A stretch of 64,000 nucleotides of DNA, taken from NCBI RefSeq assembly GCF_900112195.1, contig NZ_FOKR01000002.1:14624-78623 (forward strand), given 5' to 3'. Within the stretch, counting starts at the first letter, position 1. The number at the start of each line of letters is the position of its first letter. Under the pieces are notes generated by a model, which was given only the letters and a program-made list of their open reading frames with translations, had not been told where the DNA came from and searched no databases. This DNA is from Butyrivibrio sp. YAB3001. GTDB taxonomy: Bacteria > Bacillota > Clostridia > Lachnospirales > Lachnospiraceae. Shown in pieces: positions 1-64,000 of the stretch. A program made the position numbers and the translations under genes.

Positions 1-255
1 TCCCATGATGTATTGAAGGATTTCCTGGAGCGTGAAAGGAAGGCAGTTACCATGTATAGCTTATATGAATATAATCAGGCAGGGCATATGAAGGTGTTGA
101 AAGAGGAAGCGTACTCTGATGGAGTTATTAATGAAAAACATCGAGTTATAGAATCTATGCTTCGGAAAGGAAGAACGCCGGAGGAGATAGAAGATCTTTG
201 TGGATATTCTATAGATGAGGTTATTGATATTAAGAATAGCATAAAACAGGATTGA
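1..255 (+). CDS. Rpn/PD-(D/E)XK-type nuclease, C-terminal fragment (5' end outside window)
   Basis: The frame is open to the left edge, so only the last 84 residues are visible. They contain the pattern typical of the C-terminal part of Rpn-family recombination-promoting nucleases (PD-(D/E)XK transposase-like): a helix ending in a Tyr-Asn-rich stretch (YEYNQAG), then KEEAYSDG and a short helical tail with a repeated Glu/Ile pattern. The catalytic PD-(D/E)XK core lies upstream and cannot be checked. The internal TTG at 13 is not a convincing start. These proteins occur as multicopy genes in Lachnospiraceae. The family assignment rests on a short tail and is moderate. Confidence 0.55.
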   Translation, partial: SHDVLKDFLERERKAVTMYSLYEYNQAGHMKVLKEEAYSDGVINEKHRVIESMLRKGRTPEEIEDLCGYSIDEVIDIKNSIKQD

Positions 256-327
256 TATCAGTATATTTTCTTATAGAAGAAAAACAGCATCGCTTATAGG
301 CAGATGTTGTGATATTTGATATGTATT

Positions 328-360
328 ATGGCTGCCAAGTTAGAGCAAATTGGCAGCCAT
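328..360. terminator. Hairpin between the converging Rpn gene and trxA
   Basis: Perfect 11-bp inverted repeat (ATGGCTGCCAA / TTGGCAGCCAT) with an 11-nt loop between two converging genes. There is no good T-tract on either side, so it is a likely but non-canonical terminator. Nothing else is visible in 256-368. Confidence 0.5.
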
Positions 361-368
361 AAAATGTC

Positions 369-686
369 TTACAGAACTGAATCTAATTTCTGAGCAAGCT
401 TTTCGATTGGCATTACGCCCATTTCAGTGTCTACAACTTTACCGTTTTTGATGATAAGGAAGCTCGGGATAGACATGATGTTGTATTTAGCGGCAAGGTC
501 TGCTTCTTCATCGGAATTAACCTTTCCAACCTTCACTTTTCCATCATAGATTTCTGCGAGTTTTTCAATTACGGGCATCATCATTTTGCATGGTCCGCAC
601 CAGTCTGCATAGAAATCAACAAGAACAGGAATGTCACTGTTCAATACCTCATTTTCGAAATTATCTTTTGTAAATCTATATTCCAT
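369..686 (-). CDS. trxA: Thioredoxin
   Basis: A 105-residue protein, the normal length for thioredoxin, with the redox motif WCGPC at residues 29-33 and the cis-proline segment (SIPSF) in the second half. It would reduce disulfides of cytosolic proteins using electrons from thioredoxin reductase, which is not in this window. The ATG at 686 has a good ribosome binding site (GGAGG about 8 nt upstream on the minus strand). It is a single-gene unit with its own promoter at 726-754, which is bracketed by a dyad, and a hairpin at 328-360 beyond its end. Confidence 0.95.
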   Translation of the reverse strand: MEYRFTKDNFENEVLNSDIPVLVDFYADWCGPCKMMMPVIEKLAEIYDGKVKVGKVNSDEEADLAAKYNIMSIPSFLIIKNGKVVDTEMGVMPIEKLAQKLDSVL

Positions 687-725
687 AGTATTTGTCCTCC
701 AATCTTAATTTGATTTGTTGAAAAT

Positions 726-754
726 ATAATTGCACACAATATAAAATTTGTCAA
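726..754 (-). promoter_or_regulatory. trxA promoter with flanking dyad
   Basis: On the minus strand a perfect -35 TTGACA (749-754) and a -10 AATTAT (726-731) are separated by 17 nt. An inverted repeat ACACAAT (734-740) / ATTGTGT (762-768) is centred on the -35 box, the position expected of a repressor operator. Promoter call from consensus; the regulator is unknown. Confidence 0.6.
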
Positions 755-802
755 CAACTAAATTGTGTAAAATGCAAATTTTTGTATATCTGCGATTGGT
801 TA

Positions 803-838
803 TAAATAAGAAAACCGCACCGGCATTGACCGGTGCGG
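803..838 (-). terminator. Intrinsic terminator of the flavin reductase gene
   Basis: A 9-bp GC-rich stem (CCGCACCGG / CCGGTGCGG, loop CATTGA) is followed on the minus strand by TTTTCTTATTT, 36 nt after the stop of the gene at 874-2628. Confidence 0.9.
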
Positions 839-873
839 CAGTTTATCTCTAAGTAATGTATTGAATAGCCTCT

Positions 874-2628
874 TTATTTTGAAGCATTTTCTCCGGCGAT
901 TCTACCGAATACTACGATATCAGCAATGGCGTTTCCACCAAGTCTGTTTCCGCCGTGGACGCCACCTGTTACTTCACCGCAAGCGAAAAGACCTGGGATA
1001 GGAGTACCATCTTTTGATATTACCTGAGCTTCGGTATTTATTTTTACGCCGCCCATACAGTGATGGATACCTGGGCCTACATTAACTGCATAATATGGTC
1101 CTTCGGAGAGATCAGTAAGAACACCGATATCTCTGCCAAATTCTTTATCTTCGCCGTTTGCTACGTAGGAAACCCAGTTTGCAACAGTTTCTTCAAATGC
1201 TGCTGTAGCTGCATCGTCAAAGTCCATAGCCTTTGCAAGGTCTTTGAGTGTATCTGCCTTAATAAGATAACCACCCTTATCAAGCTTTTGGATTACAGCA
1301 GAGTTTTCATGCATATATTCGTTTGCTATGAGCCATACATTTCCGCCGGTCTGAGCTATTTCAGCAGCAGAAACAGCATCTCTTGTGCTTGTTTCAGATG
1401 TGAATCTTTTACCTTCTCTGTTTACAAGAATTGCGCCATCGCCTCGAACTGCTTCGCCTACAAGGGTACCATCACTTGGTATTACAGTAGGATGGAGCTG
1501 AATCTGTTCCATATCTACAAAGTCGGCATTGACTTCTGTAAGGAAATCTATAGCATCACCGGTAGCAGTTGGGACGTTAGTTGAAATATAGCCTGCAAGA
1601 TCAGGACGAAGTTCAACGACTTTATCCATGTTTCCGCCAAAACCGCCGGTAGCTACAACAACACCATTTGCATGAATTGTAATATTGTTACCGTCATCGC
1701 CAAGGGCAGTAACGCCTGTTGCCTTGCCATTTTCCATGATGATCTTATTAACTGTTGCGCCAAGGATGACTTCTATTCCAAGCTCATCAAGACGTCCTGA
1801 TAATGCAGTAACCAGATAGTTACCAACTGATGTAACGTTACCTTCTGCATCGACAGGTCTGTGGGTTCTCTTATTGGTCTGTCCGCCGGATCTTCCTATA
1901 GGACCGTTTAAAGGAGCATTTTGTCTATCGAGCCAGTCGATTGCAGAAGCGGAGTTTTCTGCCAGAGTTCGAACAAGGTCTCTGTCATTTAATTCTTTTC
2001 CGCCTTTCATTGTATCTTCAACAAAAGAATCTACAGTATCTTCAATTCCCTGTTCAGCCTGATAATGTGTTTCTGCAGCATTCATGCCGGAACTTGCTAT
2101 ACTTGTATTTCCGCCAAGAATAAAGTTCTTTTCAAGCAAGATGACTTTTTTACCATTTTCAGCAGCAGTGATAGCTGCAGTCATTCCGGCACCGCCGCCG
2201 CCAACTACTACAACATCAGCTGTTTCTTCAACGTCTTCAGCCACAAAGTTTCCTTTATTAGAGCCGTCAGCAACAATTCCTGCCTGAGCAAGAGCCATGT
2301 CAACTGCTTCAAGAAAGCCTCTTGAAGTATAGGTTGCGCCGGAGATGGCATCTATCTTTGTATTCTGGGTTTTCAGGATTTTGGTCTTAAGAACTCGGAT
2401 AGCCTGAATTCCGACAGATGGAGTTTCGTTCTCTGTCTGATAGGTAATGTCGGTGATAGTATCACCTTCGACATATACGGATACGGCAATATTTCCGCCA
2501 AAGCCCTTGGCATTACCTTCGTACATGTGTCCTTCGTGCTGAACAACATATGTGCTTCCCCAGATGCATAAAAGCACCAGTAAAACACACAGAACACAGG
2601 AAATTATTCTTTTCTTCAGATCATTCAT
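874..2628 (-). CDS. Exported FMN-binding flavocytochrome c / fumarate-reductase-like flavoprotein
   Basis: A 584-residue protein with an N-terminal membrane/signal segment (about residues 8-28) and an FMN-binding domain (about 35-120) containing SGATYTSRGF, whose Thr is the expected covalent FMN site. An FAD-binding reductase domain follows (VVVGGGGAGM). The catalytic domain keeps the HPT motif, the STRD arginine, IHHCMGG and the GNRLGGN arginine known from Shewanella Fcc3-type fumarate reductases. The Thr before the EAVRG motif in Fcc3 (from memory) is Gly here, so the substrate may not be fumarate. It would act on the outer face of the membrane as an electron sink for an enoate-type acceptor, taking electrons through FMN rather than haem; no CxxCH is present. 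It is a monocistronic gene with its own terminator. Start ATG follows AAAGGAG. Confidence 0.85.
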   Translation of the reverse strand: MNDLKKRIISCVLCVLLVLLCIWGSTYVVQHEGHMYEGNAKGFGGNIAVSVYVEGDTITDITYQTENETPSVGIQAIRVLKTKILKTQNTKIDAISGATYTSRGFLEAVDMALAQAGIVADGSNKGNFVAEDVEETADVVVVGGGGAGMTAAITAAENGKKVILLEKNFILGGNTSIASSGMNAAETHYQAEQGIEDTVDSFVEDTMKGGKELNDRDLVRTLAENSASAIDWLDRQNAPLNGPIGRSGGQTNKRTHRPVDAEGNVTSVGNYLVTALSGRLDELGIEVILGATVNKIIMENGKATGVTALGDDGNNITIHANGVVVATGGFGGNMDKVVELRPDLAGYISTNVPTATGDAIDFLTEVNADFVDMEQIQLHPTVIPSDGTLVGEAVRGDGAILVNREGKRFTSETSTRDAVSAAEIAQTGGNVWLIANEYMHENSAVIQKLDKGGYLIKADTLKDLAKAMDFDDAATAAFEETVANWVSYVANGEDKEFGRDIGVLTDLSEGPYYAVNVGPGIHHCMGGVKINTEAQVISKDGTPIPGLFACGEVTGGVHGGNRLGGNAIADIVVFGRIAGENASK

Positions 2629-2784
2629 GGATGGCTCCTTTCAACAAGATTGATAGAATATGAAATTGTAAAAAGAATTAATCCTAAAATATACTTTATG
2701 ACGTTTATATTTTAACACAAAAATATCAATACTACATTTTTTGCCATATAATCTAATATTTTTTTAATAAATTAGTCCAAATGA

Positions 2785-2793
2785 TGTTATAAT
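2785..2793 (+). promoter_or_regulatory. Extended -10 promoter upstream of proA
   Basis: TGTTATAAT is an extended -10 element (TGnTATAAT) about 67 nt before the proposed proA start; no good -35 is seen. It would start the proA-aldolase-lysozyme transcript. Confidence 0.5.
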
Positions 2794-2859
2794 CTATGTT
2801 GTTGCGGGCATGGAAGTAGTTGAGGCTGCCTGTGATGAGTGGCAGCATATGGAGGAGCT

Positions 2860-4104
2860 ATGGAACTGATTGAGATTTGCAAAAGAGCTAAAGCAGTTAA
2901 GTACCGGATTCAGAAGTTAAGCACCAAAGATAAGAACAGAGCCTTGATAGCTGCTGCCGACAGTCTTATAGAGAGGTCGCAGGAAATAATTGCTGCTAAT
3001 GACAAGGATTATGCTAATGGGCAGCAAAACGGAATGCATCAGGGGATGCTGGACAGACTCCGTCTTGATGAAAAGAGAATAAATGCCATGGCAGAAGGTC
3101 TCAGGCAGGTTGCAGAACTTGAGGACCCGATAGGACAGGAAATAGAACATTTTGAAAGGCCGAATGGTATTTTTATAAGAAAAGTCAGAGTTCCGTTTGG
3201 CGTTGTGGGAATTATCTATGAATCAAGGCCAAATGTTACTGCTGATGCGTTTGCACTTACTTTTAAATCAGGTAATGCAGTTATTCTAAAAGGTGGCAGT
3301 GATGCAATCTTTAGTAATATTTCAATCACAAATGTGCTACGTGATGCACTTTCTTCTCAGGGCATAGATCCTGATGCAGTTCAGCTTATTGAGGATACGG
3401 ATAGAAGCGTAACTACGAAGTTTATGACCATGAAAGAGTACGTGGATGTGCTTATTCCAAGAGGAAGCGCAAGGCTTATTAGCGCTGTGGTTGAGAATTC
3501 TACAATTCCTGTTATTGAGACGGGAACAGGAAATTGTCATATCTATGTTGACAAGGATGCTGATCTTAACAAGGCTATTCCAATCATAATAAATGCCAAA
3601 ACGCAGAGAATTGGTGTCTGCAATGCGGCTGAGTCGCTGGTTGTACATGAAGATATTAAAGAGAAATTTCTTCCTCTTTTTGCTGATGCTATGAGAAGTC
3701 ATTCGGTCGAGGTTCGTGCCGATGAAGAAGCACGAGAGTTTATTCCGGATGCCAAGGCTGCAGAACCTGAGGATTTTGGAAAAGAATATCTTGATTACAT
3801 AATCTCAGTTAAGACAGTAAAGAGTGTGGATGAGGCTATAGAGCATATCAATATATACAATACAGGTCACTCTGAGTCTATTATTACTGAGAATAAAGAG
3901 GCTGCGGACAAGTTCCTGGCAGGTGTTGACGCTGCATGTGTTTATGTAAACGCATCTACAAGGTTCACAGATGGCTTCGAATTTGGGTTTGGCGCGGAGA
4001 TAGGTATCAGTACTCAGAAGCTTCACGCAAGAGGTCCGATGGGACTTAGAGAGCTTACTTCTTATAAATATGTCATTGAGGGCAACGGACAGATAAGAAG
4101 CTAA
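2860..4104 (+). CDS. proA: Gamma-glutamyl phosphate reductase
   Basis: An NADPH-dependent aldehyde-dehydrogenase-fold enzyme that converts glutamyl-5-phosphate to glutamate semialdehyde in proline synthesis. The ATG at 2860 gives 414 residues and follows GGAGGAG; an in-frame GTG at 2839 lacks a ribosome binding site. The catalytic Cys lies in the segment [10 protein letters not shown], and the family segments [16 protein letters not shown] and [11 protein letters not shown] are all present, as is [13 protein letters not shown] near the C-terminus. proB is not in the window. It is followed after 43 nt by the aldolase gene with no terminator between them. Confidence 0.95.
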
Positions 4105-4147
4105 GCTATACAAATATAAAATAATACAAAGGTTTTTGGATACTACA

Positions 4148-5248
4148 ATGATAACAGATGAGAAGGAACTTCTTTTGGCAAAAAAGAAGATAATAGAGGT
4201 ATCAAGAGTTTTACAGGACGTGGGTCTTCTTGTCAGAACATGGGGGAATCTCAGCCAGAGAATTGATGAGAATTATTTTTTGATAACGCCAAGTGGCATT
4301 AAGTATGAAGACCTTACACCTGAAATGATAGTAAAGGTAAATATCAATGATCTGTCATATGAGGGTGATATTGTGCCTTCAAGTGAGAAGGCAGTTCACG
4401 CTGAGTGTTATAGGATTCGCAAAGATGCTGATTTTATAGTGCATACTCATCAGGTTTATGCTTCCTGTGCTGGAACTCTTGGACTTAAGAAAATTCATAC
4501 ATATTTTGATGATGAGGATATTGTCATTCCGGTGGCTGCTTATGCGCTTCCGGGAACAGCAAAGCTTGCTGAAAATGTAGGACTTGCACTTACCAAATTT
4601 CCGGATTCAAATGGAATAATCATGGCAAATCATGGAACTGTCTGCATGGGAGAAAGTGCCAAGGCGGCAGTTTTTGAAGCTGAGAAAATGGAAGTTGCGT
4701 GTCATAACTTCTTGGCCGATGTATGCAAAACAGATATGAATCATGGTGTTGAGGAAGGGTTCAGCAGCCATCTTGAAAACGGTGAGATTGTTTATGATAT
4801 TCCCGATACTCCTGCCAGGGTAAAAGAAATACATAGAGAGATTTACAGAAGAAGACCTGATGTAAGATATATAATCCATAATAAATCTGAAGCGGTCATG
4901 ACTGTTTCGAGGCGTGCAAGCCACATGAGACCACTGCTTGATGATTTTGCGCAGCTTATTGGATACAGTGTCAAGATTCCAAGCAATGAGCATGGCAAGG
5001 ATGGCCTTAGTTTTCATAATATCAAGAAAAATGTTAATGCAGTATTTTCCTTAAATGACGGGGCATATTGTGTGGGGAGTACATATGATGATGCTATGGC
5101 TGTTGCCATAGTGCTTGATAAGGGATGTATTGCTTATATTTCTGTAATGCGAAATGGAGAAGGACATTATCTTTCACTTTGGGAGAGCATTAAAATGAAC
5201 AGGCATTATAGGAAGTCCTATTCTAAGCTTGCAGATTTAAAAAGGTAG
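4148..5248 (+). CDS. Tandem class II aldolase/adducin-family protein
   Basis: A 366-residue protein with two class II aldolase domains. The first (about 10-200) keeps the metal-site residues: Glu in SSEKAVHAE, the HTH pair in VHTHQVY, and the third His in ANHGTVCMG. The second (about 220-350) has IHNKSEAV where HTH is expected and no later NHG, so it probably binds no metal. Relatives cleave or epimerise sugar phosphates (fuculose-1-P, ribulose-5-P), but the substrate cannot be predicted. ATG 4148 is preferred over TTG 4136, although both have weak ribosome binding sites. Likely co-transcribed with proA and the GH25 gene, which begins 6 nt downstream. Confidence 0.8.
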   Translation: MITDEKELLLAKKKIIEVSRVLQDVGLLVRTWGNLSQRIDENYFLITPSGIKYEDLTPEMIVKVNINDLSYEGDIVPSSEKAVHAECYRIRKDADFIVHTHQVYASCAGTLGLKKIHTYFDDEDIVIPVAAYALPGTAKLAENVGLALTKFPDSNGIIMANHGTVCMGESAKAAVFEAEKMEVACHNFLADVCKTDMNHGVEEGFSSHLENGEIVYDIPDTPARVKEIHREIYRRRPDVRYIIHNKSEAVMTVSRRASHMRPLLDDFAQLIGYSVKIPSNEHGKDGLSFHNIKKNVNAVFSLNDGAYCVGSTYDDAMAVAIVLDKGCIAYISVMRNGEGHYLSLWESIKMNRHYRKSYSKLADLKR

Positions 5249-5254
5249 TTTGAA

Positions 5255-6709
5255 ATGAAAAAAGTTTTGTTAGGTTTATTAGCTGTAATTGTTGCCCTAC
5301 TGGTTATAATTCCGGTAGGGTTTTTGTTTAAAAATGCTAATCAGGATGATGAAGCTGATCAAAAAGCTGAGGCGCAGGAAAGCTCGATTTTTGAGACAGT
5401 ATCAAGTCTTGATGCATTAAATATGGGAATCATCGATGGAGATGATCTGCGTGAGGAACACGGAATAACAGAAGAAACTTCATCTGCTGAAACTGCACAG
5501 AATGTTCAGATGGAAGATGTTTCTGTAAAGGTTGCGCTTAGGTCTATTCAAAATGATCTTAAGGTTAAGATAACAAACAGTAGTACTGAAAAGCTTATTG
5601 CGAGTGTGAATTTTGAAGTTACTATTACAGGTAATGGTAAAACAGTTAATTATAGCGACTTAGATATGGACGGAATTATATATATTCCCTACATAGAAGC
5701 CGGGGATTATACGGTTTTCTTATCTGATGTTTCTTCCGGAAACAAGAATTACCACTCGTTGTCTTCAGCTACAATTACAGTTTCTGATGCAATTGAATAT
5801 GCCAAGGTTGATGTGACGGATGAAATCAAGGATGAATCGCAGATAAATGTAGCGCAGGAAGATACAAAGGTACAGGATGTTGATGAAACAACAGATATGT
5901 CAGCTATAACTGAAACGCCTTCAGAACCAGAAGAGAAAAAAGAAGAAATATTTGATGAGCTGACTGATGAGGATGAGCTTCTTCTTGCTGAGATAGAAGC
6001 TGAGTCTGCCGCAGAAGAAGCATCAAAAAAAGCAGCTACAGCAGGGGCAAGCACAGGCACTGTGACTGCGCCGACTCCAGCAGAAACTGTTTCAAATGCG
6101 CAATATGCTGAAGCTCATTCAGGACAAAAGGGAATCGATGTATCCAAACACAATGGAAATATTGACTGGGCAGCTGTTAAGAACTCAGGTATAAATTATG
6201 CGATTATCAGATGTGGATATAGAGGTTCAAGTTCAGGGGCACTTGTAATTGATCCACTGTATTATGCAAACATGAGTGGAGCGCAGAGTGCAGGAATCAG
6301 TACGGGAGTTTATTTCTTTTCACAGGCTGTAAACGAAGTGGAGGCTGTCGAAGAAGCATCTATGGTGCTTCAGCTTATTTCCGGCTACAGTCTTCAGATG
6401 CCGGTATATCTTGACGTTGAAAAGAGTAATGGACGCGGAGATGCTCTTAGTAAGGAAGAGCGAAGCAGTGTATGCAATGCATTTTTAACTACTATCAGAA
6501 ATGCCGGATATACAGCAGGTATTTATTCAAATAAGCTTTGGTTTGAAGGGAAGATAAATACAGCAGCATTTACCGATTACAAGATCTGGCTTGCTCAATA
6601 TCAGGATATTCCAACCTATACTGCTACAAGATATGATATGTGGCAGTACACTTCCAAGGGAAGCGTTGCAGGTATTAGCGGTCATGTTGATATGAATGTC
6701 TTGAAATAA
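5255..6709 (+). CDS. Membrane-anchored GH25 lysozyme-type muramidase
   Basis: A 484-residue protein with an N-terminal transmembrane anchor (about residues 3-25), then an acidic, Ser/Thr-rich region with an Ig-like stretch (about 85-185), an EEKKEE-rich linker, and a C-terminal GH25 domain from about residue 290. The domain shows D295 in GIDVSKHNG and the D387-x-E389 pair in YLDVEKS, the expected catalytic acids of GH25 lysozymes that cut the MurNAc-GlcNAc bond. It should sit outside the cell, tethered to the membrane, and remodel peptidoglycan. It begins 6 nt after the aldolase stop and ends at a strong terminator. Confidence 0.88.
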   Translation: MKKVLLGLLAVIVALLVIIPVGFLFKNANQDDEADQKAEAQESSIFETVSSLDALNMGIIDGDDLREEHGITEETSSAETAQNVQMEDVSVKVALRSIQNDLKVKITNSSTEKLIASVNFEVTITGNGKTVNYSDLDMDGIIYIPYIEAGDYTVFLSDVSSGNKNYHSLSSATITVSDAIEYAKVDVTDEIKDESQINVAQEDTKVQDVDETTDMSAITETPSEPEEKKEEIFDELTDEDELLLAEIEAESAAEEASKKAATAGASTGTVTAPTPAETVSNAQYAEAHSGQKGIDVSKHNGNIDWAAVKNSGINYAIIRCGYRGSSSGALVIDPLYYANMSGAQSAGISTGVYFFSQAVNEVEAVEEASMVLQLISGYSLQMPVYLDVEKSNGRGDALSKEERSSVCNAFLTTIRNAGYTAGIYSNKLWFEGKINTAAFTDYKIWLAQYQDIPTYTATRYDMWQYTSKGSVAGISGHVDMNVLK

Positions 6710-6770
6710 AAAATGAAGATGACAGAGATGAACAACTCCCTATCAACTGCAATTATATGGCAATAAAAAG

Positions 6771-6815
6771 GACAGTTATAGATTTTTGAAATATCAATAT
6801 CTATAACTGTCTTTT
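6771..6815. terminator. Bidirectional terminator between the GH25 gene and potD
   Basis: A 13-bp perfect stem (GACAGTTATAGAT / ATCTATAACTGTC) is followed by TTTTCTT on the plus strand and preceded by AAAAAG, which gives a T-run for minus-strand transcripts as well. Confidence 0.92.
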
Positions 6816-6936
6816 CTTATGATAAAAATATAACTAATGTGTTGTCTAAAACATATTTTGATCAATTTATTTGTAATTTCAATTTATGTTACGTCTTAAA
6901 TTCTTTATAACGTCAGTGGATATTTAATTTATAAAA

Positions 6937-8001
6937 TCAGTAATCTGCGGATTTAACTTCCATCCAGGCGTTGTTATATAATCTGTCTGTTTCAGTGCCA
7001 AGATATTTATAAGCTTCAGTATTCATGGTCGACAGATCAGGAAATGCAACTTTTGAATTTTTGATATCCTCATCTTCGATATTTTCTTTTGCTACATCAT
7101 TTGGTGTTGAATAGGTGATATATTCAAAGTTTTTAAGAGCGATATCGCCTCGGCACATGAAATCAATCCACTTTTCAGCATTTTCAACATTTTTAGAGCC
7201 CTTTGTGATAGCCCAGGAATCAATCCAAACGTTGGTGCCTTCTTTGGGAACTATGTACTCAAGGTCAGGATTTTCTCTGGCTGTATAGATGGCTTCACCT
7301 GAATAAATGACGCCAAGAGCAGCTTCACCGCCAATCATTTTGTCTCTGACCTGGTCAACTACATAGGCCTGCACAAGAGGCTTTTGCTTTATTAGATCTT
7401 GTGTTGCAATCTCTATTTCATCAGGATTAGTAGAGTTTAATGAATAGCCATTTTTTAGTAGTGCAACCATCATTGAATCTCTGACAGAATCCTGCATGAG
7501 AATCTGATCTTTATATTTTTCATCCCAAAGGATATCCCAACTGTCTACAGGCTCATTTATCATGGTTTTGTTGTAAAGAATTCCTACAGTTCCCCAACAA
7601 TAGGGTACTGAGTATTTATTACCTGGATCGAAATCACTTGCCTGAATGTAGTACTGTTCACCAATGTTTTTCGAATTTGGAATATGGCTCTTATCTAATT
7701 CCTGTAGCATATCATTTTCGATGAGCTTCTGAACCATATAGTCGGATGGGCACACTACATCATAGGCTGATGTATCCTGAGCGAGCTTGGCAAACATAAT
7801 CTCATTTGTCTCGAACATATCGTAAATTACATCAATTCCGGTTTCTTCCTCAAATTGAGTGATCACATCTTCATCAATGTACTCGCCCCAGTTATAAACA
7901 TAGAGCTTTCCGTTGCTGCTTTTATCTTCACTGCCACATGCGCAAAGAGAAGCAGCAATTATTGTACATGTCAGAATAGTAGACAATAATTTCTTTTTCA
8001 T
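6937..8001 (-). CDS. potD: Spermidine/putrescine ABC transporter substrate-binding lipoprotein
   Basis: A 354-residue periplasmic-binding-type protein. The N-terminus is a lipoprotein signal with a Cys in the ASLCACG lipobox, so it is anchored outside the membrane. The core begins with LYVYNWGEYIDEDVI, characteristic of PotD/PotF, followed by FEEETGIDVIYD. The ATG at 8001 is preferred to the one at 8013 because GGAGA lies between them at proper spacing for the inner one. It is last in potABCD and delivers polyamine to PotBC. Family recognition is strong; which polyamine is bound is not shown. Confidence 0.93.
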   Translation of the reverse strand: MKKKLLSTILTCTIIAASLCACGSEDKSSNGKLYVYNWGEYIDEDVITQFEEETGIDVIYDMFETNEIMFAKLAQDTSAYDVVCPSDYMVQKLIENDMLQELDKSHIPNSKNIGEQYYIQASDFDPGNKYSVPYCWGTVGILYNKTMINEPVDSWDILWDEKYKDQILMQDSVRDSMMVALLKNGYSLNSTNPDEIEIATQDLIKQKPLVQAYVVDQVRDKMIGGEAALGVIYSGEAIYTARENPDLEYIVPKEGTNVWIDSWAITKGSKNVENAEKWIDFMCRGDIALKNFEYITYSTPNDVAKENIEDEDIKNSKVAFPDLSTMNTEAYKYLGTETDRLYNNAWMEVKSADY

Positions 8002-8017
8002 TTTATTCTCCATAGTT

Positions 8018-8794
8018 TTAATTGTCTTTTGCTTTGCTCATAGGAGCTCTGTAGGATATAAACAAAAGAGCAAGGACAACAATAAAAATAATCGCTGAAA
8101 GAGCGTAAATCTCAGGCTGAATGCCTCTTTTTACCTCATTGTATATGAGTGTTGAAAGTGTCTCAAATCCGGATCCTTTGGTGAAGTAAGTAATTATGAA
8201 ATCATCAAGAGACATGGTAAAAGCCATAAGTGCTCCGGAAACAATGCCTGGCACAATGTCTGGCAAAATAGTCTTAAAAAATGCATAGGATCTTGATGCG
8301 CCTAGGTCAAGGGCTGCTTCGTAGACATAGAAGTTTATATTTTTGACACGAGGCATTACGCTTAACATTACAAACGGAATATTGAATGTAATATGCGCAA
8401 GGAGGATTGTGCCAAAACCACTTCCGATATGCAAAAACCTAAATAACAACATCAGAGAAATACCTGTTACAATATCCGCATTTATCATTGGGATATTTGT
8501 AATTCCCATGAGAATTGATCTGACCTTTGCAGAAAGACCGATCATTGCTATGCATGTAAAAGTTCCGATGATGGTTGCGAAGATTGTAGAGAGTATTGCT
8601 ATTGCTAAAGTGTTGAAAAGAGCGCTTGCAACAGCTTCATCGGATAAAAGCTGGGTGTACCATTTTAAAGTAAATCCGCCCCATTTGGCACGGGATTTAC
8701 TTGAGTTAAAAGAAAGGACTATAAGCGTAAAAATCGGCGCATACATGAAAATCAGGATTATAGCCAGGTAGATTCTTTCGAGGATTTTTTTCAC
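8018..8794 (-). CDS. potC: Spermidine/putrescine ABC transporter permease
   Basis: A 258-residue integral membrane protein with about six hydrophobic segments and the permease EAA-type loop (YEAALDLGASRSYAFFKTILPDI) that docks to PotA. Its GTG start overlaps the potB stop by 4 nt (GTGA) and follows GGAGG on the minus strand, indicating translational coupling. With PotB it forms the transmembrane channel for polyamine import. Confidence 0.93.
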   Translation of the reverse strand: MKKILERIYLAIILIFMYAPIFTLIVLSFNSSKSRAKWGGFTLKWYTQLLSDEAVASALFNTLAIAILSTIFATIIGTFTCIAMIGLSAKVRSILMGITNIPMINADIVTGISLMLLFRFLHIGSGFGTILLAHITFNIPFVMLSVMPRVKNINFYVYEAALDLGASRSYAFFKTILPDIVPGIVSGALMAFTMSLDDFIITYFTKGSGFETLSTLIYNEVKRGIQPEIYALSAIIFIVVLALLFISYRAPMSKAKDN

Positions 8795-9618
8795 TTGTTT
8801 ACGCCTCCTTTATCTGCCAGATTTTCAATTATCATGTTTATAAAAATAAATATCATAAGAACGATTGAAAGACCGCTTCCCAGGTGCCAGTCATAGAGCT
8901 GGGTAAATTCCTGTTCGATAACATTTCCTATAAGAAGAATCTTTGAGCCACCGAGCATTGAGGATATTGCAAAGGTTGTAAGCGCAGGGATAAATACCAT
9001 GGTAATGCCACTTAATATTCCTGGCATGGATAATGGGAGAGTGATTCGCCAAAAAGTCTGAAGAGAATCAGCTCCAAGGTCTCTTGCTGCGTTTATAACA
9101 TTCTCATCAATTCTGTTTAATGAATTGTATATAGGCAGTATCATAAATGGAAGGAAGTTGTAGACCATGCCAAGTACAATGGCTCCCTGTGTATTTATGA
9201 TACTTATGGTTGGCAGATGCATGAATTCAAAAATGGTGTTTATCACACCCTTTTTCTCAAGCAGAGTCATCCACGTAAGTGTTCGCAAAAGAAAATTCAT
9301 CCACATGGGGAGAATAAAGAGTGTAACAATATATGCATTTTTCTTAAGCTTCATGGATGAAAGTATCATTCCAAGCGGATAGGATAAGATGAAGCATACA
9401 AACGTACTGATCAGAGCCAGGAAAACAGAACGTTTTAACGCTTTAAAAAATCCCGGCTTAAATATAGTAGCTATATTTTCTATTGTTAAGTTCCCATCAG
9501 CGGAAGTTATTCCATAATATATGACCATGCAAAGCGGAATTACAATAAATATTAATGCCCAGGCGATATATGGCGAGGCCATGAGTCCGGCGCTTTTATT
9601 TGATTTAAACAGTTTCAC
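8791..9618 (-). CDS. potB: Spermidine/putrescine ABC transporter permease
   Basis: A 275-residue permease with about six transmembrane segments and the EAA loop [26 protein letters not shown] start at 9618 with AGGAGG upstream on the minus strand; the start lies 14 nt inside the end of potA and the stop overlaps potC, so potABC are translationally coupled. It pairs with PotC in the membrane. Confidence 0.93.
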
Positions 9619-10678
9619 TTATTGCCTCCTCATCCATAGAAGCAGGTACGTTCATTATCTGGATGTTAAATGGATCGACCTTAATGCCTACTTTGCTTCC
9701 GACAGGTGACAGTTTGGTGGAGTGAACAAGCCATTCGTAGCCGTTTGCCTGTACATCCATTTCATAATGAACACCTTTAAATGTAAGGTCTGTTACAATG
9801 CCCTTAATAGTGCCATTTTCTGGAGCGACAAGCTCAACATCTTCTGGTCTTATTACTACGTCTACCGGTTTGTTTTCGCCAAATCCCTTATCAACGCAGG
9901 CAAATTTTGCACCCAGTATTTCAACAAGTTCATCGCGTATCATTGTTGAACGGATGATGTTACTATCTCCAATAAAATCGGCAACAAAGGCATTTTCAGG
10001 CTCGTTATATATTTTCTCGGGAGAACCTTCCTGCTGAATATAGCCCTGGTTCATAACAACTATGTGGTCAGACATGGTAAGTGCTTCTTCCTGATCGTGG
10101 GTTACAAAAATGAAGGTGATTCCAAGTTCTTCTTTAAGTCTTTTAAGCTCATACTGCATATCTTGGCGCATTTTGAGGTCAAGGGCGCCAAGGGGCTCAT
10201 CCAGCAAAAGAACTTTAGGTTCATTTACAATCGCTCTTGCAATGGCGATTCTCTGCTGCTGACCGCCTGAGAGTGAATCGGGCATACGATTCTCAAAACC
10301 TTCAAGATTTACAAGTTTTAATGCATATTTTACTTTGTCCTTAATATAACTTGCGGATTTATTCTTGATTTTAAGTCCAAAAGCAATATTTTCCGCAATT
10401 GTCATATGGGTGAAAAGTGCATATTTTTGGAAAACGGTGTTAAGTTGTCTTTTATTTGGAGAAAGTTTAGTTATATCCTGGCCGTGAAAGATGACTCTTC
10501 CCTGATCGGGCATCTCAAAGCCGCCAATTATTCTAAGTGTTGTAGTCTTGCCACAGCCACTTGGACCAAGCAGCGTAACAAAAGAATTCTCATATATAGA
10601 AAGGTTCAGATCATCCAGTATAAGTTGTCCATCATAGGATTTAGAAATGTGTTCAAGAGTGATCAAGTCTTTTCCCAT
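9605..10678 (-). CDS. potA: Spermidine/putrescine ABC transporter ATP-binding protein
   Basis: A 357-residue ABC ATPase: Walker [11 protein letters not shown]-loop near [10 protein letters not shown], signature [14 protein letters not shown], Walker [13 protein letters not shown] and switch His in [10 protein letters not shown]-terminal TOBE-type regulatory domain (about 240-350) is typical of PotA/FbpC importers. First gene of the minus-strand potABCD operon, with a good ribosome binding site (GGGAGG) and a consensus promoter just upstream. Confidence 0.95.
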
Positions 10679-10722
10679 GTCAATCCTCCCAAAAATTTTA
10701 TAAATTTTTTACAATCTATTTT

Positions 10723-10750
10723 ATTTTAATTGAGATATATGTAGTGTCAA
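10723..10750 (-). promoter_or_regulatory. potABCD promoter
   Basis: Minus-strand -35 TTGACA (10745-10750) and -10 TAAAAT (10723-10728), spaced by 16 nt, 45 nt before potA. It diverges from the lactonase gene. Confidence 0.75.
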
Positions 10751-10840
10751 TTACTTTTTTCATACATTTTGAAGTTTTATTTGCTAAACTATTGTGATAA
10801 AATGGGAATCATAAGGTTACTTCAAGGAGGCAATGCACTA

Positions 10841-11905
10841 ATGGCTGAAAAAGATAAATATGTAGCTTATGTATCCAGCTACACTTCCGGATTGGGTACT
10901 AAGTATGGAATCAGAATTTATGATGTAGATCTTGAAAACGGCAGACTTACTGAGAAACAGAAGGTTGAGATCACAAACTCTTCTTATATTGGTATTTCTC
11001 ATAATAAAAAGACACTGTATTCTATTACTGATGCAGGTGTGGAAGCTTATCATATTCTTCCTGACGGAAGTCTTGAGTTTTTGAATGAAGCTTCTATTAA
11101 TGGTATGCGTGGATGTTATCTTAACATGGATCAGAAGGATAACTACCTTTTGACAGCAGGCTATCATGATGGAAAGGTTACTATTCTTAAACTCGATGAG
11201 GATGGTAGCATCGGCGAGATTTGCGATGAGAGATTTCATAAGGGACTTGGTACAGCAGCCGGCCGAAATCATGTGCCTCATGTTCAGTGTATCAAGGTTT
11301 CTAAGGATAATAAATATCTTCTTGCTGCAGATCTTGGTATGGACAGAGTTAATGTTTATGCTCTTGATCATGCGACAGGCAAAATCAAGGAATGCGATGT
11401 CATTCATTGTGATCAGGAATCATCACCAAGACATATGCAGTTCTCTAAGGACGGAAGATTCCTCTATGTTTGTCTTGAACAGAAGTGCGGCATAGATGTT
11501 TATGCTTACACTGAGGAAAATGGTGACCCTGAGTTCAACAAGATCCAGTCAGTTTCTAATTCTGAAGAATCTGATACTCTTGGTGTGGCAAGCAGTGCAC
11601 TTACTTTCTCTGAGGATTACAATTATCTTGTCAGCTCAACTGCAGGTGAGAACAATGTTCTTGTATATAAGGTTGATAAGGAGACCGGACTTTTGACAAG
11701 AAAGATCTGCCTTCCTGTTGCAGGTGAATATCCTAAGGATGCAGCTCTTTTCCCTGATAATAAGCATTTGGTATCCCTTAACCATGAGTCAGACACAATG
11801 ACATTCTTCAATGTGGATATGGACAAGGGAACAATGGTAATGAATGGGCCTGAGATGCCTATTTCAAGACCTAACTGTATTGTATTTCATAAACTTGAGG
11901 GTTAA
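10841..11905 (+). CDS. Lactonase-family seven-bladed beta-propeller protein (6-phosphogluconolactonase type)
   Basis: A 354-residue protein of repeated beta-propeller blades (for example YVSSYTSGLGTKYGIRIYDVD, then repeated LLAADLGMDRVNVYALD-like units) matching the YbhE/Pgl-type lactonase family. Members hydrolyse 6-phosphogluconolactone or related sugar lactones; others have unknown substrates. The ATG at 10841 follows AAGGAGG; the frame is open further upstream, but that extension has no ribosome binding site. It stands alone between the divergent pot operon and its own terminator. Confidence 0.82.
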   Translation: MAEKDKYVAYVSSYTSGLGTKYGIRIYDVDLENGRLTEKQKVEITNSSYIGISHNKKTLYSITDAGVEAYHILPDGSLEFLNEASINGMRGCYLNMDQKDNYLLTAGYHDGKVTILKLDEDGSIGEICDERFHKGLGTAAGRNHVPHVQCIKVSKDNKYLLAADLGMDRVNVYALDHATGKIKECDVIHCDQESSPRHMQFSKDGRFLYVCLEQKCGIDVYAYTEENGDPEFNKIQSVSNSEESDTLGVASSALTFSEDYNYLVSSTAGENNVLVYKVDKETGLLTRKICLPVAGEYPKDAALFPDNKHLVSLNHESDTMTFFNVDMDKGTMVMNGPEMPISRPNCIVFHKLEG

Positions 11906-11921
11906 TACCCTCAAGTTTTTT
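11892..11921 (+). terminator. Terminator of the lactonase gene, overlapping its stop codon
   Basis: A 10-bp stem AACTTGAGGG / CCCTCAAGTT with loop TTAATA, which includes the TAA stop, is followed by T6. Confidence 0.92.
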
Positions 11922-11982
11922 GATGGAATAGAAAATACCTATTCCATCAAAAAGCGCTCCGCTATGGATGCGCACTCGTGCG
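11921..11982. repeat. Second hairpin pair downstream of the lactonase terminator
   Basis: A perfect 11-bp stem TGATGGAATAG / CTATTCCATCA (11921-11931 / 11939-11949) begins at the end of the preceding T-tract and is followed by a short CGCAC-TC-GTGCG hairpin at 11971-11982. Resembles the nested hairpins at 15771-15860 and 16380-16459. Nothing gene-like is seen between here and aroC. Confidence 0.6.
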
Positions 11983-12056
11983 ATTGTAATATGTTGCATG
12001 AATGCAAAACTCTGTTTTGATAAACAAAACGGCAAGCGAATAAGAAAAGAGGTAAT

Positions 12057-13154
12057 ATGGCAGGATCGATTTTTGGTAAAAATATTAGGGTTTCAACTTT
12101 TGGTGAATCCCATGGCAAGGCTCTTGGAGCTGTTATAGACGGATTCCCTGCGGGAATGGAACTTTACGAAGCAGATATTCAAAAGTACCTTGACAGAAGA
12201 AAGCCTGGAACCTCCAAGGCAACTACTGCGAGGAAGGAAAATGACGAAGTAGAGATATTATCAGGGGTTTTTGAGGGACGAACTACCGGAACACCGATAG
12301 CATTATTGGTCAGAAATACGGATCAGAAGTCATCTGATTATAGTGATATTGCAAGTTACTACAGACCCGGACATGCAGATTTTTGTTTTGATCAAAAATA
12401 TGGATTTAGGGATTACAGAGGCGGTGGAAGGTCTTCCGGACGCGAGACCATTGGCAGAGTAGGAACCGGCGCTATTTGCGCAAAGCTGCTTGGCCAGATG
12501 GGAATTGAAGTGATGGCATATACCAGGTCGATTGGTGATGTGGAGATTGATTATTCCAAGTTTGACCAAAGTGCTATTTTAAATACTCCCACCTGCATGC
12601 CTGATGTAGAAGCTGATAAAAAGGCGATGGAACTAATTCTTGACGCAAGAGAAAAATGCGATTCACTTGGTGGAGTAATTGAATGTAGAATTCATGGAGT
12701 ACCTGCCGGAATAGGTGAACCGGTATTTGACAAGCTTGATGCTGAACTTTCCAAGGCAATCATGAGTATTGGCGCTGTGAAGGCTGTTGAGATCGGTGAT
12801 GGTACTAAGGCTGCATACGCTTATGGCTCTGAAAATAATGACCAGTTTGAGATGGTCGATGGCAAAGTGGCAAAGAAAACAAATCATTCCGGCGGAATTC
12901 TTGGTGGTATGTCAGATGGAAGTGATATTATTATCAGAGCATATGTTAAACCAACACCAAGTATCAGCCAGAGTCAGAATACAGTTAATAAAAGCGGCGA
13001 TAATATAGAAATAAATATTAAGGGGCGGCATGACCCTGTGGTTGTTCCACGAGCTGTTGTTGTGGTGGAGGCTATGTGCGCGATTACCATTCTTGACCTT
13101 ATGCTCTCCAATATGCATTCAAGAGTTGACGATATTATGGAATTTTATAAATAA
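12057..13154 (+). CDS. aroC: Chorismate synthase
   Basis: A 365-residue enzyme that converts EPSP to chorismate, the last shikimate-pathway step, using reduced FMN. Family landmarks are visible: the N-terminal STFGESHGKALG with the conserved His, RRKPGTSKATTARKE, YRPGHADFCFDQKYG, the DYRGGGRSSGRET segment, and the C-terminal RHDPVVVPRAVVVVE. ATG 12057 follows AAGAAAAGAGG. It stands alone between two terminators. Confidence 0.96.
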   Translation: MAGSIFGKNIRVSTFGESHGKALGAVIDGFPAGMELYEADIQKYLDRRKPGTSKATTARKENDEVEILSGVFEGRTTGTPIALLVRNTDQKSSDYSDIASYYRPGHADFCFDQKYGFRDYRGGGRSSGRETIGRVGTGAICAKLLGQMGIEVMAYTRSIGDVEIDYSKFDQSAILNTPTCMPDVEADKKAMELILDAREKCDSLGGVIECRIHGVPAGIGEPVFDKLDAELSKAIMSIGAVKAVEIGDGTKAAYAYGSENNDQFEMVDGKVAKKTNHSGGILGGMSDGSDIIIRAYVKPTPSISQSQNTVNKSGDNIEINIKGRHDPVVVPRAVVVVEAMCAITILDLMLSNMHSRVDDIMEFYK

Positions 13155-13163
13155 TTTATATTT

Positions 13164-13208
13164 AGCTTTAAGTTACGTATCTTATACGTGATTTAAAGCT
13201 TTTTATTT
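13164..13208 (+). terminator. aroC terminator
   Basis: Stem AGCTTTAA / TTAAAGCT with an inner ACGTAT / ATACGT stem, followed by TTTTATTTT. Confidence 0.85.
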
Positions 13209-13424
13209 TGGTAAGAATTCATTGATATAGGCTAATGAGGGATATGTTTTTAACAATAATATTGCGTACTACATATACGATATAACATATCGATATGGCA
13301 TACATATGCGTATAAAACGAACACTGCAAGAAATAAAAGGTGAATTTTTTGTGAAAACGTTATATAATTTATTTTGTAATTTTATTTTATCGCAATGATG
13401 CAGAATTTGAGGGGATTTTCTGTA

Positions 13425-14546
13425 ATGAATGCTGGCAATTTGCAAAAGAAGATAACCTATAAAGAAAAAATTATTTCAAGGGTTGAAAAATTTAATAGAA
13501 AGCATAAGAAACTAACTTTTCTGGGAATTGCTTATGCTGTAACAGCTATTGTTACTTATAACTTTTTATTCTACTTTTATAGGAATACTAAGAGATTCAC
13601 AGCACTTGCGTGCCTGATATTATTTTTTGTTTTCAGTAGTAGTTTTTCTTTTCCATCGTCTTCATTAAATATCAGTTTTGCTTCTGATATAAGTGTTGAG
13701 ACTACTAACAGTGTTAGTTCTGATGAAATATCAAATGCTGAGGTTGCGCAGTCAGATGCGGAGTTTGCAGACCAAAAAGATGTGGACATGAAAGTTTTGG
13801 AAGAAGCTTCGGAGAGTACAAATCCGGATGTTTCAGAAGCTGATCATATGAACCCTGAAAAACAGGTTTCTCTGGATGATATCCTTGAATCAGAAAGTAT
13901 TGCAGAGGTTTCTGAGGATGATACAAAGGCTCAGGATGATGATCTACTTACAAAAAGTGATGATGTTATTTTTAGCAGCGATGACTGGAAGATAATCCTG
14001 GTTAACAAGCAGCATCCTTTTCCTGATAACTATCAGTTCCCACTTGGTACTATCAGTGGAACAATGCGCTGTGACGAGAGAATAATACAGCCTCTTTTAG
14101 AGATGATGAAAGCGGCAGCTTCTGACAATGTATCACTTATCATATGCTCACCATACAGGGATAGAAATCGTCAGACAATGCTGTTTAACAACAAGATTGA
14201 CAGATATATGGAGGCAGGAATGTCTTACATGGATTCTTATAATCTTGCATCGCAGGCGGTTACCGTTCCAGGGTCATCAGAGCACCAGATAGGACTTGCG
14301 ATTGATATTATTACAGATGGGTATTCCAGTCTTGATGAGGGCTTTGCCAATACTGCTGCCGGAAAATGGCTTTCTGCCAATAGCTATAAATATGGTTTTA
14401 TTCTCAGATATCCAGCTGGGAAAGAGGAAATAACCAGTATTGAATACGAACCGTGGCATTTTAGATATGTAGGTGTTGACGCTGCTACGATTATGGCTCA
14501 AAATAATATTTGCCTGGAAGAATTCTGGAGCATTTATGTTGAGTAA
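13425..14546 (+). CDS. VanY-type D-alanyl-D-alanine carboxypeptidase (peptidase M15B), membrane anchored
   Basis: A 373-residue protein. A cytosolic basic segment (about 1-45) precedes hydrophobic stretches at about 30-50 and 60-80, then an acidic Ser/Asp/Glu-rich linker (about 85-185), then the M15B domain. Zinc and catalytic residues are in place: H287 and D294 in SSEHQIGLAIDI, and E342 and H345 in EPWH; the upstream SPYRDRNRQ matches the family SxxR motif. It would trim the terminal D-Ala from peptidoglycan pentapeptides outside the membrane. ATG 13425 is chosen for its GAGGGG ribosome binding site; ATGs at 13395/13398 are alternatives. The tgt gene begins 15 nt downstream. Confidence 0.85.
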   Translation: MNAGNLQKKITYKEKIISRVEKFNRKHKKLTFLGIAYAVTAIVTYNFLFYFYRNTKRFTALACLILFFVFSSSFSFPSSSLNISFASDISVETTNSVSSDEISNAEVAQSDAEFADQKDVDMKVLEEASESTNPDVSEADHMNPEKQVSLDDILESESIAEVSEDDTKAQDDDLLTKSDDVIFSSDDWKIILVNKQHPFPDNYQFPLGTISGTMRCDERIIQPLLEMMKAAASDNVSLIICSPYRDRNRQTMLFNNKIDRYMEAGMSYMDSYNLASQAVTVPGSSEHQIGLAIDIITDGYSSLDEGFANTAAGKWLSANSYKYGFILRYPAGKEEITSIEYEPWHFRYVGVDAATIMAQNNICLEEFWSIYVE

Positions 14547-14561
14547 AAAAGGATCGTATTT

Positions 14562-15743
14562 ATGTACAAAATTTTGAAAAAGGATGGGAGTGCTAAGAGA
14601 GCAGAATTTAGCACTGTTCATGGAACTATTCAGACACCTGTATTTATGAATGTGGCAACTGTTGCTGCTATTAAAGGCGGTGTTTCTACAGAGGATCTTG
14701 AAGGTATTGACACACAGGTTGTTTTGTCAAATACCTATCATTTGCATTTAAGACCGGGAGACGATGTTGTCTATCGGATGGGTGGATTGCATAAATTTAT
14801 GTCTTGCAATAAGCCTATTTTGACGGACTCAGGCGGTTTTCAGGTCTTTTCTCTTGCAAAGACACGAAGGATAAAAGAAGAAGGAGTTTATTTCCATTCA
14901 CATATTGACGGACACAAGCTGTTTATGGGACCTGAGGAAAGTATGCGGATTCAGTCTCATTTGGGCTCAACTATTGCCATGGCTTTTGATGAATGTCCAT
15001 CTGCAAAGGCTGAGCATGAATATGTTCAGATGTCTGTGGATAGAACTACCAGATGGCTTAAGAGATGCCAGGATGAAATGAGAAGACTAAACGGCCTGGA
15101 GTATACAGTTAATCCAAATCAGCTTCTCTTTGGAATCAATCAGGGAGCAATCTTTGATGATATCAGAATTGAACATGCAAAGGTTATCAGCGACATGAAC
15201 CTTGATGGTTATGCTGTTGGAGGCCTTGCTGTGGGCGAGACACATGAGGAGATGTATCACGTACTGGAGACAGTTGTGCCGTATCTTCCTGAAGATAAAC
15301 CAACATACCTAATGGGAGTCGGGACACCTGCAAACATTCTTGAAGCGGTTGAAAGAGGTGTTGACTTCTTTGATTGCGTATATCCAAGCAGAAATGGAAG
15401 ACATGGACACCTTTATACAAGCAAAGGCCATATAAATCTTCTTAATGCCAGATATGAGCTTGATGATACACCAATCGACAGTGGTTGTAATTGTCCTGCC
15501 TGCAGAAGATATACCAAGGCTTATATTAGACATCTCTTAAAGTCCGGTGAAATGCTGGGAATGAGACTTTGCGTTCTTCACAATCTGTATTTTTATAATC
15601 ATCTCATGGAAGAAATCAGGGATGCCATTGAAAAGGGCGAGTACGCATCTTACAAAAAGAAAAAGCTAGAGGGCTTTATGGAGTATGACAGCGCAGAAAT
15701 CAAGGATTCCTACAATATCGCCCGCAATTGGAGGAAAGGGTAA
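14562..15743 (+). CDS. tgt: Queuine/preQ1 tRNA-guanine transglycosylase
   Basis: A 393-residue TIM-barrel enzyme that replaces G34 with preQ1 in GUN-anticodon tRNAs. Visible: LTDSGGFQVFSL, the substrate-pocket GGLAVGE, the nucleophile Asp in DFFDCVYPSRNGRHG, and the zinc site CNCPACRRY followed by the conserved His in IRHL. Length is slightly above the usual 370-385. The tgt-yajC order is conserved in many bacteria, although here yajC has its own promoter after a hairpin-rich gap. Confidence 0.96.
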   Translation: MYKILKKDGSAKRAEFSTVHGTIQTPVFMNVATVAAIKGGVSTEDLEGIDTQVVLSNTYHLHLRPGDDVVYRMGGLHKFMSCNKPILTDSGGFQVFSLAKTRRIKEEGVYFHSHIDGHKLFMGPEESMRIQSHLGSTIAMAFDECPSAKAEHEYVQMSVDRTTRWLKRCQDEMRRLNGLEYTVNPNQLLFGINQGAIFDDIRIEHAKVISDMNLDGYAVGGLAVGETHEEMYHVLETVVPYLPEDKPTYLMGVGTPANILEAVERGVDFFDCVYPSRNGRHGHLYTSKGHINLLNARYELDDTPIDSGCNCPACRRYTKAYIRHLLKSGEMLGMRLCVLHNLYFYNHLMEEIRDAIEKGEYASYKKKKLEGFMEYDSAEIKDSYNIARNWRKG

Positions 15744-15770
15744 TTTGATGTATTCTCAAATGTGATTTCA

Positions 15771-15860
15771 GAAACACGCATTTGCTGCGTGTTTCGTGCA
15801 ACCATGAATGGATAAGCAAATAGGCCCTCGACGCAGTCGATTTTTATATGGCCTATTTGC
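15771..15860 (+). terminator. Hairpin cluster after tgt, including a nested terminator
   Basis: First a perfect 10-bp stem GAAACACGCA / TGCGTGTTTC (15771-15780 / 15786-15795). Then an outer 11-bp stem GCAAATAGGCC / GGCCTATTTGC (15816-15826 / 15850-15860) encloses TCGAC-GCA-GTCGA followed by T5 (15828-15845), a compact intrinsic terminator. The outer and inner stems could compete. Confidence 0.7.
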
Positions 15861-15886
15861 ATATATAAAAATCCAAGATTGTATAC

Positions 15887-15915
15887 TTGAATTTAATCGG
15901 GGATTTTAGTAATAT
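15887..15915 (+). promoter_or_regulatory. yajC promoter
   Basis: -35 TTGAAT (15887-15892) and -10 TAATAT (15910-15915) with a 17-nt spacer, 41 nt before the yajC start. Confidence 0.6.
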
Positions 15916-15956
15916 TGTTTGGTATACTTTATTTAAATAGTTTTTTGGAGGATGTT

Positions 15957-16316
15957 ATGGGTTTATTTTTGACTACAGATGCTGCTGGCGCTGCAGCCTC
16001 AGCTAACACTTTAGTAATCATTGCAATTTATGTGGTTCTTTTTGGTTTCCTTTATTTTGTGATGATCAGACCACAGAGAAAAGAGCAGAAGCAGAAAGCT
16101 CAGACACTTGCTTCACTGGCAGTAGGAGATAGCGTTAGAACAACAGGCGGTTTTGTTGGTGTAATTCTTGACATTACTGATGACATGGTAATTGTTGAGT
16201 TTGGTAACAATAAGAACTGCCGTATCCCTATGTACAAAGAGGCTATTGTTGAAGTTGAAAAGCCTGAGGATGCAGTTGCATCAAACACTGAAACTTCTGA
16301 TTCTAAAAAGAAGTGA
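15957..16316 (+). CDS. yajC: Preprotein translocase accessory subunit YajC
   Basis: A 119-residue protein with one transmembrane helix (about residues 17-37) followed immediately by MIRPQRKEQK, the YajC hallmark, and the segment VGDSVRTTGGFVGVI. It associates with SecDF-SecYEG at the membrane. The ATG at 15957 follows GGAGG at good spacing; the frame upstream is not needed. It ends at a strong terminator. secD/secF are not adjacent. Confidence 0.95.
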   Translation: MGLFLTTDAAGAAASANTLVIIAIYVVLFGFLYFVMIRPQRKEQKQKAQTLASLAVGDSVRTTGGFVGVILDITDDMVIVEFGNNKNCRIPMYKEAIVEVEKPEDAVASNTETSDSKKK

Positions 16317-16332
16317 TATTGTATTGCAATTA

Positions 16333-16366
16333 AAAGCCTGGTTGGTGTGTCCAATCGGGCTTTTTT
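16333..16366 (+). terminator. yajC terminator
   Basis: Long stem AAAGCCTGGTTGG / CCAATCGGGCTTT (one G-T and one T-G wobble), loop TGTGT, then T6. Confidence 0.92.
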
Positions 16367-16379
16367 ACGAAAGAGTCAT

Positions 16380-16459
16380 GTGTTGTACTAAATGCAACCG
16401 CGCTCGGCACGAGAATGTCGCATGCGACATTCTTTTTTATAAATTACAACACTGTTGCA
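16380..16459 (+). promoter_or_regulatory. Structured leader-like element upstream of leuB
   Basis: A 20-nt perfect palindrome at 16413-16432 (half-site GAATGTCGCA) followed by T6 is a terminator. It is enclosed by GTGTTGTA (16380-16387) / TACAACAC (16445-16452). A second pair TGCAAC (16393-16398) / GTTGCA (16454-16459) crosses the first, so the two cannot both form except as a pseudoknot. The layout resembles an attenuator before the branched-chain genes, but no T-box motif or leader peptide is seen. Confidence 0.5.
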
Positions 16460-16498
16460 CGTTAAAACAATGATGTGAAATAAGGGAGGACAAGCACT

Positions 16499-17608
16499 GT
16501 GAAGATGAAGATTACATGTATTGCCGGAGATGGAATCGGACCTGAGATTGTCAGAGAAGCCAGGAAGGTTCTTGAAAAGATAGCAACTGTTTATGGACAT
16601 GAATTTGAGTTTAACGATATTTTGATGGGTGGCTGTTCAATTGATGCTTATGGAGTTCCGCTCACAGATGAAGCAATTGCTGCTGCCAAAGAAGCTGATG
16701 CTGTTTTAATGGGGTCAATTGGTGGAAATACTTCAACTTCACCATGGTATAAGTTAGAACCATCATTAAGACCTGAAGCAGGACTTTTAAAACTTCGTAA
16801 ATCACTTAATCTTTTTGCAAATTTAAGACCTGCTTATCTTTATCCTGTTCTTAAAGATGCCTGCCCTTTGAAAGAATCAACCGGTGACAAGGGCTTCGAT
16901 ATGCTTATTATGCGTGAACTTACAGGCGGTTTATATTTTGGCGACAGAAAAACTGTTGAACGTGACGGAGAACTTGTAGCTATCGATACTCTTGAATATA
17001 AAGAAAGCGAAATAAGGCGAATTGCCATTAAAGCTTTTGATGTTGCAAGAAAACGCAGAAAGAGCGTTATCAGTGTAGATAAGGCTAATGTCCTGGATTC
17101 ATCAAGACTCTGGCGCAAGGTTGTAGAGGGAGTTGCTAAGGATTATCCTGATGTAACCCTTGAACATATGCTTGTTGACAATTGCGCTATGCAGCTTGTT
17201 AAAAATCCTTCCCAGTTTGATGTTGTCCTTACTGAGAATATGTTTGGCGATATCTTATCTGATGAAGCGAGCATGATTACCGGTTCAATCGGAATGCTTC
17301 CAAGTGCATCTTTAAATGATACAAGTTTTGGCCTTTATGAACCTAGTCATGGAAGCGCGCCTGATATTGCAGGTCAGAACATAGCAAATCCTATTGCTAC
17401 TATATTATCAGCTGCTATGATGCTCAGATATTCATTCAATCTTGATAAGGAAGCAGATGCCATTGAAAAAGCAGTTGAGCTTGTTCTTGAAGATGGTTAT
17501 AGAACTGTTGATCTCATGTCTTCCGGACATGGTGATGAATTAAAAAATACTTCGTGCAGTGAAATGGGTGATCTAATTGCGGGACGAATTACTGATTGCA
17601 AAAACTGA
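16499..17608 (+). CDS. leuB: 3-isopropylmalate dehydrogenase
   Basis: A 369-residue NAD-dependent beta-decarboxylating dehydrogenase of leucine synthesis. Landmarks: GDGIGPEIV at the N-terminus, the substrate-loop arginines in RPEAGLLKLRKSLNLFANLRP, MIMRELTGGLYFG, VDKANVLDSSRLWR, the metal-binding GDILSDEASM and the NAD-binding HGSAPDIAGQNIANP. The GTG at 16499 is 9 nt after GGGAGGA; the ATG two codons later is too far. leuA and leuCD are absent from the window. The next gene begins inside its 3' end, so leuB is probably first of a leuB-ilvD-ilvB transcription unit. Confidence 0.96.
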   Translation: MKMKITCIAGDGIGPEIVREARKVLEKIATVYGHEFEFNDILMGGCSIDAYGVPLTDEAIAAAKEADAVLMGSIGGNTSTSPWYKLEPSLRPEAGLLKLRKSLNLFANLRPAYLYPVLKDACPLKESTGDKGFDMLIMRELTGGLYFGDRKTVERDGELVAIDTLEYKESEIRRIAIKAFDVARKRRKSVISVDKANVLDSSRLWRKVVEGVAKDYPDVTLEHMLVDNCAMQLVKNPSQFDVVLTENMFGDILSDEASMITGSIGMLPSASLNDTSFGLYEPSHGSAPDIAGQNIANPIATILSAAMMLRYSFNLDKEADAIEKAVELVLEDGYRTVDLMSSGHGDELKNTSCSEMGDLIAGRITDCKN

Positions 17609-19265
17609 AAAGAAAGTATATGACATATTGCCCCATGAGCCGGAAACGATGGCTGCAACTTTGTTTATTATAGGCATGGCTGCTTATTATATGTGGCGGA
17701 TGTTTGCAATAACACCGCAACATGAAGAACTTGTAAGCTATTGTCTTTTTATAGAAAAGGGGCCGCTGTATTCGGCGATGAACTGGCCGTCGGCCAATAA
17801 CCACGTTGGATATTCGGTACTGGCTTCAATCTTAAATCTTTTTGGGAATTCATATGTGGGTTTAAGGGGCGTATCATATATATGTGCAGTTTTAAATCTT
17901 GTTATTGTTTATCATATCTGTAAAAAGTATTTTACACATGCAATGCCCTTTGCAGCAGTTGTTTTATATGCTTCAATGCAGGTGGTCAATGAATACAGCG
18001 TTCAGGGAAGAGGATATACGCTTGGCACTTTTTGCTTTTTGATGACTGCTTTACTTTTAACGGATGTCTGTCGGGCTGTTGAGGATAAAAATTATCAATA
18101 TGTTTTGATCGTGATTTTTATGGTGTATGGAATGTATACGATTCCGATAAGTTTTTATTGGGCTATTCCGACAGCTTTTACTGCTGTAATATTTCTTTTT
18201 ATAAACGGTTTCAGGAGCAGAAGAGTTTACGCTTCTGATGTGGAGAATATTTACCTGCGCAAACTTAATGCGGTTTTAACATCGGTTTTCTTTTGCGCTA
18301 TCATTACATTTTTACTTTATACTGTTTTATGGCTTACTATAGGTTCAAAGGAACTGATAAGTGACAGCAGTTCTCTGTTTTACGGGGAAACGGATTTCAC
18401 TGTTTTGTTACGAAATCCAATGCTTGCCATGAGAAGAGGTATGAACTACATGAAGTCCCAAAGAGAGTTTTCTTTGGATAGCGTCAACTTATTTAAGGAC
18501 CAGTTCTTTTTATGGATAAAAGAACTTTTAAATTACATGATACCTGGGCTGTGGTTGATACTTCTGGGATTTATAGTGAGCGGTCTTTGTATCATGGTTG
18601 CAGAATGTCTGAGACATTTTGAATACAGCAGAACTGTTTTGAACCTGCTTGTTATCATAAATCTTTTGTATATCTTTCTGATTCTTATAGTTACGCATAA
18701 TCTGCCTCCACTCAAGGGCTTTGGTTACGGATCGTTTTTGATGACAATTTGTGTCTGCTCAACGATAGAAAAGATACTTAATGTTTTGATCAGGGTTTAT
18801 AACAGTAAGATAAGTAAAAAAGACAGCGATTATCATAATGAAAACGAGAGAGTGATAAAAAACGGACACTGGTATGACGGATTGGTTGTGTATACACCGG
18901 TTATCCTTATCATGGTATTATTCTTTGCAAGGATGATGAATAAAGACTTTTATGCGCAGATTGGTATAAGAGAAAATGATATCTTTAATACCATGTACAT
19001 TGCGGATATTTCCCGTAAAAGTAACCCCTGCGTTCTTGATGAGGATCAGTTGTACCTTCTTAAATTTGGTTTTGATATAGACTGTAACAAGAAAGATGTA
19101 ACAGGTGCTGATATAGTTATCTTAGACAGAAATATGACAGTTCCCGGATATCGTGGTGAGTATTCGCCAAGGTGGTTTCAAACATTTGAAACTATAGACT
19201 GGGATTATCTTGATACAATGCATATTAAATATGAAAATGAATCTATCATTTTATATACGAAATAA
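17577..19265 (+). CDS. Polytopic membrane protein, GT-C glycosyltransferase-like (ArnT/PMT type)
   Basis: A 562-residue protein with roughly ten hydrophobic segments and a short soluble C-terminus. The first periplasmic loop (HEELVSY...NWPSANNHVGYSVL) and the later QGRGYTLG are reminiscent of the acidic loop and the RGYSL-like motif of ArnT/PMT GT-C enzymes, which transfer sugars from lipid-phosphate donors. The DE pair expected there is EE here. The TTG start at 17577, preceded by GGTGATC, overlaps leuB by 32 nt; ATG 17649 is an alternative. Substrate unknown. It sits between leuB and ilvD with only 15 nt to ilvD, so it should be co-transcribed with branched-chain amino acid genes, an odd partnership. 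Confidence 0.6.
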   Translation: MRDELLIAKTEKKVYDILPHEPETMAATLFIIGMAAYYMWRMFAITPQHEELVSYCLFIEKGPLYSAMNWPSANNHVGYSVLASILNLFGNSYVGLRGVSYICAVLNLVIVYHICKKYFTHAMPFAAVVLYASMQVVNEYSVQGRGYTLGTFCFLMTALLLTDVCRAVEDKNYQYVLIVIFMVYGMYTIPISFYWAIPTAFTAVIFLFINGFRSRRVYASDVENIYLRKLNAVLTSVFFCAIITFLLYTVLWLTIGSKELISDSSSLFYGETDFTVLLRNPMLAMRRGMNYMKSQREFSLDSVNLFKDQFFLWIKELLNYMIPGLWLILLGFIVSGLCIMVAECLRHFEYSRTVLNLLVIINLLYIFLILIVTHNLPPLKGFGYGSFLMTICVCSTIEKILNVLIRVYNSKISKKDSDYHNENERVIKNGHWYDGLVVYTPVILIMVLFFARMMNKDFYAQIGIRENDIFNTMYIADISRKSNPCVLDEDQLYLLKFGFDIDCNKKDVTGADIVILDRNMTVPGYRGEYSPRWFQTFETIDWDYLDTMHIKYENESIILYTK

Positions 19266-19280
19266 GGAGGAGAATAATTC

Positions 19281-20957
19281 ATGGCAAAAAATAGCGACAG
19301 AGTAATGGAAGGACTTCAGCAGGCACCACACAGAAGTTTGTTTAATGCACTTGGATTTACTGAAGAAGAAAGAAGAAAACCACTTATTGGTATTGTGAGT
19401 TCTTATAATGAGATTGTACCCGGTCATATGAATCTTGATAAGATTACGGAAGCTGTTAAGCTGGCAGTTGCCGAAGCTGGCGGAATGCCTGTTGTTGTTC
19501 CTGCTATTGCAGTATGTGACGGTATAGCTATGGGACATGTTGGCATGAAGTATTCTCTTGTTACAAGAGACCTTATTGCTGACAGCACAGAATGTCTTGC
19601 CAAGGCGCATGCTTTTGACGGTATGGTATGCATACCAAACTGCGATAAGAATGTTCCGGGACTTTTGATGGCTGCTGCAAGGGTTAACATACCTACAGTA
19701 TTCGTTTCCGGAGGCCCTATGATGGCAGGACGTGTTGATGGCCACAAGACATCACTTTCATCAATGTTTGAGGCTGTAGGAAGTGTTTCTGCAGGAAAAA
19801 TGACAAATGAGAAGCTCTGCGAATATGAAGAAAAGGCATGTCCTACTTGCGGTTCATGTTCCGGTATGTATACAGCTAATTCCATGAACTGTCTTACAGA
19901 AGCAATTGGTATGGGACTTCCGGGCAATGGAACAATCCCTGCAGTTTATTCTGCAAGAATAAGACTAGCTAAGCATGCAGGTTATGCTGTAATGAATCTT
20001 ATAGAGAAGAATATCAGACCTAAGGATATTCTGACAAAAGAGGCATTTATGAATGCCATGGCTATGGATATGGCACTTGGCTGTTCAACAAATACCATGC
20101 TTCACCTTCCTGCGATTGCTCATGAAGCAGGTGTAGAGCTTGATATGGAAATTGCCAATGAAGTATCTGCCAAAACTCCTAACCTTTGTCATCTTGCGCC
20201 TGCAGGCCCAACTTATATGGAAGATCTTAATGAAGCCGGCGGAGTACTTGCGGTTATGAGTGAACTTGTTAAGAAGAATCTCATAAACACAGATCTTATC
20301 ACAGTTACAGGAAAGACAATTAAGGAAAACCTTGAAGGCGTTACTAATCTAAATCCTGAAGTAATAAGACCTATTGAAAATCCATATATGCAGTCTGGTG
20401 GTATTGCTGTTCTTAAGGGAAATATTGCGCCAGATACAGGAATTGTTAAAAAGTCTGCTGTTGCGCCTGAGATGATGACACACGAAGGCCCTGCAAGAGT
20501 ATTTGATTGTGAAGAAGATGCCATTTCAGCTATTCTTGGCGGCAAGATTGTAGCCGGCGATGTTGTAGTTATCAGATATGAAGGACCTAAGGGCGGACCT
20601 GGAATGAGAGAAATGCTCAATCCTACATCTGCTATTGCCGGAATGGGGCTTGGATCAACTGTTGCCCTCATTACAGATGGCAGATTTTCAGGAGCAAGCC
20701 GTGGAGCATCTATCGGTCATGTTTCTCCTGAAGCAGCAGTTGGTGGACCGATCGCGCTTATTGAAGAAGGCGATATTATTTGCATTGATATACCAAATAA
20801 TTCACTTAATGTTAAAGTTTCTGATGAAGAACTTGCAAAGAGAAAAGAAAAATGGCAGCCAAGAGAGCCTAAGGTTACGGGAGGATATCTGTCAAGATAC
20901 AGAGAACTTGTTACCAGCGGAAACAGAGGTGCTATACTTGAAGTGCCACATGCTTAA
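19281..20957 (+). CDS. ilvD: Dihydroxy-acid dehydratase
   Basis: A 558-residue Fe-S lyase making 2-keto acids for valine/isoleucine synthesis. Cluster ligand segments are visible: the Cys of PNCDKNVPG and the Cys-rich [19 protein letters not shown], plus the [19 protein letters not shown] signature near the C-terminus. Start ATG follows AAGGAGGAG. It lies between the membrane gene (15 nt upstream) and ilvB (110 nt downstream, across a hairpin). Confidence 0.97.
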
Positions 20958-20983
20958 AATGTAATAAATGCTTTTTGAATTAC

Positions 20984-21031
20984 AAACGCTTATGTCAGGG
21001 GAATGTATGAGAAAGCATTTCCCCGGCGTTT
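20984..21031 (+). promoter_or_regulatory. Hairpin in the ilvD-ilvB gap
   Basis: AAACGC (20984-20989) and GGGGAATG (20998-21005) pair with CATTTCCCC (21016-21024, one-base bulge) and GCGTTT (21026-21031). No T-run follows, so it is more likely an RNA-processing or mRNA-stability element than a terminator. Confidence 0.5.
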
Positions 21032-21067
21032 GATCTTAAATTTAGTAAAAGATAGGAGTAATAAGAA

Positions 21068-22750
21068 ATGCAGTTGAATGGGGCTCAGATTGTTTTAGAG
21101 TGTTTAAAGGAGCAGGGTGTAGATACTATATTTGGTTATCCGGGGGGAACTATTCTTAATATCTACGACGAACTTTATATGCAGGGGGATGATTTTTTAC
21201 ATATTCTTACAAGCCATGAACAGGGCGCTGCACATGCGGCAGACGGTTATGCCAGATCAACAGGTAAGGTTGGTGTATGCTTTGCTACAAGCGGACCCGG
21301 TTCAACAAATCTTGTTACAGGAATTGCCACTGCCTATATGGACTCAGTTCCTATGGTTGCGATCACCTGCAATGTGAGCCTTCCTCTTTTAGGAAAAGAT
21401 ACTTTCCAGGAGGTTGATATCACCGGAATCACAATGCCTATAACTAAGCATGGATATATTGTTAAGGATGTAAAAGAACTTGCAGATACTATAAGAAAAG
21501 CATTTAAGATTGCAAAATCAGGCAGACCTGGTCCTGTAATAGTTGATATTACCAAGGATGTTACTGCAAAGACCTGTGATTTCAGAGCTGTTACAATTAA
21601 TGATGAGCCTGATCTTCCGAAGGTTCATTCTGAGGAAATAGCAACTGCGATAAAAATGATAAAAGCTTCCAAGCGTCCTTTTATCTACGTGGGCGGAGGT
21701 GCAGTAATATCAGGTGCTTCTGAGGAACTTATGGAATTTGCCACAAAGATAAATGCGCCTGTTTGTGACACACTTATGGGCAAAGGTGCATTTGATGGTA
21801 CAAATGAGCTCTATACAGGCATGATCGGTATGCATGGTACAAAGGCTTCTAATCTTGGGGTTTCAGAGTGTGATCTTTTGATAACTCTTGGAGCAAGATT
21901 TTCAGACAGAGTTACAGGAAATACCAAGACATTTGCATCCAAAGCAAAGATCCTTCAGATTGATATTGATGCCGCTGAGATCAATAAGAATGTGCACGCC
22001 AATTTTGCTATAGTTGGAGATCTTAAGATGATCCTTGGACTTCTTAACTCCAAACTTGAAAAGCTTGACCACAGTGACTGGATAAAGAAAATAGCTGATT
22101 ATAAGGAAAAATATCCTTTAAGCTATGATTCTGAAAAGCTTACATGCCCATATATTATCGAAGCAATTTATGAACTTACAAAAGGAGATGCGATAATTAC
22201 TACTGATGTAGGTCAGCATCAGATGTGGACAGCACAGTATTATAAATTCAGAAAGCCAAGAACTTTCCTTACATCAGGTGGCCTTGGAACAATGGGCTAC
22301 GGACTTGGTGCCTGTATTGGCGCAAAAGTGGGCAATCCTGATAAGCTTTGCATTAATATTGCTGGTGATGGATGCTTTAGAATGAATATGAATGAGATGG
22401 CGACTGCATCAAGGTATGATCTGCCTATCATAGAGATTGTGATAAACAATAGTGTTCTTGGAATGGTACGTCAGTGGCAGACACTGTTTTACCAGCAGCA
22501 TTATTCACAGACTGTATTTAAAGATAAAGTGGATTATTGTAAGGTGGCAGAGGGACTTGGATGTCTTGCTATCAGAGTTACAAAGAAATCAGAAGTTGTG
22601 CCTGCACTGAAAAAAGCCATGAAGTCCAAAGTGCCTGTACTCATCGACTGTATAATTGAAGAAGATGATAAGGTATTTCCTATGGTGCCTGCAGGGGCTT
22701 CCATCAGCGAAGCGTTTGATGAAAAAGATCTCGCGAAGCAGAAGAAATAA
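21068..22750 (+). CDS. ilvB: Acetolactate synthase, large (catalytic) subunit
   Basis: A 560-residue ThDP enzyme, the normal length. It has the activating Glu in LTSHEQGAAHAADGYAR, the SGPGSTN loop, a central FAD-binding-type domain, and the ThDP motif beginning GDGCFRMNMNE and ending VINN. It condenses pyruvate to acetolactate (or with 2-ketobutyrate). A regulatory small subunit ilvN is normally adjacent but is not found here; the next gene is an L,D-transpeptidase. Start ATG follows ATAGGAG. Confidence 0.95.
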   Translation: MQLNGAQIVLECLKEQGVDTIFGYPGGTILNIYDELYMQGDDFLHILTSHEQGAAHAADGYARSTGKVGVCFATSGPGSTNLVTGIATAYMDSVPMVAITCNVSLPLLGKDTFQEVDITGITMPITKHGYIVKDVKELADTIRKAFKIAKSGRPGPVIVDITKDVTAKTCDFRAVTINDEPDLPKVHSEEIATAIKMIKASKRPFIYVGGGAVISGASEELMEFATKINAPVCDTLMGKGAFDGTNELYTGMIGMHGTKASNLGVSECDLLITLGARFSDRVTGNTKTFASKAKILQIDIDAAEINKNVHANFAIVGDLKMILGLLNSKLEKLDHSDWIKKIADYKEKYPLSYDSEKLTCPYIIEAIYELTKGDAIITTDVGQHQMWTAQYYKFRKPRTFLTSGGLGTMGYGLGACIGAKVGNPDKLCINIAGDGCFRMNMNEMATASRYDLPIIEIVINNSVLGMVRQWQTLFYQQHYSQTVFKDKVDYCKVAEGLGCLAIRVTKKSEVVPALKKAMKSKVPVLIDCIIEEDDKVFPMVPAGASISEAFDEKDLAKQKK

Positions 22751-22767
22751 AGTTAATTTGAGGTATT

Positions 22768-24312
22768 ATGAAAAAGAGAATTGGTATTTGTTTAAGCATT
22801 TTTTTGCTGCTGATATCACTCTTTTGCTTAGGAATAGTATTTCTTGGATATTGTTATAAAGATGTTTTTCCTGCCTTTATATGGGTAGATGATATTTATT
22901 GTACAGGAAAAACTGCAGAAGAAGTGAATAGTCAGCTGATGCAAAAATCTGCTTATGAAGGTATAAGAGTTGTTGATATATCAGGCGCGGAACTTTTGAT
23001 AAAGCCTGAAGATATTGATATGACTATTTCTTACCTTGATGATGTTGAGCTTATTCAGAAATCCAGAGGTGGCCTTTACTGGTGGAAAAGCTTTTATGGA
23101 AAAAGACATTTTACTGCAAGGGCTACCGTGTATTTTGATTCCGGAAAGCTTGATGATATTTTGGCTAACTGGGAAGCTTTTCCCAGCTATGATAATGAGT
23201 TTATTTACATCACGGAAGGCAGCGATGGGTATGAACTTGTTAACAACGGGCAGAACTTCCCGAATATTGAAGAAATTCAATATGCAGTCTTTTGTGCATT
23301 GCTTGAACTAAAACCATCTATAGAACTGGCTGATGCGCAGGGACATTATGGCATGAGCTGTTATAGTGACCTTGAACCTGCAAATAATGATCAGAAGCAT
23401 TTGGTTTCTCTTTATGAGAAGGTAAATGCTTTGCAGAATAAGGGCTACTCACTTGAATTTGCCGGTACAAACATAAGTCTTGGAAGAAAAGAAATCAGTG
23501 ATTTTTTGCTTACTGCCAGGAATAAAGATAATTTGTTTAGCGAAGATGAAGAGTCAGAGGATTCTCAGCATGGCAAATTTATTGTGAATAACAGAGTTTA
23601 TGATAAAGATGAACTGATTAGTTCCGGCATTTATGAGGATAATGGTTTTATTGTGGATGAGAATGACAATCTTATCCTGTCTGTAGAAAAAATATATGAT
23701 TATGCGTCGGCATTATCAAAAAAGTATGATACAAGCTGGTGCCTTAATAATTATAAAAACGGCATTGCTACTGAGCTTTTGATAAATGAGACCAGAAAAG
23801 GTGATGGTTCTTTAATAAACACAGAAGCTGAATTTGAAAGAATAAAGAACGTATTTTTAAATCTGGATAATGACAGCCTTGACAATCAAAAGCTTACTCT
23901 TAATGATAATGTAAAAGTTTATGATGCATCAGAAAAACTTGGGAATACATATATTGAAGTCAATATGAACAGACAGCAGCTAAAGTATTATGTAGATGGC
24001 GAATTATCCATGGAAATGCCTGTTGTTACAGGAAATATTAATCGCAAAAGAGGCACGCCTGCAGGAATTTTTGATGTGTATAATAAACGTTATCACACAT
24101 ATTTAAGAGGGGCCGACTATGTTTCATATGTAAATTACTGGCTTGGAGTGAATAAGGGAGTTGGCATACATGATGCAACATGGAGAAACAAATTTGGCGA
24201 AGAAATATATAAATCAGATGGTTCTCATGGATGTATAAATTGTCCAAAAGATCAGGTTTCACTTCTTTGGGAAGTGGCGGATATAGGTACGCCGGTTATA
24301 TTGTACTACTGA
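22768..24312 (+). CDS. L,D-transpeptidase (YkuD domain) with VanW-like/PG-binding N-region
   Basis: A 514-residue protein with an N-terminal membrane anchor (about residues 5-28), a large extracytoplasmic region similar to the PG-binding-4/VanW-like domains that precede many clostridial L,D-transpeptidases, and a C-terminal YkuD domain (about 395-514). The catalytic motif HxxSDGSHGCINCP is present with nucleophile C489 and H487; an earlier H lies in GIHDATW. It would form 3-3 peptidoglycan cross-links or attach proteins to the wall. It starts 17 nt after ilvB and ends at a strong terminator. Confidence 0.87.
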   Translation: MKKRIGICLSIFLLLISLFCLGIVFLGYCYKDVFPAFIWVDDIYCTGKTAEEVNSQLMQKSAYEGIRVVDISGAELLIKPEDIDMTISYLDDVELIQKSRGGLYWWKSFYGKRHFTARATVYFDSGKLDDILANWEAFPSYDNEFIYITEGSDGYELVNNGQNFPNIEEIQYAVFCALLELKPSIELADAQGHYGMSCYSDLEPANNDQKHLVSLYEKVNALQNKGYSLEFAGTNISLGRKEISDFLLTARNKDNLFSEDEESEDSQHGKFIVNNRVYDKDELISSGIYEDNGFIVDENDNLILSVEKIYDYASALSKKYDTSWCLNNYKNGIATELLINETRKGDGSLINTEAEFERIKNVFLNLDNDSLDNQKLTLNDNVKVYDASEKLGNTYIEVNMNRQQLKYYVDGELSMEMPVVTGNINRKRGTPAGIFDVYNKRYHTYLRGADYVSYVNYWLGVNKGVGIHDATWRNKFGEEIYKSDGSHGCINCPKDQVSLLWEVADIGTPVILYY

Positions 24313-24318
24313 TAAAAT

Positions 24319-24368
24319 ATGGGATTAAAGGAAATTATTCAAGATTTCTTTTAATCCCATTTTTCTTT
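24319..24368 (+). terminator. Terminator of the leuB-ilvB-transpeptidase unit
   Basis: ATGGGATTAAA / TTTTAATCCCAT stem continuing into GGAAA / TTTC, then TTTTTC. Confidence 0.88.
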
Positions 24369-24418
24369 TAAATGATGCAAATAAAAAATTAAATAACATT
24401 AATTATGGAATAACAATA

Positions 24419-24502
24419 TTGACATTTTTAAAATCGGAATTAGAATAGTTTTTATAGGCTTGATTTATTGGTTTAAACAGACAGAGTGTTTTAACTATAA
24501 AA
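24419..24502 (+). promoter_or_regulatory. serC promoter and structured 5' leader
   Basis: -35 TTGACA (24419-24424) and -10 TAGAAT (24441-24446), spacer 16. About 110 nt of leader follow before the start codon, with TTTTATAG (24450-24457) / CTATAAAA (24495-24502) enclosing a TTAAACA / TGTTTTAA stem. Promoter call is good; any regulatory role of the hairpin is a guess. Confidence 0.6.
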
Positions 24503-24566
24503 CGATAATAGCCCGAAAATAAAAATATTTTCATTTATTCTTTTAATGATCAGGAGGAGTAGCAAA

Positions 24567-25649
24567 GTGTCAAGAGTTTACAATTTTTCGGCTGGTCCGG
24601 CAGTGTTACCGGAAGAAGTTCTTAAGAAAGCTGCTGCAGAAATGCTCGATTATGCAGGTTGCGGAATGTCTATCAATGAGATGAGCCACAGATCCAAGAC
24701 ATTCGACAGTGTAATTCAGACAGCAGAACAGGATATCAGAGATCTTATGAATATTCCTGACAATTACAAGGTTCTCTTTTTGCAGGGCGGCGCCAGCCAG
24801 CAGTTTGCAGCTATTCCGCTTAACCTTATGAAGAATAAGAAGGCAGCATATATAATTACAGGACAGTGGGCTAAGAAAGCATATCAGGAAGCTCAGAAGT
24901 ACGGAGAAGCTATCGCAGTTGCATCAAGCGCAGACAAGACATTCTCATATATTCCTGATTGTTCAGACTTAGACATTCCTGAAGATGCAGATTATGTATA
25001 TATTTGCGAAAACAATACAATCTATGGAACAAAATTTAAAACACTTCCTAACACAAAGGGACATATCCTTGTATCAGACGTTTCATCTTGCTTTTTATCT
25101 GAGCCTGTGGATGTTACCAAGTATGGCGTGATCTATGGCGGTGTTCAGAAGAATGTCGGACCTGCAGGACTTGTTATCAGCATTATAAGAGAAGACCTTA
25201 TCACAGATGACGTACCTGATTACACACCTACAATGCTTAAGTGGAAGACACAGGCAGATAACGGTTCACTTTACAACACTCCTAACTGCTGGAGCATTTA
25301 CATGTGTGGTCTTGTATTTAAATGGCTTAAAGAGCAGGGCGGTCTTGTAGAAATGCAAAAGAGAAATGAAGGGAAAGCCAAGGTTCTTTACGATTATCTT
25401 GATCAGAGCAAGATGTTTAAGGGAACTGTAAGAAAAGAAGACAGATCTCTTATGAATGTTCCGTTTGTAACAGATAGCGAAGAACTCAATGCAAAATTCA
25501 TAGCTGAGGCTACAAAGGCTGGATTCGTAAGTCTTAAGGGACACAGAACTGTCGGCGGAATGAGAGCCAGCATTTATAATGCGATGCCAATAGAAGGCGT
25601 TAAGAAGCTTGTTGAATTTATGGATAAGTTTGAAAAAGAGAATATGTGA
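24567..25649 (+). CDS. serC: Phosphoserine aminotransferase
   Basis: A 360-residue PLP enzyme that transaminates 3-phosphohydroxypyruvate to phosphoserine. It begins MSRVYNFSAGPAVLPEEVL, the diagnostic N-terminus. The PLP lysine is expected in YGGVQKNVGPAG; HRTVGGMRASIYNAMP closes the protein. The GTG at 24567 sits 7 nt after GGAGGAG, better than the upstream in-frame ATG at 24546. serA follows after 10 nt. Confidence 0.96.
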   Translation: MSRVYNFSAGPAVLPEEVLKKAAAEMLDYAGCGMSINEMSHRSKTFDSVIQTAEQDIRDLMNIPDNYKVLFLQGGASQQFAAIPLNLMKNKKAAYIITGQWAKKAYQEAQKYGEAIAVASSADKTFSYIPDCSDLDIPEDADYVYICENNTIYGTKFKTLPNTKGHILVSDVSSCFLSEPVDVTKYGVIYGGVQKNVGPAGLVISIIREDLITDDVPDYTPTMLKWKTQADNGSLYNTPNCWSIYMCGLVFKWLKEQGGLVEMQKRNEGKAKVLYDYLDQSKMFKGTVRKEDRSLMNVPFVTDSEELNAKFIAEATKAGFVSLKGHRTVGGMRASIYNAMPIEGVKKLVEFMDKFEKENM

Positions 25650-25659
25650 GGGAGAACCA

Positions 25660-26829
25660 ATGTACAAATATAAATGCATGAATCCAATCGCGAAGATTGG
25701 ACTTAACAATTTTACTGATGAATACAAAGCAGTTGATAATGTTGATGAGGCAGAAGGAATTCTTGTAAGAAGCGCAAATATGCTTGAGATGGATTTTTCT
25801 AAAAATCTTTTGGCTATTGCAAGAGCAGGTGCAGGGGTAAACAATATTCCTCTTGAAAAGTGCGCTGAAGAAGGAATCGTTGTTTTCAATACTCCGGGCG
25901 CAAATGCCAACGGTGTAAAAGAAATGGTGCTTGCTGCAATGCTTATTGCATCCCGTGACATTATCGGCGGAACAGAATGGGTTAAAGCTAATGCAGGCGA
26001 TCCTGACATTGCTAAACTTACTGAGAAATCAAAAAAGAAGTTTGCCGGAACTGAAATCTTTGGCAAAAAACTTGGTATTATCGGACTTGGCGCTATTGGT
26101 GTCAGAGTTGCGAATGCCGCAAGACAGCTTGGAATGGAAGTTTACGGATATGATCCTTATCTTTCAATTGATGCTGCTTGGAGATTGTCATCAGATGTTA
26201 AGCACGTTACAAATGTTGATGATATATATTCAAAGTGCGATATTATCACAATTCATGTGCCTGCGCTTGATTCTACCAAGGGAATGATAAATGCAGCTGC
26301 AATCGCAAAGATGAAAAAAGGAGTTATTATCCTTAATCTTGCAAGAGATATTCTTTGCAACGAAGCTGATATACTTGCAGGAATCAATTCAGGCAAGATC
26401 CGCAAGTATGTTACTGATTTCCCGAATCCAACTATTGCAGGTCATGACGGTTGTATCGTTATTCCTCATTTGGGAGCATCTACAGAAGAATCTGAAGATA
26501 ACTGCGCAGTCAAGGCTGTTCTTGAACTCAAGGATTATCTTGAAAACGGAAATATCAATAATTCAGTAAACCTTCCAAACTGCGACATGGGAATCTGCGT
26601 TCGTCCTCGTATTGGAATTATCCATAAGAACGTTGCAAACATGATCAGTCAGTTCTCAAAGGTGTTTGGTGATGCAGGTTATAACATCTCAGATATGACC
26701 AATAAGTCCAAGGGCGATTACGCTTATACATTGATTGACCTTGAAGATGAGATTAAAGATGAACTCGTTGAGAAAATTGCAAATATAGAAGATGTTATAA
26801 GAGTAAGAGTAGTAAAGAAAAACGTATAA
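25660..26829 (+). CDS. serA: 3-phosphoglycerate dehydrogenase (short, ACT-containing)
   Basis: A 389-residue D-2-hydroxyacid dehydrogenase: NAD motif LGIIGLGAIG, catalytic Arg in LNLARDILCNE, Glu in the substrate region, and the His of IPHLGAST; a C-terminal ACT-like segment (about 320-389) may bind serine. The usual ARGG before the catalytic region reads ARDI here, a small deviation. It follows serC by 10 nt (ATG with GGGAGAA) and together they convert 3-phosphoglycerate to phosphoserine. DUF1015 follows. Confidence 0.93.
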   Translation: MYKYKCMNPIAKIGLNNFTDEYKAVDNVDEAEGILVRSANMLEMDFSKNLLAIARAGAGVNNIPLEKCAEEGIVVFNTPGANANGVKEMVLAAMLIASRDIIGGTEWVKANAGDPDIAKLTEKSKKKFAGTEIFGKKLGIIGLGAIGVRVANAARQLGMEVYGYDPYLSIDAAWRLSSDVKHVTNVDDIYSKCDIITIHVPALDSTKGMINAAAIAKMKKGVIILNLARDILCNEADILAGINSGKIRKYVTDFPNPTIAGHDGCIVIPHLGASTEESEDNCAVKAVLELKDYLENGNINNSVNLPNCDMGICVRPRIGIIHKNVANMISQFSKVFGDAGYNISDMTNKSKGDYAYTLIDLEDEIKDELVEKIANIEDVIRVRVVKKNV

Positions 26830-26854
26830 TTTTTTATCTTCTTAAAAGAAAAAC

Positions 26855-26891
26855 ACGAGCCGTTTGCCAGTATTATTGACAAACGGCTCGT
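26855..26891 (-). terminator. Strong hairpin with terminator polarity on the minus strand
   Basis: A 12-bp perfect stem ACGAGCCGTTTG / CAAACGGCTCGT. The T-run (GTTTTTCTTTT) follows only in the minus direction, yet genes on both sides are plus-strand. It may block antisense transcription, or partly stop plus-strand transcription between serA and DUF1015. Confidence 0.6.
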
Positions 26892-26941
26892 ATGCGAGTA
26901 TGAAAGATTATATATAAAATAGAAAACCAGGAGAATTGATA

Positions 26942-28192
26942 ATGGCTGATATAAAACCCTTTAACGCATTTAGACCAAATGGGAAAAAGGCGGAAATTAT
27001 TGCTTCACTTCCCTATGACGTTTTTAACAGACAGGAAGCTTATGAAAAGGTAAGAAAAGAACCTGATTCTTTTCTTGCTATCGACAGGCCAGAAACACAG
27101 TTTGAACCTGATCATGATATGTATGCGCCTGAAGTTTATGATAAGGCGAGACAGATGCTTGATGAAAAGATTCAAAAGGGTGATTTTATCCAGGATGAAA
27201 AGCCCTGCTATTATATTTATGAGCAGACAATGAATGGAAGATGCCAGACAGGAATTGTTGCCTGCGCTTCAATAGATGACTACCTTTCCGGTGTTATCAA
27301 GAAACATGAGAATACCCGTGAAGAAAAAGAAATCGACAGGATAAATCATGTTTATACCTGTGATGCGCAGACTGGACCTATTTTTTTGTGTTATAGAAAG
27401 AATCGTCTTATATCTGATCTTGTTGAAAAGATCAAGGAAGTGGATGAACCGGTATATGATTTTACATCAGAAGACGGAGTAAGAAACCGAATTTTTGTTG
27501 TATCTGATTCGGATGAGATAGATACTATCTGCAGGGTGTTTACCACTATAAAGTCTGTTTATATTGCTGATGGACACCACAGATGCGCATCAGCTGTTAA
27601 AGTGGGACTTAAGAAAAGAAAAGAGCTTGAAGGTAATATAAAGGGAAAACTTAATTCAGATTACTTTTTATCAGTATTATTCCCTGACGAAGAGCTCATG
27701 ATAATGGATTATAACAGAGTGGTAAAAGACTTAAACGGACTTTCCGAGCTTGAATTTGTTGGAAAGATAAAAGAAAAATTTGATATTCAGGAAGAAACAG
27801 AACAGGTCAAACCATCCAAAAAAGGCGAGTATGGAATGTTTTTGGATCGAAAATGGTACAAATTAACAGCAAAGGAAAGCTGTTACAGGGGCGACCCGGT
27901 TGAAGACCTTGATGTCTCTGTGCTGCAAAATGAAGTCCTTTCTAAAATTCTTGGAATAGGGGATCCAAGAACTGACAAGAGAATTGATTTCGTTGGAGGA
28001 ATAAGAGGACTTTCGGAGCTTGAGAAGCGCTGCGAAAAAGACATGAAAGTGGCATTTTCTTTATATCCTACATCAATAAAGGAACTCTTTGATGTTGCAG
28101 ATGCAGGTCTTTTGATGCCACCAAAGTCTACATGGTTTGAACCAAAGTTACTTAGTGGGTTATTTATTCACAAAATTAGTGGTATGATATAG
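26942..28192 (+). CDS. DUF1015-family protein next to serCA
   Basis: A 416-residue cytosolic protein starting MADIKPFNAFRP and containing LPYDVFNRQEAY, the RINHVYTCDAQTGPIFLCY region and IADGHHRCASAV, all characteristic of DUF1015. No signal peptide or membrane segment is seen. The family has no proven activity that I can state; it is often found beside serA/serC. The conserved His pair (ADGHHR) and acidic residues suggest an enzyme. No SerB-type phosphoserine phosphatase is present in the window, so a role in serine synthesis is a reasonable but unproven idea. ATG 26942 follows CAGGAG. Confidence 0.85.
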   Translation: MADIKPFNAFRPNGKKAEIIASLPYDVFNRQEAYEKVRKEPDSFLAIDRPETQFEPDHDMYAPEVYDKARQMLDEKIQKGDFIQDEKPCYYIYEQTMNGRCQTGIVACASIDDYLSGVIKKHENTREEKEIDRINHVYTCDAQTGPIFLCYRKNRLISDLVEKIKEVDEPVYDFTSEDGVRNRIFVVSDSDEIDTICRVFTTIKSVYIADGHHRCASAVKVGLKKRKELEGNIKGKLNSDYFLSVLFPDEELMIMDYNRVVKDLNGLSELEFVGKIKEKFDIQEETEQVKPSKKGEYGMFLDRKWYKLTAKESCYRGDPVEDLDVSVLQNEVLSKILGIGDPRTDKRIDFVGGIRGLSELEKRCEKDMKVAFSLYPTSIKELFDVADAGLLMPPKSTWFEPKLLSGLFIHKISGMI

Positions 28193-28272
28193 ATGTATGC
28201 TGAAAAAAAGTAAAAAAACAAAGAGAAAACTGACATTTTTCTTAGTTTTAATTCAATTCGGAGGGGAATAAG

Positions 28273-30864
28273 GTGAATAATAAACTTTATAAAATGATGA
28301 ATTGGCCTGAAATTGAAGAGATTATCTATTCTGACGGTGATAATCCACATCGGATTCTTGGGGCGCATAAGGTTGGAAGCAGCTATCTCATTCAGGCTTT
28401 TTATCCTGATGCTGAATCTGTTAAGGTCTACATTGAGAATACTAAAAAGGAATACGAGATGGAGCTTGCAGATGAAGCCGGCTTTTATGCGATTATTGTT
28501 CCCTATGTAGAAAAGATAAAGTATAAGTACATTATTAAAGATGCAAAAGGAAATGAAACTACGCTTTATGATCCATATGCATTTGAACCGCTAATGGACA
28601 GGGAGGATTTCATAAAGTTTGGAAGTGGCATTCATTATCATATTTATGAAAAACTTGGCGCTCATCCTATGACCAGAAATGGTGTGGATGGAACAGAATT
28701 TGCAGTATGGGCGCCTTCTGCTGCAAGAGTTAGTGTAATTGGCGATTTTAATGGCTGGGATGGAAGAATCTGTCAGATGCACAGACTTGATCCTATCGGT
28801 GTTTTTGAGATATTTATTCCCGGGGCAAAAGAGCATGATGGCTATCAGTTTGAGATAAAAACCAGGAGTGGAATCGTATTTAAGAGACCTGATCCATTTG
28901 CATTTGCTTCTAAGGGCGAAAATGGAATGATCTCTGTTATCAGGAGAAATGATCAGATTAACTGGACAGATGACAAGTGGCTTTCAAATAGAAGAAAGTT
29001 CAAGCTTGACGAGGATGCTCTTTCAATCTGTGAAATATCTCTTGAGGCTTTTGCGGACAGACATGGTCAGAAGAGCACTATGGAAGAAATTACAGGAGAT
29101 ATTCTTGATTTTGTTCAGAATCATGGCTTCAACACTGTTGAACTCATGCCTGTAATGAAACATTTACCGGGACATTTTTATCACATTTTGGATTTCTTTG
29201 CTCTTGATGAATCAAGCGGTGATATTTGTGAGTTTATGTCTTTTGTCAATGCAATGCACAATGCCGGAATAAGAGTAATCCTTGACTGGGTTCCAACTCT
29301 TTTCCCTAAGTCATCATGCGGTCTTAGTGATTTTGATGGAAGAACACTTTTTGAATATGAGGACCCAAGAGTTGGCATACGTCCTAAGTCTGGTGATCTT
29401 GTCTTTGATTATGGAAGAAAAGAAGTTACAAATTTCCTTATCTCCAATGCTTTGTATTGGATTGAAAACTTCCATATTGATGGATTCAGAACTTCAGATA
29501 TTTCAAGGATCATCTACCTTGATTATGATAGAAACCCTGGTGAGTGGATGCCTAATATCTATGGCGGAAATGAGAATCTGGAGGCACTTGAATTCCTTAG
29601 ACAGTTTAACCAGATAATTCACAAGAATAATCCGGGTGTAATCACAATTACCAAGGAAACAGCCTGCTGGCCAAATCTTACTGATGATATAGAAAATGGC
29701 GGACTTGGATTCGACTTTAAGTGGAACAATGGATGGACAAATGAATTCCTCTCATATATGGAAAATGATCCGCTCTTTAGGGCAGGTCACCATGATGAAC
29801 TTACAGTTAGTCTGATTTATAGTTATACAGAGCGATTTGTGCTTGCGTTTACTCATGAAGATATGGAGAAGGGACTTGAGGGTTTGTATTATCTGATGCC
29901 CGGCGATTCTTCACAGAAGATGGGTAATTTGAGACTTGCTCTTTCATACATGATGGTTCATCCAGGCAGAAAGCATCTTTACATGGAACCGGATGCTCTT
30001 ACCATAGATCAGGCTGTATTTGTTGAGAATCTTCTTAAGAAGCTGAATGGTCTCTACTTTAGTCACGATGCGCTTCATCAGCTAGACAGTTCTGACAGCG
30101 GATTTGAGTGGATCAATAATATGGCATCAGATGACTGCATGGTTTCTTTTGTCAGAAAGAGCATAAACGATGGCGAAACACTTCTTGTTGTTGCCAATAT
30201 GGCTGGCGTAGAAAGAGATTATGAGATAGGTGTTCCTGTTGACGGACGCTATAACGAGATATTTAACAGCGATGATCTTAGCTACGGCGGAACCGGTATT
30301 CTTAATCCTGGCAAAATGGAAACCAGAAGAAAAGATGTTGATGGAAGAAACTATTGCATATCAATAAAGCTTGCGCCGGTTTCTCTTTCAATATTAAGTT
30401 ATACACCTTATACAGAGCAGGAAAAGAAAATCCGTGCAATTAAGGAAGAGGAAGAGATTCTTAAAGAAAACGAGCGCCAGGAGAAGATAAAGGCTCTTAA
30501 GGAAAGACAGAATCTTGAAGAGCAGAAGCTTCTTGCTGAACTTAAAATCAAATATGAAAAAGAACTTGCTGAGCAGGAAAAGGCTATTGAGGAAAAATAT
30601 GCCAAGATTGAGGAAGAGAGAATCTTTAGCATAGTAACAGATGAAGCGATAAAGAGTGCTGAGAGCGACAAAGAAAAATCATCTGATAAAGCAAAGCCTG
30701 AAGCAAAGACAGTAAAGGCTAAAACTACTTCAAAGGCAAAGACTACAAAAGAAAAAACAAGCGCAAAGCCTGCTTCTAAAACAACAAAGAAAACAGGTAC
30801 TGCAAAGACAACAAAGACAACAAAGACAACAAAAACTACTAAAACATCCAAGAAGACTGAATGA
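28273..30864 (+). CDS. GlgB-like protein lacking catalytic residues, with coiled-coil and Lys/Thr-rich tail
   Basis: An 863-residue protein with the full architecture of 1,4-alpha-glucan branching enzyme: N1 domain (about 15-110), CBM48 (about 120-225, containing GDFNGWDGR), GH13 barrel (about 240-610) and C-terminal beta domain (to about 710). Against E. coli GlgB (recalled sequence) the alignment is gap-free around the active site, but D405 (nucleophile) is S408 (FRTSD), E458 (acid/base) is K461 (TKETA), D526 is E529 (THED) and H340 is L343; R403 and H525 are kept. The GNEF and REWN motifs are gone. Residues about 717-790 are a charged coiled coil and 797-863 a Lys/Thr/Ala-rich histone-like tail. 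It probably binds glycogen or another glucan without cleaving it. GTG start follows GGAGGGG. Confidence 0.9.
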   Translation: MNNKLYKMMNWPEIEEIIYSDGDNPHRILGAHKVGSSYLIQAFYPDAESVKVYIENTKKEYEMELADEAGFYAIIVPYVEKIKYKYIIKDAKGNETTLYDPYAFEPLMDREDFIKFGSGIHYHIYEKLGAHPMTRNGVDGTEFAVWAPSAARVSVIGDFNGWDGRICQMHRLDPIGVFEIFIPGAKEHDGYQFEIKTRSGIVFKRPDPFAFASKGENGMISVIRRNDQINWTDDKWLSNRRKFKLDEDALSICEISLEAFADRHGQKSTMEEITGDILDFVQNHGFNTVELMPVMKHLPGHFYHILDFFALDESSGDICEFMSFVNAMHNAGIRVILDWVPTLFPKSSCGLSDFDGRTLFEYEDPRVGIRPKSGDLVFDYGRKEVTNFLISNALYWIENFHIDGFRTSDISRIIYLDYDRNPGEWMPNIYGGNENLEALEFLRQFNQIIHKNNPGVITITKETACWPNLTDDIENGGLGFDFKWNNGWTNEFLSYMENDPLFRAGHHDELTVSLIYSYTERFVLAFTHEDMEKGLEGLYYLMPGDSSQKMGNLRLALSYMMVHPGRKHLYMEPDALTIDQAVFVENLLKKLNGLYFSHDALHQLDSSDSGFEWINNMASDDCMVSFVRKSINDGETLLVVANMAGVERDYEIGVPVDGRYNEIFNSDDLSYGGTGILNPGKMETRRKDVDGRNYCISIKLAPVSLSILSYTPYTEQEKKIRAIKEEEEILKENERQEKIKALKERQNLEEQKLLAELKIKYEKELAEQEKAIEEKYAKIEEERIFSIVTDEAIKSAESDKEKSSDKAKPEAKTVKAKTTSKAKTTKEKTSAKPASKTTKKTGTAKTTKTTKTTKTTKTSKKTE

Positions 30865-30911
30865 TCAGGGATTAGGATGACCTGTTGACACAATATTTTA
30901 AACCAGTAATT

Positions 30912-30962
30912 ATATCTATAGTAAATGTTATGAAAAATTGGCATTTACTATAGATATTTTTT
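30912..30962 (+). terminator. Terminator of the GlgB-like gene
   Basis: A 16-bp perfect stem (ATATCTATAGTAAATG and its complement at 30942-30957) with a 14-nt loop, followed by a T-run to 30962. Confidence 0.93.
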
Positions 30963-30993
30963 GAAAGCTCCCATGTATTATGAATTTTTGTGC

Positions 30994-31022
30994 TTGTAAA
31001 CTGCAGATAACGTGTGTATAAT
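30994..31022 (+). promoter_or_regulatory. Promoter of tRNA-Thr
   Basis: -35 TTGTAA (30994-30999), 17-nt spacer, perfect -10 TATAAT (31017-31022), 20 nt before the tRNA. Confidence 0.75.
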
Positions 31023-31042
31023 ATTTTTTGTGCTTGTCACAA

Positions 31043-31115
31043 GCTGGAATGGCGCAGTTGGTAGCGCAACTGATTCGTAATCAGTAGGTCGAGGGTTCAA
31101 GTCCCTTTTCCAGCT
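31043..31115 (+). tRNA. tRNA-Thr (anticodon CGU)
   Basis: A complete cloverleaf: acceptor GCTGGAA / TTCCAGC, D arm with GCGC-AGTTGGTA-GCGC, anticodon stem ACTGA / TCAGT with loop TTCGTAA (anticodon CGT at 31076-31078), and T arm with GGTTCAAGTCC. The 3' CCA is not encoded. A T-rich stretch after it (31116-31135) probably ends transcription. Confidence 0.95.
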
Positions 31116-31194
31116 TTATTTTTTTGCTTTTTTTCGAGCTTTTTTCTATTATTTGTTCTGATAAATAATTATTTTAAAAGTTTATAAAACTTGT

Positions 31195-31202
31195 GATATA
31201 AT
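31195..31202 (+). promoter_or_regulatory. Promoter of apt-rel
   Basis: Extended -10 TGATATAAT ending at 31202; upstream is A/T-rich (TTTAAAAG) with no strong -35. It precedes the apt start by 42 nt. Confidence 0.55.
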
Positions 31203-31244
31203 ATTACATTGAAAGATTGTTTTTTAAGAGAGGGTGTTTTTAAG

Positions 31245-31769
31245 ATGAAAGAACTTAAAGATTATGTAAGAACTATACCGGATTTTCCTGAGGAAGGAAT
31301 CATGTTCAGAGACATAACATCTGTACTTCAGGATGCTGATGGTTTCCATCTTGCAATTGATAAAATGCAGGAGATGGTTGCTGATCTTGATTTCGATCTT
31401 GTCCTTGGCGCTGAGTCAAGAGGATTCATTTTTAGTGCTCCAATTGCTTATAACAGAGGCAAAGCACTTGTACCTGTAAGAAAGAAAGGAAAGCTTCCTT
31501 GCGATACTATCGAGGTTGAATACGATCTTGAGTATGGTAAAGCTGTTCTTGAAATTCACAAGGATGCTATCAAACCTGGACAGAAGGTTCTTCTTGTTGA
31601 TGACCTTATGGCTACAGGCGGCACTATTGAAGCAATGATCAAACTTGTTGAGAAGCTTGGCGGTGAAGTTGCAGGAATATTGGTGCTTATGGAACTTAAG
31701 GGCCTTAAGGGAAGAGAAAGACTTAAAGATTATAGACTTGATGCAGCAATCAGCTACGAAGGGAAATAA
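31245..31769 (+). CDS. apt: Adenine phosphoribosyltransferase
   Basis: A 174-residue type I PRTase, standard Apt length, that salvages adenine to AMP with PRPP. It shows IPDFPEEGIMFRDIT at the N-terminus, GAESRGFIF, and the PRPP loop VLLVDDLMATGGT. The ATG at 31245 follows GAGAGGG; an in-frame TTG at 31209 has no ribosome binding site. rel starts 4 nt after the stop, an arrangement conserved in many Firmicutes that links purine salvage with (p)ppGpp metabolism. Confidence 0.96.
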   Translation: MKELKDYVRTIPDFPEEGIMFRDITSVLQDADGFHLAIDKMQEMVADLDFDLVLGAESRGFIFSAPIAYNRGKALVPVRKKGKLPCDTIEVEYDLEYGKAVLEIHKDAIKPGQKVLLVDDLMATGGTIEAMIKLVEKLGGEVAGILVLMELKGLKGRERLKDYRLDAAISYEGK

Positions 31770-31773
31770 TTAG

Positions 31774-34056
31774 ATGCCGCAGAATTTCGATGATGGAAGA
31801 ATTGAAAACATCGAAGAGTTTCAAAAGCCTAGTACTTTGTATGAAGGCCTTATTAAGCGCGTAAGGAAATATCATCCATCGGATGATATTTCTCTTATAG
31901 AGAAGGCTTATACACAGGCTGCGGAGGCTCATAAAGATCAGCTACGCAAATCAGGTGAACCATATATCATTCACCCACTTTGCGTGGCTATTATTCTTGC
32001 GGATCTTGAGATGGATAAGGAGACCATTGCTGCAGGACTTCTTCATGATGTGGTAGAAGATACAATCTGTACCAAAGAGGAAATAGAAAATTGTTTTGGA
32101 GCGGACGTTGCGCTTTTGGTTGATGGTGTCACCAAATTGACAGCACTGCAGCTTTCTACTGATAATACAAACAAGACTCAGGAACAGATTGATATGCAGG
32201 CTCAGAATCTGCGTAAGATGTTCCTTGCAATGGCCAAGGATATCCGTGTTATCCTGATCAAACTTGCGGACAGATTGCATAATATGAGAACTCTTGCTCA
32301 TATGCCGCCTGAGAAGCAGCAGAGGATTGCACAGGAAACTTTGGATATTTATTCTCCGATAGCGGGGAGACTTGGTATCAGTAAGATCAAGGTTGAACTT
32401 GACGATCTGTCTCTTAAATATTTGAAACCTGACGTTTACTATGACCTTGTAGACAAGGTTGCTGTCAGAAAAAGTGAACGTGAGAAATATGTTGAGGATA
32501 TCTGTGTTAAGGTTCGAACAGCTATTAAGGATGCCGGCATTTCCGGTGAGGTAAATGGCAGAGTTAAGCATTTCTTCAGTATATACAAGAAAATGCGCAA
32601 CCAGAATAAAACTCTTGACCAGATATATGATTTATTTGCCATAAGAATTATTGTGGCTACTGTTAAAGACTGTTATGCAGCGCTTGGAGTAATCCATGAG
32701 ATGTATAAGCCCATTCCGGGAAGATTTAAGGATTACATTGCAATGCCCAAGCCCAACATGTATCAGTCTTTACATACTACGCTGATCGGACAGACAGGTC
32801 AGCCATTTGAAATTCAGATTCGTACTTATGATATGCATAAAGCGGCAGAATATGGTATTGCTGCTCATTGGAAATATAAGGAAGCTTCTGATGGCAAGAA
32901 GGCTGAAAATGGCGAAGAAGAGAAGCTTATCTGGCTTCGACAGATTCTTGAATGGCAACAGGATATGTCTGACAATCAGGAATTTATGAATCTTCTAAAG
33001 AGTGATCTTAATCTTTTTTCAGAGGATGTATATTGCTTTACTCCAACCGGTGAAGTTAAGAATCTCCCTGCCGGTTCTACACCTATCGATTTTGCTTACA
33101 GCGTACATAGCGCGGTTGGCAATAAAATGATAGGAGCTAAGGTTAATGGAAAACTTGTGCCGATTGATTACAAGATTCAAAATGGCGACAGAATTGAGAT
33201 AATCACCAGCCAGAATTCCAGAGGACCAAGTAGAGACTGGCTCTCGATTGCAAAAGCTACTTCCACTAAAAACAAAATCAATCAGTGGTTTAGAAATGAA
33301 CTTAAAGATGAGAATATTGCCAAGGGAAGAGAGCTTCTTATTGAATATTGCAGAAGTAAGGGAATAGATCTTTTCTCAATTTCTAAACCTGAATTTCAGA
33401 ATATTGTAATAAGAAAATATGGATTCCATGATTGGAATGCTATATTAGCAGCAGTTGGACATGGTGGACTTCGTGAAGGTCAGATCATCAATAAGATGCT
33501 TGAACTTGGTGAAAAAGACCACAAGCGCAATATTACTGATGAGGAAGTTCTTGCGGCAGTTGCAGAATCTAATATTACACCTCAGGTATCAAGCTCTGAT
33601 AATGCGATAATTGTTAAGGGCGTTCATGATGTGGCTGTTAGATTTTCGAAATGTTGTAATCCTGTTCCGGGTGATGATATTTGCGGATTTGTCACAAGAG
33701 GGCGAGGTGTATCCATCCATCGCAGAGACTGCGTTAATGTCATTAAGATGCAGGAAGAAGACAGAACAAGACTTATCGAGGCAAAGTGGCAGTCTGACAA
33801 CTCATCAAATGGCGGCAAATATGCTGCAACTATTAAGATATTTGCTAATAATAGAAGTGGTCTTCTTGCTGATATATCAAGAACATTGTCAGAAAAGAAT
33901 ATTGATATCATTTCTATGAACACAAGAACAAGTAAGCAGGGGCTTGCTACGATGGAAACCTCTTTCCAGGTATCATCAAGAGATCAGCTTCGCGAGATTG
34001 TTGACAAGATCAGACAGATTGACAGCATTATAGATATTGAAAGGACCACAGGTTAA
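31774..34056 (+). CDS. rel: Bifunctional (p)ppGpp synthetase/hydrolase Rel
   Basis: A 760-residue long RSH protein: HD hydrolase domain with intact LLHDVVEDT, synthetase domain containing IPGRFKDYIAMPKPNMYQSL, a TGS domain (VYCFTPTGEVKNLPAGSTPIDFAYSVH), a zinc-finger-like segment (SKCCNPVPGDDICGFVTRG) and a C-terminal ACT domain. Both catalytic halves look complete, so it can probably make and degrade the alarmone. Sits in apt-rel-MBL; its TAA overlaps the ATG of the next gene by one base. Confidence 0.96.
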   Translation: MPQNFDDGRIENIEEFQKPSTLYEGLIKRVRKYHPSDDISLIEKAYTQAAEAHKDQLRKSGEPYIIHPLCVAIILADLEMDKETIAAGLLHDVVEDTICTKEEIENCFGADVALLVDGVTKLTALQLSTDNTNKTQEQIDMQAQNLRKMFLAMAKDIRVILIKLADRLHNMRTLAHMPPEKQQRIAQETLDIYSPIAGRLGISKIKVELDDLSLKYLKPDVYYDLVDKVAVRKSEREKYVEDICVKVRTAIKDAGISGEVNGRVKHFFSIYKKMRNQNKTLDQIYDLFAIRIIVATVKDCYAALGVIHEMYKPIPGRFKDYIAMPKPNMYQSLHTTLIGQTGQPFEIQIRTYDMHKAAEYGIAAHWKYKEASDGKKAENGEEEKLIWLRQILEWQQDMSDNQEFMNLLKSDLNLFSEDVYCFTPTGEVKNLPAGSTPIDFAYSVHSAVGNKMIGAKVNGKLVPIDYKIQNGDRIEIITSQNSRGPSRDWLSIAKATSTKNKINQWFRNELKDENIAKGRELLIEYCRSKGIDLFSISKPEFQNIVIRKYGFHDWNAILAAVGHGGLREGQIINKMLELGEKDHKRNITDEEVLAAVAESNITPQVSSSDNAIIVKGVHDVAVRFSKCCNPVPGDDICGFVTRGRGVSIHRRDCVNVIKMQEEDRTRLIEAKWQSDNSSNGGKYAATIKIFANNRSGLLADISRTLSEKNIDIISMNTRTSKQGLATMETSFQVSSRDQLREIVDKIRQIDSIIDIERTTG

Positions 34057-34715
34057 TGGCAGCTAAGAATATTCAAGTGGCTTCGATGACTCTTGGAATG
34101 TGCGGGACAAATTGCTACTTTGTTTTTGATCAGGACGCTCAGGATGAGCAGGGAATGAGACATGGCATTCTTTTTGATCCGGCAGACAGAGGAGAGAGAA
34201 TTTTTGAAACTCTCAAAGATAAGAATCTTATAATTGATCTTATTCTTTTGACTCATGGACATTTTGATCACATTGGTGGAGCTGAAGCACTTAGAAAACT
34301 TAGCGGTGCTCAGATTGGCTGCTATGAAAAAGAAATTGGTCTTTGTAATGATCCATATCTTAATCTGTCCAACGATTTTGGCGGAAAGCTTATTATAGTG
34401 CCTGATATTACCTATAAAGATGAGAGCATTATAAGTGCAGCAGGTCTTAGCTGTAAGCTGCTTGCTACTCCCGGTCATACGTCAGGAAGCTGTTGCTATC
34501 TCTTTGAGGATGAACAAATACTTATTAGTGGTGATACACTTTTTGAAGAGTCTGTTGGAAGAACGGATTTTCCCACAAGCTCAACAAGTGAACTTATTCG
34601 CTCTATCAATGACAGGATTTTTATTTTACCTGATGAGACAGTTGTATATCCGGGTCATGGTGAAATGACAACTGTAGGTCATGAGAAGATGTATAATCCG
34701 TTTTGCAGAATGTGA
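34056..34715 (+). CDS. MBL-fold metallohydrolase (glyoxalase II-like)
   Basis: A 219-residue metallo-beta-lactamase-fold protein with the metal motif THGHFDHIGG, a later His in ATPGHTSGSCC, Asp in ISGDTLF and a C-terminal YPGHGEMTTVGHEK, giving a complete dinuclear site. Small proteins of this group are often annotated as hydroxyacylglutathione-hydrolase-like, but the substrate in thiol-poor clostridia is unknown. The start overlaps the rel stop (TAATG), so translation is coupled. Confidence 0.88.
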   Translation: MAAKNIQVASMTLGMCGTNCYFVFDQDAQDEQGMRHGILFDPADRGERIFETLKDKNLIIDLILLTHGHFDHIGGAEALRKLSGAQIGCYEKEIGLCNDPYLNLSNDFGGKLIIVPDITYKDESIISAAGLSCKLLATPGHTSGSCCYLFEDEQILISGDTLFEESVGRTDFPTSSTSELIRSINDRIFILPDETVVYPGHGEMTTVGHEKMYNPFCRM

Positions 34716-34730
34716 GATTCATTTTATAAT

Positions 34731-34791
34731 CCGTGGCTTAGAAATTGTTTAACGTCTGTAGTGTAAAACAATTTCTAAACTACGGATTTTT
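34731..34791 (+). terminator. Terminator after apt-rel-MBL
   Basis: Long imperfect stem with TTAGAAATTGTTT / AAACAATTTCTAA at its core and CCGT / ACGG at its base, followed by ATTTTTG. Confidence 0.85.
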
Positions 34792-34835
34792 GTTGGATAT
34801 AAATGTAAGTGTTTTATTTTTATGGAGTATTTTAG

Positions 34836-36365
34836 ATGAAAAAGATATTAGTAAATACTGACAAACATCAATATGATATTCATTCTCTTTTCAAGGCTTT
34901 TTTGGGAAATGAAGATGTAAAAGTTATTACTGAGCCAAATGATGATGAGAGTTTTTATGCTGTTATAGAGATTAAGTCTGTAAATAAGTCAGATTTATCA
35001 GATGAGGGAAATGTAACCGTAAGGCTGGAAGACGGAACTGAGTCTGAGTACAAATATCTGGATGAGTTTAATAATGGCCAATCCAGCATTTCCACAAACG
35101 GTGAAAAGGCTGATAAGCCTGATACCAGTAAAAATGCTGTAAAAAAAGCTATTTATACTGCACTTTGCAAATCTACAGGCAAGGAACTGCCATGGGGAAA
35201 TCTTACGGGAATAAGGCCTACAAGGATTGCAATGAATCTTATTGATAAGGGGCAGAGCGATGAAGAAATAGCGCAATATATGAAAGATACCTATTTTGTC
35301 AGTGATGAAAAAATAAAGCTTAGTACATTTATTGCTAGACGCGAGAAGGAAATTTTAAAGAACATTGACTATTTGAACGGTTATAGCCTTTATATTGGAA
35401 TTCCTTTTTGCCCGACAACCTGTCTATATTGTTCGTTTACTTCGTATCCGATTGGTGCTCATAAGAATATTGTAGATGACTATATTTCTTGTCTGGAAAA
35501 AGAAATAGATTATGTGGCTGAGAATTTTAAGGGTAAAACCCTTGATACAATTTATGTTGGAGGTGGTACACCGACAACTTTGGAGCCTCATCAGATTGAA
35601 AGGCTCCTTGGATATGTGAGAGATAAACTGGATATTTCAGGTGTTAAAGAGCTTACTGTTGAGTCAGGGCGCCCTGATTCTATCACAAGAGAAAAGCTCG
35701 CAGCTATGAAAAAAATGGGAGTTTCAAGAATATCAGTTAATCCACAGACTATGAGGGATGAAACATTAAAGCTTATTGGAAGAAGGCATACAGTTTCACA
35801 GCTGATAGATTCTTTTAACATGGCAAGAGAAGAGGGCTTTGACAATATAAATATGGACATTATACTTGGCCTTCCGGGTGAAACTGCTGATGATGTCAGA
35901 TATACAATGGAAGAAATAAGGAAACTGTCGCCGGATGATCTTACAGTCCATTCTCTTGCAATCAAGCGAGGATCTAAGCTTTACGAAGTAATCCATGAAA
36001 AAGAAATGAAGGGAGAGCTTAAGGTTCCGCTTTTTGAGTCAATAAATAATACTGAAGAGATGATGAGGATTGCATATGATGGCGCTTTGGAAATGGGACT
36101 TGAGCCATATTATCTCTACAGACAGAAGAATATAAGTGGCAATTTCGAAAATACCGGGTATGCAAGAAAAGGGAAAGCCGGCATATACAATATCCTTATA
36201 AATGAAGAAGTTCAGTCTATTGTTGCTCTTGGGGCTGGAACGGTTACAAAGAGAGTATTTGGCGGCGGAAGAATAGAACGTTGTGACAATGTAAAAGATG
36301 TTGCCCTGTATATGAACAATATAGATGAAATGATTGAACGAAAAAAAATACTATTTAATTTATAA
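34836..36365 (+). CDS. hemZ: Coproporphyrinogen dehydrogenase HemZ-like radical SAM protein
   Basis: A 509-residue protein. The first ~165 residues are the extra N-terminal region typical of HemZ; the radical-SAM cluster motif CPTTCLYC is at C192, C196 and C199, followed by YVGGGTPTTL (SAM-binding Gly-rich strand) and a HemN-type C-terminal domain. HemZ-type proteins are annotated as oxygen-independent coproporphyrinogen oxidases but this has not been proven for most; some HemN relatives act in haem transfer. Monocistronic, with a weak GGAG ribosome binding site. Confidence 0.88.
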   Translation: MKKILVNTDKHQYDIHSLFKAFLGNEDVKVITEPNDDESFYAVIEIKSVNKSDLSDEGNVTVRLEDGTESEYKYLDEFNNGQSSISTNGEKADKPDTSKNAVKKAIYTALCKSTGKELPWGNLTGIRPTRIAMNLIDKGQSDEEIAQYMKDTYFVSDEKIKLSTFIARREKEILKNIDYLNGYSLYIGIPFCPTTCLYCSFTSYPIGAHKNIVDDYISCLEKEIDYVAENFKGKTLDTIYVGGGTPTTLEPHQIERLLGYVRDKLDISGVKELTVESGRPDSITREKLAAMKKMGVSRISVNPQTMRDETLKLIGRRHTVSQLIDSFNMAREEGFDNINMDIILGLPGETADDVRYTMEEIRKLSPDDLTVHSLAIKRGSKLYEVIHEKEMKGELKVPLFESINNTEEMMRIAYDGALEMGLEPYYLYRQKNISGNFENTGYARKGKAGIYNILINEEVQSIVALGAGTVTKRVFGGGRIERCDNVKDVALYMNNIDEMIERKKILFNL

Positions 36366-36401
36366 AAATGATTGTATTTTTATAAATTTGGTGTCGATTT
36401 A

Positions 36402-36418
36402 TGTTCAACTTGTGAACG
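36402..36418. promoter_or_regulatory. Inverted repeat TGTTCA-N5-TGAACG
   Basis: Dyad in the hemZ-DUF5692 gap (36366-36726). The same dyad, TGTTCA-N5-TGAACA, lies at 58291-58307 upstream of flbD. Possible regulator site. Confidence 0.35.
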
Positions 36419-36637
36419 AAAAGTGAAATAAAATTTTAACCATATAAAATTTTCATGTATAGAACTATCAGATTTTTTGATAATATTACCAAAAAAGATG
36501 TTGTAATAATCAATTATTAGAGTTGATATAAAGAAATTGTGCGACAATAATTCGGAAATTAGTCAAATAACTTACATATAGGAAACTGAAACATAAATTT
36601 TCAGTGCCCCATTTTGCAACATACAGAGCCGCAATTA

Positions 36638-36712
36638 TTGAAAAAGTTTGTGCAATATGCTATTATTATATCAAAATAAGACGATATTGCCTAAATAATG
36701 AAGTGCAATATC
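36638..36712 (+). promoter_or_regulatory. DUF5692-hypB promoter with three GCAATAT operator-like repeats
   Basis: -35 TTGAAA (36638-36643), 17-nt spacer, -10 TATTAT (36661-36666). GTGCAATAT occurs within the spacer (36650-36658) and again at 36703-36711; ATATTGC, its inverse, is at 36684-36690. The last two form GATATTGC-N14-GCAATATC, ending right against the AAAGGAGG ribosome binding site. This could be a repressor operator or an RNA hairpin controlling translation. The rest of the 361-nt gap shows only AT-rich sequence and the dyad at 36402. Confidence 0.6.
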
Positions 36713-36726
36713 AAAGGAGGTTTTTT

Positions 36727-37851
36727 ATGTTATTCCAACTTTATAGCGACCTGGCTGCTACGCAGTTACTTGGTTGGGTGTTGGTATTCTGTGGTCTTAT
36801 TCTTATGAATGAGATCGGTCGTAGGACCAAAATTGGCGGAATGATCGTATTTGTTATCATTCCAAGTATCTTAACTGTTTATTTCATCCTGGCACATTTA
36901 CATTTATTTGACTTTGGTGGAAATCCAAACCCTACTGTAGCTTACATGGATGGCTGGTTCCACTATTTTAAGCTTTATGCTGCAGATATCGGCTGCGTAG
37001 GCTTCATGATGATCAAGTACAAATGGGGTATCGGCAAGGAAAAATGGTTTGCATGGTTCCCATGGGCAATTGTTGCTGCTAACATCATGATTGCTAATGT
37101 ATCTGATATGGAATCTGCACTTGCAGCTTATTCAATCACCGGAGACCTTACAGGTGCCTGGTGGGCATCAAATGAAGGTGTATTTATCTATGGTGGATGG
37201 TGGAATGTAGTAAATGCTCTTGCAGGAATGATCAATATTTTCTGTATGACAGGTTGTGTTCACCTTTATTCATCAAAGGATAAGAACCATGCAGATATGC
37301 TTTGGCCTGATATGACTGTTTGGTTTATCGTAGCATATGATGTATGGAACTTTGAGTACACATACCTTAATCTTCCTACTCATTCCTGGTACTGTGGTGT
37401 TGCACTTCTTCTTGCACCTACTTTTGCTAACGCATTTTGGAATAAGGGCGCATGGATTCAGAACCGTGCTAACACACTTGCTATCTGGTGCATGTGGGCA
37501 CAGGTTGTTCCTACATTCCAGCTTACAACTAAATTCCAGGCAGCACTTCCTTCAGTTTACGGTGGCGCTACAGAAAATGGAATTACAACAGCTATGCTTT
37601 ACGAGAAGGCTATTGAGCTTTATAATGCACAGCAGGGTAAGACAGCTGCTGCAAATGAAGCCATCGCTTCAATGGGAATTACAGCTGATCCCAGAATGCA
37701 GGGATTCGTTGCAATCCTTTCAATTGCTATCAACGTGATCTGCATTGCAGAAATCATTAAGAGATCTTGCAAGCTTGGCAAGAACCCTTATGCTAATGAA
37801 GTATTTGCAGATACAAAAGACTTTAAACTTGCTATGGAGCGCGCAGAATAA
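36727..37851 (+). CDS. DUF5692-family polytopic membrane protein
   Basis: A 374-residue, Trp-rich integral membrane protein with about nine transmembrane segments. It matches my recollection of DUF5692; no catalytic motif or transporter signature is recognised. The ATG at 36727 has a perfect AAAGGAGG six nt upstream. hypB begins 1 nt after its stop, so both belong to one transcription unit. By association with HypB/HypA it might move nickel or anchor a membrane redox partner, but nothing in the sequence (no His cluster, no cofactor motif) proves it. Confidence 0.75.
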   Translation: MLFQLYSDLAATQLLGWVLVFCGLILMNEIGRRTKIGGMIVFVIIPSILTVYFILAHLHLFDFGGNPNPTVAYMDGWFHYFKLYAADIGCVGFMMIKYKWGIGKEKWFAWFPWAIVAANIMIANVSDMESALAAYSITGDLTGAWWASNEGVFIYGGWWNVVNALAGMINIFCMTGCVHLYSSKDKNHADMLWPDMTVWFIVAYDVWNFEYTYLNLPTHSWYCGVALLLAPTFANAFWNKGAWIQNRANTLAIWCMWAQVVPTFQLTTKFQAALPSVYGGATENGITTAMLYEKAIELYNAQQGKTAAANEAIASMGITADPRMQGFVAILSIAINVICIAEIIKRSCKLGKNPYANEVFADTKDFKLAMERAE

Positions 37852-37852
37852 T

Positions 37853-38521
37853 ATGGATAATGTAAGAGTCATCGAAGTAAAAAGAAGTATTTTTGAAAGT
37901 AATGACCAGGATGCTGAGAAACTTAGAAGTGAACTCAAGGCTTCAAAAACGTTTCTTTTAAATCTTATGTCTTCCCCTGGATCAGGCAAGACAACTACGC
38001 TTACGAGAACTATTGAGTTTCTTAAGGAAAAATACAGAATTGGTGTTATGGAAGCGGATATAGATTCTGATGTTGATGCTAAGACTATTGCTGCAACTGG
38101 CGTTAAGTCAATCCAACTTCATACAGGTGGAATGTGCCATCTTGATGCTGATATGACAAGGCAGGGCATTCGTGAACTTGGAACTGATGATGTGGATTTT
38201 GCTATCCTTGAAAATGTTGGTAATTTGGTTTGTCCTGCTGAATTTGATACAGGAAGTTCTAAGAATGCGATGATTCTTTCTGTTCCTGAAGGACACGATA
38301 AGCCTTTGAAATACCCGCTTATGTTCAGCATTTGCGATGTTGTGCTTATCAATAAGATTGATGTTATGCCTTACTTTGATTTTGACCTTGAAAAATGTAA
38401 GGAAAATATACTGTTCCGAAATCCTAATGCGAAAATCATCCCTATCTGTGCAAAAACTGGAGAAGGTATGCAGGAATGGGCTGATTGGCTTTCTGAGAAT
38501 ATTGATAAATGGAATAGTTGA
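37853..38521 (+). CDS. hypB: Nickel-insertion GTPase HypB
   Basis: A 222-residue SIMIBI GTPase. P-loop SSPGSGKTT (about 40-48), the metal-site Cys-His in GGMCHLDADM, the Cys of NVGNLVCPAEFD, and INKID for guanine specificity. It lacks the N-terminal CxxCGC nickel motif and any His-rich stretch, as in the shorter HypB proteins. HypB hands nickel with HypA to hydrogenase (or urease) precursors. No hydrogenase large/small subunit, hypC, D, E or F is in the window. It begins 1 nt after the DUF5692 gene and is followed by a strong terminator before the oxidoreductase. Confidence 0.93.
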   Translation: MDNVRVIEVKRSIFESNDQDAEKLRSELKASKTFLLNLMSSPGSGKTTTLTRTIEFLKEKYRIGVMEADIDSDVDAKTIAATGVKSIQLHTGGMCHLDADMTRQGIRELGTDDVDFAILENVGNLVCPAEFDTGSSKNAMILSVPEGHDKPLKYPLMFSICDVVLINKIDVMPYFDFDLEKCKENILFRNPNAKIIPICAKTGEGMQEWADWLSENIDKWNS

Positions 38522-38533
38522 TTTTGTTTTAGT

Positions 38534-38562
38534 GGGAGGTCATGGATGACCTCCCTTTTTTT
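38534..38562 (+). terminator. Intrinsic terminator between hypB and the oxidoreductase gene
   Basis: Ten-bp GC-rich stem GGGAGGTCAT / ATGACCTCCC followed by T7. It lies only 13 nt after hypB and 31 nt before the next start codon, so it either separates the transcripts or attenuates the downstream genes. Confidence 0.88.
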
Positions 38563-38592
38563 GCAAAAAATTATTTTTATAGGAGATTTTTT

Positions 38593-41373
38593 ATGGCAAC
38601 AAACTATAGACCGGACTGCATTAAAAATGACAATTCTCCGGTTCGCGAACCTGTAATGAAACTTGCAACTAAGATTACAGACAGAATTCCGATCAAACTT
38701 GGTCTTCAGAAAATGACAAAAGATGACCCTGAGTATTGGGCAATAGCTGCAATGGTAACAGACGAAGAGGCTTTACTTGGACTTAAGTTCGATGTCCGTA
38801 AGCCAATGACATTCTCGGAGATTCAGAAAAAATCAGGTATTGAAGAGAAACACTTACAGGAGCTCCTTGATCACATGTCATGGAGTGGTATCTTAGAGTA
38901 TAACTGGGAAAATGAAGCTCACGAAAAACAATGGGTACTTCCTATGTATGTCCCGGGAAGTGCTGAGTTTTCCAATATGAACAAGGATCTTATTGATGCG
39001 CATCCTGAGCTTGGAAAATTCTTTGATTATATGACCAGACTTCCTTTGGAAAAAGTAACCAAGATGGTTCCTCCGGGAGGAGCTGGAGTAGGAATGCATG
39101 TTATTCCGGTTGAAAAAGCTATAGAAATGAATAATGAATCCATTTCTCTTGAGCATATTTCACACTGGCTTGATAAATATGAAGGCAAATATGCCGCAAG
39201 CCCTTGTTCATGCCGCCGTTCACGTAAGACATATGAAGAAGGCTGTGCAGATGATGAATGGGATTGGTGTATTGCAGTTGGTGATATGGCTGATTATGTT
39301 GTAGAAACCAACAAAGGCGGAAGATATATCACTAAAGAAGAAGCTCTTGCCATCTTCAAAAAAGCTGAGGACAACGGATTTGTTCATCAGATCACAAACA
39401 TCGATGGCGAAAACAAGATTTTTGCTATTTGCAACTGTAACGTGAACGTATGCTACGCGCTTAGAACTTCACAGTTGTTCAATACACCAAATATGTCACG
39501 TTCAGCGTATGTTGCTAAAGTTAAAAAAGAAAACTGCGTTGCATGCGGACGCTGTGTAGAAGTATGTCCTGCAGGAGCAGTTAAACTCGGACAGAAACTT
39601 TGCAAAAAAGACGGTTCACAGGTTAAATATCCTAAGCATCTTCTTCCTAGTGATAAAAAATGGTCTGAAGCTGATTGGGATTGGGATTACAGAGATAATA
39701 ACAGAATAAACTGCTATGATTCCGGTACTGCGCCTTGTAAGACAGCATGTCCTGCACACATTGCAGTACAGGGATATCTAAAGCTTGCAGCTCAGGGTAA
39801 GTACACAGAAGCACTTGCTCTTATCAAAAAGAACAATCCACTTCCTGCTGTTTGTGGACATATTTGCAACAGACGTTGCGAAGAGGCTTGTACAAGAGGC
39901 ACAATCGATCAGGCAGTAGCTATAGATGAAGTTAAAAAGTTCATTGCAGCAAGAGACTTAAATGCAGAAACTCGTTTCATACCTGAGAAGGTTGTTCCTA
40001 AGGTCCAGGGCGAATTTGATGAAAAGATTGCTATCATTGGTGGTGGTCCTGCAGGTCTTTCCTGCGCATTCTATCTTGCAGAAAAAGGTTATAAGCCTAC
40101 AATTTTTGAAAAGAATCAGAAGGCAGGCGGAATGCTTGTTTATGGAATTCCTTCATATAAGCTTGAAAAGAATGTTGTTCAGGCTGAGATAGATGTTATC
40201 AAAGCTATGGGCGTTGAGATAAAGACTGGCGTTGAAGTCGGAAAAGATATAACTCTTGATGAACTCAGAAATCAGGGATATAAAGCTTTCTATATTGCAA
40301 TTGGATGTCAGGGCGGAAGAAAGGCCGGAATTCCTGGTGAGGACGCAGAAGGTGTTGTTACAGCTGTTGATTTTCTTCATGCTGTAACAGATGATGAGTC
40401 TATTAAGGTTGAGGGTGATGCTGTTGTTATCGGTGGTGGTAATGTTGCTATCGATGTCAGCAGAAGCGCTGTAAGATGTGGAGCAAAGAGCGTAAAGCAG
40501 TTCTGTCTTGAAACAAGAGATAGTATGCCTGCTTCTGATGATGAAGTTGAAGAAGCTATAGAAGATGGTGTAGAGATCAATTGCGGATGGGGACCTAAGG
40601 AAATTCTTACTGAGAACGGTAAGGTTAAGGGAATCGTCTTTAAGAAATGTACATCTGTAAAAGATGCTGATGGAAGATTCAATCCTCAGTATGATGAAAA
40701 TGATACTGTAACAGTTGAGTGTCAGCATGTATTCCTTTCAATTGGCCAGAGCATTGTATGGGGTGATCTTATAAAGGGCTCAAAGGTTGAGCTTGGAAGA
40801 GGCCAGGGTGCTGTTGCAGACGCACTTACATATCAGACTGCTCAGCCGGATATTTTTGTAGGTGGTGACGTATATACCGGTCCTAAATTTGCTATTGATG
40901 CCATTGCTGCAGGTAAGCAGGGTGCTATTTCAATTCACAGATTTGTTCAGCCACATTCATCACTTACAATTGGCAGAAATCGTAATGACTTTAAGGAACT
41001 TAATAAAGAAGATATTCTTGTTAAGGACTATGATACCTGCAAGAGACAGATCCCTGGAAAGAGCGATGCTATAAAGGATCCTACACATTCTTTCAGAGAT
41101 GCAAAGCTTGTATTTACAGAAGAGCAGGTTAAGGCTGAGACTGCAAGATGCTTATCTTGTGGCGCATCAGTTGTTGATACAAATAAGTGCATCGGCTGTG
41201 GACTTTGTACCACAAAGTGTGAGTTTGATGCTATTCACCTTTACAGAGATAATCCAGAGTGCTCAACTATGAGAAAGAGTGAGGATAAGCTTAAATATAT
41301 CCTTCCTTATGGTCTCAAACAGGCAATCAAGATCAAGTTTAAGGGTGAAAAGACTCAGGAAGATTATGAGTGA
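38593..41373 (+). CDS. Large flavin/Fe-S NAD(P)-dependent oxidoreductase (GltD/NfnB-like core)
   Basis: A 926-residue protein in several blocks: an N-terminal winged-helix-like segment (about 60-110), a Cys-rich region (C205-x-C207, C280-x-C282, C287), a 4Fe-4S ferredoxin motif C315/C318/C321/C325, a GltD-type Cys domain (C382, C386 onward), FAD site GGGPAG (483-488), NAD(P) site GGGNVA (614 on), and a C-terminal ferredoxin site C866/C869/C872/C876. The core resembles glutamate synthase small subunit and NfnB, which move electrons between NADPH, FAD and Fe-S clusters. No glutamate synthase large subunit is nearby. ATG 38593 follows AGGAG. hypA starts 5 nt after the stop, suggesting a nickel-linked redox role. 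Substrate unknown. Confidence 0.85.
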   Translation: MATNYRPDCIKNDNSPVREPVMKLATKITDRIPIKLGLQKMTKDDPEYWAIAAMVTDEEALLGLKFDVRKPMTFSEIQKKSGIEEKHLQELLDHMSWSGILEYNWENEAHEKQWVLPMYVPGSAEFSNMNKDLIDAHPELGKFFDYMTRLPLEKVTKMVPPGGAGVGMHVIPVEKAIEMNNESISLEHISHWLDKYEGKYAASPCSCRRSRKTYEEGCADDEWDWCIAVGDMADYVVETNKGGRYITKEEALAIFKKAEDNGFVHQITNIDGENKIFAICNCNVNVCYALRTSQLFNTPNMSRSAYVAKVKKENCVACGRCVEVCPAGAVKLGQKLCKKDGSQVKYPKHLLPSDKKWSEADWDWDYRDNNRINCYDSGTAPCKTACPAHIAVQGYLKLAAQGKYTEALALIKKNNPLPAVCGHICNRRCEEACTRGTIDQAVAIDEVKKFIAARDLNAETRFIPEKVVPKVQGEFDEKIAIIGGGPAGLSCAFYLAEKGYKPTIFEKNQKAGGMLVYGIPSYKLEKNVVQAEIDVIKAMGVEIKTGVEVGKDITLDELRNQGYKAFYIAIGCQGGRKAGIPGEDAEGVVTAVDFLHAVTDDESIKVEGDAVVIGGGNVAIDVSRSAVRCGAKSVKQFCLETRDSMPASDDEVEEAIEDGVEINCGWGPKEILTENGKVKGIVFKKCTSVKDADGRFNPQYDENDTVTVECQHVFLSIGQSIVWGDLIKGSKVELGRGQGAVADALTYQTAQPDIFVGGDVYTGPKFAIDAIAAGKQGAISIHRFVQPHSSLTIGRNRNDFKELNKEDILVKDYDTCKRQIPGKSDAIKDPTHSFRDAKLVFTEEQVKAETARCLSCGASVVDTNKCIGCGLCTTKCEFDAIHLYRDNPECSTMRKSEDKLKYILPYGLKQAIKIKFKGEKTQEDYE

Positions 41374-41378
41374 TAATC

Positions 41379-41723
41379 ATGCATGAATTAGGTGTTGTAT
41401 TTAAAATAATTGATGACCTTACAGATCTTAGTGAGGAAAAAGAGATAAAAAAGATTCATTCAGTAACGATTCAGCTTGGTGAGGTTTCCGGCGTTGTGCC
41501 GGAATACCTTACTGATGCCTGGAAATGGGCAGCTGCAAAGACTGACATTTTAAAAGGCTCAGATCTTTTGATAGAAACGTTACCTGCTGTGACATATTGT
41601 GAGGAGTGTAATTCAGAATATGATACAGTCAAGTATGGAAGAATCTGTCCTAATTGTGGCAGTGAAAAGACCTATCTGCTCAAGGGAAATGAGTTTATGA
41701 TCAAGGAAATATCTGCGACCTGA
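41379..41723 (+). CDS. hypA: Nickel metallochaperone HypA
   Basis: A 114-residue protein, normal HypA length. It begins Met-His-Glu, the N-terminal nickel ligand motif, and carries the zinc site CEEC and CPNC separated by 13 residues. The start at 41379 is fixed by the need for MHE. It is coupled to the oxidoreductase gene (5-nt gap). With HypB it would load nickel on a client that is not evident here. Confidence 0.93.
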   Translation: MHELGVVFKIIDDLTDLSEEKEIKKIHSVTIQLGEVSGVVPEYLTDAWKWAAAKTDILKGSDLLIETLPAVTYCEECNSEYDTVKYGRICPNCGSEKTYLLKGNEFMIKEISAT

Positions 41724-41780
41724 CTAATGCGTGTTTCTGTGATTTAAGGTAAAAATCTATAGTTTATGATATAAACAATA

Positions 41781-41829
41781 CAGTTGTCTGTCAGTTCAAA
41801 ATATTACTTTTGAGTCTTTCAGGCAACTG
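41781..41829 (+). terminator. Large imperfect hairpin after hypA
   Basis: CAGTTGTCTG (41781-41790) pairs with CAGGCAACTG (41820-41829) and encloses TCAAAA / TTTTGA. The T-run (T6) lies about 18 nt downstream, so termination is likely but not textbook. Confidence 0.5.
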
Positions 41830-41869
41830 AATTGCTATGTGGAATGTTTTTTAGCCCGAATTTTAGGGG

Positions 41870-41898
41870 TTGACGAATGTACTAATTATGTATATTAA
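41870..41898 (+). promoter_or_regulatory. topA promoter
   Basis: -35 TTGACG (41870-41875), 17-nt spacer, -10 TATTAA (41893-41898). Confidence 0.7.
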
Positions 41899-41983
41899 TA
41901 AGAAATAGTGGTTTTATAGTAAGCGTTGTGGTAATTTGCTTACTATGATAAAAAGATATTATGAAGGGGCTATATTAGATATA

Positions 41984-44086
41984 ATGGCAACAAAAACAAG
42001 TAATAACAAGAAAAATGCACTCCTTATTGTTGAGTCACCTACTAAGGTTAAGGCAATCAAAAAGTTTTTGGGGGCTGGTTATGATGTTGCTGCCAGCAAC
42101 GGACATGTTCGTGATCTTCCTAAGAGTCAGATGGGAGTAGATATCGAACATGATTTTGAACCGAAATATATCACTATTCGTGGAAAAGGCGACATTCTCG
42201 CTGATCTTCGCAAAAAGGTAAAAAAAGCTGATAATGTTTATCTCGCAACCGACCCTGACCGTGAGGGTGAGGCTATTTCCTGGCATCTTATTTCAGCATT
42301 AAAGCTTGAAGAAGCTGATGCCAAGGTTCAGAGAGTAACATTTAATGAAATTACTAAAAATGCTGTAAAAGAGGCAATGAAACATCCCAGAGATATTGAT
42401 ATGAATCTGGTTGATGCTCAGCAGGCAAGAAGAATTCTTGACAGAATGGTTGGTTATAGCATCTCACCTCTTTTATGGTCTAAGATAAAGAGAGGTTTAA
42501 GCGCAGGACGAGTTCAGTCAGTAGCGCTTCGTATCATAGCTGACAGAGAAGAAGAGATCGATTCCTTTATTCCAAGTGAATATTGGACACTTGATGTTAA
42601 TCTCAAGGCTGAGGGCGAGAAGAAGCCACTTGTTGCTCACTATTATGGAACTCTCAATGAGAAAAAAGAAATAAAGTCTAAGGATGAACTTGAAAAGATA
42701 TGTGCATCTTTAGAGGGGCAAAAGTATGTAGTAAGCGATATCAAAAAGGGTGAAAGAACTAAGAAGGCGCCACTTCCTTTTACTACATCAACTCTTCAGC
42801 AGGAGGCTTCCAAAGCGCTTAATTTTTCGACACAAAAGACAATGCGTGTTGCACAGCAACTTTACGAAGGAATAGAACTTGGAAAACAGGGAACAGTCGG
42901 TCTTATTACATATCTTCGTACCGATTCAACCCGTATCTCTGATGAGGCTATTGCATCAGCGAATGATTATATCCTGAATAACTTTGGTAAGGAATACTTA
43001 TCAGAAGGCACTACAGTTAAAAAGAGTGATGCCAAGATTCAGGATGCTCATGAAGCCATCAGACCTACCTATGTTGAAAATACTCCTGTAATGGTGAAAG
43101 AATATCTTTCAAGAGACCAGTTCAGGTTATATCAGCTGATATGGCGCAGATTTATGGCAAGCCGTATGGCTCCTGCAAAGTATGAGACTACTTCTGTTAA
43201 GATTGATGCCGGAGAGCACAGATTTACAGTTGCAGCTTCCAAGACTGTTTTTGATGGATTTTTGAATGTCTATACAGATGAAGATGATCAGATTGAGAAA
43301 AATGTTCTCATGAAGAATCTTGATACTGATACAAAGCTTTCTTTTGACGCTTTTGATGCTGCACAGCATTTTACACAGCCTGCTCCACATTATACTGAGG
43401 CATCACTTGTACATGACCTTGAAGCTCTTGGAATTGGCAGACCCAGTACATACGCGCCTACAATTTCTACAATCCTTGCAAGACATTATATTACCAAGGA
43501 AAATAAGGCGATTTTCATAACTGAGCTTGGCCAGGCAGTTAATAAGATGATGAATGATGCTTTCCCTCAGATCGTTGATGTTAATTTTACATCCAATATG
43601 GAAGCTTTACTTGATGGTATTGCTGAGGGAGAAGTTAAGTGGAAGACTGTTATTGAGAATTTCTACCCGGATCTTAATGAAGCGGTTAAAGAAGCTGAGA
43701 AAGCTATGGAGAAGATTCAGGTCCAGGATGAAGTTACTGATGAGATTTGTCCTAACTGTGGCAGAAATATGGTCATCAAATATGGTCCTCATGGTAAATT
43801 CCTTGCTTGTCCGGGATTCCCTGAATGTAAGAATACAATGCCATATTTTGAGAAGATTGGCGTTGAATGTCCAAAATGCGGAAAAGATATTGTTCTTAAG
43901 CGTACACGTAAGGGAAGAATGTATTATGGCTGTATAGATGCTCCTGAATGTGACTTTATGTCATGGGCAAGACCTGTTAAAGAAAAGTGTCCTAATTGCG
44001 GAAGTTTCATGGTTGCAAAGAGCAATAAAATTGCATGTAGCAATCAGGAATGTGGATATGTTTGCAACAGGGAAAACAATAATTAA
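41984..44086 (+). CDS. topA: DNA topoisomerase I
   Basis: A type IA topoisomerase of about 700 residues relaxing negative supercoils. TOPRIM domain (LLIVESPTKVKAI, later DPDREGEAISWHL), catalytic Y310 in TYLRTDSTR, and three C-terminal zinc-ribbon repeats (CPNCGRN...CPGFPEC, CPKCGKD...CIDAPEC, CPNCGSF...CSNQEC). The start is uncertain: ATG 41984 gives the typical short Lys/Asn-rich lead before the TOPRIM, but the best purine-rich tract (GAAGGGG) is 15 nt away; an ATG at 41945 is also possible. Ends at a terminator after a CodY-box-like sequence. Confidence 0.96.
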   Translation: MATKTSNNKKNALLIVESPTKVKAIKKFLGAGYDVAASNGHVRDLPKSQMGVDIEHDFEPKYITIRGKGDILADLRKKVKKADNVYLATDPDREGEAISWHLISALKLEEADAKVQRVTFNEITKNAVKEAMKHPRDIDMNLVDAQQARRILDRMVGYSISPLLWSKIKRGLSAGRVQSVALRIIADREEEIDSFIPSEYWTLDVNLKAEGEKKPLVAHYYGTLNEKKEIKSKDELEKICASLEGQKYVVSDIKKGERTKKAPLPFTTSTLQQEASKALNFSTQKTMRVAQQLYEGIELGKQGTVGLITYLRTDSTRISDEAIASANDYILNNFGKEYLSEGTTVKKSDAKIQDAHEAIRPTYVENTPVMVKEYLSRDQFRLYQLIWRRFMASRMAPAKYETTSVKIDAGEHRFTVAASKTVFDGFLNVYTDEDDQIEKNVLMKNLDTDTKLSFDAFDAAQHFTQPAPHYTEASLVHDLEALGIGRPSTYAPTISTILARHYITKENKAIFITELGQAVNKMMNDAFPQIVDVNFTSNMEALLDGIAEGEVKWKTVIENFYPDLNEAVKEAEKAMEKIQVQDEVTDEICPNCGRNMVIKYGPHGKFLACPGFPECKNTMPYFEKIGVECPKCGKDIVLKRTRKGRMYYGCIDAPECDFMSWARPVKEKCPNCGSFMVAKSNKIACSNQECGYVCNRENNN

Positions 44087-44109
44087 AGATTATTCATTGT
44101 AATAATATA

Positions 44110-44124
44110 AACTTTCAGAAAACT
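44110..44124. promoter_or_regulatory. CodY-box-like sequence
   Basis: AACTTTCAGAAAACT matches 13 of 15 positions of the consensus AATTTTCWGAAAATT. It lies between the topA stop and the topA terminator, 144 nt upstream of codY. It could mark autoregulation, but its position ahead of the terminator leaves this uncertain. Confidence 0.45.
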
Positions 44125-44144
44125 TTACCTTTTTTTCATAATTG

Positions 44145-44178
44145 TAGGTGCTTTATTGTTTGAAGCACCTATTTTTTT
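44145..44178 (+). terminator. topA terminator
   Basis: Nine-bp stem TAGGTGCTT / AAGCACCTA followed by T7. Confidence 0.92.
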
Positions 44179-44267
44179 ATGCTATCATAACAATAGCATT
44201 ATTGTGAATTATGCGATATTGCGTGAATTTCTATATGTAGAGAAGTCTATCAAAAAGGAGAAATGCG

Positions 44268-45047
44268 ATGAGTAGTGTTCAGCTACTGGATAAAACCCGT
44301 AAAATCGGAAAGCTTTTGCACAACAGTAATTCAGGTAAAGTTGTTTTTAATGATATCTGTAGAGTCTTATGTGATATCTTATCCTCAAATATGTTTGTCA
44401 TCAGTAAAAAAGGCAAAGTTCTAGGTATTGGTGAAAGCGCAAATGTTGAATCATTAAGTGACCTTTTAGTTGATGATGTTGGTTCTTTTATTGATCCAAT
44501 GCTTAATGAAAGACTTCTCACGATTCTTTCTACAAAAGAAAATGTTAATCTGGAAACCCTTGGGTTTGAAGGAATAGACAGTTCCAAGTTCCAGGCAATA
44601 ATAACTCCTATCGAAATTGCAGGAGAAAGACTTGGGACATTGTTTATCTATAAGACAAATGAACCTTACGATATCGACGATATCATTCTTTGTGAATATG
44701 GCACAACAGTTGTAGGGCTTGAGATGCTTAGGGCTGTTAATGAAGAAAATGCTGAAGAAAGCAGAAAGCTTGCAGTTGTAAAATCAGCAATAGGAACATT
44801 ATCATTTTCTGAGATGCAGGCAATTATCCATATATTTGATGAGCTTGACGGAATGGAAGGCGTTTTAGTTGCAAGTAAGATCGCTGACAGAGTTGGCATA
44901 ACCAGAAGCGTTATAGTAAATGCTCTTAGAAAATTTGAAAGTGCCGGAGTTATTGAATCAAGATCTTCTGGAATGAAGGGAACTTATATTAAAGTTACCA
45001 ACGATGTTGTTTTTAACGAAATTAAAAAATTAAAACAAGAACTATGA
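44268..45047 (+). CDS. codY: GTP- and branched-chain-amino-acid-sensing global repressor CodY
   Basis: A 259-residue protein, the usual CodY length, starting MSSVQLLDKTRKIGKLL. GAF ligand domain (about 1-155) and C-terminal winged helix (about 200-259) with ASKIADRVGITRSVIVNALRK, the DNA-recognition helix. CodY represses amino-acid synthesis, transport and often motility genes when isoleucine/valine and GTP are high; here it lies just upstream of the flagellar cluster and in the same window as ilv/leu genes. ATG follows AAAAGGAG. The sequence just after its stop contains a sigma-28-like promoter. Confidence 0.96.
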   Translation: MSSVQLLDKTRKIGKLLHNSNSGKVVFNDICRVLCDILSSNMFVISKKGKVLGIGESANVESLSDLLVDDVGSFIDPMLNERLLTILSTKENVNLETLGFEGIDSSKFQAIITPIEIAGERLGTLFIYKTNEPYDIDDIILCEYGTTVVGLEMLRAVNEENAEESRKLAVVKSAIGTLSFSEMQAIIHIFDELDGMEGVLVASKIADRVGITRSVIVNALRKFESAGVIESRSSGMKGTYIKVTNDVVFNEIKKLKQEL

Positions 45048-45072
45048 AGATTTTTGAAAAAATGTCCGATAT
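45046..45072 (+). promoter_or_regulatory. Sigma-28-like promoter after codY
   Basis: GAAG-N15-TCCGATAT, one mismatch to the -10 consensus GCCGATAT. It shares AAGATTTTT and CCGATATATT with the stronger site upstream of fliK (53164-53190). It would drive a short transcript ending at the terminator 45136-45167, or read on to flgB. Confidence 0.45.
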
Positions 45073-45126
45073 ATTTATTAACACGGTGGAATAAAATAGT
45101 ATTTAAATTTAATATTTTCAGGATGG

Positions 45127-45204
45127 ATGATGATGAAGGGATTTATCGATTTGATAGATCCCTTTTTGATGTTATTTTATAAATTTTTCATAACCTTTTG
45201 TTAA
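45127..45204 (+). CDS. Possible 25-residue hydrophobic peptide
   Basis: ATG start (three in a row) after AGGATGG, encoding a peptide with a basic start and the hydrophobic stretch FLMLFYKFFITFC. It lies downstream of the sigma-28-like site but spans the hairpin at 45136-45167. Support is positional only. Confidence 0.2.
   Translation: MMMKGFIDLIDPFLMLFYKFFITFC
45136..45167 (+). terminator. Terminator between codY and flgB
   Basis: Twelve-bp stem AAGGGATTTATC / GATAGATCCCTT with loop GATTT, followed by a T-run (the last stem bases are T). Confidence 0.8.
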
Positions 45205-45275
45205 ATATAGTTTATAAAAAGTTTATAGATATAGTATTTATCGATAAAAGAAAACACTATATAAAGCATTTTTGC

Positions 45276-45304
45276 TTGTATTTTAGATAAAAAAAACTTA
45301 TGAT
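45276..45304 (+). promoter_or_regulatory. flgB operon sigma-A-type promoter
   Basis: -35 TTGTAT (45276-45281), 17-nt spacer, -10 TATGAT (45299-45304), 48 nt before flgB. The 10-nt palindrome TTATCGATAA (45238-45247) lies about 30 nt upstream of the -35 box and recurs upstream of flbD. Confidence 0.6.
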
Positions 45305-45352
45305 TAATATATAGGTTTAATAGTGGAAACCATGCAATACATGGAGGTGCCT

Positions 45353-45745
45353 ATGATAAACAGTAATGCATTTGATTATATCAATGTACTTGATAAAGCG
45401 GCTGATGCTTCCTGGATCAGAAACGAAGTTTTGGCAAATAATATTGCTAATGTTGATACTCCAGGCTATAAACGACAGGACGTTAATTTTGAAGATGAAC
45501 TTGAAAGGGCATTGGGTAATTCAAAATATAAAACAATGGATGCCAAGGTTGCAGGTCTTAAGGACAGTCATTTAAAACCAAGAGTTATCAACGATTATTC
45601 GAACTTCTCATATCGAATGGACAAGAACAATGTTGATATAGACACTGAAAATGTAACTCTTGCAGCCAACCAGGTTAAATATATCGGTTTAATGGCAGGA
45701 CTAAAGGCTGAATTTGCAAATCTTAAGGCTGTATGTAAGTCCTGA
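45353..45745 (+). CDS. flgB: Flagellar basal-body rod protein FlgB
   Basis: A 130-residue proximal rod protein with the rod-family N-terminal signature (LANNIANVDTPGYKRQDV) and the C-terminal heptad helix (NVTLAANQVKYIGLMAGLKAEFANLKAV). ATG 45353 is chosen because GGAGG ends 5 nt upstream; several earlier in-frame starts contain that ribosome binding site inside the frame. First gene of the flagellar cluster. Confidence 0.95.
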   Translation: MINSNAFDYINVLDKAADASWIRNEVLANNIANVDTPGYKRQDVNFEDELERALGNSKYKTMDAKVAGLKDSHLKPRVINDYSNFSYRMDKNNVDIDTENVTLAANQVKYIGLMAGLKAEFANLKAVCKS

Positions 45746-45791
45746 TAAGAGGTATTTTTCAAGTTTTAAGTGATGTTGAAAGGAGATATAT

Positions 45792-46238
45792 ATGAGTATT
45801 TTTGATTCCTTTAATATCAATTCGTCCGGCATGACAGCCCAGCGATTTAGAATGGATATTATTTCTGAGAATATAGCAAATACCAATACAACAAGAACTG
45901 CTGACGGTACTCCTTATGTCAGAAAAGTTGTAAGATTTGCTGAAAAAGGGACTCAGACTCCTTTTTCAAGAATATTAAATGAAAGACTTGATCATTATTC
46001 AGGCCGAGGTGTAAAGGTTGTTCAGGTTCAGGATGATACATGGACACAGATGAATATTGTATATGATCCTTCTCATCCTGATGCCGATGAAAATGGTTAT
46101 GTTACATATCCGAACGTTAATACCGTTACTGAAATGACTAATCTTATTGACGCAAGCAGATCTTATGAAGCAAATGCAACAGCTTTTAATGCCAGCAAGA
46201 ATATTGCAAATCGTGGATTGGATCTAGGCAATACCTGA
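45792..46238 (+). CDS. flgC: Flagellar basal-body rod protein FlgC
   Basis: A 148-residue rod protein with SENIANTNTTRTADGTPYVRK near the N-terminus and the C-terminal helix VTEMTNLIDASRSYEANATAFNASK, both typical of FlgC. It assembles next to FlgB in the proximal rod. Start ATG follows AAAGGAG; 46 nt separate it from flgB. Confidence 0.95.
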   Translation: MSIFDSFNINSSGMTAQRFRMDIISENIANTNTTRTADGTPYVRKVVRFAEKGTQTPFSRILNERLDHYSGRGVKVVQVQDDTWTQMNIVYDPSHPDADENGYVTYPNVNTVTEMTNLIDASRSYEANATAFNASKNIANRGLDLGNT

Positions 46239-46288
46239 TAGCATAAATAGGTAACTTGTTGATTGTTGTAAGTATTGGAGGGGATTAA

Positions 46289-46627
46289 ATGGCATCACTT
46301 GATATAGCTGAACTTCGCAATGTTACTTCTGATGTAATAAAAAGTGCTGAAATAAAAAACAGCAGAGTATTTAATGTACTCGGTCCTAAAGAAGAGGAAG
46401 ACTCTTTTTCTGTTATTTTCGATAAAGCTCTTGAGAATATCAATACCACAAATGCATACTTATCAGATGCTGAGAATGAAGAAATAAAATGGGCTTTGGG
46501 GCAAACTGATAATACCCATGATCTTTCAATTGCGCTTCAGAAGGCGCAGACTGCATTGCAATACACTGTCGCAGTCAGAGACAGAGCTCTTGCGGCTTAC
46601 CGTGAGATTACGCAGATGCAGATTTAA
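46289..46627 (+). CDS. fliE: Flagellar hook-basal body complex protein FliE
   Basis: A 112-residue MS ring-rod adaptor. The C-terminal half (DLSIALQKAQTALQYTVAVRDRALAAYREITQMQI) is the conserved FliE helix. Start ATG follows GGAGGGG. Between flgC and fliF as in most bacteria. Confidence 0.94.
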   Translation: MASLDIAELRNVTSDVIKSAEIKNSRVFNVLGPKEEEDSFSVIFDKALENINTTNAYLSDAENEEIKWALGQTDNTHDLSIALQKAQTALQYTVAVRDRALAAYREITQMQI

Positions 46628-46676
46628 TGTCATATCCTTTTTAGCTTTAATATTTATTTTAGGGGAGGGAGAATAA

Positions 46677-48293
46677 ATGGCTGAAAGATTTCGAGCCCTG
46701 TGGCAAAAAATTCTCGATTGGTGGAACCAGTTCACAGCAAAGCAAAAGACACTTATTGTAGGTGCCGGTACTGTTGTGCTGCTCACCATTATCATATTGG
46801 TTACTGTTCTGAACCAGCCACAATATGTTCTATTGGCTCAGGCCAATTCTGCCAAAGAGGCTTCTGAGATAAAGGAGCTTCTTGATTCAAATTCCATCAA
46901 TTATAAAATGTCAGACAATGGCCTTGAATTCAGAGTCCTGAAAAAGGACCAGGCTAATTCAAGTCTTCTTTTGGGCGCAAATGATATTCAGTCGTATGCC
47001 TATACTATCAACAATGTTACTGAAGGCAGTTTTTCTACCACTGAATCTGACAAGCAAAAGAAATATGTAAAATATCTTGAAAGTCAGTTAGAACATGATT
47101 TTTTGGCAAAGTTTGAAGCTATCGACAGCGCCACTGTAACGCTTCATATTCCTGACAATGACGGAACTCTTATTGGAAACCAGGAAGAAGCATCAGCAAA
47201 TATTTTGCTTAATATTGCAGACCCTGGAAGCTTTAACGAAGATAATGCAGCTTTTATTGCAAAGGCAGTGGCTGCAGCTCTCGGAAAAAAATCAACCAAC
47301 GACATCGTAATTCTTGATACTTCAGGAAACATGCTCTTTTCCGGAAGCGAAGAAACTACAACCGCCGGAATAGCCAGCAATCAGCTGACCTTAAAGGCTA
47401 AAGCAGAACAGGTTGTTAAGAGCGAAGTAAAAAAGGTTCTTCTTGGAACCAAGCTCTATGATGATATTGAAGTTGCAACAAACCTTGTCCTTGATTTTTC
47501 AAATGAAGAAACAGTTCAGCACGATTACACTCCGGCTGATGATCAAAAACAGGGGGTTTTAAGCCATGAACAGACTTACAATGCAGAGAATGTAAACGGA
47601 GTAAGTGGTATTCCTGGAACTGACACAAATGCAGATGACGAAACAACTTATGTAACCCAGGATAATAACAACTCAACTTCAACCATTACGGAGGAATCAA
47701 GGGATTACCTTCCAAATGAGAAGATCACAACTACGACCAATATTCCGGGTTCAATCAAATACGATGAATCATCAATTTCTGTTACAGCTATTGACTACAA
47801 CATTGTAAAAGAAGAAGAGTATGATCCTACGAAATTTGAAAACATGACCTGGACTGAGTATAAGGTTGCTCATACAGAACCAGAGATCAAGACTGTACCC
47901 GATGAGATGAAGGAGGTCGTTTCAAAGGCTACAGGCATCTCAGTTGACAATGTGGCAATGGCTGCTTATACACAGTATGTATTCCTTGACAAGACTGCCA
48001 GCGGTATTACCGTTACAGATATTCTTCAGATTGTAACAATCCTTATAATCCTTGGACTTTTAGCATTTATAGTTGTCAGAAGCCTTTGGACAAAGAAACA
48101 GCAGGAGCAGGAGCCGGAACCCGAGCCACTGTCAATTGAAGAACTTCTTGAATCACAGCCTGATGAATCGCTTGCAGACATTGAAATGGATGAAGGGTCA
48201 GAGACCAAGAGACTTATTGAAAAGTTTGTTGACGAGAACCCTGAAGCCGCAGCTACACTTCTTCGTAACTGGCTAAATGAAGATTATAGCTGA
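46677..48293 (+). CDS. fliF: Flagellar MS-ring protein FliF
   Basis: A 538-residue protein with transmembrane helices at about 25-50 and 450-470, enclosing the YscJ/FliF ring-building domains (LLAQANSAKEASEIKELLDSN, LESQLEHDFLAKFEAIDSATVTLHIP). The C-terminal cytosolic tail (RLIEKFVDENPEAAATLLRNWL) is the FliG-binding segment. It forms the membrane ring on which rod and C ring are built. Confidence 0.95.
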   Translation: MAERFRALWQKILDWWNQFTAKQKTLIVGAGTVVLLTIIILVTVLNQPQYVLLAQANSAKEASEIKELLDSNSINYKMSDNGLEFRVLKKDQANSSLLLGANDIQSYAYTINNVTEGSFSTTESDKQKKYVKYLESQLEHDFLAKFEAIDSATVTLHIPDNDGTLIGNQEEASANILLNIADPGSFNEDNAAFIAKAVAAALGKKSTNDIVILDTSGNMLFSGSEETTTAGIASNQLTLKAKAEQVVKSEVKKVLLGTKLYDDIEVATNLVLDFSNEETVQHDYTPADDQKQGVLSHEQTYNAENVNGVSGIPGTDTNADDETTYVTQDNNNSTSTITEESRDYLPNEKITTTTNIPGSIKYDESSISVTAIDYNIVKEEEYDPTKFENMTWTEYKVAHTEPEIKTVPDEMKEVVSKATGISVDNVAMAAYTQYVFLDKTASGITVTDILQIVTILIILGLLAFIVVRSLWTKKQQEQEPEPEPLSIEELLESQPDESLADIEMDEGSETKRLIEKFVDENPEAAATLLRNWLNEDYS

Positions 48294-48358
48294 TGTGGGA
48301 TCATAAACAATTACGATAGACGCTGAAAATTTTTTTTTGAGAGTGGGGAGTATAAAGT

Positions 48359-49393
48359 ATGGATGCTGATTTAAGCGGTGGAAATGCTTTGATTGCCGAT
48401 TTTTCCGGCACACAAAAAGCAGCAATATTGTTGATCGCCCTTGGACCTGAGAAGTCCTCCGCCATATTTAAACATCTCAAGGAAGAGGAAATTGAAGAAT
48501 TAACTCTCGAGATTGCGAATACCAGAAGCGTAACTTCTCAGATAAAAGAAGCTGTTCTTGAAGAATTTTACGGAGTATTGCTTGCTCAGCAGTACATTGC
48601 CGAGGGTGGTATTACCTATGCTAAAGAACTTCTTGAGAAATCACTTGGTGAAGATAAGGCGCTTGATGTTATCAGTAAACTTACTGCATCACTTCAGGTT
48701 AAGCCCTTTGAGTTTATTCGTAAGACTGAGCCTAGTCAGTTGCTTACCTTTATTCAGGATGAGCACCCACAGACTATCGCCCTTATTTTGTCTTATATGT
48801 CACCTTCACAGAGTGCGCTTATCCTTTCGGCGATTCCGCCGGACAGACAGGCTGATGTTGCAAAACGAATAGCTGCTATGGACAGAACAAGTCCGGATAC
48901 AATTAAGGAAGTAGAAAAAGTGTTGGAATCAAAGTTGTCTTCTCTGGTAAACCAGGACTACACAATTGTCGGTGGTGTAGACGCAGTTGTAGAGATTTTG
49001 AATACTGTAGACCGTGCGACAGAAAAGCATATTATGGAAACACTCGAAATCGAAGAGCCGGAACTTGCAGACGAGATCAGAAAGAAGATGTTCGTATTCG
49101 AAGACGTTCTTCTTCTGGACGACAGATCTATTCAGAGAGTGTTGCGTGAAGTTGAAAACAGTGACCTTGGACTTGCTCTTAAGGGTGCAACTGAAAATGT
49201 TCAGACTGCAATCTTTAATAACCTGTCAAAGCGTCTTGCTGCTATGATCAAGGAAGATATGGATTTCATGGGTCCGGTGCGTATGAAGGATGTTGAGGAA
49301 GCACAGCAGAAGATTGTTAACGTAATCAGAAAGCTTGAGGATGCTGGTGAAATTGTTATCTCCAGAGGTGGAGGTGATGAGCTAGTTGTCTAA
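48359..49393 (+). CDS. fliG: Flagellar motor switch protein FliG
   Basis: A 344-residue C-ring protein: N-terminal FliF-binding domain (GTQKAAILLIALGPEKSSAIFKHL), middle armadillo domain with EHPQTIALILSYM, and C-terminal torque domain with charged residues in FVFEDVLLLDDRSIQRVLREV, which face MotA. The fliH start lies inside its last codons, so the two are translationally coupled. Confidence 0.96.
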   Translation: MDADLSGGNALIADFSGTQKAAILLIALGPEKSSAIFKHLKEEEIEELTLEIANTRSVTSQIKEAVLEEFYGVLLAQQYIAEGGITYAKELLEKSLGEDKALDVISKLTASLQVKPFEFIRKTEPSQLLTFIQDEHPQTIALILSYMSPSQSALILSAIPPDRQADVAKRIAAMDRTSPDTIKEVEKVLESKLSSLVNQDYTIVGGVDAVVEILNTVDRATEKHIMETLEIEEPELADEIRKKMFVFEDVLLLDDRSIQRVLREVENSDLGLALKGATENVQTAIFNNLSKRLAAMIKEDMDFMGPVRMKDVEEAQQKIVNVIRKLEDAGEIVISRGGGDELVV

Positions 49394-50261
49394 TTTATAT
49401 AAAGCAGGCTATGTATATTATGATTTAGCTGAAAAATTTGTAATTGACAGTAATGATCTTGCCAACGAGAAAATCGAAGCTTTTCATGAACGAGAGGTCA
49501 AAAGGCAAAAAGCCCTTATGGCCCAGGCTGAAGGCTTCGATGGCGAGATTGGTGATAGTGATTTTGTTCCTGGTATAGATATGGAACAGATTTCACAATT
49601 AACTGAGGATCAAGGCGTGATCGAACCATTTCCTGATCCTCAATTTGATATGGAAGCCATGCAGGCTGAAATTGATCTAAAGCTCCAACAGGCTCAGGAA
49701 CAGGCAGATGCCATTATTCAGAATGCTCAGGAACAGGCTCAGGCTATTATGGATCAGGCTCAGGATGATGGACATCGGCAGGGATATGAGGCTGGTTATC
49801 AGGAAGGAGTTGCTGCTGCCGAAAGTCTTAAACAGGAAATCGAAAATCAGAGGGCTGACCTTGAAGCTGAATATCAGCAGCTTGTAGAAGGAATTGAACC
49901 TGAGATGGTAGATGCTCTAACTTCCATATATGAACATGTTCTTGGAATTGAACTTAAAGAAAATAAGGGAATTATTTTACATCTGCTAAAAACTACACTC
50001 TCCAGAATTGAACCTGGAAATGATCTCATAGTTCATGTCTCTTCAGATGATTACGACGATGTTATAGAAGAAAGACCGATGCTTGAAGCTTGTGTTACTT
50101 CTCCGAATACATCTATGGAGATCATTGAAGATCCTCTTTTAAAAGAAAATGAATGTATGATTGAGTGTGACAGTGGGATATTTGATTGCAGTCTTGGAGT
50201 TGAATTATCAGAAATTTCGCGTAAGCTCAAACTGTTATCCTATGATAGACCACGTAAATAA
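49386..50261 (+). CDS. fliH: Flagellar export ATPase regulator FliH
   Basis: A 291-residue protein starting MSNLYKAGYVYYDLAEK, similar to clostridial FliH. A long Gln/Glu/Ala coiled coil (about 98-165; repeated AQEQAQAIMDQAQ) precedes a C-terminal FliH/YscL-type globular domain. It holds FliI at the export gate. The TTG at 49386 overlaps fliG by 8 nt and has no separate ribosome binding site, so coupling is expected. Confidence 0.88.
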   Translation: MSNLYKAGYVYYDLAEKFVIDSNDLANEKIEAFHEREVKRQKALMAQAEGFDGEIGDSDFVPGIDMEQISQLTEDQGVIEPFPDPQFDMEAMQAEIDLKLQQAQEQADAIIQNAQEQAQAIMDQAQDDGHRQGYEAGYQEGVAAAESLKQEIENQRADLEAEYQQLVEGIEPEMVDALTSIYEHVLGIELKENKGIILHLLKTTLSRIEPGNDLIVHVSSDDYDDVIEERPMLEACVTSPNTSMEIIEDPLLKENECMIECDSGIFDCSLGVELSEISRKLKLLSYDRPRK

Positions 50262-50272
50262 ACGGAGTATTA

Positions 50273-51631
50273 ATGTTAACATCGAAAATCGATCTGACAA
50301 AATACAAAAAAATGCAGAATGCGCCTTTTTATCGTACAAGTGGTAAGGTTGTGAATGTAATTGGCCTTACTATTGAATCTGCAGGGCCTGATGCAAAGCT
50401 CGGTGATATATGTCTTATATATCCCAAGAAAAAAGATAATGAAAATCCTTCCGATAATAAAGGAAGACCATCCATGGCAGAAGTTGTTGGATTTAAAGAT
50501 AATCATGTACAGCTGATGCCCTATGAAAATACAAGCGGGATAGGAAATGGCAGTATTGTAGAAAACACTGATTCTCCACTTAGAGTAAACGTCGGTGAAG
50601 GGCTTTTGGGAAAGACTCTGGACGGACTTGGAAGAATTGATGGAACAAGCTTTGGAAAAGGTGTTGCACTTGAAGATGGAATTGCATATTCCGTAGAAAA
50701 TCAGCCACCGGATCCAATGACAAGAGATCCTATTTCTGATGTATTATCACTTGGAGTAAAGGCAGTAGATGGTCTTTTGACTGTAGGTAAGGGACAGAGA
50801 ATCGGAATTTTTGCCGGTTCAGGTGTCGGCAAGAGTACCTTGCTTGGAATGTTTGCAAGAAATACGCAGGCGGACATAAATGTTATAGCGCTCATTGGCG
50901 AGCGTGGAAGAGAGGTAAGGGAATTTATTGAACGAGATCTTGGCGAAGAGGGCATGAAGAGGTCAATAGTTGTATGTGCGACCAGCGACAGACCTGCTCT
51001 TGAGAGATTGAAAGCTGCAAAGACGGCAACGTCTATAGCAGAATATTTCAGAGAAAAAGGAAAAGATGTCCTTCTTATGATGGACTCGCTAACAAGATTT
51101 TCAATGGCTCAAAGGGAAATAGGACTTGCAAGTGGAGAACCTCCTGTTTCAAGAGGATACCCGCCAAGTGTTTATGCTGAGATGCCAAAGCTTTTGGAGA
51201 GAGCTGGTAAATCAAGAAAAGGCTCAATTACAGGTCTTTATACAGTATTGGTTGATGGTGATGATATGAATGAGCCTATCACTGATACAGCAAGAGGTAT
51301 ACTTGATGGTCATATTGTGCTTAACAGAAAACTGGCACAGAAAAACCATTATCCCGCGATTGATGTTCTTGCCAGTATTTCCAGATGTATGTCAGCCATT
51401 GCTGATCCTGAACATAAAAAAGCTGCAGGTAAGTTTAAAAATGTTCTTGCAACTTATAATGATGCTGAGGATCTGATAAATATTGGCGCATATAGGAGCG
51501 GAGCAAACAAAAATATTGATTATGCAGTCTCGAAGATAGAAAAAGTTAATGAGTTTCTTATGCAGGAAACTGATGAGAAATATACATTTGAGCAGATAAG
51601 AGCGATGCTTATCCAGATGTTTGAAGACTGA
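50273..51631 (+). CDS. fliI: Flagellum-specific ATPase FliI
   Basis: A 452-residue F1-beta-like ATPase. Walker A GSGVGKST at about 182-189, the catalytic Glu in ALIGERGREVREF, Walker B LLMMDSLTRF, and SGEPPVSRGYPPSVYAEMP. It powers or primes export of rod, hook and filament subunits. ATG 50273 follows CGGAG, 11 nt after fliH. Confidence 0.97.
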   Translation: MLTSKIDLTKYKKMQNAPFYRTSGKVVNVIGLTIESAGPDAKLGDICLIYPKKKDNENPSDNKGRPSMAEVVGFKDNHVQLMPYENTSGIGNGSIVENTDSPLRVNVGEGLLGKTLDGLGRIDGTSFGKGVALEDGIAYSVENQPPDPMTRDPISDVLSLGVKAVDGLLTVGKGQRIGIFAGSGVGKSTLLGMFARNTQADINVIALIGERGREVREFIERDLGEEGMKRSIVVCATSDRPALERLKAAKTATSIAEYFREKGKDVLLMMDSLTRFSMAQREIGLASGEPPVSRGYPPSVYAEMPKLLERAGKSRKGSITGLYTVLVDGDDMNEPITDTARGILDGHIVLNRKLAQKNHYPAIDVLASISRCMSAIADPEHKKAAGKFKNVLATYNDAEDLINIGAYRSGANKNIDYAVSKIEKVNEFLMQETDEKYTFEQIRAMLIQMFED

Positions 51632-51640
51632 GGATCCTAA

Positions 51641-52099
51641 ATGCCAAAATTTGTTTATCGAATGCAGAGTGTCCTGAATATCAAGCAAAAGGCCGAAAGC
51701 CAGATCAAGATGGAGTTTGCTACTGCTCAGGCAGAACTAAACAGACAGATTGATATTTTGGAAGAGTATATCAGAAGAAAAGAAAACTATCTGAAGGAAG
51801 CGGAAGAACTCAGAAATACTGAAACGCTTAATCTGCAGGATATTTTGGATAATCAGTATGCTACAGCGCAGATGGATGTAATGATAGCATCTCAGTCCAA
51901 GGTAGTGGCTCAGCACGAAGAAATTGTAGAAAAAGTGCGAGTAAGGCTTACGCGTGCAATGCAGGAGAGAAAAATGCAGGAAACGCTAAGGGAGCATGCT
52001 TATGCTGACTGGATTGAGGAACAAAAACAGGAAGAATTTAAGATTAACGACCAGCGCACCAGTTATACTTATACCTTAAGACAACGTGGCGAAGGATAA
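51641..52099 (+). CDS. fliJ: Flagellar export chaperone FliJ
   Basis: A 152-residue, almost wholly coiled-coil protein beginning MPKFVYRMQSVLNIKQKAE, the typical FliJ start. It is a central stalk for the FliI ring. Sequence conservation is low in this family, so position (between fliI and the ylxF-like gene) supports the call. Confidence 0.88.
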   Translation: MPKFVYRMQSVLNIKQKAESQIKMEFATAQAELNRQIDILEEYIRRKENYLKEAEELRNTETLNLQDILDNQYATAQMDVMIASQSKVVAQHEEIVEKVRVRLTRAMQERKMQETLREHAYADWIEEQKQEEFKINDQRTSYTYTLRQRGEG

Positions 52100-52123
52100 A
52101 ACTTTAATTTTGAGAGGACGATT

Positions 52124-53080
52124 ATGGCTGAAGCACAAAGCACTTTTCCGGCTAATCCCGATGATCCTAAGGCGGCGAAGGCCAAGCTGAAAGCGGATAA
52201 AAAAGAATATCAGAAACAGCTCAAACAACAGCGCAAGGAAGCTAAGGAAAAAGCTCAGGAATTTGCTGACAGGACTGCCGAGATTAACGGTGATAATGCA
52301 GGCGGATTTGCGACGATTGTAATTACTTTTCTGATCATTCTCATATGGCTTGCTATCATGGCTCTTTTGATAAAGCTTGATGTGGGCGGCTTTGGATCTG
52401 ATATCCTTGCCCCATTAATTAAAGATGTACCATATCTGAATTTGATCTTGCCTGACAGCGCATTAAAAGATGATTCTGGCACAGGAGATAATGAAGTTGT
52501 CGTGACGGATGCCACAGGCCAGTCAACGACATTGGAAGGAATTGATGAGGCCAAGGCTTATATTAAACGTCTTGAGCAGGCACTTCAGGATGAGATGGTA
52601 AAAAACAGTGAGCTGACCACTCAGAATGAAGAACTTAAGGCACAGGTTGAACGACTTGAACCTTTTGAACAGCAGCAGAAAGAGTTTTATGAGGAAAGAG
52701 CAAAGTTCTATGCAGAAGTAGTTTATGCAGACAATGCTCCTGATCCATCAAATTTTGCTACTTATTATGAGATGATAGATCCGGAAAATGCGGCGAAGAT
52801 TTATGAGAAGGTGGTTGCTGCTGAAGTTGATGATGCTGCAATACAGGCTTTTGCAAATACCTATTCCTCTATGAAGGCAAAACAGGCTGCTTCCATATTT
52901 AATGAGATGGTTGATGAAAATCAGATTCAGCTTGTTTCACGAATCCTTGCACAGATGACAGTTGAGAACCGTTCTGATATCCTGGCAGCAATGGATAAGG
53001 CAAATGCAGCTAAGCTTACACAGCTGCTTGAACCATCTGTTTTGGAGAATGAGTCTACACAGGTTACAGGCGGAAAATAA
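52124..53080 (+). CDS. YlxF/MotE-like flagellar protein with MgtE-N-type domain
   Basis: A 318-residue protein. N-terminal Lys/Glu-rich cytosolic helix (about 10-50), one transmembrane segment (about 62-88), a periplasmic coiled coil (about 140-190) and a C-terminal all-helical repeat (ATYYEMIDPENAAKIYEKV, KAKQAASIFNEM, VENRSDILAAMD) like the MgtE N-terminal domain. MotE in proteobacteria and YlxF in Bacillus have the same layout and position between fliJ and fliK. A strong terminator follows. Confidence 0.8.
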   Translation: MAEAQSTFPANPDDPKAAKAKLKADKKEYQKQLKQQRKEAKEKAQEFADRTAEINGDNAGGFATIVITFLIILIWLAIMALLIKLDVGGFGSDILAPLIKDVPYLNLILPDSALKDDSGTGDNEVVVTDATGQSTTLEGIDEAKAYIKRLEQALQDEMVKNSELTTQNEELKAQVERLEPFEQQQKEFYEERAKFYAEVVYADNAPDPSNFATYYEMIDPENAAKIYEKVVAAEVDDAAIQAFANTYSSMKAKQAASIFNEMVDENQIQLVSRILAQMTVENRSDILAAMDKANAAKLTQLLEPSVLENESTQVTGGK

Positions 53081-53085
53081 AAGAT

Positions 53086-53133
53086 AAAGCTTTTTCATGG
53101 TTTAACATTATTGGCCATGGGAAAGCTTTTTTT
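53086..53133 (+). terminator. Terminator inside the flagellar cluster, before fliK
   Basis: AAAGC...CATGG pairs with CCATG...GCTTT and is followed by T7. It ends or reduces the flgB-ylxF transcript. Confidence 0.85.
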
Positions 53134-53163
53134 GTTCTTTCAAAGGAAATTTAGATAATGTTA

Positions 53164-53190
53164 TAAGATTTTTCTTCATCATGCCGATAT
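53164..53190 (+). promoter_or_regulatory. Sigma-28 (SigD/FliA-type) promoter of fliK
   Basis: TAAG-N15-GCCGATAT: the -10 is a perfect match to the sigma-28 consensus and the spacer is exactly 15 nt; the -35 differs from TAAA by one base. It lies 30 nt after the terminator and 51 nt before the fliK start. Confidence 0.8.
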
Positions 53191-53241
53191 ATTAGGTGAG
53201 AATTTATGTACCTTTACAATTTAACAGAAAGGAGGAATTTG

Positions 53242-54861
53242 ATGGGCAGTGCTACAAGTACAATGGATGTAAGAATGTCCATGATTCAAATGAGTACTGC
53301 AGCTGCAAATGTTTCCGGTATAGCTTTTTCAAAGACCAGTAAGAATGCGACAAATATGTGCTTTGATGGTTTTCTTGCCAAGGCATCTGAAGGAAAGGTT
53401 CAAAATATAAGTTATAATTCCGGTTCGGGAAATGAAACGCCTGTAAAAACAGACAAGAAAAACATAGAGCCTGTAAAAAAAGAAACATATTCAAAGGATT
53501 CTGAACCAAAAGCTGAAGAAGCTTCAAAAGAAGTCAAAACTGTTGTAAATGAAACAACTACAGAAAAGTGTTCAGATACTAATGAAGAAAAAGTAAATAT
53601 CGATACCAAAACAGCTGATACTCAGACAAATGTTAAGCTGCAGGAAAAAGCAGATGATGATGCAAAAAAGATTATTGCAGAGCTTGCAGAACTACTTGAT
53701 ATATCAGAGGATAAAATCATAAATGCAATGCAGATGCTTGGAATTATGCCAGCCACCTTACTTGATTCACAGAATGTAAAGCTGATGGTAACAGACATTT
53801 TAGGCGAGGATAAGGCGCTTGATCTGATAACTGATTCAGATCTATATACTCAGATGCAGGACCTCATGGAGGGTGCAGAAGGTATGAGGAGCGAACTCAT
53901 GAAGGAGTTTAACTTATCCGATGAAGAGTTTGATGCAGTAGTAAAAGAATTTAATGAAGTTATCAGACCTGTAGAAGGAACTACAAGCAAAGAACCGGTA
54001 GTGGAAGTTAAGGATATGCATGTAACTTCTGATACTTCAGAAGAAATTGTTTTTACTGCAAAGAACGATGTAAAGGATAGCGAGGCACCACAGTCTAACG
54101 TTCTGACAGATACAGTAGCAGTAGATAAGACTGATATTGTTTCAAAAAATACAGCAATCAATGATGAATTAAATAAAGAAAAGATAGTTGAAAAGCCGGT
54201 TGCAGAAGAATTTGAAGCTGTTGAGCCAAAGGACCCTGTCGTTAAGGCACCCGGAGAAACTGCAAAGAAAAACAGCAGTAATGATTTTACCGGAAGCAAT
54301 CAGAATACAAATCCGTTTAACCAGATTCTAAGTAATATATCAGAAGCAGTAAGCACAACAGAAACTACAACGGTTGAATATACTGACAGAGCACAATTCG
54401 AAAACATTGTAAGACAGATCACCGAAAAGATCAGTATCGTTCATAACACGCAGGAAACATCAATGGAACTTCAGTTACATCCTGCACACCTGGGACATGT
54501 CAATATTCTTTTGACAAGCGGAAAAGATGGTATCATAGCAAAATTCACAGCCCAGAATCAGATAGTTAAAGAAGCTGTTGAAACTCAGATGATACAGTTG
54601 CAGCAAAAGTTTGATGAACAGGGAATAAAAGTAACAGCGATAGAAGTAACAATTGCAAGCCACGCGTTTGAACAGAATTTCCAGCAAAATGAGCAGAACA
54701 AGGCATTCGAAGAAACTCAGGCAAAATCAAAGAAGTCTCTCAGAAGGATAAATCTTTCAGATGTTGATGAGATTTTAGAAGAGGAAGAAATGTCAGATGA
54801 AGACAGACTTGCAGCTTCAATAATGGAAATGAACGGAAATACCGTAGATTTTAGTGCATAG
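53242..54861 (+). CDS. fliK: Flagellar hook-length control protein FliK
   Basis: A 539-residue protein. Most of it is a low-complexity acidic/Thr-Lys region, as expected for the ruler part. The C-terminal domain (about 405-495) has the substrate-switch core: MELQLHPAHLGHVNILL and QLQQKFDEQGIKVTAIEV. It measures the hook and switches the export gate to filament proteins. ATG 53242 follows AAAGGAGG; an upstream in-frame ATG at 53206 is less likely. Confidence 0.9.
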   Translation: MGSATSTMDVRMSMIQMSTAAANVSGIAFSKTSKNATNMCFDGFLAKASEGKVQNISYNSGSGNETPVKTDKKNIEPVKKETYSKDSEPKAEEASKEVKTVVNETTTEKCSDTNEEKVNIDTKTADTQTNVKLQEKADDDAKKIIAELAELLDISEDKIINAMQMLGIMPATLLDSQNVKLMVTDILGEDKALDLITDSDLYTQMQDLMEGAEGMRSELMKEFNLSDEEFDAVVKEFNEVIRPVEGTTSKEPVVEVKDMHVTSDTSEEIVFTAKNDVKDSEAPQSNVLTDTVAVDKTDIVSKNTAINDELNKEKIVEKPVAEEFEAVEPKDPVVKAPGETAKKNSSNDFTGSNQNTNPFNQILSNISEAVSTTETTTVEYTDRAQFENIVRQITEKISIVHNTQETSMELQLHPAHLGHVNILLTSGKDGIIAKFTAQNQIVKEAVETQMIQLQQKFDEQGIKVTAIEVTIASHAFEQNFQQNEQNKAFEETQAKSKKSLRRINLSDVDEILEEEEMSDEDRLAASIMEMNGNTVDFSA

Positions 54862-54880
54862 TATGAATAAGTGTAGCTTT

Positions 54881-54938
54881 ATTACTACGGTTATTATATA
54901 GCAACAAAATATAGTCTTAAATATGTAGCCGTAGTAAT
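54881..54938 (+). promoter_or_regulatory. Stem-loop in the fliK-flgD gap
   Basis: ATTACTACGG / CCGTAGTAAT, 10 bp perfect, loop 38 nt, ending 22 nt before the flgD start. No T-run. Confidence 0.4.
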
Positions 54939-54960
54939 AGAGTTGTCTGGAGGATAGAAT

Positions 54961-55689
54961 ATGGCAGATGTTAATTCAGTTAGCGCAGTTGTTCAGGACG
55001 GAAAGGTCCAGAATCTGAATAATAAATCTAAAAAGACAGAAGAAGCTTCAAAAGCAGGTTATGACAAAGATTCTTTTATGAAAATCCTGGTTGCGCAGAT
55101 GAAATATCAGGATCCTCTTGAGCCTACTTCCAATACAGAATATATCGCTCAGTACGCAACCTTTACCGAGGTTGAGCAGATCAGTAACATGGCTAATGCA
55201 ATGTCCATGTCAAGAGCTTCTGAGCTTGTAGGAAAAGAAGTAAGAGTTGTTCAGGAAAATCCTGACAATGGCAAGACTACAGATATCACCGGCAAGGTTG
55301 ATTATGTAACTTACAGCGGAAATAAGGCATATCTTACGATCAATGGTTCAAAATACAGTGTTGATGATGTTGTTGAAGTTTATGCAGAAGACTTTACAGA
55401 TGCCAAGGCAGTGGTTGAAGACTTCCAGAAGGCTATCGACAAGCTTCCTGCAACTATTGATTTCATAAATGAAGAAGAACATGGCCTTACAATCGATACA
55501 ATGTATGAGTTCTACACAACCAAGATGGATGAGAAGGCAAAGAAGATGATGGATCCTGATTATGTAACAGCTCTTCAGCAGTATGTAAACAGAATTGATC
55601 AGCTAAGAGGTGACACACCAAGATCACTTTCAGCAACAAGCAGCTCTTCTGAGTCAAAGATAGAGAAGGTAGAACCTGTCGAGACATGA
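54961..55689 (+). CDS. flgD: Hook capping/scaffolding protein FlgD
   Basis: A 242-residue protein with the FlgD N-terminal region: DSFMKILVAQMKYQDPLEP, then YIAQYATFTEVEQISNM and ASELVGKEV. The C-terminal part is shorter and more polar than the Ig/tudor-like domains of enteric FlgD. It caps the growing hook. Start ATG follows TGGAGGA. Confidence 0.92.
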   Translation: MADVNSVSAVVQDGKVQNLNNKSKKTEEASKAGYDKDSFMKILVAQMKYQDPLEPTSNTEYIAQYATFTEVEQISNMANAMSMSRASELVGKEVRVVQENPDNGKTTDITGKVDYVTYSGNKAYLTINGSKYSVDDVVEVYAEDFTDAKAVVEDFQKAIDKLPATIDFINEEEHGLTIDTMYEFYTTKMDEKAKKMMDPDYVTALQQYVNRIDQLRGDTPRSLSATSSSSESKIEKVEPVET

Positions 55690-55716
55690 CGCCTACAGTA
55701 GATGGAGGATATAAAT

Positions 55717-56142
55717 ATGATAATGGATGATCTAAGATTTACTTCCATCGGACAAGTTCAGGATCAATATTTAAATCCCAAGGTCCCCAAAAGTGATAAT
55801 AATAAAAATATTCTAAAGGGTGAGGATTCTTTTGCCTCTATCCTAAGTAAAGCCAAAGAATCTGCCGATAAAAACATTGTAGCAGATAGTGGAGTAAGAT
55901 TTTCCAAACATGCTGCAAACAGATTAAACGACAGAAATATTGAGCTCTCAATGGAACAGATGAACAGACTCAACCAGGGAGCAAAACAGGCAGGAGAAAA
56001 AGGGATAAAGGATTCCCTGATACTTGTCGATCAACTTGCCTTTATTGTGAATGTACCCAATAAGACAGTTGTTACAGCGATGGATCAGACAGAAAATAAC
56101 AGTAACGTATTTACAAACATAGACGGTGCAGTAATAGCGTGA
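55717..56142 (+). CDS. Flagellar operon protein, TIGR02530 type
   Basis: A 141-residue soluble protein. The core (RFSKHAANRLNDRNIELSM, GAKQAGEKGIKDSLIL, VNVPNKTVVTAMDQ) matches the small TIGR02530 family found between flgD and flgE in Firmicutes and spirochaetes. The function is not established; a hook-assembly role is inferred from its place. The ATG at 55717 is chosen because GGAGG lies 8 nt upstream; the ATG at 55702 would contain that ribosome binding site. Confidence 0.85.
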   Translation: MIMDDLRFTSIGQVQDQYLNPKVPKSDNNKNILKGEDSFASILSKAKESADKNIVADSGVRFSKHAANRLNDRNIELSMEQMNRLNQGAKQAGEKGIKDSLILVDQLAFIVNVPNKTVVTAMDQTENNSNVFTNIDGAVIA

Positions 56143-56337
56143 TTGGCCCGAAGTGAATAATCATTTATTCATCAGGAAATCTTGAGATTCCGGACTGATT
56201 GAAGGAATCTATCGCAAACTTTTTTGGAAAAGAATTTTCTTAAAAGTTCTATGATTACTGGCATCCGTCACAAATCCAAGCGAAGTTTGAAATTTAATTT
56301 TTGAACTTGCTTAATTTATGATGGAGGACTTTGCCTT

Positions 56338-58014
56338 ATGATGAGATCTCTCTTTTCTGGTGTTGCAGGACTTAAGACACATCAGACCAAAATGGACGTT
56401 ATTGGTAACAATATTGCCAATGTTAATACTACTTCTTTTAAATCACAGTCAATTACTTTCTCAGACCTTATGTATCAGACAACACAGGCTGCATCAGCTC
56501 CTACACAGACCAAGGGTGGTGTAAATGCACGACAGATCGGTCTTGGTTCTAAGTCAGGCGCTATCTCTACAGCAATTGAAGGTCAGGGCTCAACTCAGAC
56601 TACAAACAACCCATTTGATATCATGATTACAGGAAAAGCGTTCTTTGTTGTCAATAACGGACAGCAGGACCTTTATACAAGAGATGGTTCTTTCTACGTA
56701 GATGGCGCAGGAAACCTTGCAATGCAGTCAAATGGTTATCTTGTTCGTGGATGGGCAGCAAAGCTTAATCCTGATACAGGTGCAAGAGAAATTGATACAA
56801 ACTCAGGTCTTACAACTCTTGAGATCATGACAGCCGATAACTCTACATATGCTCCTGCTGCAACATCACAGGCTATTTACAGCGGCAATGTAGACGATAA
56901 TGATACAAACATCAATTCTGATGATGGTAAGACAATCCAGCTAGAGTTCTATGATAATAAAGGATATCTTTATACAGCCAAGTTTTCTATGAAGGACGTT
57001 GATAAATCTAAGCATATTTTCAATTTACAGCTTGTTGATATTCTTGATTCAAACGGACAGTCAATTGGAACTACAAAGATGAATTGTATCGGATTTGGTA
57101 CAACCGATTATGATTCAGTAAATAATAAATGGAATGATGATACAGCATTAGCAGCTGGTTATTCAAAGACAGTAGAAGATGATGGAACCATCACCATAAC
57201 AGATGGAACAAACTCATATAATATAAATTCTACAGGAAGTGTTGAAAGTATCACGGAAGTATTAAAGAATGCTTATGGCAAAACTGATGCTGAAATAGAA
57301 GAGTATGGCGATTATGGAACATATTCTATTAGTGGTGACGGCTCTATAATTCTGAAGAAGGGCGTAAATTTAAGATTTGATGCTTCGACAGGTAATCTTG
57401 TAGCAGCTGATCCACAGACTGATACAGAAACCAATAAAGGTATGGTTGATATTATTTTCAATCAGACAGCTACAATAGGTGGCGAAAGTGTTGGACTTGA
57501 AGCTTTTGGATATCAGAAGGGCGATAAAGATACTACAGAATATAAAGCAGGCCAGCTCCAGATTGATTTCTCTTCAGTTACTAACTACAACAGTAATGGT
57601 TCAGCAACAGTAAAGGCTACAAAGGGAGATAAGAAAAATAATTATACCGGACGAGCTGTTGGTGAAATGAACGGTATTACAGTCAGCACAGACGGTAAGA
57701 TCAATGCAACATATTCAAACGGACAGACTAAGCTCCTTGGACAGATCGCATCTGCAGAATTTGCAAACGCATCCGGTCTTTCCAAGGAAGGTGATAACCT
57801 TTACAAGCAGACTCTTAACTCAGGTACAGCAACAATCCAGGATATCACAACTGATGGCGGCTACATGAACACCGGCGTTCTTGAAATGTCAAACGTGGAT
57901 CTTTCCTCAGAGTTTACGAATATGATCACAACACAGCGTGGATTCCAGGCAAACAGCCGTATCATTACTGTATCAGATACACTTCTTGAAGAACTTACAA
58001 ACCTCAAGAGATAA
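56338..58014 (+). CDS. flgE: Flagellar hook protein FlgE
   Basis: A 558-residue hook subunit with the N-terminal rod/hook helix MRSLFSGVAGLKTHQTKMDVIGNNIANVNTTSFK, an expanded central domain, and the C-terminal helix YMNTGVLEMSNVDLSSEFTNMITTQRGFQANSRII...LEELTNLKR. The 195-nt gap before it has only small AT-rich hairpins. ATG 56338 follows GGAGG at a rather long spacing; the next codon is also ATG. Confidence 0.95.
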   Translation: MMRSLFSGVAGLKTHQTKMDVIGNNIANVNTTSFKSQSITFSDLMYQTTQAASAPTQTKGGVNARQIGLGSKSGAISTAIEGQGSTQTTNNPFDIMITGKAFFVVNNGQQDLYTRDGSFYVDGAGNLAMQSNGYLVRGWAAKLNPDTGAREIDTNSGLTTLEIMTADNSTYAPAATSQAIYSGNVDDNDTNINSDDGKTIQLEFYDNKGYLYTAKFSMKDVDKSKHIFNLQLVDILDSNGQSIGTTKMNCIGFGTTDYDSVNNKWNDDTALAAGYSKTVEDDGTITITDGTNSYNINSTGSVESITEVLKNAYGKTDAEIEEYGDYGTYSISGDGSIILKKGVNLRFDASTGNLVAADPQTDTETNKGMVDIIFNQTATIGGESVGLEAFGYQKGDKDTTEYKAGQLQIDFSSVTNYNSNGSATVKATKGDKKNNYTGRAVGEMNGITVSTDGKINATYSNGQTKLLGQIASAEFANASGLSKEGDNLYKQTLNSGTATIQDITTDGGYMNTGVLEMSNVDLSSEFTNMITTQRGFQANSRIITVSDTLLEELTNLKR

Positions 58015-58095
58015 TATTTATAATGTGATTTTACTAACCGACTAAGCATATGCTATTTTTTGTTCCACCTCCTATTTTTATAGCTACTCCTTAAA

Positions 58096-58127
58096 AATGC
58101 AGCTCTATCTCCTGATAGGGCTGCATT
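58096..58127. terminator. Hairpin after flgE
   Basis: Stem AATGCAGCTCTATC / GATAGGGCTGCATT, loop TCCT. No T-run on the plus strand; the A5 before it would give one on the minus strand. Weak terminator or transcript end-stabiliser. Confidence 0.55.
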
Positions 58128-58290
58128 GATGTGTGAATGTTATATAAATAACTATTTATTATCGCATTTTAGTACATAAAACGTGATATAATATTTTTCT
58201 CTACAAGATATTGTATCGAATCAAAATTCCTAACACTAGAGAAACTAAATTTCAATAACTTTCTATCAAAATGAAATTAAGTGCCAAATA

Positions 58291-58307
58291 TGTTCAAAAT
58301 ATGAACA
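58291..58307. promoter_or_regulatory. Inverted repeat TGTTCA-N5-TGAACA upstream of flbD
   Basis: Perfect 6-bp dyad about 14 nt before the -35 box of the flbD promoter; nearly identical to the dyad at 36402-36418. Confidence 0.4.
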
Positions 58308-58320
58308 TAATATTGAGTAT

Positions 58321-58348
58321 TTGTGTTTTAAATGTAGTAAAATATACA
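58321..58348 (+). promoter_or_regulatory. flbD-motAB promoter
   Basis: -35 TTGTGT (58321-58326), 16-nt spacer, -10 TATACA (58343-58348). About 90 nt of leader follow, with the palindrome TTATCGATAA at 58401-58410. The rest of the 425-nt flgE-flbD gap is AT-rich without a gene. Confidence 0.5.
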
Positions 58349-58439
58349 TATGTAGAAATAAAATTTCAGATTACATGAAAAAAATCTAAACATGTTTGCT
58401 TTATCGATAATTATTTTTCTTTTTGTCTAGGAGAACACT

Positions 58440-58625
58440 ATGGAAAAGGGGGTATTGCTTCTAACTTTACTTGATACAAGGAAAATACTTGTAAATACGA
58501 GATGCATCCAGACTGTCGAATCTAATCCTGACACTGTGATTCATCTAAGTGGGGGACGTAAGATTCTTGTAAAAGAATCCTTGGAGGAAATCTACAAAAT
58601 AATGAATGGGGAAGAACTAGCATAG
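58440..58625 (+). CDS. flbD: FlbD/SwrD-type small flagellar protein
   Basis: A 61-residue protein with CIQTVESNPDTVIHLSGGRKILVKESLEEI, the core of the FlbD family (SwrD in Bacillus), which raises motor torque by acting on stator output. Located, as usual, just upstream of motA. Start ATG follows AGGAGA. Confidence 0.9.
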   Translation: MEKGVLLLTLLDTRKILVNTRCIQTVESNPDTVIHLSGGRKILVKESLEEIYKIMNGEELA

Positions 58626-58684
58626 TTTGAACAAGTTACAGTTTCAGTAAATGTTGCAAATAATAATTTAGAGGGGTAGATATT

Positions 58685-59491
58685 GTGGATATTGCGTCTT
58701 TACTAGGTGTAGGTCTTTGTTTCTTATTCATGATCTTGAGTATTGTCTTTTCTGCCGGCATTACAGGTGTTAAATACTTCCTTGATGCTCCTTCGGCGAT
58801 GATCACGTTCGGTGGAGCTTTCATGGCGGTTTTGGCATCAAGAAGTATGCCGAGTTTCATGAGTGGTCTAAAATCTTATACGCTTATTTTTAAAATGCCT
58901 CAGGACGATACAAAGGGCACAATTAAGCGAATCATCGATTTATCCAATACAGCAAGAAAAGAAGGTCTTCTTGCACTTGAAGAAGCTGCAGGCAGTCTTG
59001 AAGATGCTTTTATGAAAAAAGGTGTCATGCTTATAGTTGATGGTACTGAACCTGAACTTGTTAAAAGCATTCTCGAAGCAGAAATTGATGCCATGGCTGA
59101 ACGACATAAAGATAACTATTCATTCTTTGGCGATGTTGCCGGAATGGGTCCTTCCTGGGGTATGATCGGAACTCTTCTTGGACTGGTTCTTATGCTTCAG
59201 AACATGTCAGATCCTTCTTCAATCGGACCATCCATGGCCGTTGCCCTCATTACAACATTCTATGGTTCAGTTCTTGCAAACTGGTTCTGTTATCCCGCTG
59301 AAAATAAACTTAAAGCAAGAAGTAATGCAGAGTATATGTCAAAGAGCATTGTTATAGAAGGACTTCTTTCTATTCAGGCCGGCGAAAACCCACGTGTTAC
59401 AGAAGAAAAGCTTAAATCCTTCCTGTCACCTGGCGACAGAGCTGCTTATGAAGCTGAAAATGGCACCGGCGATGGAGGAGGTGGAGAATAA
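58685..59491 (+). CDS. motA: Flagellar motor stator protein MotA
   Basis: A 268-residue stator subunit with four hydrophobic segments (about 5-22, 32-48, 150-172, 182-202). The ion-channel Pro segment is in PSWGMIGTLLGLVLML and the cytosolic loop between TM2 and TM3 carries the charged residues that meet FliG. GTG start at 58685 follows GAGGGG. The stop overlaps motB by one base. Confidence 0.95.
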   Translation: MDIASLLGVGLCFLFMILSIVFSAGITGVKYFLDAPSAMITFGGAFMAVLASRSMPSFMSGLKSYTLIFKMPQDDTKGTIKRIIDLSNTARKEGLLALEEAAGSLEDAFMKKGVMLIVDGTEPELVKSILEAEIDAMAERHKDNYSFFGDVAGMGPSWGMIGTLLGLVLMLQNMSDPSSIGPSMAVALITTFYGSVLANWFCYPAENKLKARSNAEYMSKSIVIEGLLSIQAGENPRVTEEKLKSFLSPGDRAAYEAENGTGDGGGGE

Positions 59492-60321
59492 TGGCAAAAA
59501 AACCAGAAGAAATAAAACCTGGTCTACCGGCGTGGCAAGGTACATTCGGAGATCTGATGAACCTGCTTCTTTGTTTCTTCGTTTTGCTTTTCTCCATGGC
59601 TACAATGGATGCAGCCAAGTTTGAAGAGGTTGCAGCATCTTTCAGTTCAGCGTTTGGTATTTTCTCGGGTGGTGAGATGGCACTTGGTCAGGGAGCCCTG
59701 ATTGGAGATGGTGTTTCACAGCTTAATGAGCTCTCAAGTTACATTAACTCGATGGGTCTTACACAGACAGGTGAGGATACAGAAGAAGTTAAGGATATTG
59801 AAGATCAGACTGAGGAAGAGATATTAGAAGCTGCAGAAGAAGAACAGATGGAAGCTTCTCAGGAACTTGCGGAACAGATCCAGGAAGCACTTGAAGAAAA
59901 TGATATAACAGAAGAAGTTTCATTAAATTATACAAGTCAGTATGTACAGCTTACAATTCAGGGATCAATTCTTTTTGACTCAGGAAAAGTTGATATAAAA
60001 TCTGATGCAATCCCTGTTATAGATAAAGTTGGACAGATACTTGAAACATTTGCCGGCGGAACCATTGAGATTGAAGGACATACGGATAATGTACCGATGT
60101 CATCTGGCGGAAAATACAGTAATAATGATGAATTAAGCTCAGGAAGAGCTCTTTCAATCTTTAATTACCTTGTTGCAAATACTAATCTTGATCCTGCTAA
60201 TCTGGTTCATACAGGACGCGGAGAATACGATCCGATAGCTGATAATTCAACAGATGAAGGAAGAGCAAGAAACAGAAGAGTAGAGATTAAGATTTATAAT
60301 CCATTAAGTGCAAATTATTAA
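59491..60321 (+). CDS. motB: Flagellar motor stator protein MotB
   Basis: A 276-residue protein with a short cytosolic N-terminus, one transmembrane helix (about 20-42) containing the ion-binding D21 in FGDLMNLLLCFFVLLFS, an acidic periplasmic plug/linker (about 85-140) and a C-terminal OmpA-like peptidoglycan-binding domain (IEIEGHTDNVPM, RGEYDPIADNSTDEGRARNRRVEI). Its start overlaps motA, so the subunits are made together. Confidence 0.95.
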   Translation: MAKKPEEIKPGLPAWQGTFGDLMNLLLCFFVLLFSMATMDAAKFEEVAASFSSAFGIFSGGEMALGQGALIGDGVSQLNELSSYINSMGLTQTGEDTEEVKDIEDQTEEEILEAAEEEQMEASQELAEQIQEALEENDITEEVSLNYTSQYVQLTIQGSILFDSGKVDIKSDAIPVIDKVGQILETFAGGTIEIEGHTDNVPMSSGGKYSNNDELSSGRALSIFNYLVANTNLDPANLVHTGRGEYDPIADNSTDEGRARNRRVEIKIYNPLSANY

Positions 60322-60341
60322 AATTTGGAGGAAGCCATTAA

Positions 60342-60884
60342 ATGAAAAAGAACTTACTATCAATCATTATTCTTGCACTTTTAGTTGTAAACATAGGAAT
60401 GACAGCTTTTATGCTTCTTAGTGTTATGACTACTAATTCCCAGACAGCAAAAATTATTTCCGATATTGCTTCTGCTCTGGAACTGGAGGCAAGCGGAGGT
60501 GCCGGAGGCGGATTTACAGCTTCTGCTTCGGGAACTGTTGCTCCTTCAAATATAGCAACTTTTGGCTTTACGGGTGATGACAAGCTTACTATCAACTTAA
60601 AGCCGGGTGAAGATGGAAAGAGCCACTACATGCTGGTTGAAGTTGTTTTCTCTATGAACACTGCAGCAGCTGATTATGCTACATATGGAACCGAGGAATC
60701 ACTTTCAAGCATGAAAGAACTTGTAAAAGGTAAGATCACTACAGTTCTTTCGAACTACACAATTGAAACTCTTCAGGCAGATGATACTGCTGCCAAGGAA
60801 GAAATTCTTGATCAGGTTCAGGAACTCTATGGCGGTTCAACATTTATTTACGAGGTTACATTTAGTAGCGTGCTTTACCAGTAA
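60342..60884 (+). CDS. fliL: Flagellar basal body protein FliL
   Basis: A 180-residue single-pass protein: N-terminal transmembrane helix (about 5-27), a Gly/Ala/Ser linker (about 48-68) and a C-terminal stomatin-like FliL domain (KPGEDGKSHYMLVEVVFSM, MKELVKGKITTVLSNYTIETL). It surrounds the stator and stabilises it. ATG follows TGGAGGA. Confidence 0.9.
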   Translation: MKKNLLSIIILALLVVNIGMTAFMLLSVMTTNSQTAKIISDIASALELEASGGAGGGFTASASGTVAPSNIATFGFTGDDKLTINLKPGEDGKSHYMLVEVVFSMNTAAADYATYGTEESLSSMKELVKGKITTVLSNYTIETLQADDTAAKEEILDQVQELYGGSTFIYEVTFSSVLYQ

Positions 60885-60956
60885 TACATAGTAATCTATT
60901 CAGTTAATTGTTTATTTGGGTGCTATTTTCAGATAGCAACAGAGAGGAGATACACT

Positions 60957-61940
60957 TTGAGTGAAGTACTGTCACAAAATGAAATAGATAGTCTGCTGGC
61001 AGCACTCAGTACTGGTGAAGTTGACGTTGCTCAAATGTCGGCAGCGGACGAGAAGAAAGTCAAGGATTACGACTTTAAACGTCCGGCTAAGTTCTCAAAA
61101 GAGCATTTACGTACTCTCGAGATGATCTACGAGCATTACGGAAGACTATTATCTACTACATTGCCTCTGTACCTTAGAAGAAATGTTGCAGTATCGGTAG
61201 CTAACTCAGAGACGGTTACATATTCGGAGTTTAGTAATGCTTTGTCGAATCCTGTTATTTTGGGAGTTATCAATTTTTTACCACTTCAGGGGACTATTAT
61301 TCTTGAACTTCAGGCTAATTTAGGCTTTTCCTTCATAGACAGAGTGTTAGGTGGTGAAGGAACAACCTTGGATAAACCAAGACCATTTACTGATATAGAA
61401 ATGCCGCTTATCGAAAAACTGGTAACAATCTGTATGCAGCTTATGGTTGAGCCCTGGCAAAACGTTGTGGCCATCAATCCGGTTATGGAAAGAATAGAGA
61501 CAAACCCACAGTTTGCACAGGTTATTTCACCTACTGACATGATAGCTATCGTAACGCTGAATCTTAAGATTGGTGAGACAGAAGGACTTATGAATGTATG
61601 CCTTCCATATTTCACTTTAGAGAGTGTTATGGATAAGCTGAACACCAAGTTCTGGTTTTCAACGATGCAAAAGAACAATGACGAGAACTATGGTGAATTC
61701 CTTGAAACCATGGTCAGACGTGTGGATGTCCCTGTCAAGGCTATTCTTGGTAAGTGCAATGTTTCAGTCAATGATTTTGTTCATCTACAGGCCGGAGACA
61801 TTATAAGGCTTGATAACCGAGTCAATACCGATATGCAGATTTATGTAGGGAATATATACAAATTTACCGCTTTGCCGGGTACGGCAAAAGATAAGTATGC
61901 TGTAAGAATAACATCGATTGTGAGAGAGGAGGGAGAATAA
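60957..61940 (+). CDS. fliM: Flagellar motor switch protein FliM
   Basis: A 327-residue C-ring protein. The N-terminus MSEVLSQNEIDSLLAAL is the CheY-P-binding peptide, the middle is a CheC-like domain lacking phosphatase residues (RRNVAVSVANSETVTYSEF), and the C-terminus is a SpoA domain that binds FliY/FliN. It uses a rare TTG start at 60957, supported by GAGAGGAGA upstream and by the need for the N-terminal peptide. Confidence 0.96.
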   Translation: MSEVLSQNEIDSLLAALSTGEVDVAQMSAADEKKVKDYDFKRPAKFSKEHLRTLEMIYEHYGRLLSTTLPLYLRRNVAVSVANSETVTYSEFSNALSNPVILGVINFLPLQGTIILELQANLGFSFIDRVLGGEGTTLDKPRPFTDIEMPLIEKLVTICMQLMVEPWQNVVAINPVMERIETNPQFAQVISPTDMIAIVTLNLKIGETEGLMNVCLPYFTLESVMDKLNTKFWFSTMQKNNDENYGEFLETMVRRVDVPVKAILGKCNVSVNDFVHLQAGDIIRLDNRVNTDMQIYVGNIYKFTALPGTAKDKYAVRITSIVREEGE

Positions 61941-61944
61941 CACC

Positions 61945-63189
61945 ATGGAGGGAATGTTATCACAGGATGAAATTAATGCTTTACTATCTGGAATGGATTC
62001 TTCCGGTGATGGTGACGCTGCTGCTTCAGGAGGTGATTCTTCCGCAGATTCCGGTTCTGGTGGATCTTCTGGTATAGATGAATCTCTTTTGAATGATGCT
62101 GAAAAAGACGCGATTGGTGAAGTTGCCAATATTAGCATGGGTTCTTCAGCTACTACGCTGTATTCCCTTGTTAATCAGAAAGTCAATATTACAACACCTC
62201 AGGTTGAACTTGCAAACTGGGAGAACGTAATAAACAACTATGAAAGACCTTGTGTATTTATTCAGATCAAATATACAGTCGGTCTTGACGGAACTAATAT
62301 CCTTATTCTGAAAGAGCATGATGTTATGGTAATCACTGACCTTATGATGGGCGGTGATGGTACCAATACTGATGGTGAAGTTGGCGAACTTCAGCTTTCT
62401 GCTATTTCAGAAGCGATGAACCAGATGATGGGTGCTGCTGCCACATCTCTTTCTACAATGATCAATCAGAAAGTAGATATCAGCCCGCCACAGGCATCAG
62501 TTCTTGACATGATTAATGATGACCCGTCTGATATCGCAGATTTCCTTACCGGTACATTCGTTAAGATTTCTTTTAAAATGCAGGTAGGTGAACTCGTCGA
62601 CTCAACATTGATGCAGTTGTATCCAATCGACTTTGCAAAAACTCTTAAGGATACAGTTATCACCAGTGAACAGGGTGGCGATTCAGCGCCGGAACCGGCA
62701 CCTGCTCCGGCAGCACCGGATCCTGCACAGGCACAACAGGCAGCCGCTCCACAGATGGATCCGAACATGATGGCAGGCCAGATGCCTCAGATGGGCATGG
62801 GAATGGGAATGCCGCAGATGGGAATGCCACAGATGGGAATGGGTATGGGTATGGGAATGCCACAGATGCAAATGCCTATGAATCCTATGATGAATATGAA
62901 TATTCAGCCTGCGCAGTTCCAGAATTTTGCCGGTCCAACTACGCTTATGGCTGGTGGCGAGAACATTGGAATCATTAAAGATGTACCGCTTGAGGTTACA
63001 GTTGAGCTTGGAAGGACTGCAAAACCTATTTCGGATATTCTTGATTTTGCTCCGGGAACAATCATTGAGCTTGATAAAGTTGCCGGTGAACCTGTTGATG
63101 TTCTTGTTAATGGTAAGTTCGTTGCCAAGGGAGAAGTTGTAGTTATTGAGGAAAGTTTTGGTGTTCGTGTGACTGAGATTGTTCAGTAA
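61945..63189 (+). CDS. fliY: FliY: motor switch CheY-P phosphatase with FliN domain
   Basis: A 414-residue protein: N-terminal CheY-binding-type peptide (MLSQDEINALLSGM), Ser/Gly linker, CheC domain with two phosphatase centres (DAIGEVAN and SAISEAMN, each followed by the expected Asn/Pro spacing), then an unusual Pro/Ala- and Met/Gly/Gln-rich linker (about 248-325) and a C-terminal FliN/SpoA domain (VPLEVTVELGRTAKPISDIL). It dephosphorylates CheY-P and completes the C ring. It starts 5 nt after fliM. Confidence 0.95.
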   Translation: MEGMLSQDEINALLSGMDSSGDGDAAASGGDSSADSGSGGSSGIDESLLNDAEKDAIGEVANISMGSSATTLYSLVNQKVNITTPQVELANWENVINNYERPCVFIQIKYTVGLDGTNILILKEHDVMVITDLMMGGDGTNTDGEVGELQLSAISEAMNQMMGAAATSLSTMINQKVDISPPQASVLDMINDDPSDIADFLTGTFVKISFKMQVGELVDSTLMQLYPIDFAKTLKDTVITSEQGGDSAPEPAPAPAAPDPAQAQQAAAPQMDPNMMAGQMPQMGMGMGMPQMGMPQMGMGMGMGMPQMQMPMNPMMNMNIQPAQFQNFAGPTTLMAGGENIGIIKDVPLEVTVELGRTAKPISDILDFAPGTIIELDKVAGEPVDVLVNGKFVAKGEVVVIEESFGVRVTEIVQ

Positions 63190-63215
63190 TCTTTACACGG
63201 CGTTTTGAGGGGACT

Positions 63216-63581
63216 ATGGGAGTAGATTCATATTTGCAATTTTTATCTGTCCTTATAATTTTTATTTTGGTTTTGGCAGTTACATTTTATGTGACAAAAT
63301 GGATAGCCAATTATCAAAAGGGGGCTGAACGCGGCAAAAATATCGAAGTTATAGAGACCTTCAGAATTTCCAACAATAAATACATACAGATTGTCAGGAT
63401 TGGCAACAGATATGTTTCTATTGCTGTTACTAATGATCACATAACAAACCTTGGGGATGTATCTTTTGATGAACTGGTATTAGAAGAAAGTTTTAATAAA
63501 AATGTTTCTTTAAAGGATGTTAGCTTTAAAGAGATATTTGAAAAAATAAAAGGCGAGAAAAAGAATACTGATGACAAGTGA
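63216..63581 (+). CDS. fliO: Flagellar biosynthetic protein FliO
   Basis: A 121-residue single-pass membrane protein (TM about 8-28) followed by a small cytosolic domain (IEVIETFRISNNKYIQIVRIGNRYVSIAVTNDHI) typical of FliO/FliZ. It helps FliP form the export gate. ATG follows GAGGGG; the stop lies inside the start region of fliP. Confidence 0.9.
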   Translation: MGVDSYLQFLSVLIIFILVLAVTFYVTKWIANYQKGAERGKNIEVIETFRISNNKYIQIVRIGNRYVSIAVTNDHITNLGDVSFDELVLEESFNKNVSLKDVSFKEIFEKIKGEKKNTDDK

Positions 63582-64000
63582 GCGGGGAGTTTTTTCACTT
63601 AAAAAGAATATGAGGGATTGTATAAGAATAGCTTTTGTCAGGATACTGTTTGTGGTCACTGTTGTTCTTACAGCTTTGTTTGCTATGCCTGTAACGGTAC
63701 ATGCAACCGAAGATATTATTGTGGATACAACACCCACAGATCCGACAACAAGCGTCGAAAGCCATCTTACCGGCTCTACGGATGAAAGAACAAATATCCA
63801 TGAGCCTGGTTCTAGTGAGGATCCGGACGATTTAAAGAAGCTTAACATTGCCAATACTGTTACTATTACGTATGACAATGGAAATGGCTCTTTAAATGGT
63901 GCTCTCAGGATCCTTATTACTCTTACTTTAATTACCCTTGCACCAACTCTTCTGGTGATGATGACTTCTTTTACAAGAATCATTGTTGCCCTTCATTTTA
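63571..64000 (+). CDS. fliP: Flagellar export gate protein FliP, 5' part (3' end outside window)
   Basis: The frame runs from ATG 63571 to the window edge (143 residues). Residues about 18-45 form a hydrophobic signal sequence ending near VHATED. A Thr/Ser/Asp-rich stretch of about 60 residues follows, then the conserved FliP core begins near residue 108 (LNGALRILITLTLITLAP and MMTSFTRIIVALHF). FliP with FliQ and FliR forms the export pore. It overlaps fliO by 11 nt. The pre-core region is longer than in most FliP proteins. Confidence 0.92.
   Translation, partial: MTSERGVFSLKKNMRDCIRIAFVRILFVVTVVLTALFAMPVTVHATEDIIVDTTPTDPTTSVESHLTGSTDERTNIHEPGSSEDPDDLKKLNIANTVTITYDNGNGSLNGALRILITLTLITLAPTLLVMMTSFTRIIVALHF

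Follow-up and report, generated by a model that had tools for sequence, protein, structure and literature searches.

The 1,4-alpha-glucan branching enzyme GlgB, which we take to be GH13 subfamily 9, is the described protein nearest to the one considered here, and its catalytic set in E. coli is presumably formed by D405, E458, D526 and H340. The triad of GH13 enzymes sits on strands 4, 5 and 7 (PMC11046441). In Firmicutes, GlgD is an inactive subunit that modulates GlgC, and the GlgC/GlgD complex is established (PMC9093745). In plants, ISA2 is a non-catalytic isoamylase for which a complex with ISA1 has been described and a role through glucan binding proposed (PMC12510319), and in some Chlamydiae a GlgA-GlgB fusion carries an inactive branching domain (PMC11046441). 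Apart from this fusion, no bacterial GlgB pseudoenzyme came up by title or start of abstract in the open PMC literature (subscription journals and preprints lie outside this scope), and the word "inactive" is absent from the available parts of PMC4236520 and PMC9960391; within the same scope, the recurrent pattern of GlgB pseudoenzymes described below was not found in print.

The locus of interest lies in a window of 64,000 nucleotides, the whole stretch of Butyrivibrio sp. YAB3001 DNA that was analysed, whose nearest named loci are those of Butyrivibrio sp. INlla14, B. proteoclasticus and B. hungatei. Its product, pseudo-GlgB, shares with GlgB the four domains, the fold and the glucan-site Trp residues of CBM48 and the C-terminal domain, but is without the nucleophile, the acid/base, the transition-state Asp, His340 and the donor-site stretch, and has in addition a long helix and a basic tail. 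It resembles GlgD as an inactive paralogue kept beside an active one in the same pathway and phylum (PMC9093745), although GlgD belongs to another protein family and has an established partner, whereas any partner of pseudo-GlgB would be hypothetical. Like ISA2, it is an alpha-glucan GH13 enzyme without catalysis that is kept with an active paralogue; ISA2 differs in being a plant protein of debranching with a described ISA1 complex. The chlamydial fusion likewise contains a bacterial GlgB domain described as inactive, but there glgC and glgP are lost and the GlgE route is used (PMC11046441), whereas the Butyrivibrio genome has GlgA, GlgP and GlgD, and the loss in GlgB recurs within the family.

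Fold and catalytic site of the Butyrivibrio protein

The gene (positions 28273-30864, on the forward strand, as are all features below unless stated otherwise) encodes 863 amino acids from a GTG start, as defined by the open reading frame, Pfam and NCBIfam profiles and the structure model, and a GGAGG that resembles a ribosome-binding site lies 5' of the start (28260-28264). The protein begins with a GlgB_N (N1) domain (PF22019, residues 11-102, 28303-28578) and a CBM48 (PF02922, residues 127-210, 28651-28902), followed by a GH13 (beta/alpha)8 barrel whose borders, taken from the model and its fold matches, are approximate (about residues 226-600, 28948-30072), and by a C-terminal all-beta domain (PF02806, residues 613-709, 30109-30399). 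The Pfam profiles GlgB_N, CBM_48 and Alpha-amylase_C match strongly above their cut-offs; Alpha-amylase is above its cut-off with a weak 41 bits, as would be expected if the barrel had diverged. The structure model (pLDDT 84.8, pTM 0.80) finds branching enzymes as its top PDB matches, among them 3k1d with a TM score of 0.90 by target length and 9u77_A with a Z score of 43.6 and 2.2 A over 687 residues. A different fold in the barrel was considered and rejected, the first 33 of 50 rows of PDB structure matches being branching enzymes. The full GlgB architecture, N1 and CBM48 included, that the first-pass annotation had read from the letters is thus borne out by Pfam, by the model and by the structure matches.

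Alignment to E. coli K-12 GlgB (taken from NC_000913.3, which also serves for the reference numbering) places L343 (29299-29301) at His340, S408 (29494-29496) at the nucleophile Asp405, K461 (29653-29655) at the acid/base Glu458 and E529 (29857-29859) at the transition-state Asp526, which reproduces all four substitutions claimed earlier. The set of Asp nucleophile, Glu acid/base and transition-state Asp is accordingly replaced in the protein by S408, K461 and E529. E. coli residues 572-589, C-terminal of the FMGxE/D motif and including the donor-site Trp586, are deleted at residue 574 (29992-29994). That pseudo-GlgB would be a branching-enzyme pseudoenzyme, in which the fold of the enzyme is kept and its catalytic residues are lost, is well supported by these alignments. 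It is a case in which the structure of a textbook enzyme can be told apart from its chemistry.

The protein passes two NCBIfam GlgB equivalog cut-offs (NF008967, 605.6 against 577; TIGR01515, 580.5 against 464), scores that do not report on activity, and reaches 626.6 with PRK05402, below the cut-off of 741. The two passed cut-offs, the acidic nature of E529 and the presence of an acidic residue directly after each of the three lost positions could be taken to mean that the protein continues to branch glucan by means of an unusual set of catalytic residues. We regard this as extremely improbable, as the nucleophile, the acid/base, His340 and the donor-site stretch are all lost together, while His340 is retained in 121 of the 121 relatives that keep the triad. 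As it passes both cut-offs, the protein is likely to be named GlgB automatically, and some of the glgB copies counted in genomes from gut and rumen probably encode proteins without branching activity. Several homologues occur in Blautia obeum and Dorea longicatena, which we take to be Lachnospiraceae. The former has three and the latter two (PMC10395257), and the words "inactive" and "catalytically" are absent from that article's main text.

Conservation in Butyrivibrio and catalytic state across the Lachnospiraceae

A match of the pseudo-GlgB type is present in 75 of 79 Butyrivibrio genomes, the other four (G340, G356, G369 and G371) being only 60-72% complete. Across the 74 other copies, the nucleophile position holds Ser in 46, Ala in 11, Pro in 9 and Thr in 8, and Asp in none; the acid/base position holds Lys in 68 and Arg in 5, with a single gap in an oddly aligned copy (L338), and Glu in none; the transition-state position holds Glu in 69, Asp in 4 and Gln in 1; and the position of His340 holds Phe in 62, Tyr in 7, Thr in 3, and Ser and Leu in one each. 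A sequencing or frame error is ruled out by the agreement of these 74 copies. The first-pass annotation had held that orthologues carrying the catalytic Asp/Glu pair in register would undo its reading; none carries the pair within the genus and those of other genera mostly do, which is the pattern predicted by a loss of function.

The NG86 dN/dS of pseudo-GlgB was 0.06-0.07 in the four near pairs for which it could be computed, with dS near saturation, whereas two comparisons with more distant species gave 0.12 and 0.18; catalytic pairs gave 0.06 in the three of seven that were computable, dS being saturated in many of the pairs. By these comparisons pseudo-GlgB is under purifying selection and is kept as an intact gene, so that the earlier argument against a decaying gene stands on the spread through the genus, the low dN/dS and the conserved replacement residues. 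Decay of a redundant glgB copy into a pseudogene could be argued from the second, intact GlgB, which could make this copy redundant, and from the rate of pseudo-GlgB, which evolves about twice as fast as intact GlgB (in the comparison of the window strain with B. hungatei DSM 14810, dN is 0.17 for pseudo-GlgB and 0.08 for intact GlgB). We nevertheless consider decay very unlikely in view of the same observations and of the confident fold.

The replacements are themselves conserved, and it can be asked whether the old active site has been rebuilt into a new pocket, for another ligand, as a sensor or for other chemistry, through D409, K461-E462 and H528-E529. Lys or Arg occupies the acid/base position in 73 of the 74 copies and D409 is present in 73 of 74. 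In addition, 34 switch columns are fixed, at a level of at least 90% in each group, for one residue in the 121 catalytic relatives and for another in 34 Butyrivibrio sequences (the group, out of the 75, used for this comparison and for the glucan sites), and 20 of the 34 lie, by hand count, in or beside conserved motifs around the old active site. However, internal salt bridges closing the barrel would leave the same pattern, the nucleophile position drifts among Ser, Ala, Pro and Thr, other lineages have quite different residues at the site, and no ligand is known; a rebuilt pocket therefore appears unlikely to us.

For the family, 299 Lachnospiraceae genomes, nearly one per genus, yielded 148 N1-type loci, namely the best-scoring matches to pseudo-GlgB, with lower-scoring matches left out and one locus (L181) dropped as having no matching open reading frame. 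The triad is kept in 121 of the 148 and lost in 27, with many different replacements; as the loci were chosen as best matches to a pseudoenzyme, 27 of 148 is not a prevalence. The state was called from three aligned residues, and two loci whose motifs look degenerate (L237 and L248) were called active, while another (L024) is missing part of motif IV, so that losses may be undercounted. Outside the family, in the same order and class, 44 of 44 best-scoring loci have D/E/D/H and extend 3-29 residues beyond the beta domain. Rumen and gut Lachnospiraceae also carry GlgB-like proteins in a much more degenerate state (L116-L125, L127-L131, L133, L135 and L139), with 33-39% identity and with even barrel motifs I and IV gone.

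Each of the 27 genomes holding an inactive copy also holds a second GlgB with D/E/D/H; in G010 this copy is divided between two reading frames, and in G137 it is partial. Among the genomes with a catalytic N1 copy, 20 of 119 have one GlgB match only, as counted by hand with at most three candidates scored per genome. Compared with 27 of 27, the remaining 99 of 119 give a modest association (Fisher p = 0.025), in which the relatedness of the genomes is left out of account.

Trees built with the motif columns excluded indicate that the state has changed many times. A FastTree of 169 rows requires at least 11 changes of catalytic state, 10 of them forced by supported branches, and a short-search IQ-TREE of 71 hand-chosen rows at least 16, of which 9 are forced; both trees have long branches, which lowers the trust due to supported branches, and the counts do not separate loss from gain. 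On this sequence evidence, the catalytic state appears to have changed repeatedly among the relatives, at least nine to ten times. The intermingling of catalytic with inactive rows on both trees speaks against one single loss for all inactive copies. In an earlier tree of 70 rows the Butyrivibrio group was placed with other inactive groups, and its loss may hence be shared with rumen relatives.

Retained glucan sites and a proposed role beside intact GlgB

The genome of the window strain encodes a separate GlgB, the match to which begins after N1, with the triad and His340. A second, catalytic GlgB, as the first-pass annotation had proposed to look for, is therefore present as judged by its residues. 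Intact Butyrivibrio GlgBs were read in 16 genomes (the strain's own, G207 and 14 more) of the 78 with such a match. At one locus (L002 3518-4942, reverse strand), the gene beside the intact GlgB encodes 474 amino acids, the first half of which contains a low-complexity stretch that is acidic and Lys-rich, and a Pfam search with it gave no match. The strain's genome further contains one GlgA above cut-off, two phosphorylases and two glgD above cut-off (G000 C29:645491-647733 and C32:29378-31724), each glgD lying beside a weaker match that may be glgC. A search of the open PMC literature for Butyrivibrio with "reserve polysaccharide" and glycogen returned no paper.

Twelve glucan sites have been mapped on E. 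coli GlgB, and mutation at sites I, IV, VI and VII lowers its activity (PMC10254366). According to the alignment and the site table of that article, W162 of pseudo-GlgB (28756-28758) corresponds to W159 of site IV, and by the alignment W613 (30109-30111) corresponds to W628 of site VI. Of the 34 Butyrivibrio rows, 32 have W162 and all 34 have W613; of the 38 other inactive rows, W162 is present in 36 and W613 in all 38. Genus-wide, the other copies have W162 in 67 of 74, the remaining 7 having it replaced, and W613 in 73 of 74. Trp586 and Phe294, on the other hand, are deleted in all 34 Butyrivibrio rows. In terms of the mapped sites, Butyrivibrio has lost sites I and XII by deletion and mostly carries Lys or Arg at site VII. 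Sites II, III, V, IX and X of the E. coli enzyme are unconserved in pseudo-GlgBs, and likewise in the catalytic relatives. With the Trp of sites IV and VI kept and the sites of the donor path lost, what survives would be a grip on glucan away from the donor path.

Since every genome checked also has an active paralogue, this putative grip suggests that pseudo-GlgB serves glycogen synthesis as a glucan-binding partner or scaffold without catalysis of its own, similar to GlgD or ISA2. This is the best explanation we can offer for the pseudoenzyme, and we lean slightly towards it; that it binds glucan, has a partner and influences glycogen, and that the basic tail has any part in this, is what we infer. 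The course of events could have been as follows: (i) the starting point would be an N1-type GlgB of the Lachnospiraceae, from a group that already bore helical or Lys-rich C-terminal extensions; (ii) in an ancestor of Butyrivibrio that had a separate, intact GlgB as well, this copy would have given up branching chemistry and retained a structural role; (iii) CBM48 and the C-terminal beta domain would allow pseudo-GlgB to bind glycogen; and (iv) through N1 and the long helix, it may pair with, or position, the intact GlgB or another glycogen enzyme, with a mode of action like that of GlgD with GlgC or of ISA2 with ISA1.

A broader proposal, which we hold tentatively and would place a little short of an even chance, is that N1-type GlgB in the Lachnospiraceae has a second, separately selected non-catalytic job, as a particle scaffold or as a partner of the second GlgB, and that the chemistry was lost at least nine to ten times beside an intact GlgB while the glucan-binding frame was kept, in a recurrent bacterial counterpart of ISA2. 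The nine or ten losses are changes of state on the trees that are read here as losses. Repeated catalytic loss with retention of the glucan-site Trp residues hints that binding, and not branching alone, may be a way in which GlgB shapes glycogen, as work on plant ISA1 and ISA2 proposes for starch (PMC12510319). Because relatives with and without catalysis exist, such a non-catalytic role is directly testable.

C-terminal extension and gene neighbourhood

Beyond the beta domain, the model contains a long charged helix (residues 715-790, 30415-30642), followed by a disordered, fast-evolving tail rich in Lys, Thr and Ala (residues 791-863, 30643-30861), with pLDDT below 50 over residues 783-863. 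The 70-residue coiled coil described at first pass is thus present as a long charged segment, better worded as a single, coiled-coil-like helix, and the Lys/Thr tail, described as 65 residues long, is disordered and Lys/Thr-rich as claimed, with about 73 residues following the helix. The likeness to histone H1 holds as regards composition and disorder: the last 40 residues are 93% Lys, Ala, Thr, Ser and Pro, the next highest value among the listed open reading frames of the window being 42%. A bridge to DNA, RNA or the membrane, as suggested in the first-pass annotation, would be a conjecture from this composition. The intact Butyrivibrio GlgB also ends in a short Lys-rich tail, and the GlgA, phosphorylase and GlgD reading frames of the genome have no Lys-rich end.

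The catalytic N1-type GlgBs of other Lachnospiraceae, which differ from pseudo-GlgB in keeping D/E/D/H, are alike in architecture and carry a C-terminal extension of at least 25 amino acids in 91 of 121 cases, compared with 33 of 46 inactive family members; with a threshold of at least 20% Lys over the last 30 residues, 81 of the 91 and 29 of the 33 extensions are Lys-rich. As the extension is common in catalytic relatives, neither helix nor tail is linked to the loss of catalysis, and the view of the first-pass annotation that a pseudoenzyme had been fused to a special tail does not hold. Gain of the tail by the pseudoenzyme is excluded for the same reason, and, from the sequences compared, a tailed GlgB that lost catalysis appears to fit better than a pseudoenzyme fused to a tail. 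A long extension may also occur beyond the Lachnospiraceae, since one GlgB of the order outside the family (G400 C1:2705855-2708362) lies in an open frame of 861 and has a match that reaches residue 846 of the query.

The gene adjoins a DUF1015 gene (26942-28192; PF06245, E 5.5e-113), not glycogen genes, which counts against the proposed role in glycogen synthesis. The DUF1015 gene ends 80 bases upstream of pseudo-glgB, and the two may form a single two-gene unit. In two overlapping sets of Butyrivibrio loci the same neighbour is found at 27 of 28 and at 42 of 44; in the family, within the flanks read, it accompanies 41 of the 121 catalytic loci and 11 of the 27 inactive ones. No paper on the function of DUF1015 was found by title and abstract in the open PMC literature.

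This neighbourhood and the extension bear on a further possibility, that the selected job resides in N1, the helix and the basic tail, which might for example touch a polyanion or the DUF1015 protein, and is largely unrelated to glycogen. Within the genus, the helix (residues 711-785) has a mean conservation of 0.84, equal to that of the globular domains (0.78-0.85), the basic tail is present in most members and DUF1015 is almost always adjacent. The glucan Trp residues of CBM48 and the C-terminal domain are, however, mostly retained, and the tail, whose conservation in the genus is low, unlike that of the helix, changes fast, is missing in some inactive members (e.g., L021 and L135) and is present in catalytic relatives; we would give this possibility a small share of our belief, and prefer the glucan-binding partner or scaffold.

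The pairing of DUF1015 with N1-type GlgB is common in part of the Lachnospiraceae, and for the far more degenerate proteins mentioned above DUF1015 lies directly upstream in 10 of the 11 placed on the 169-row FastTree. In the window, the DUF1015 gene sits between pseudo-glgB and genes that, named by eye, are like serC and serA. Pattern matching placed a terminator-like hairpin of 17 pairs just upstream of DUF1015 (26853-26893, reverse strand) and, 3' of pseudo-glgB, a terminator-like stem of 19 pairs, 3 of them G-C, with a T run (30912-30957), followed by a tRNA-Thr; four such sites were observed in the region against 2.6 expected.
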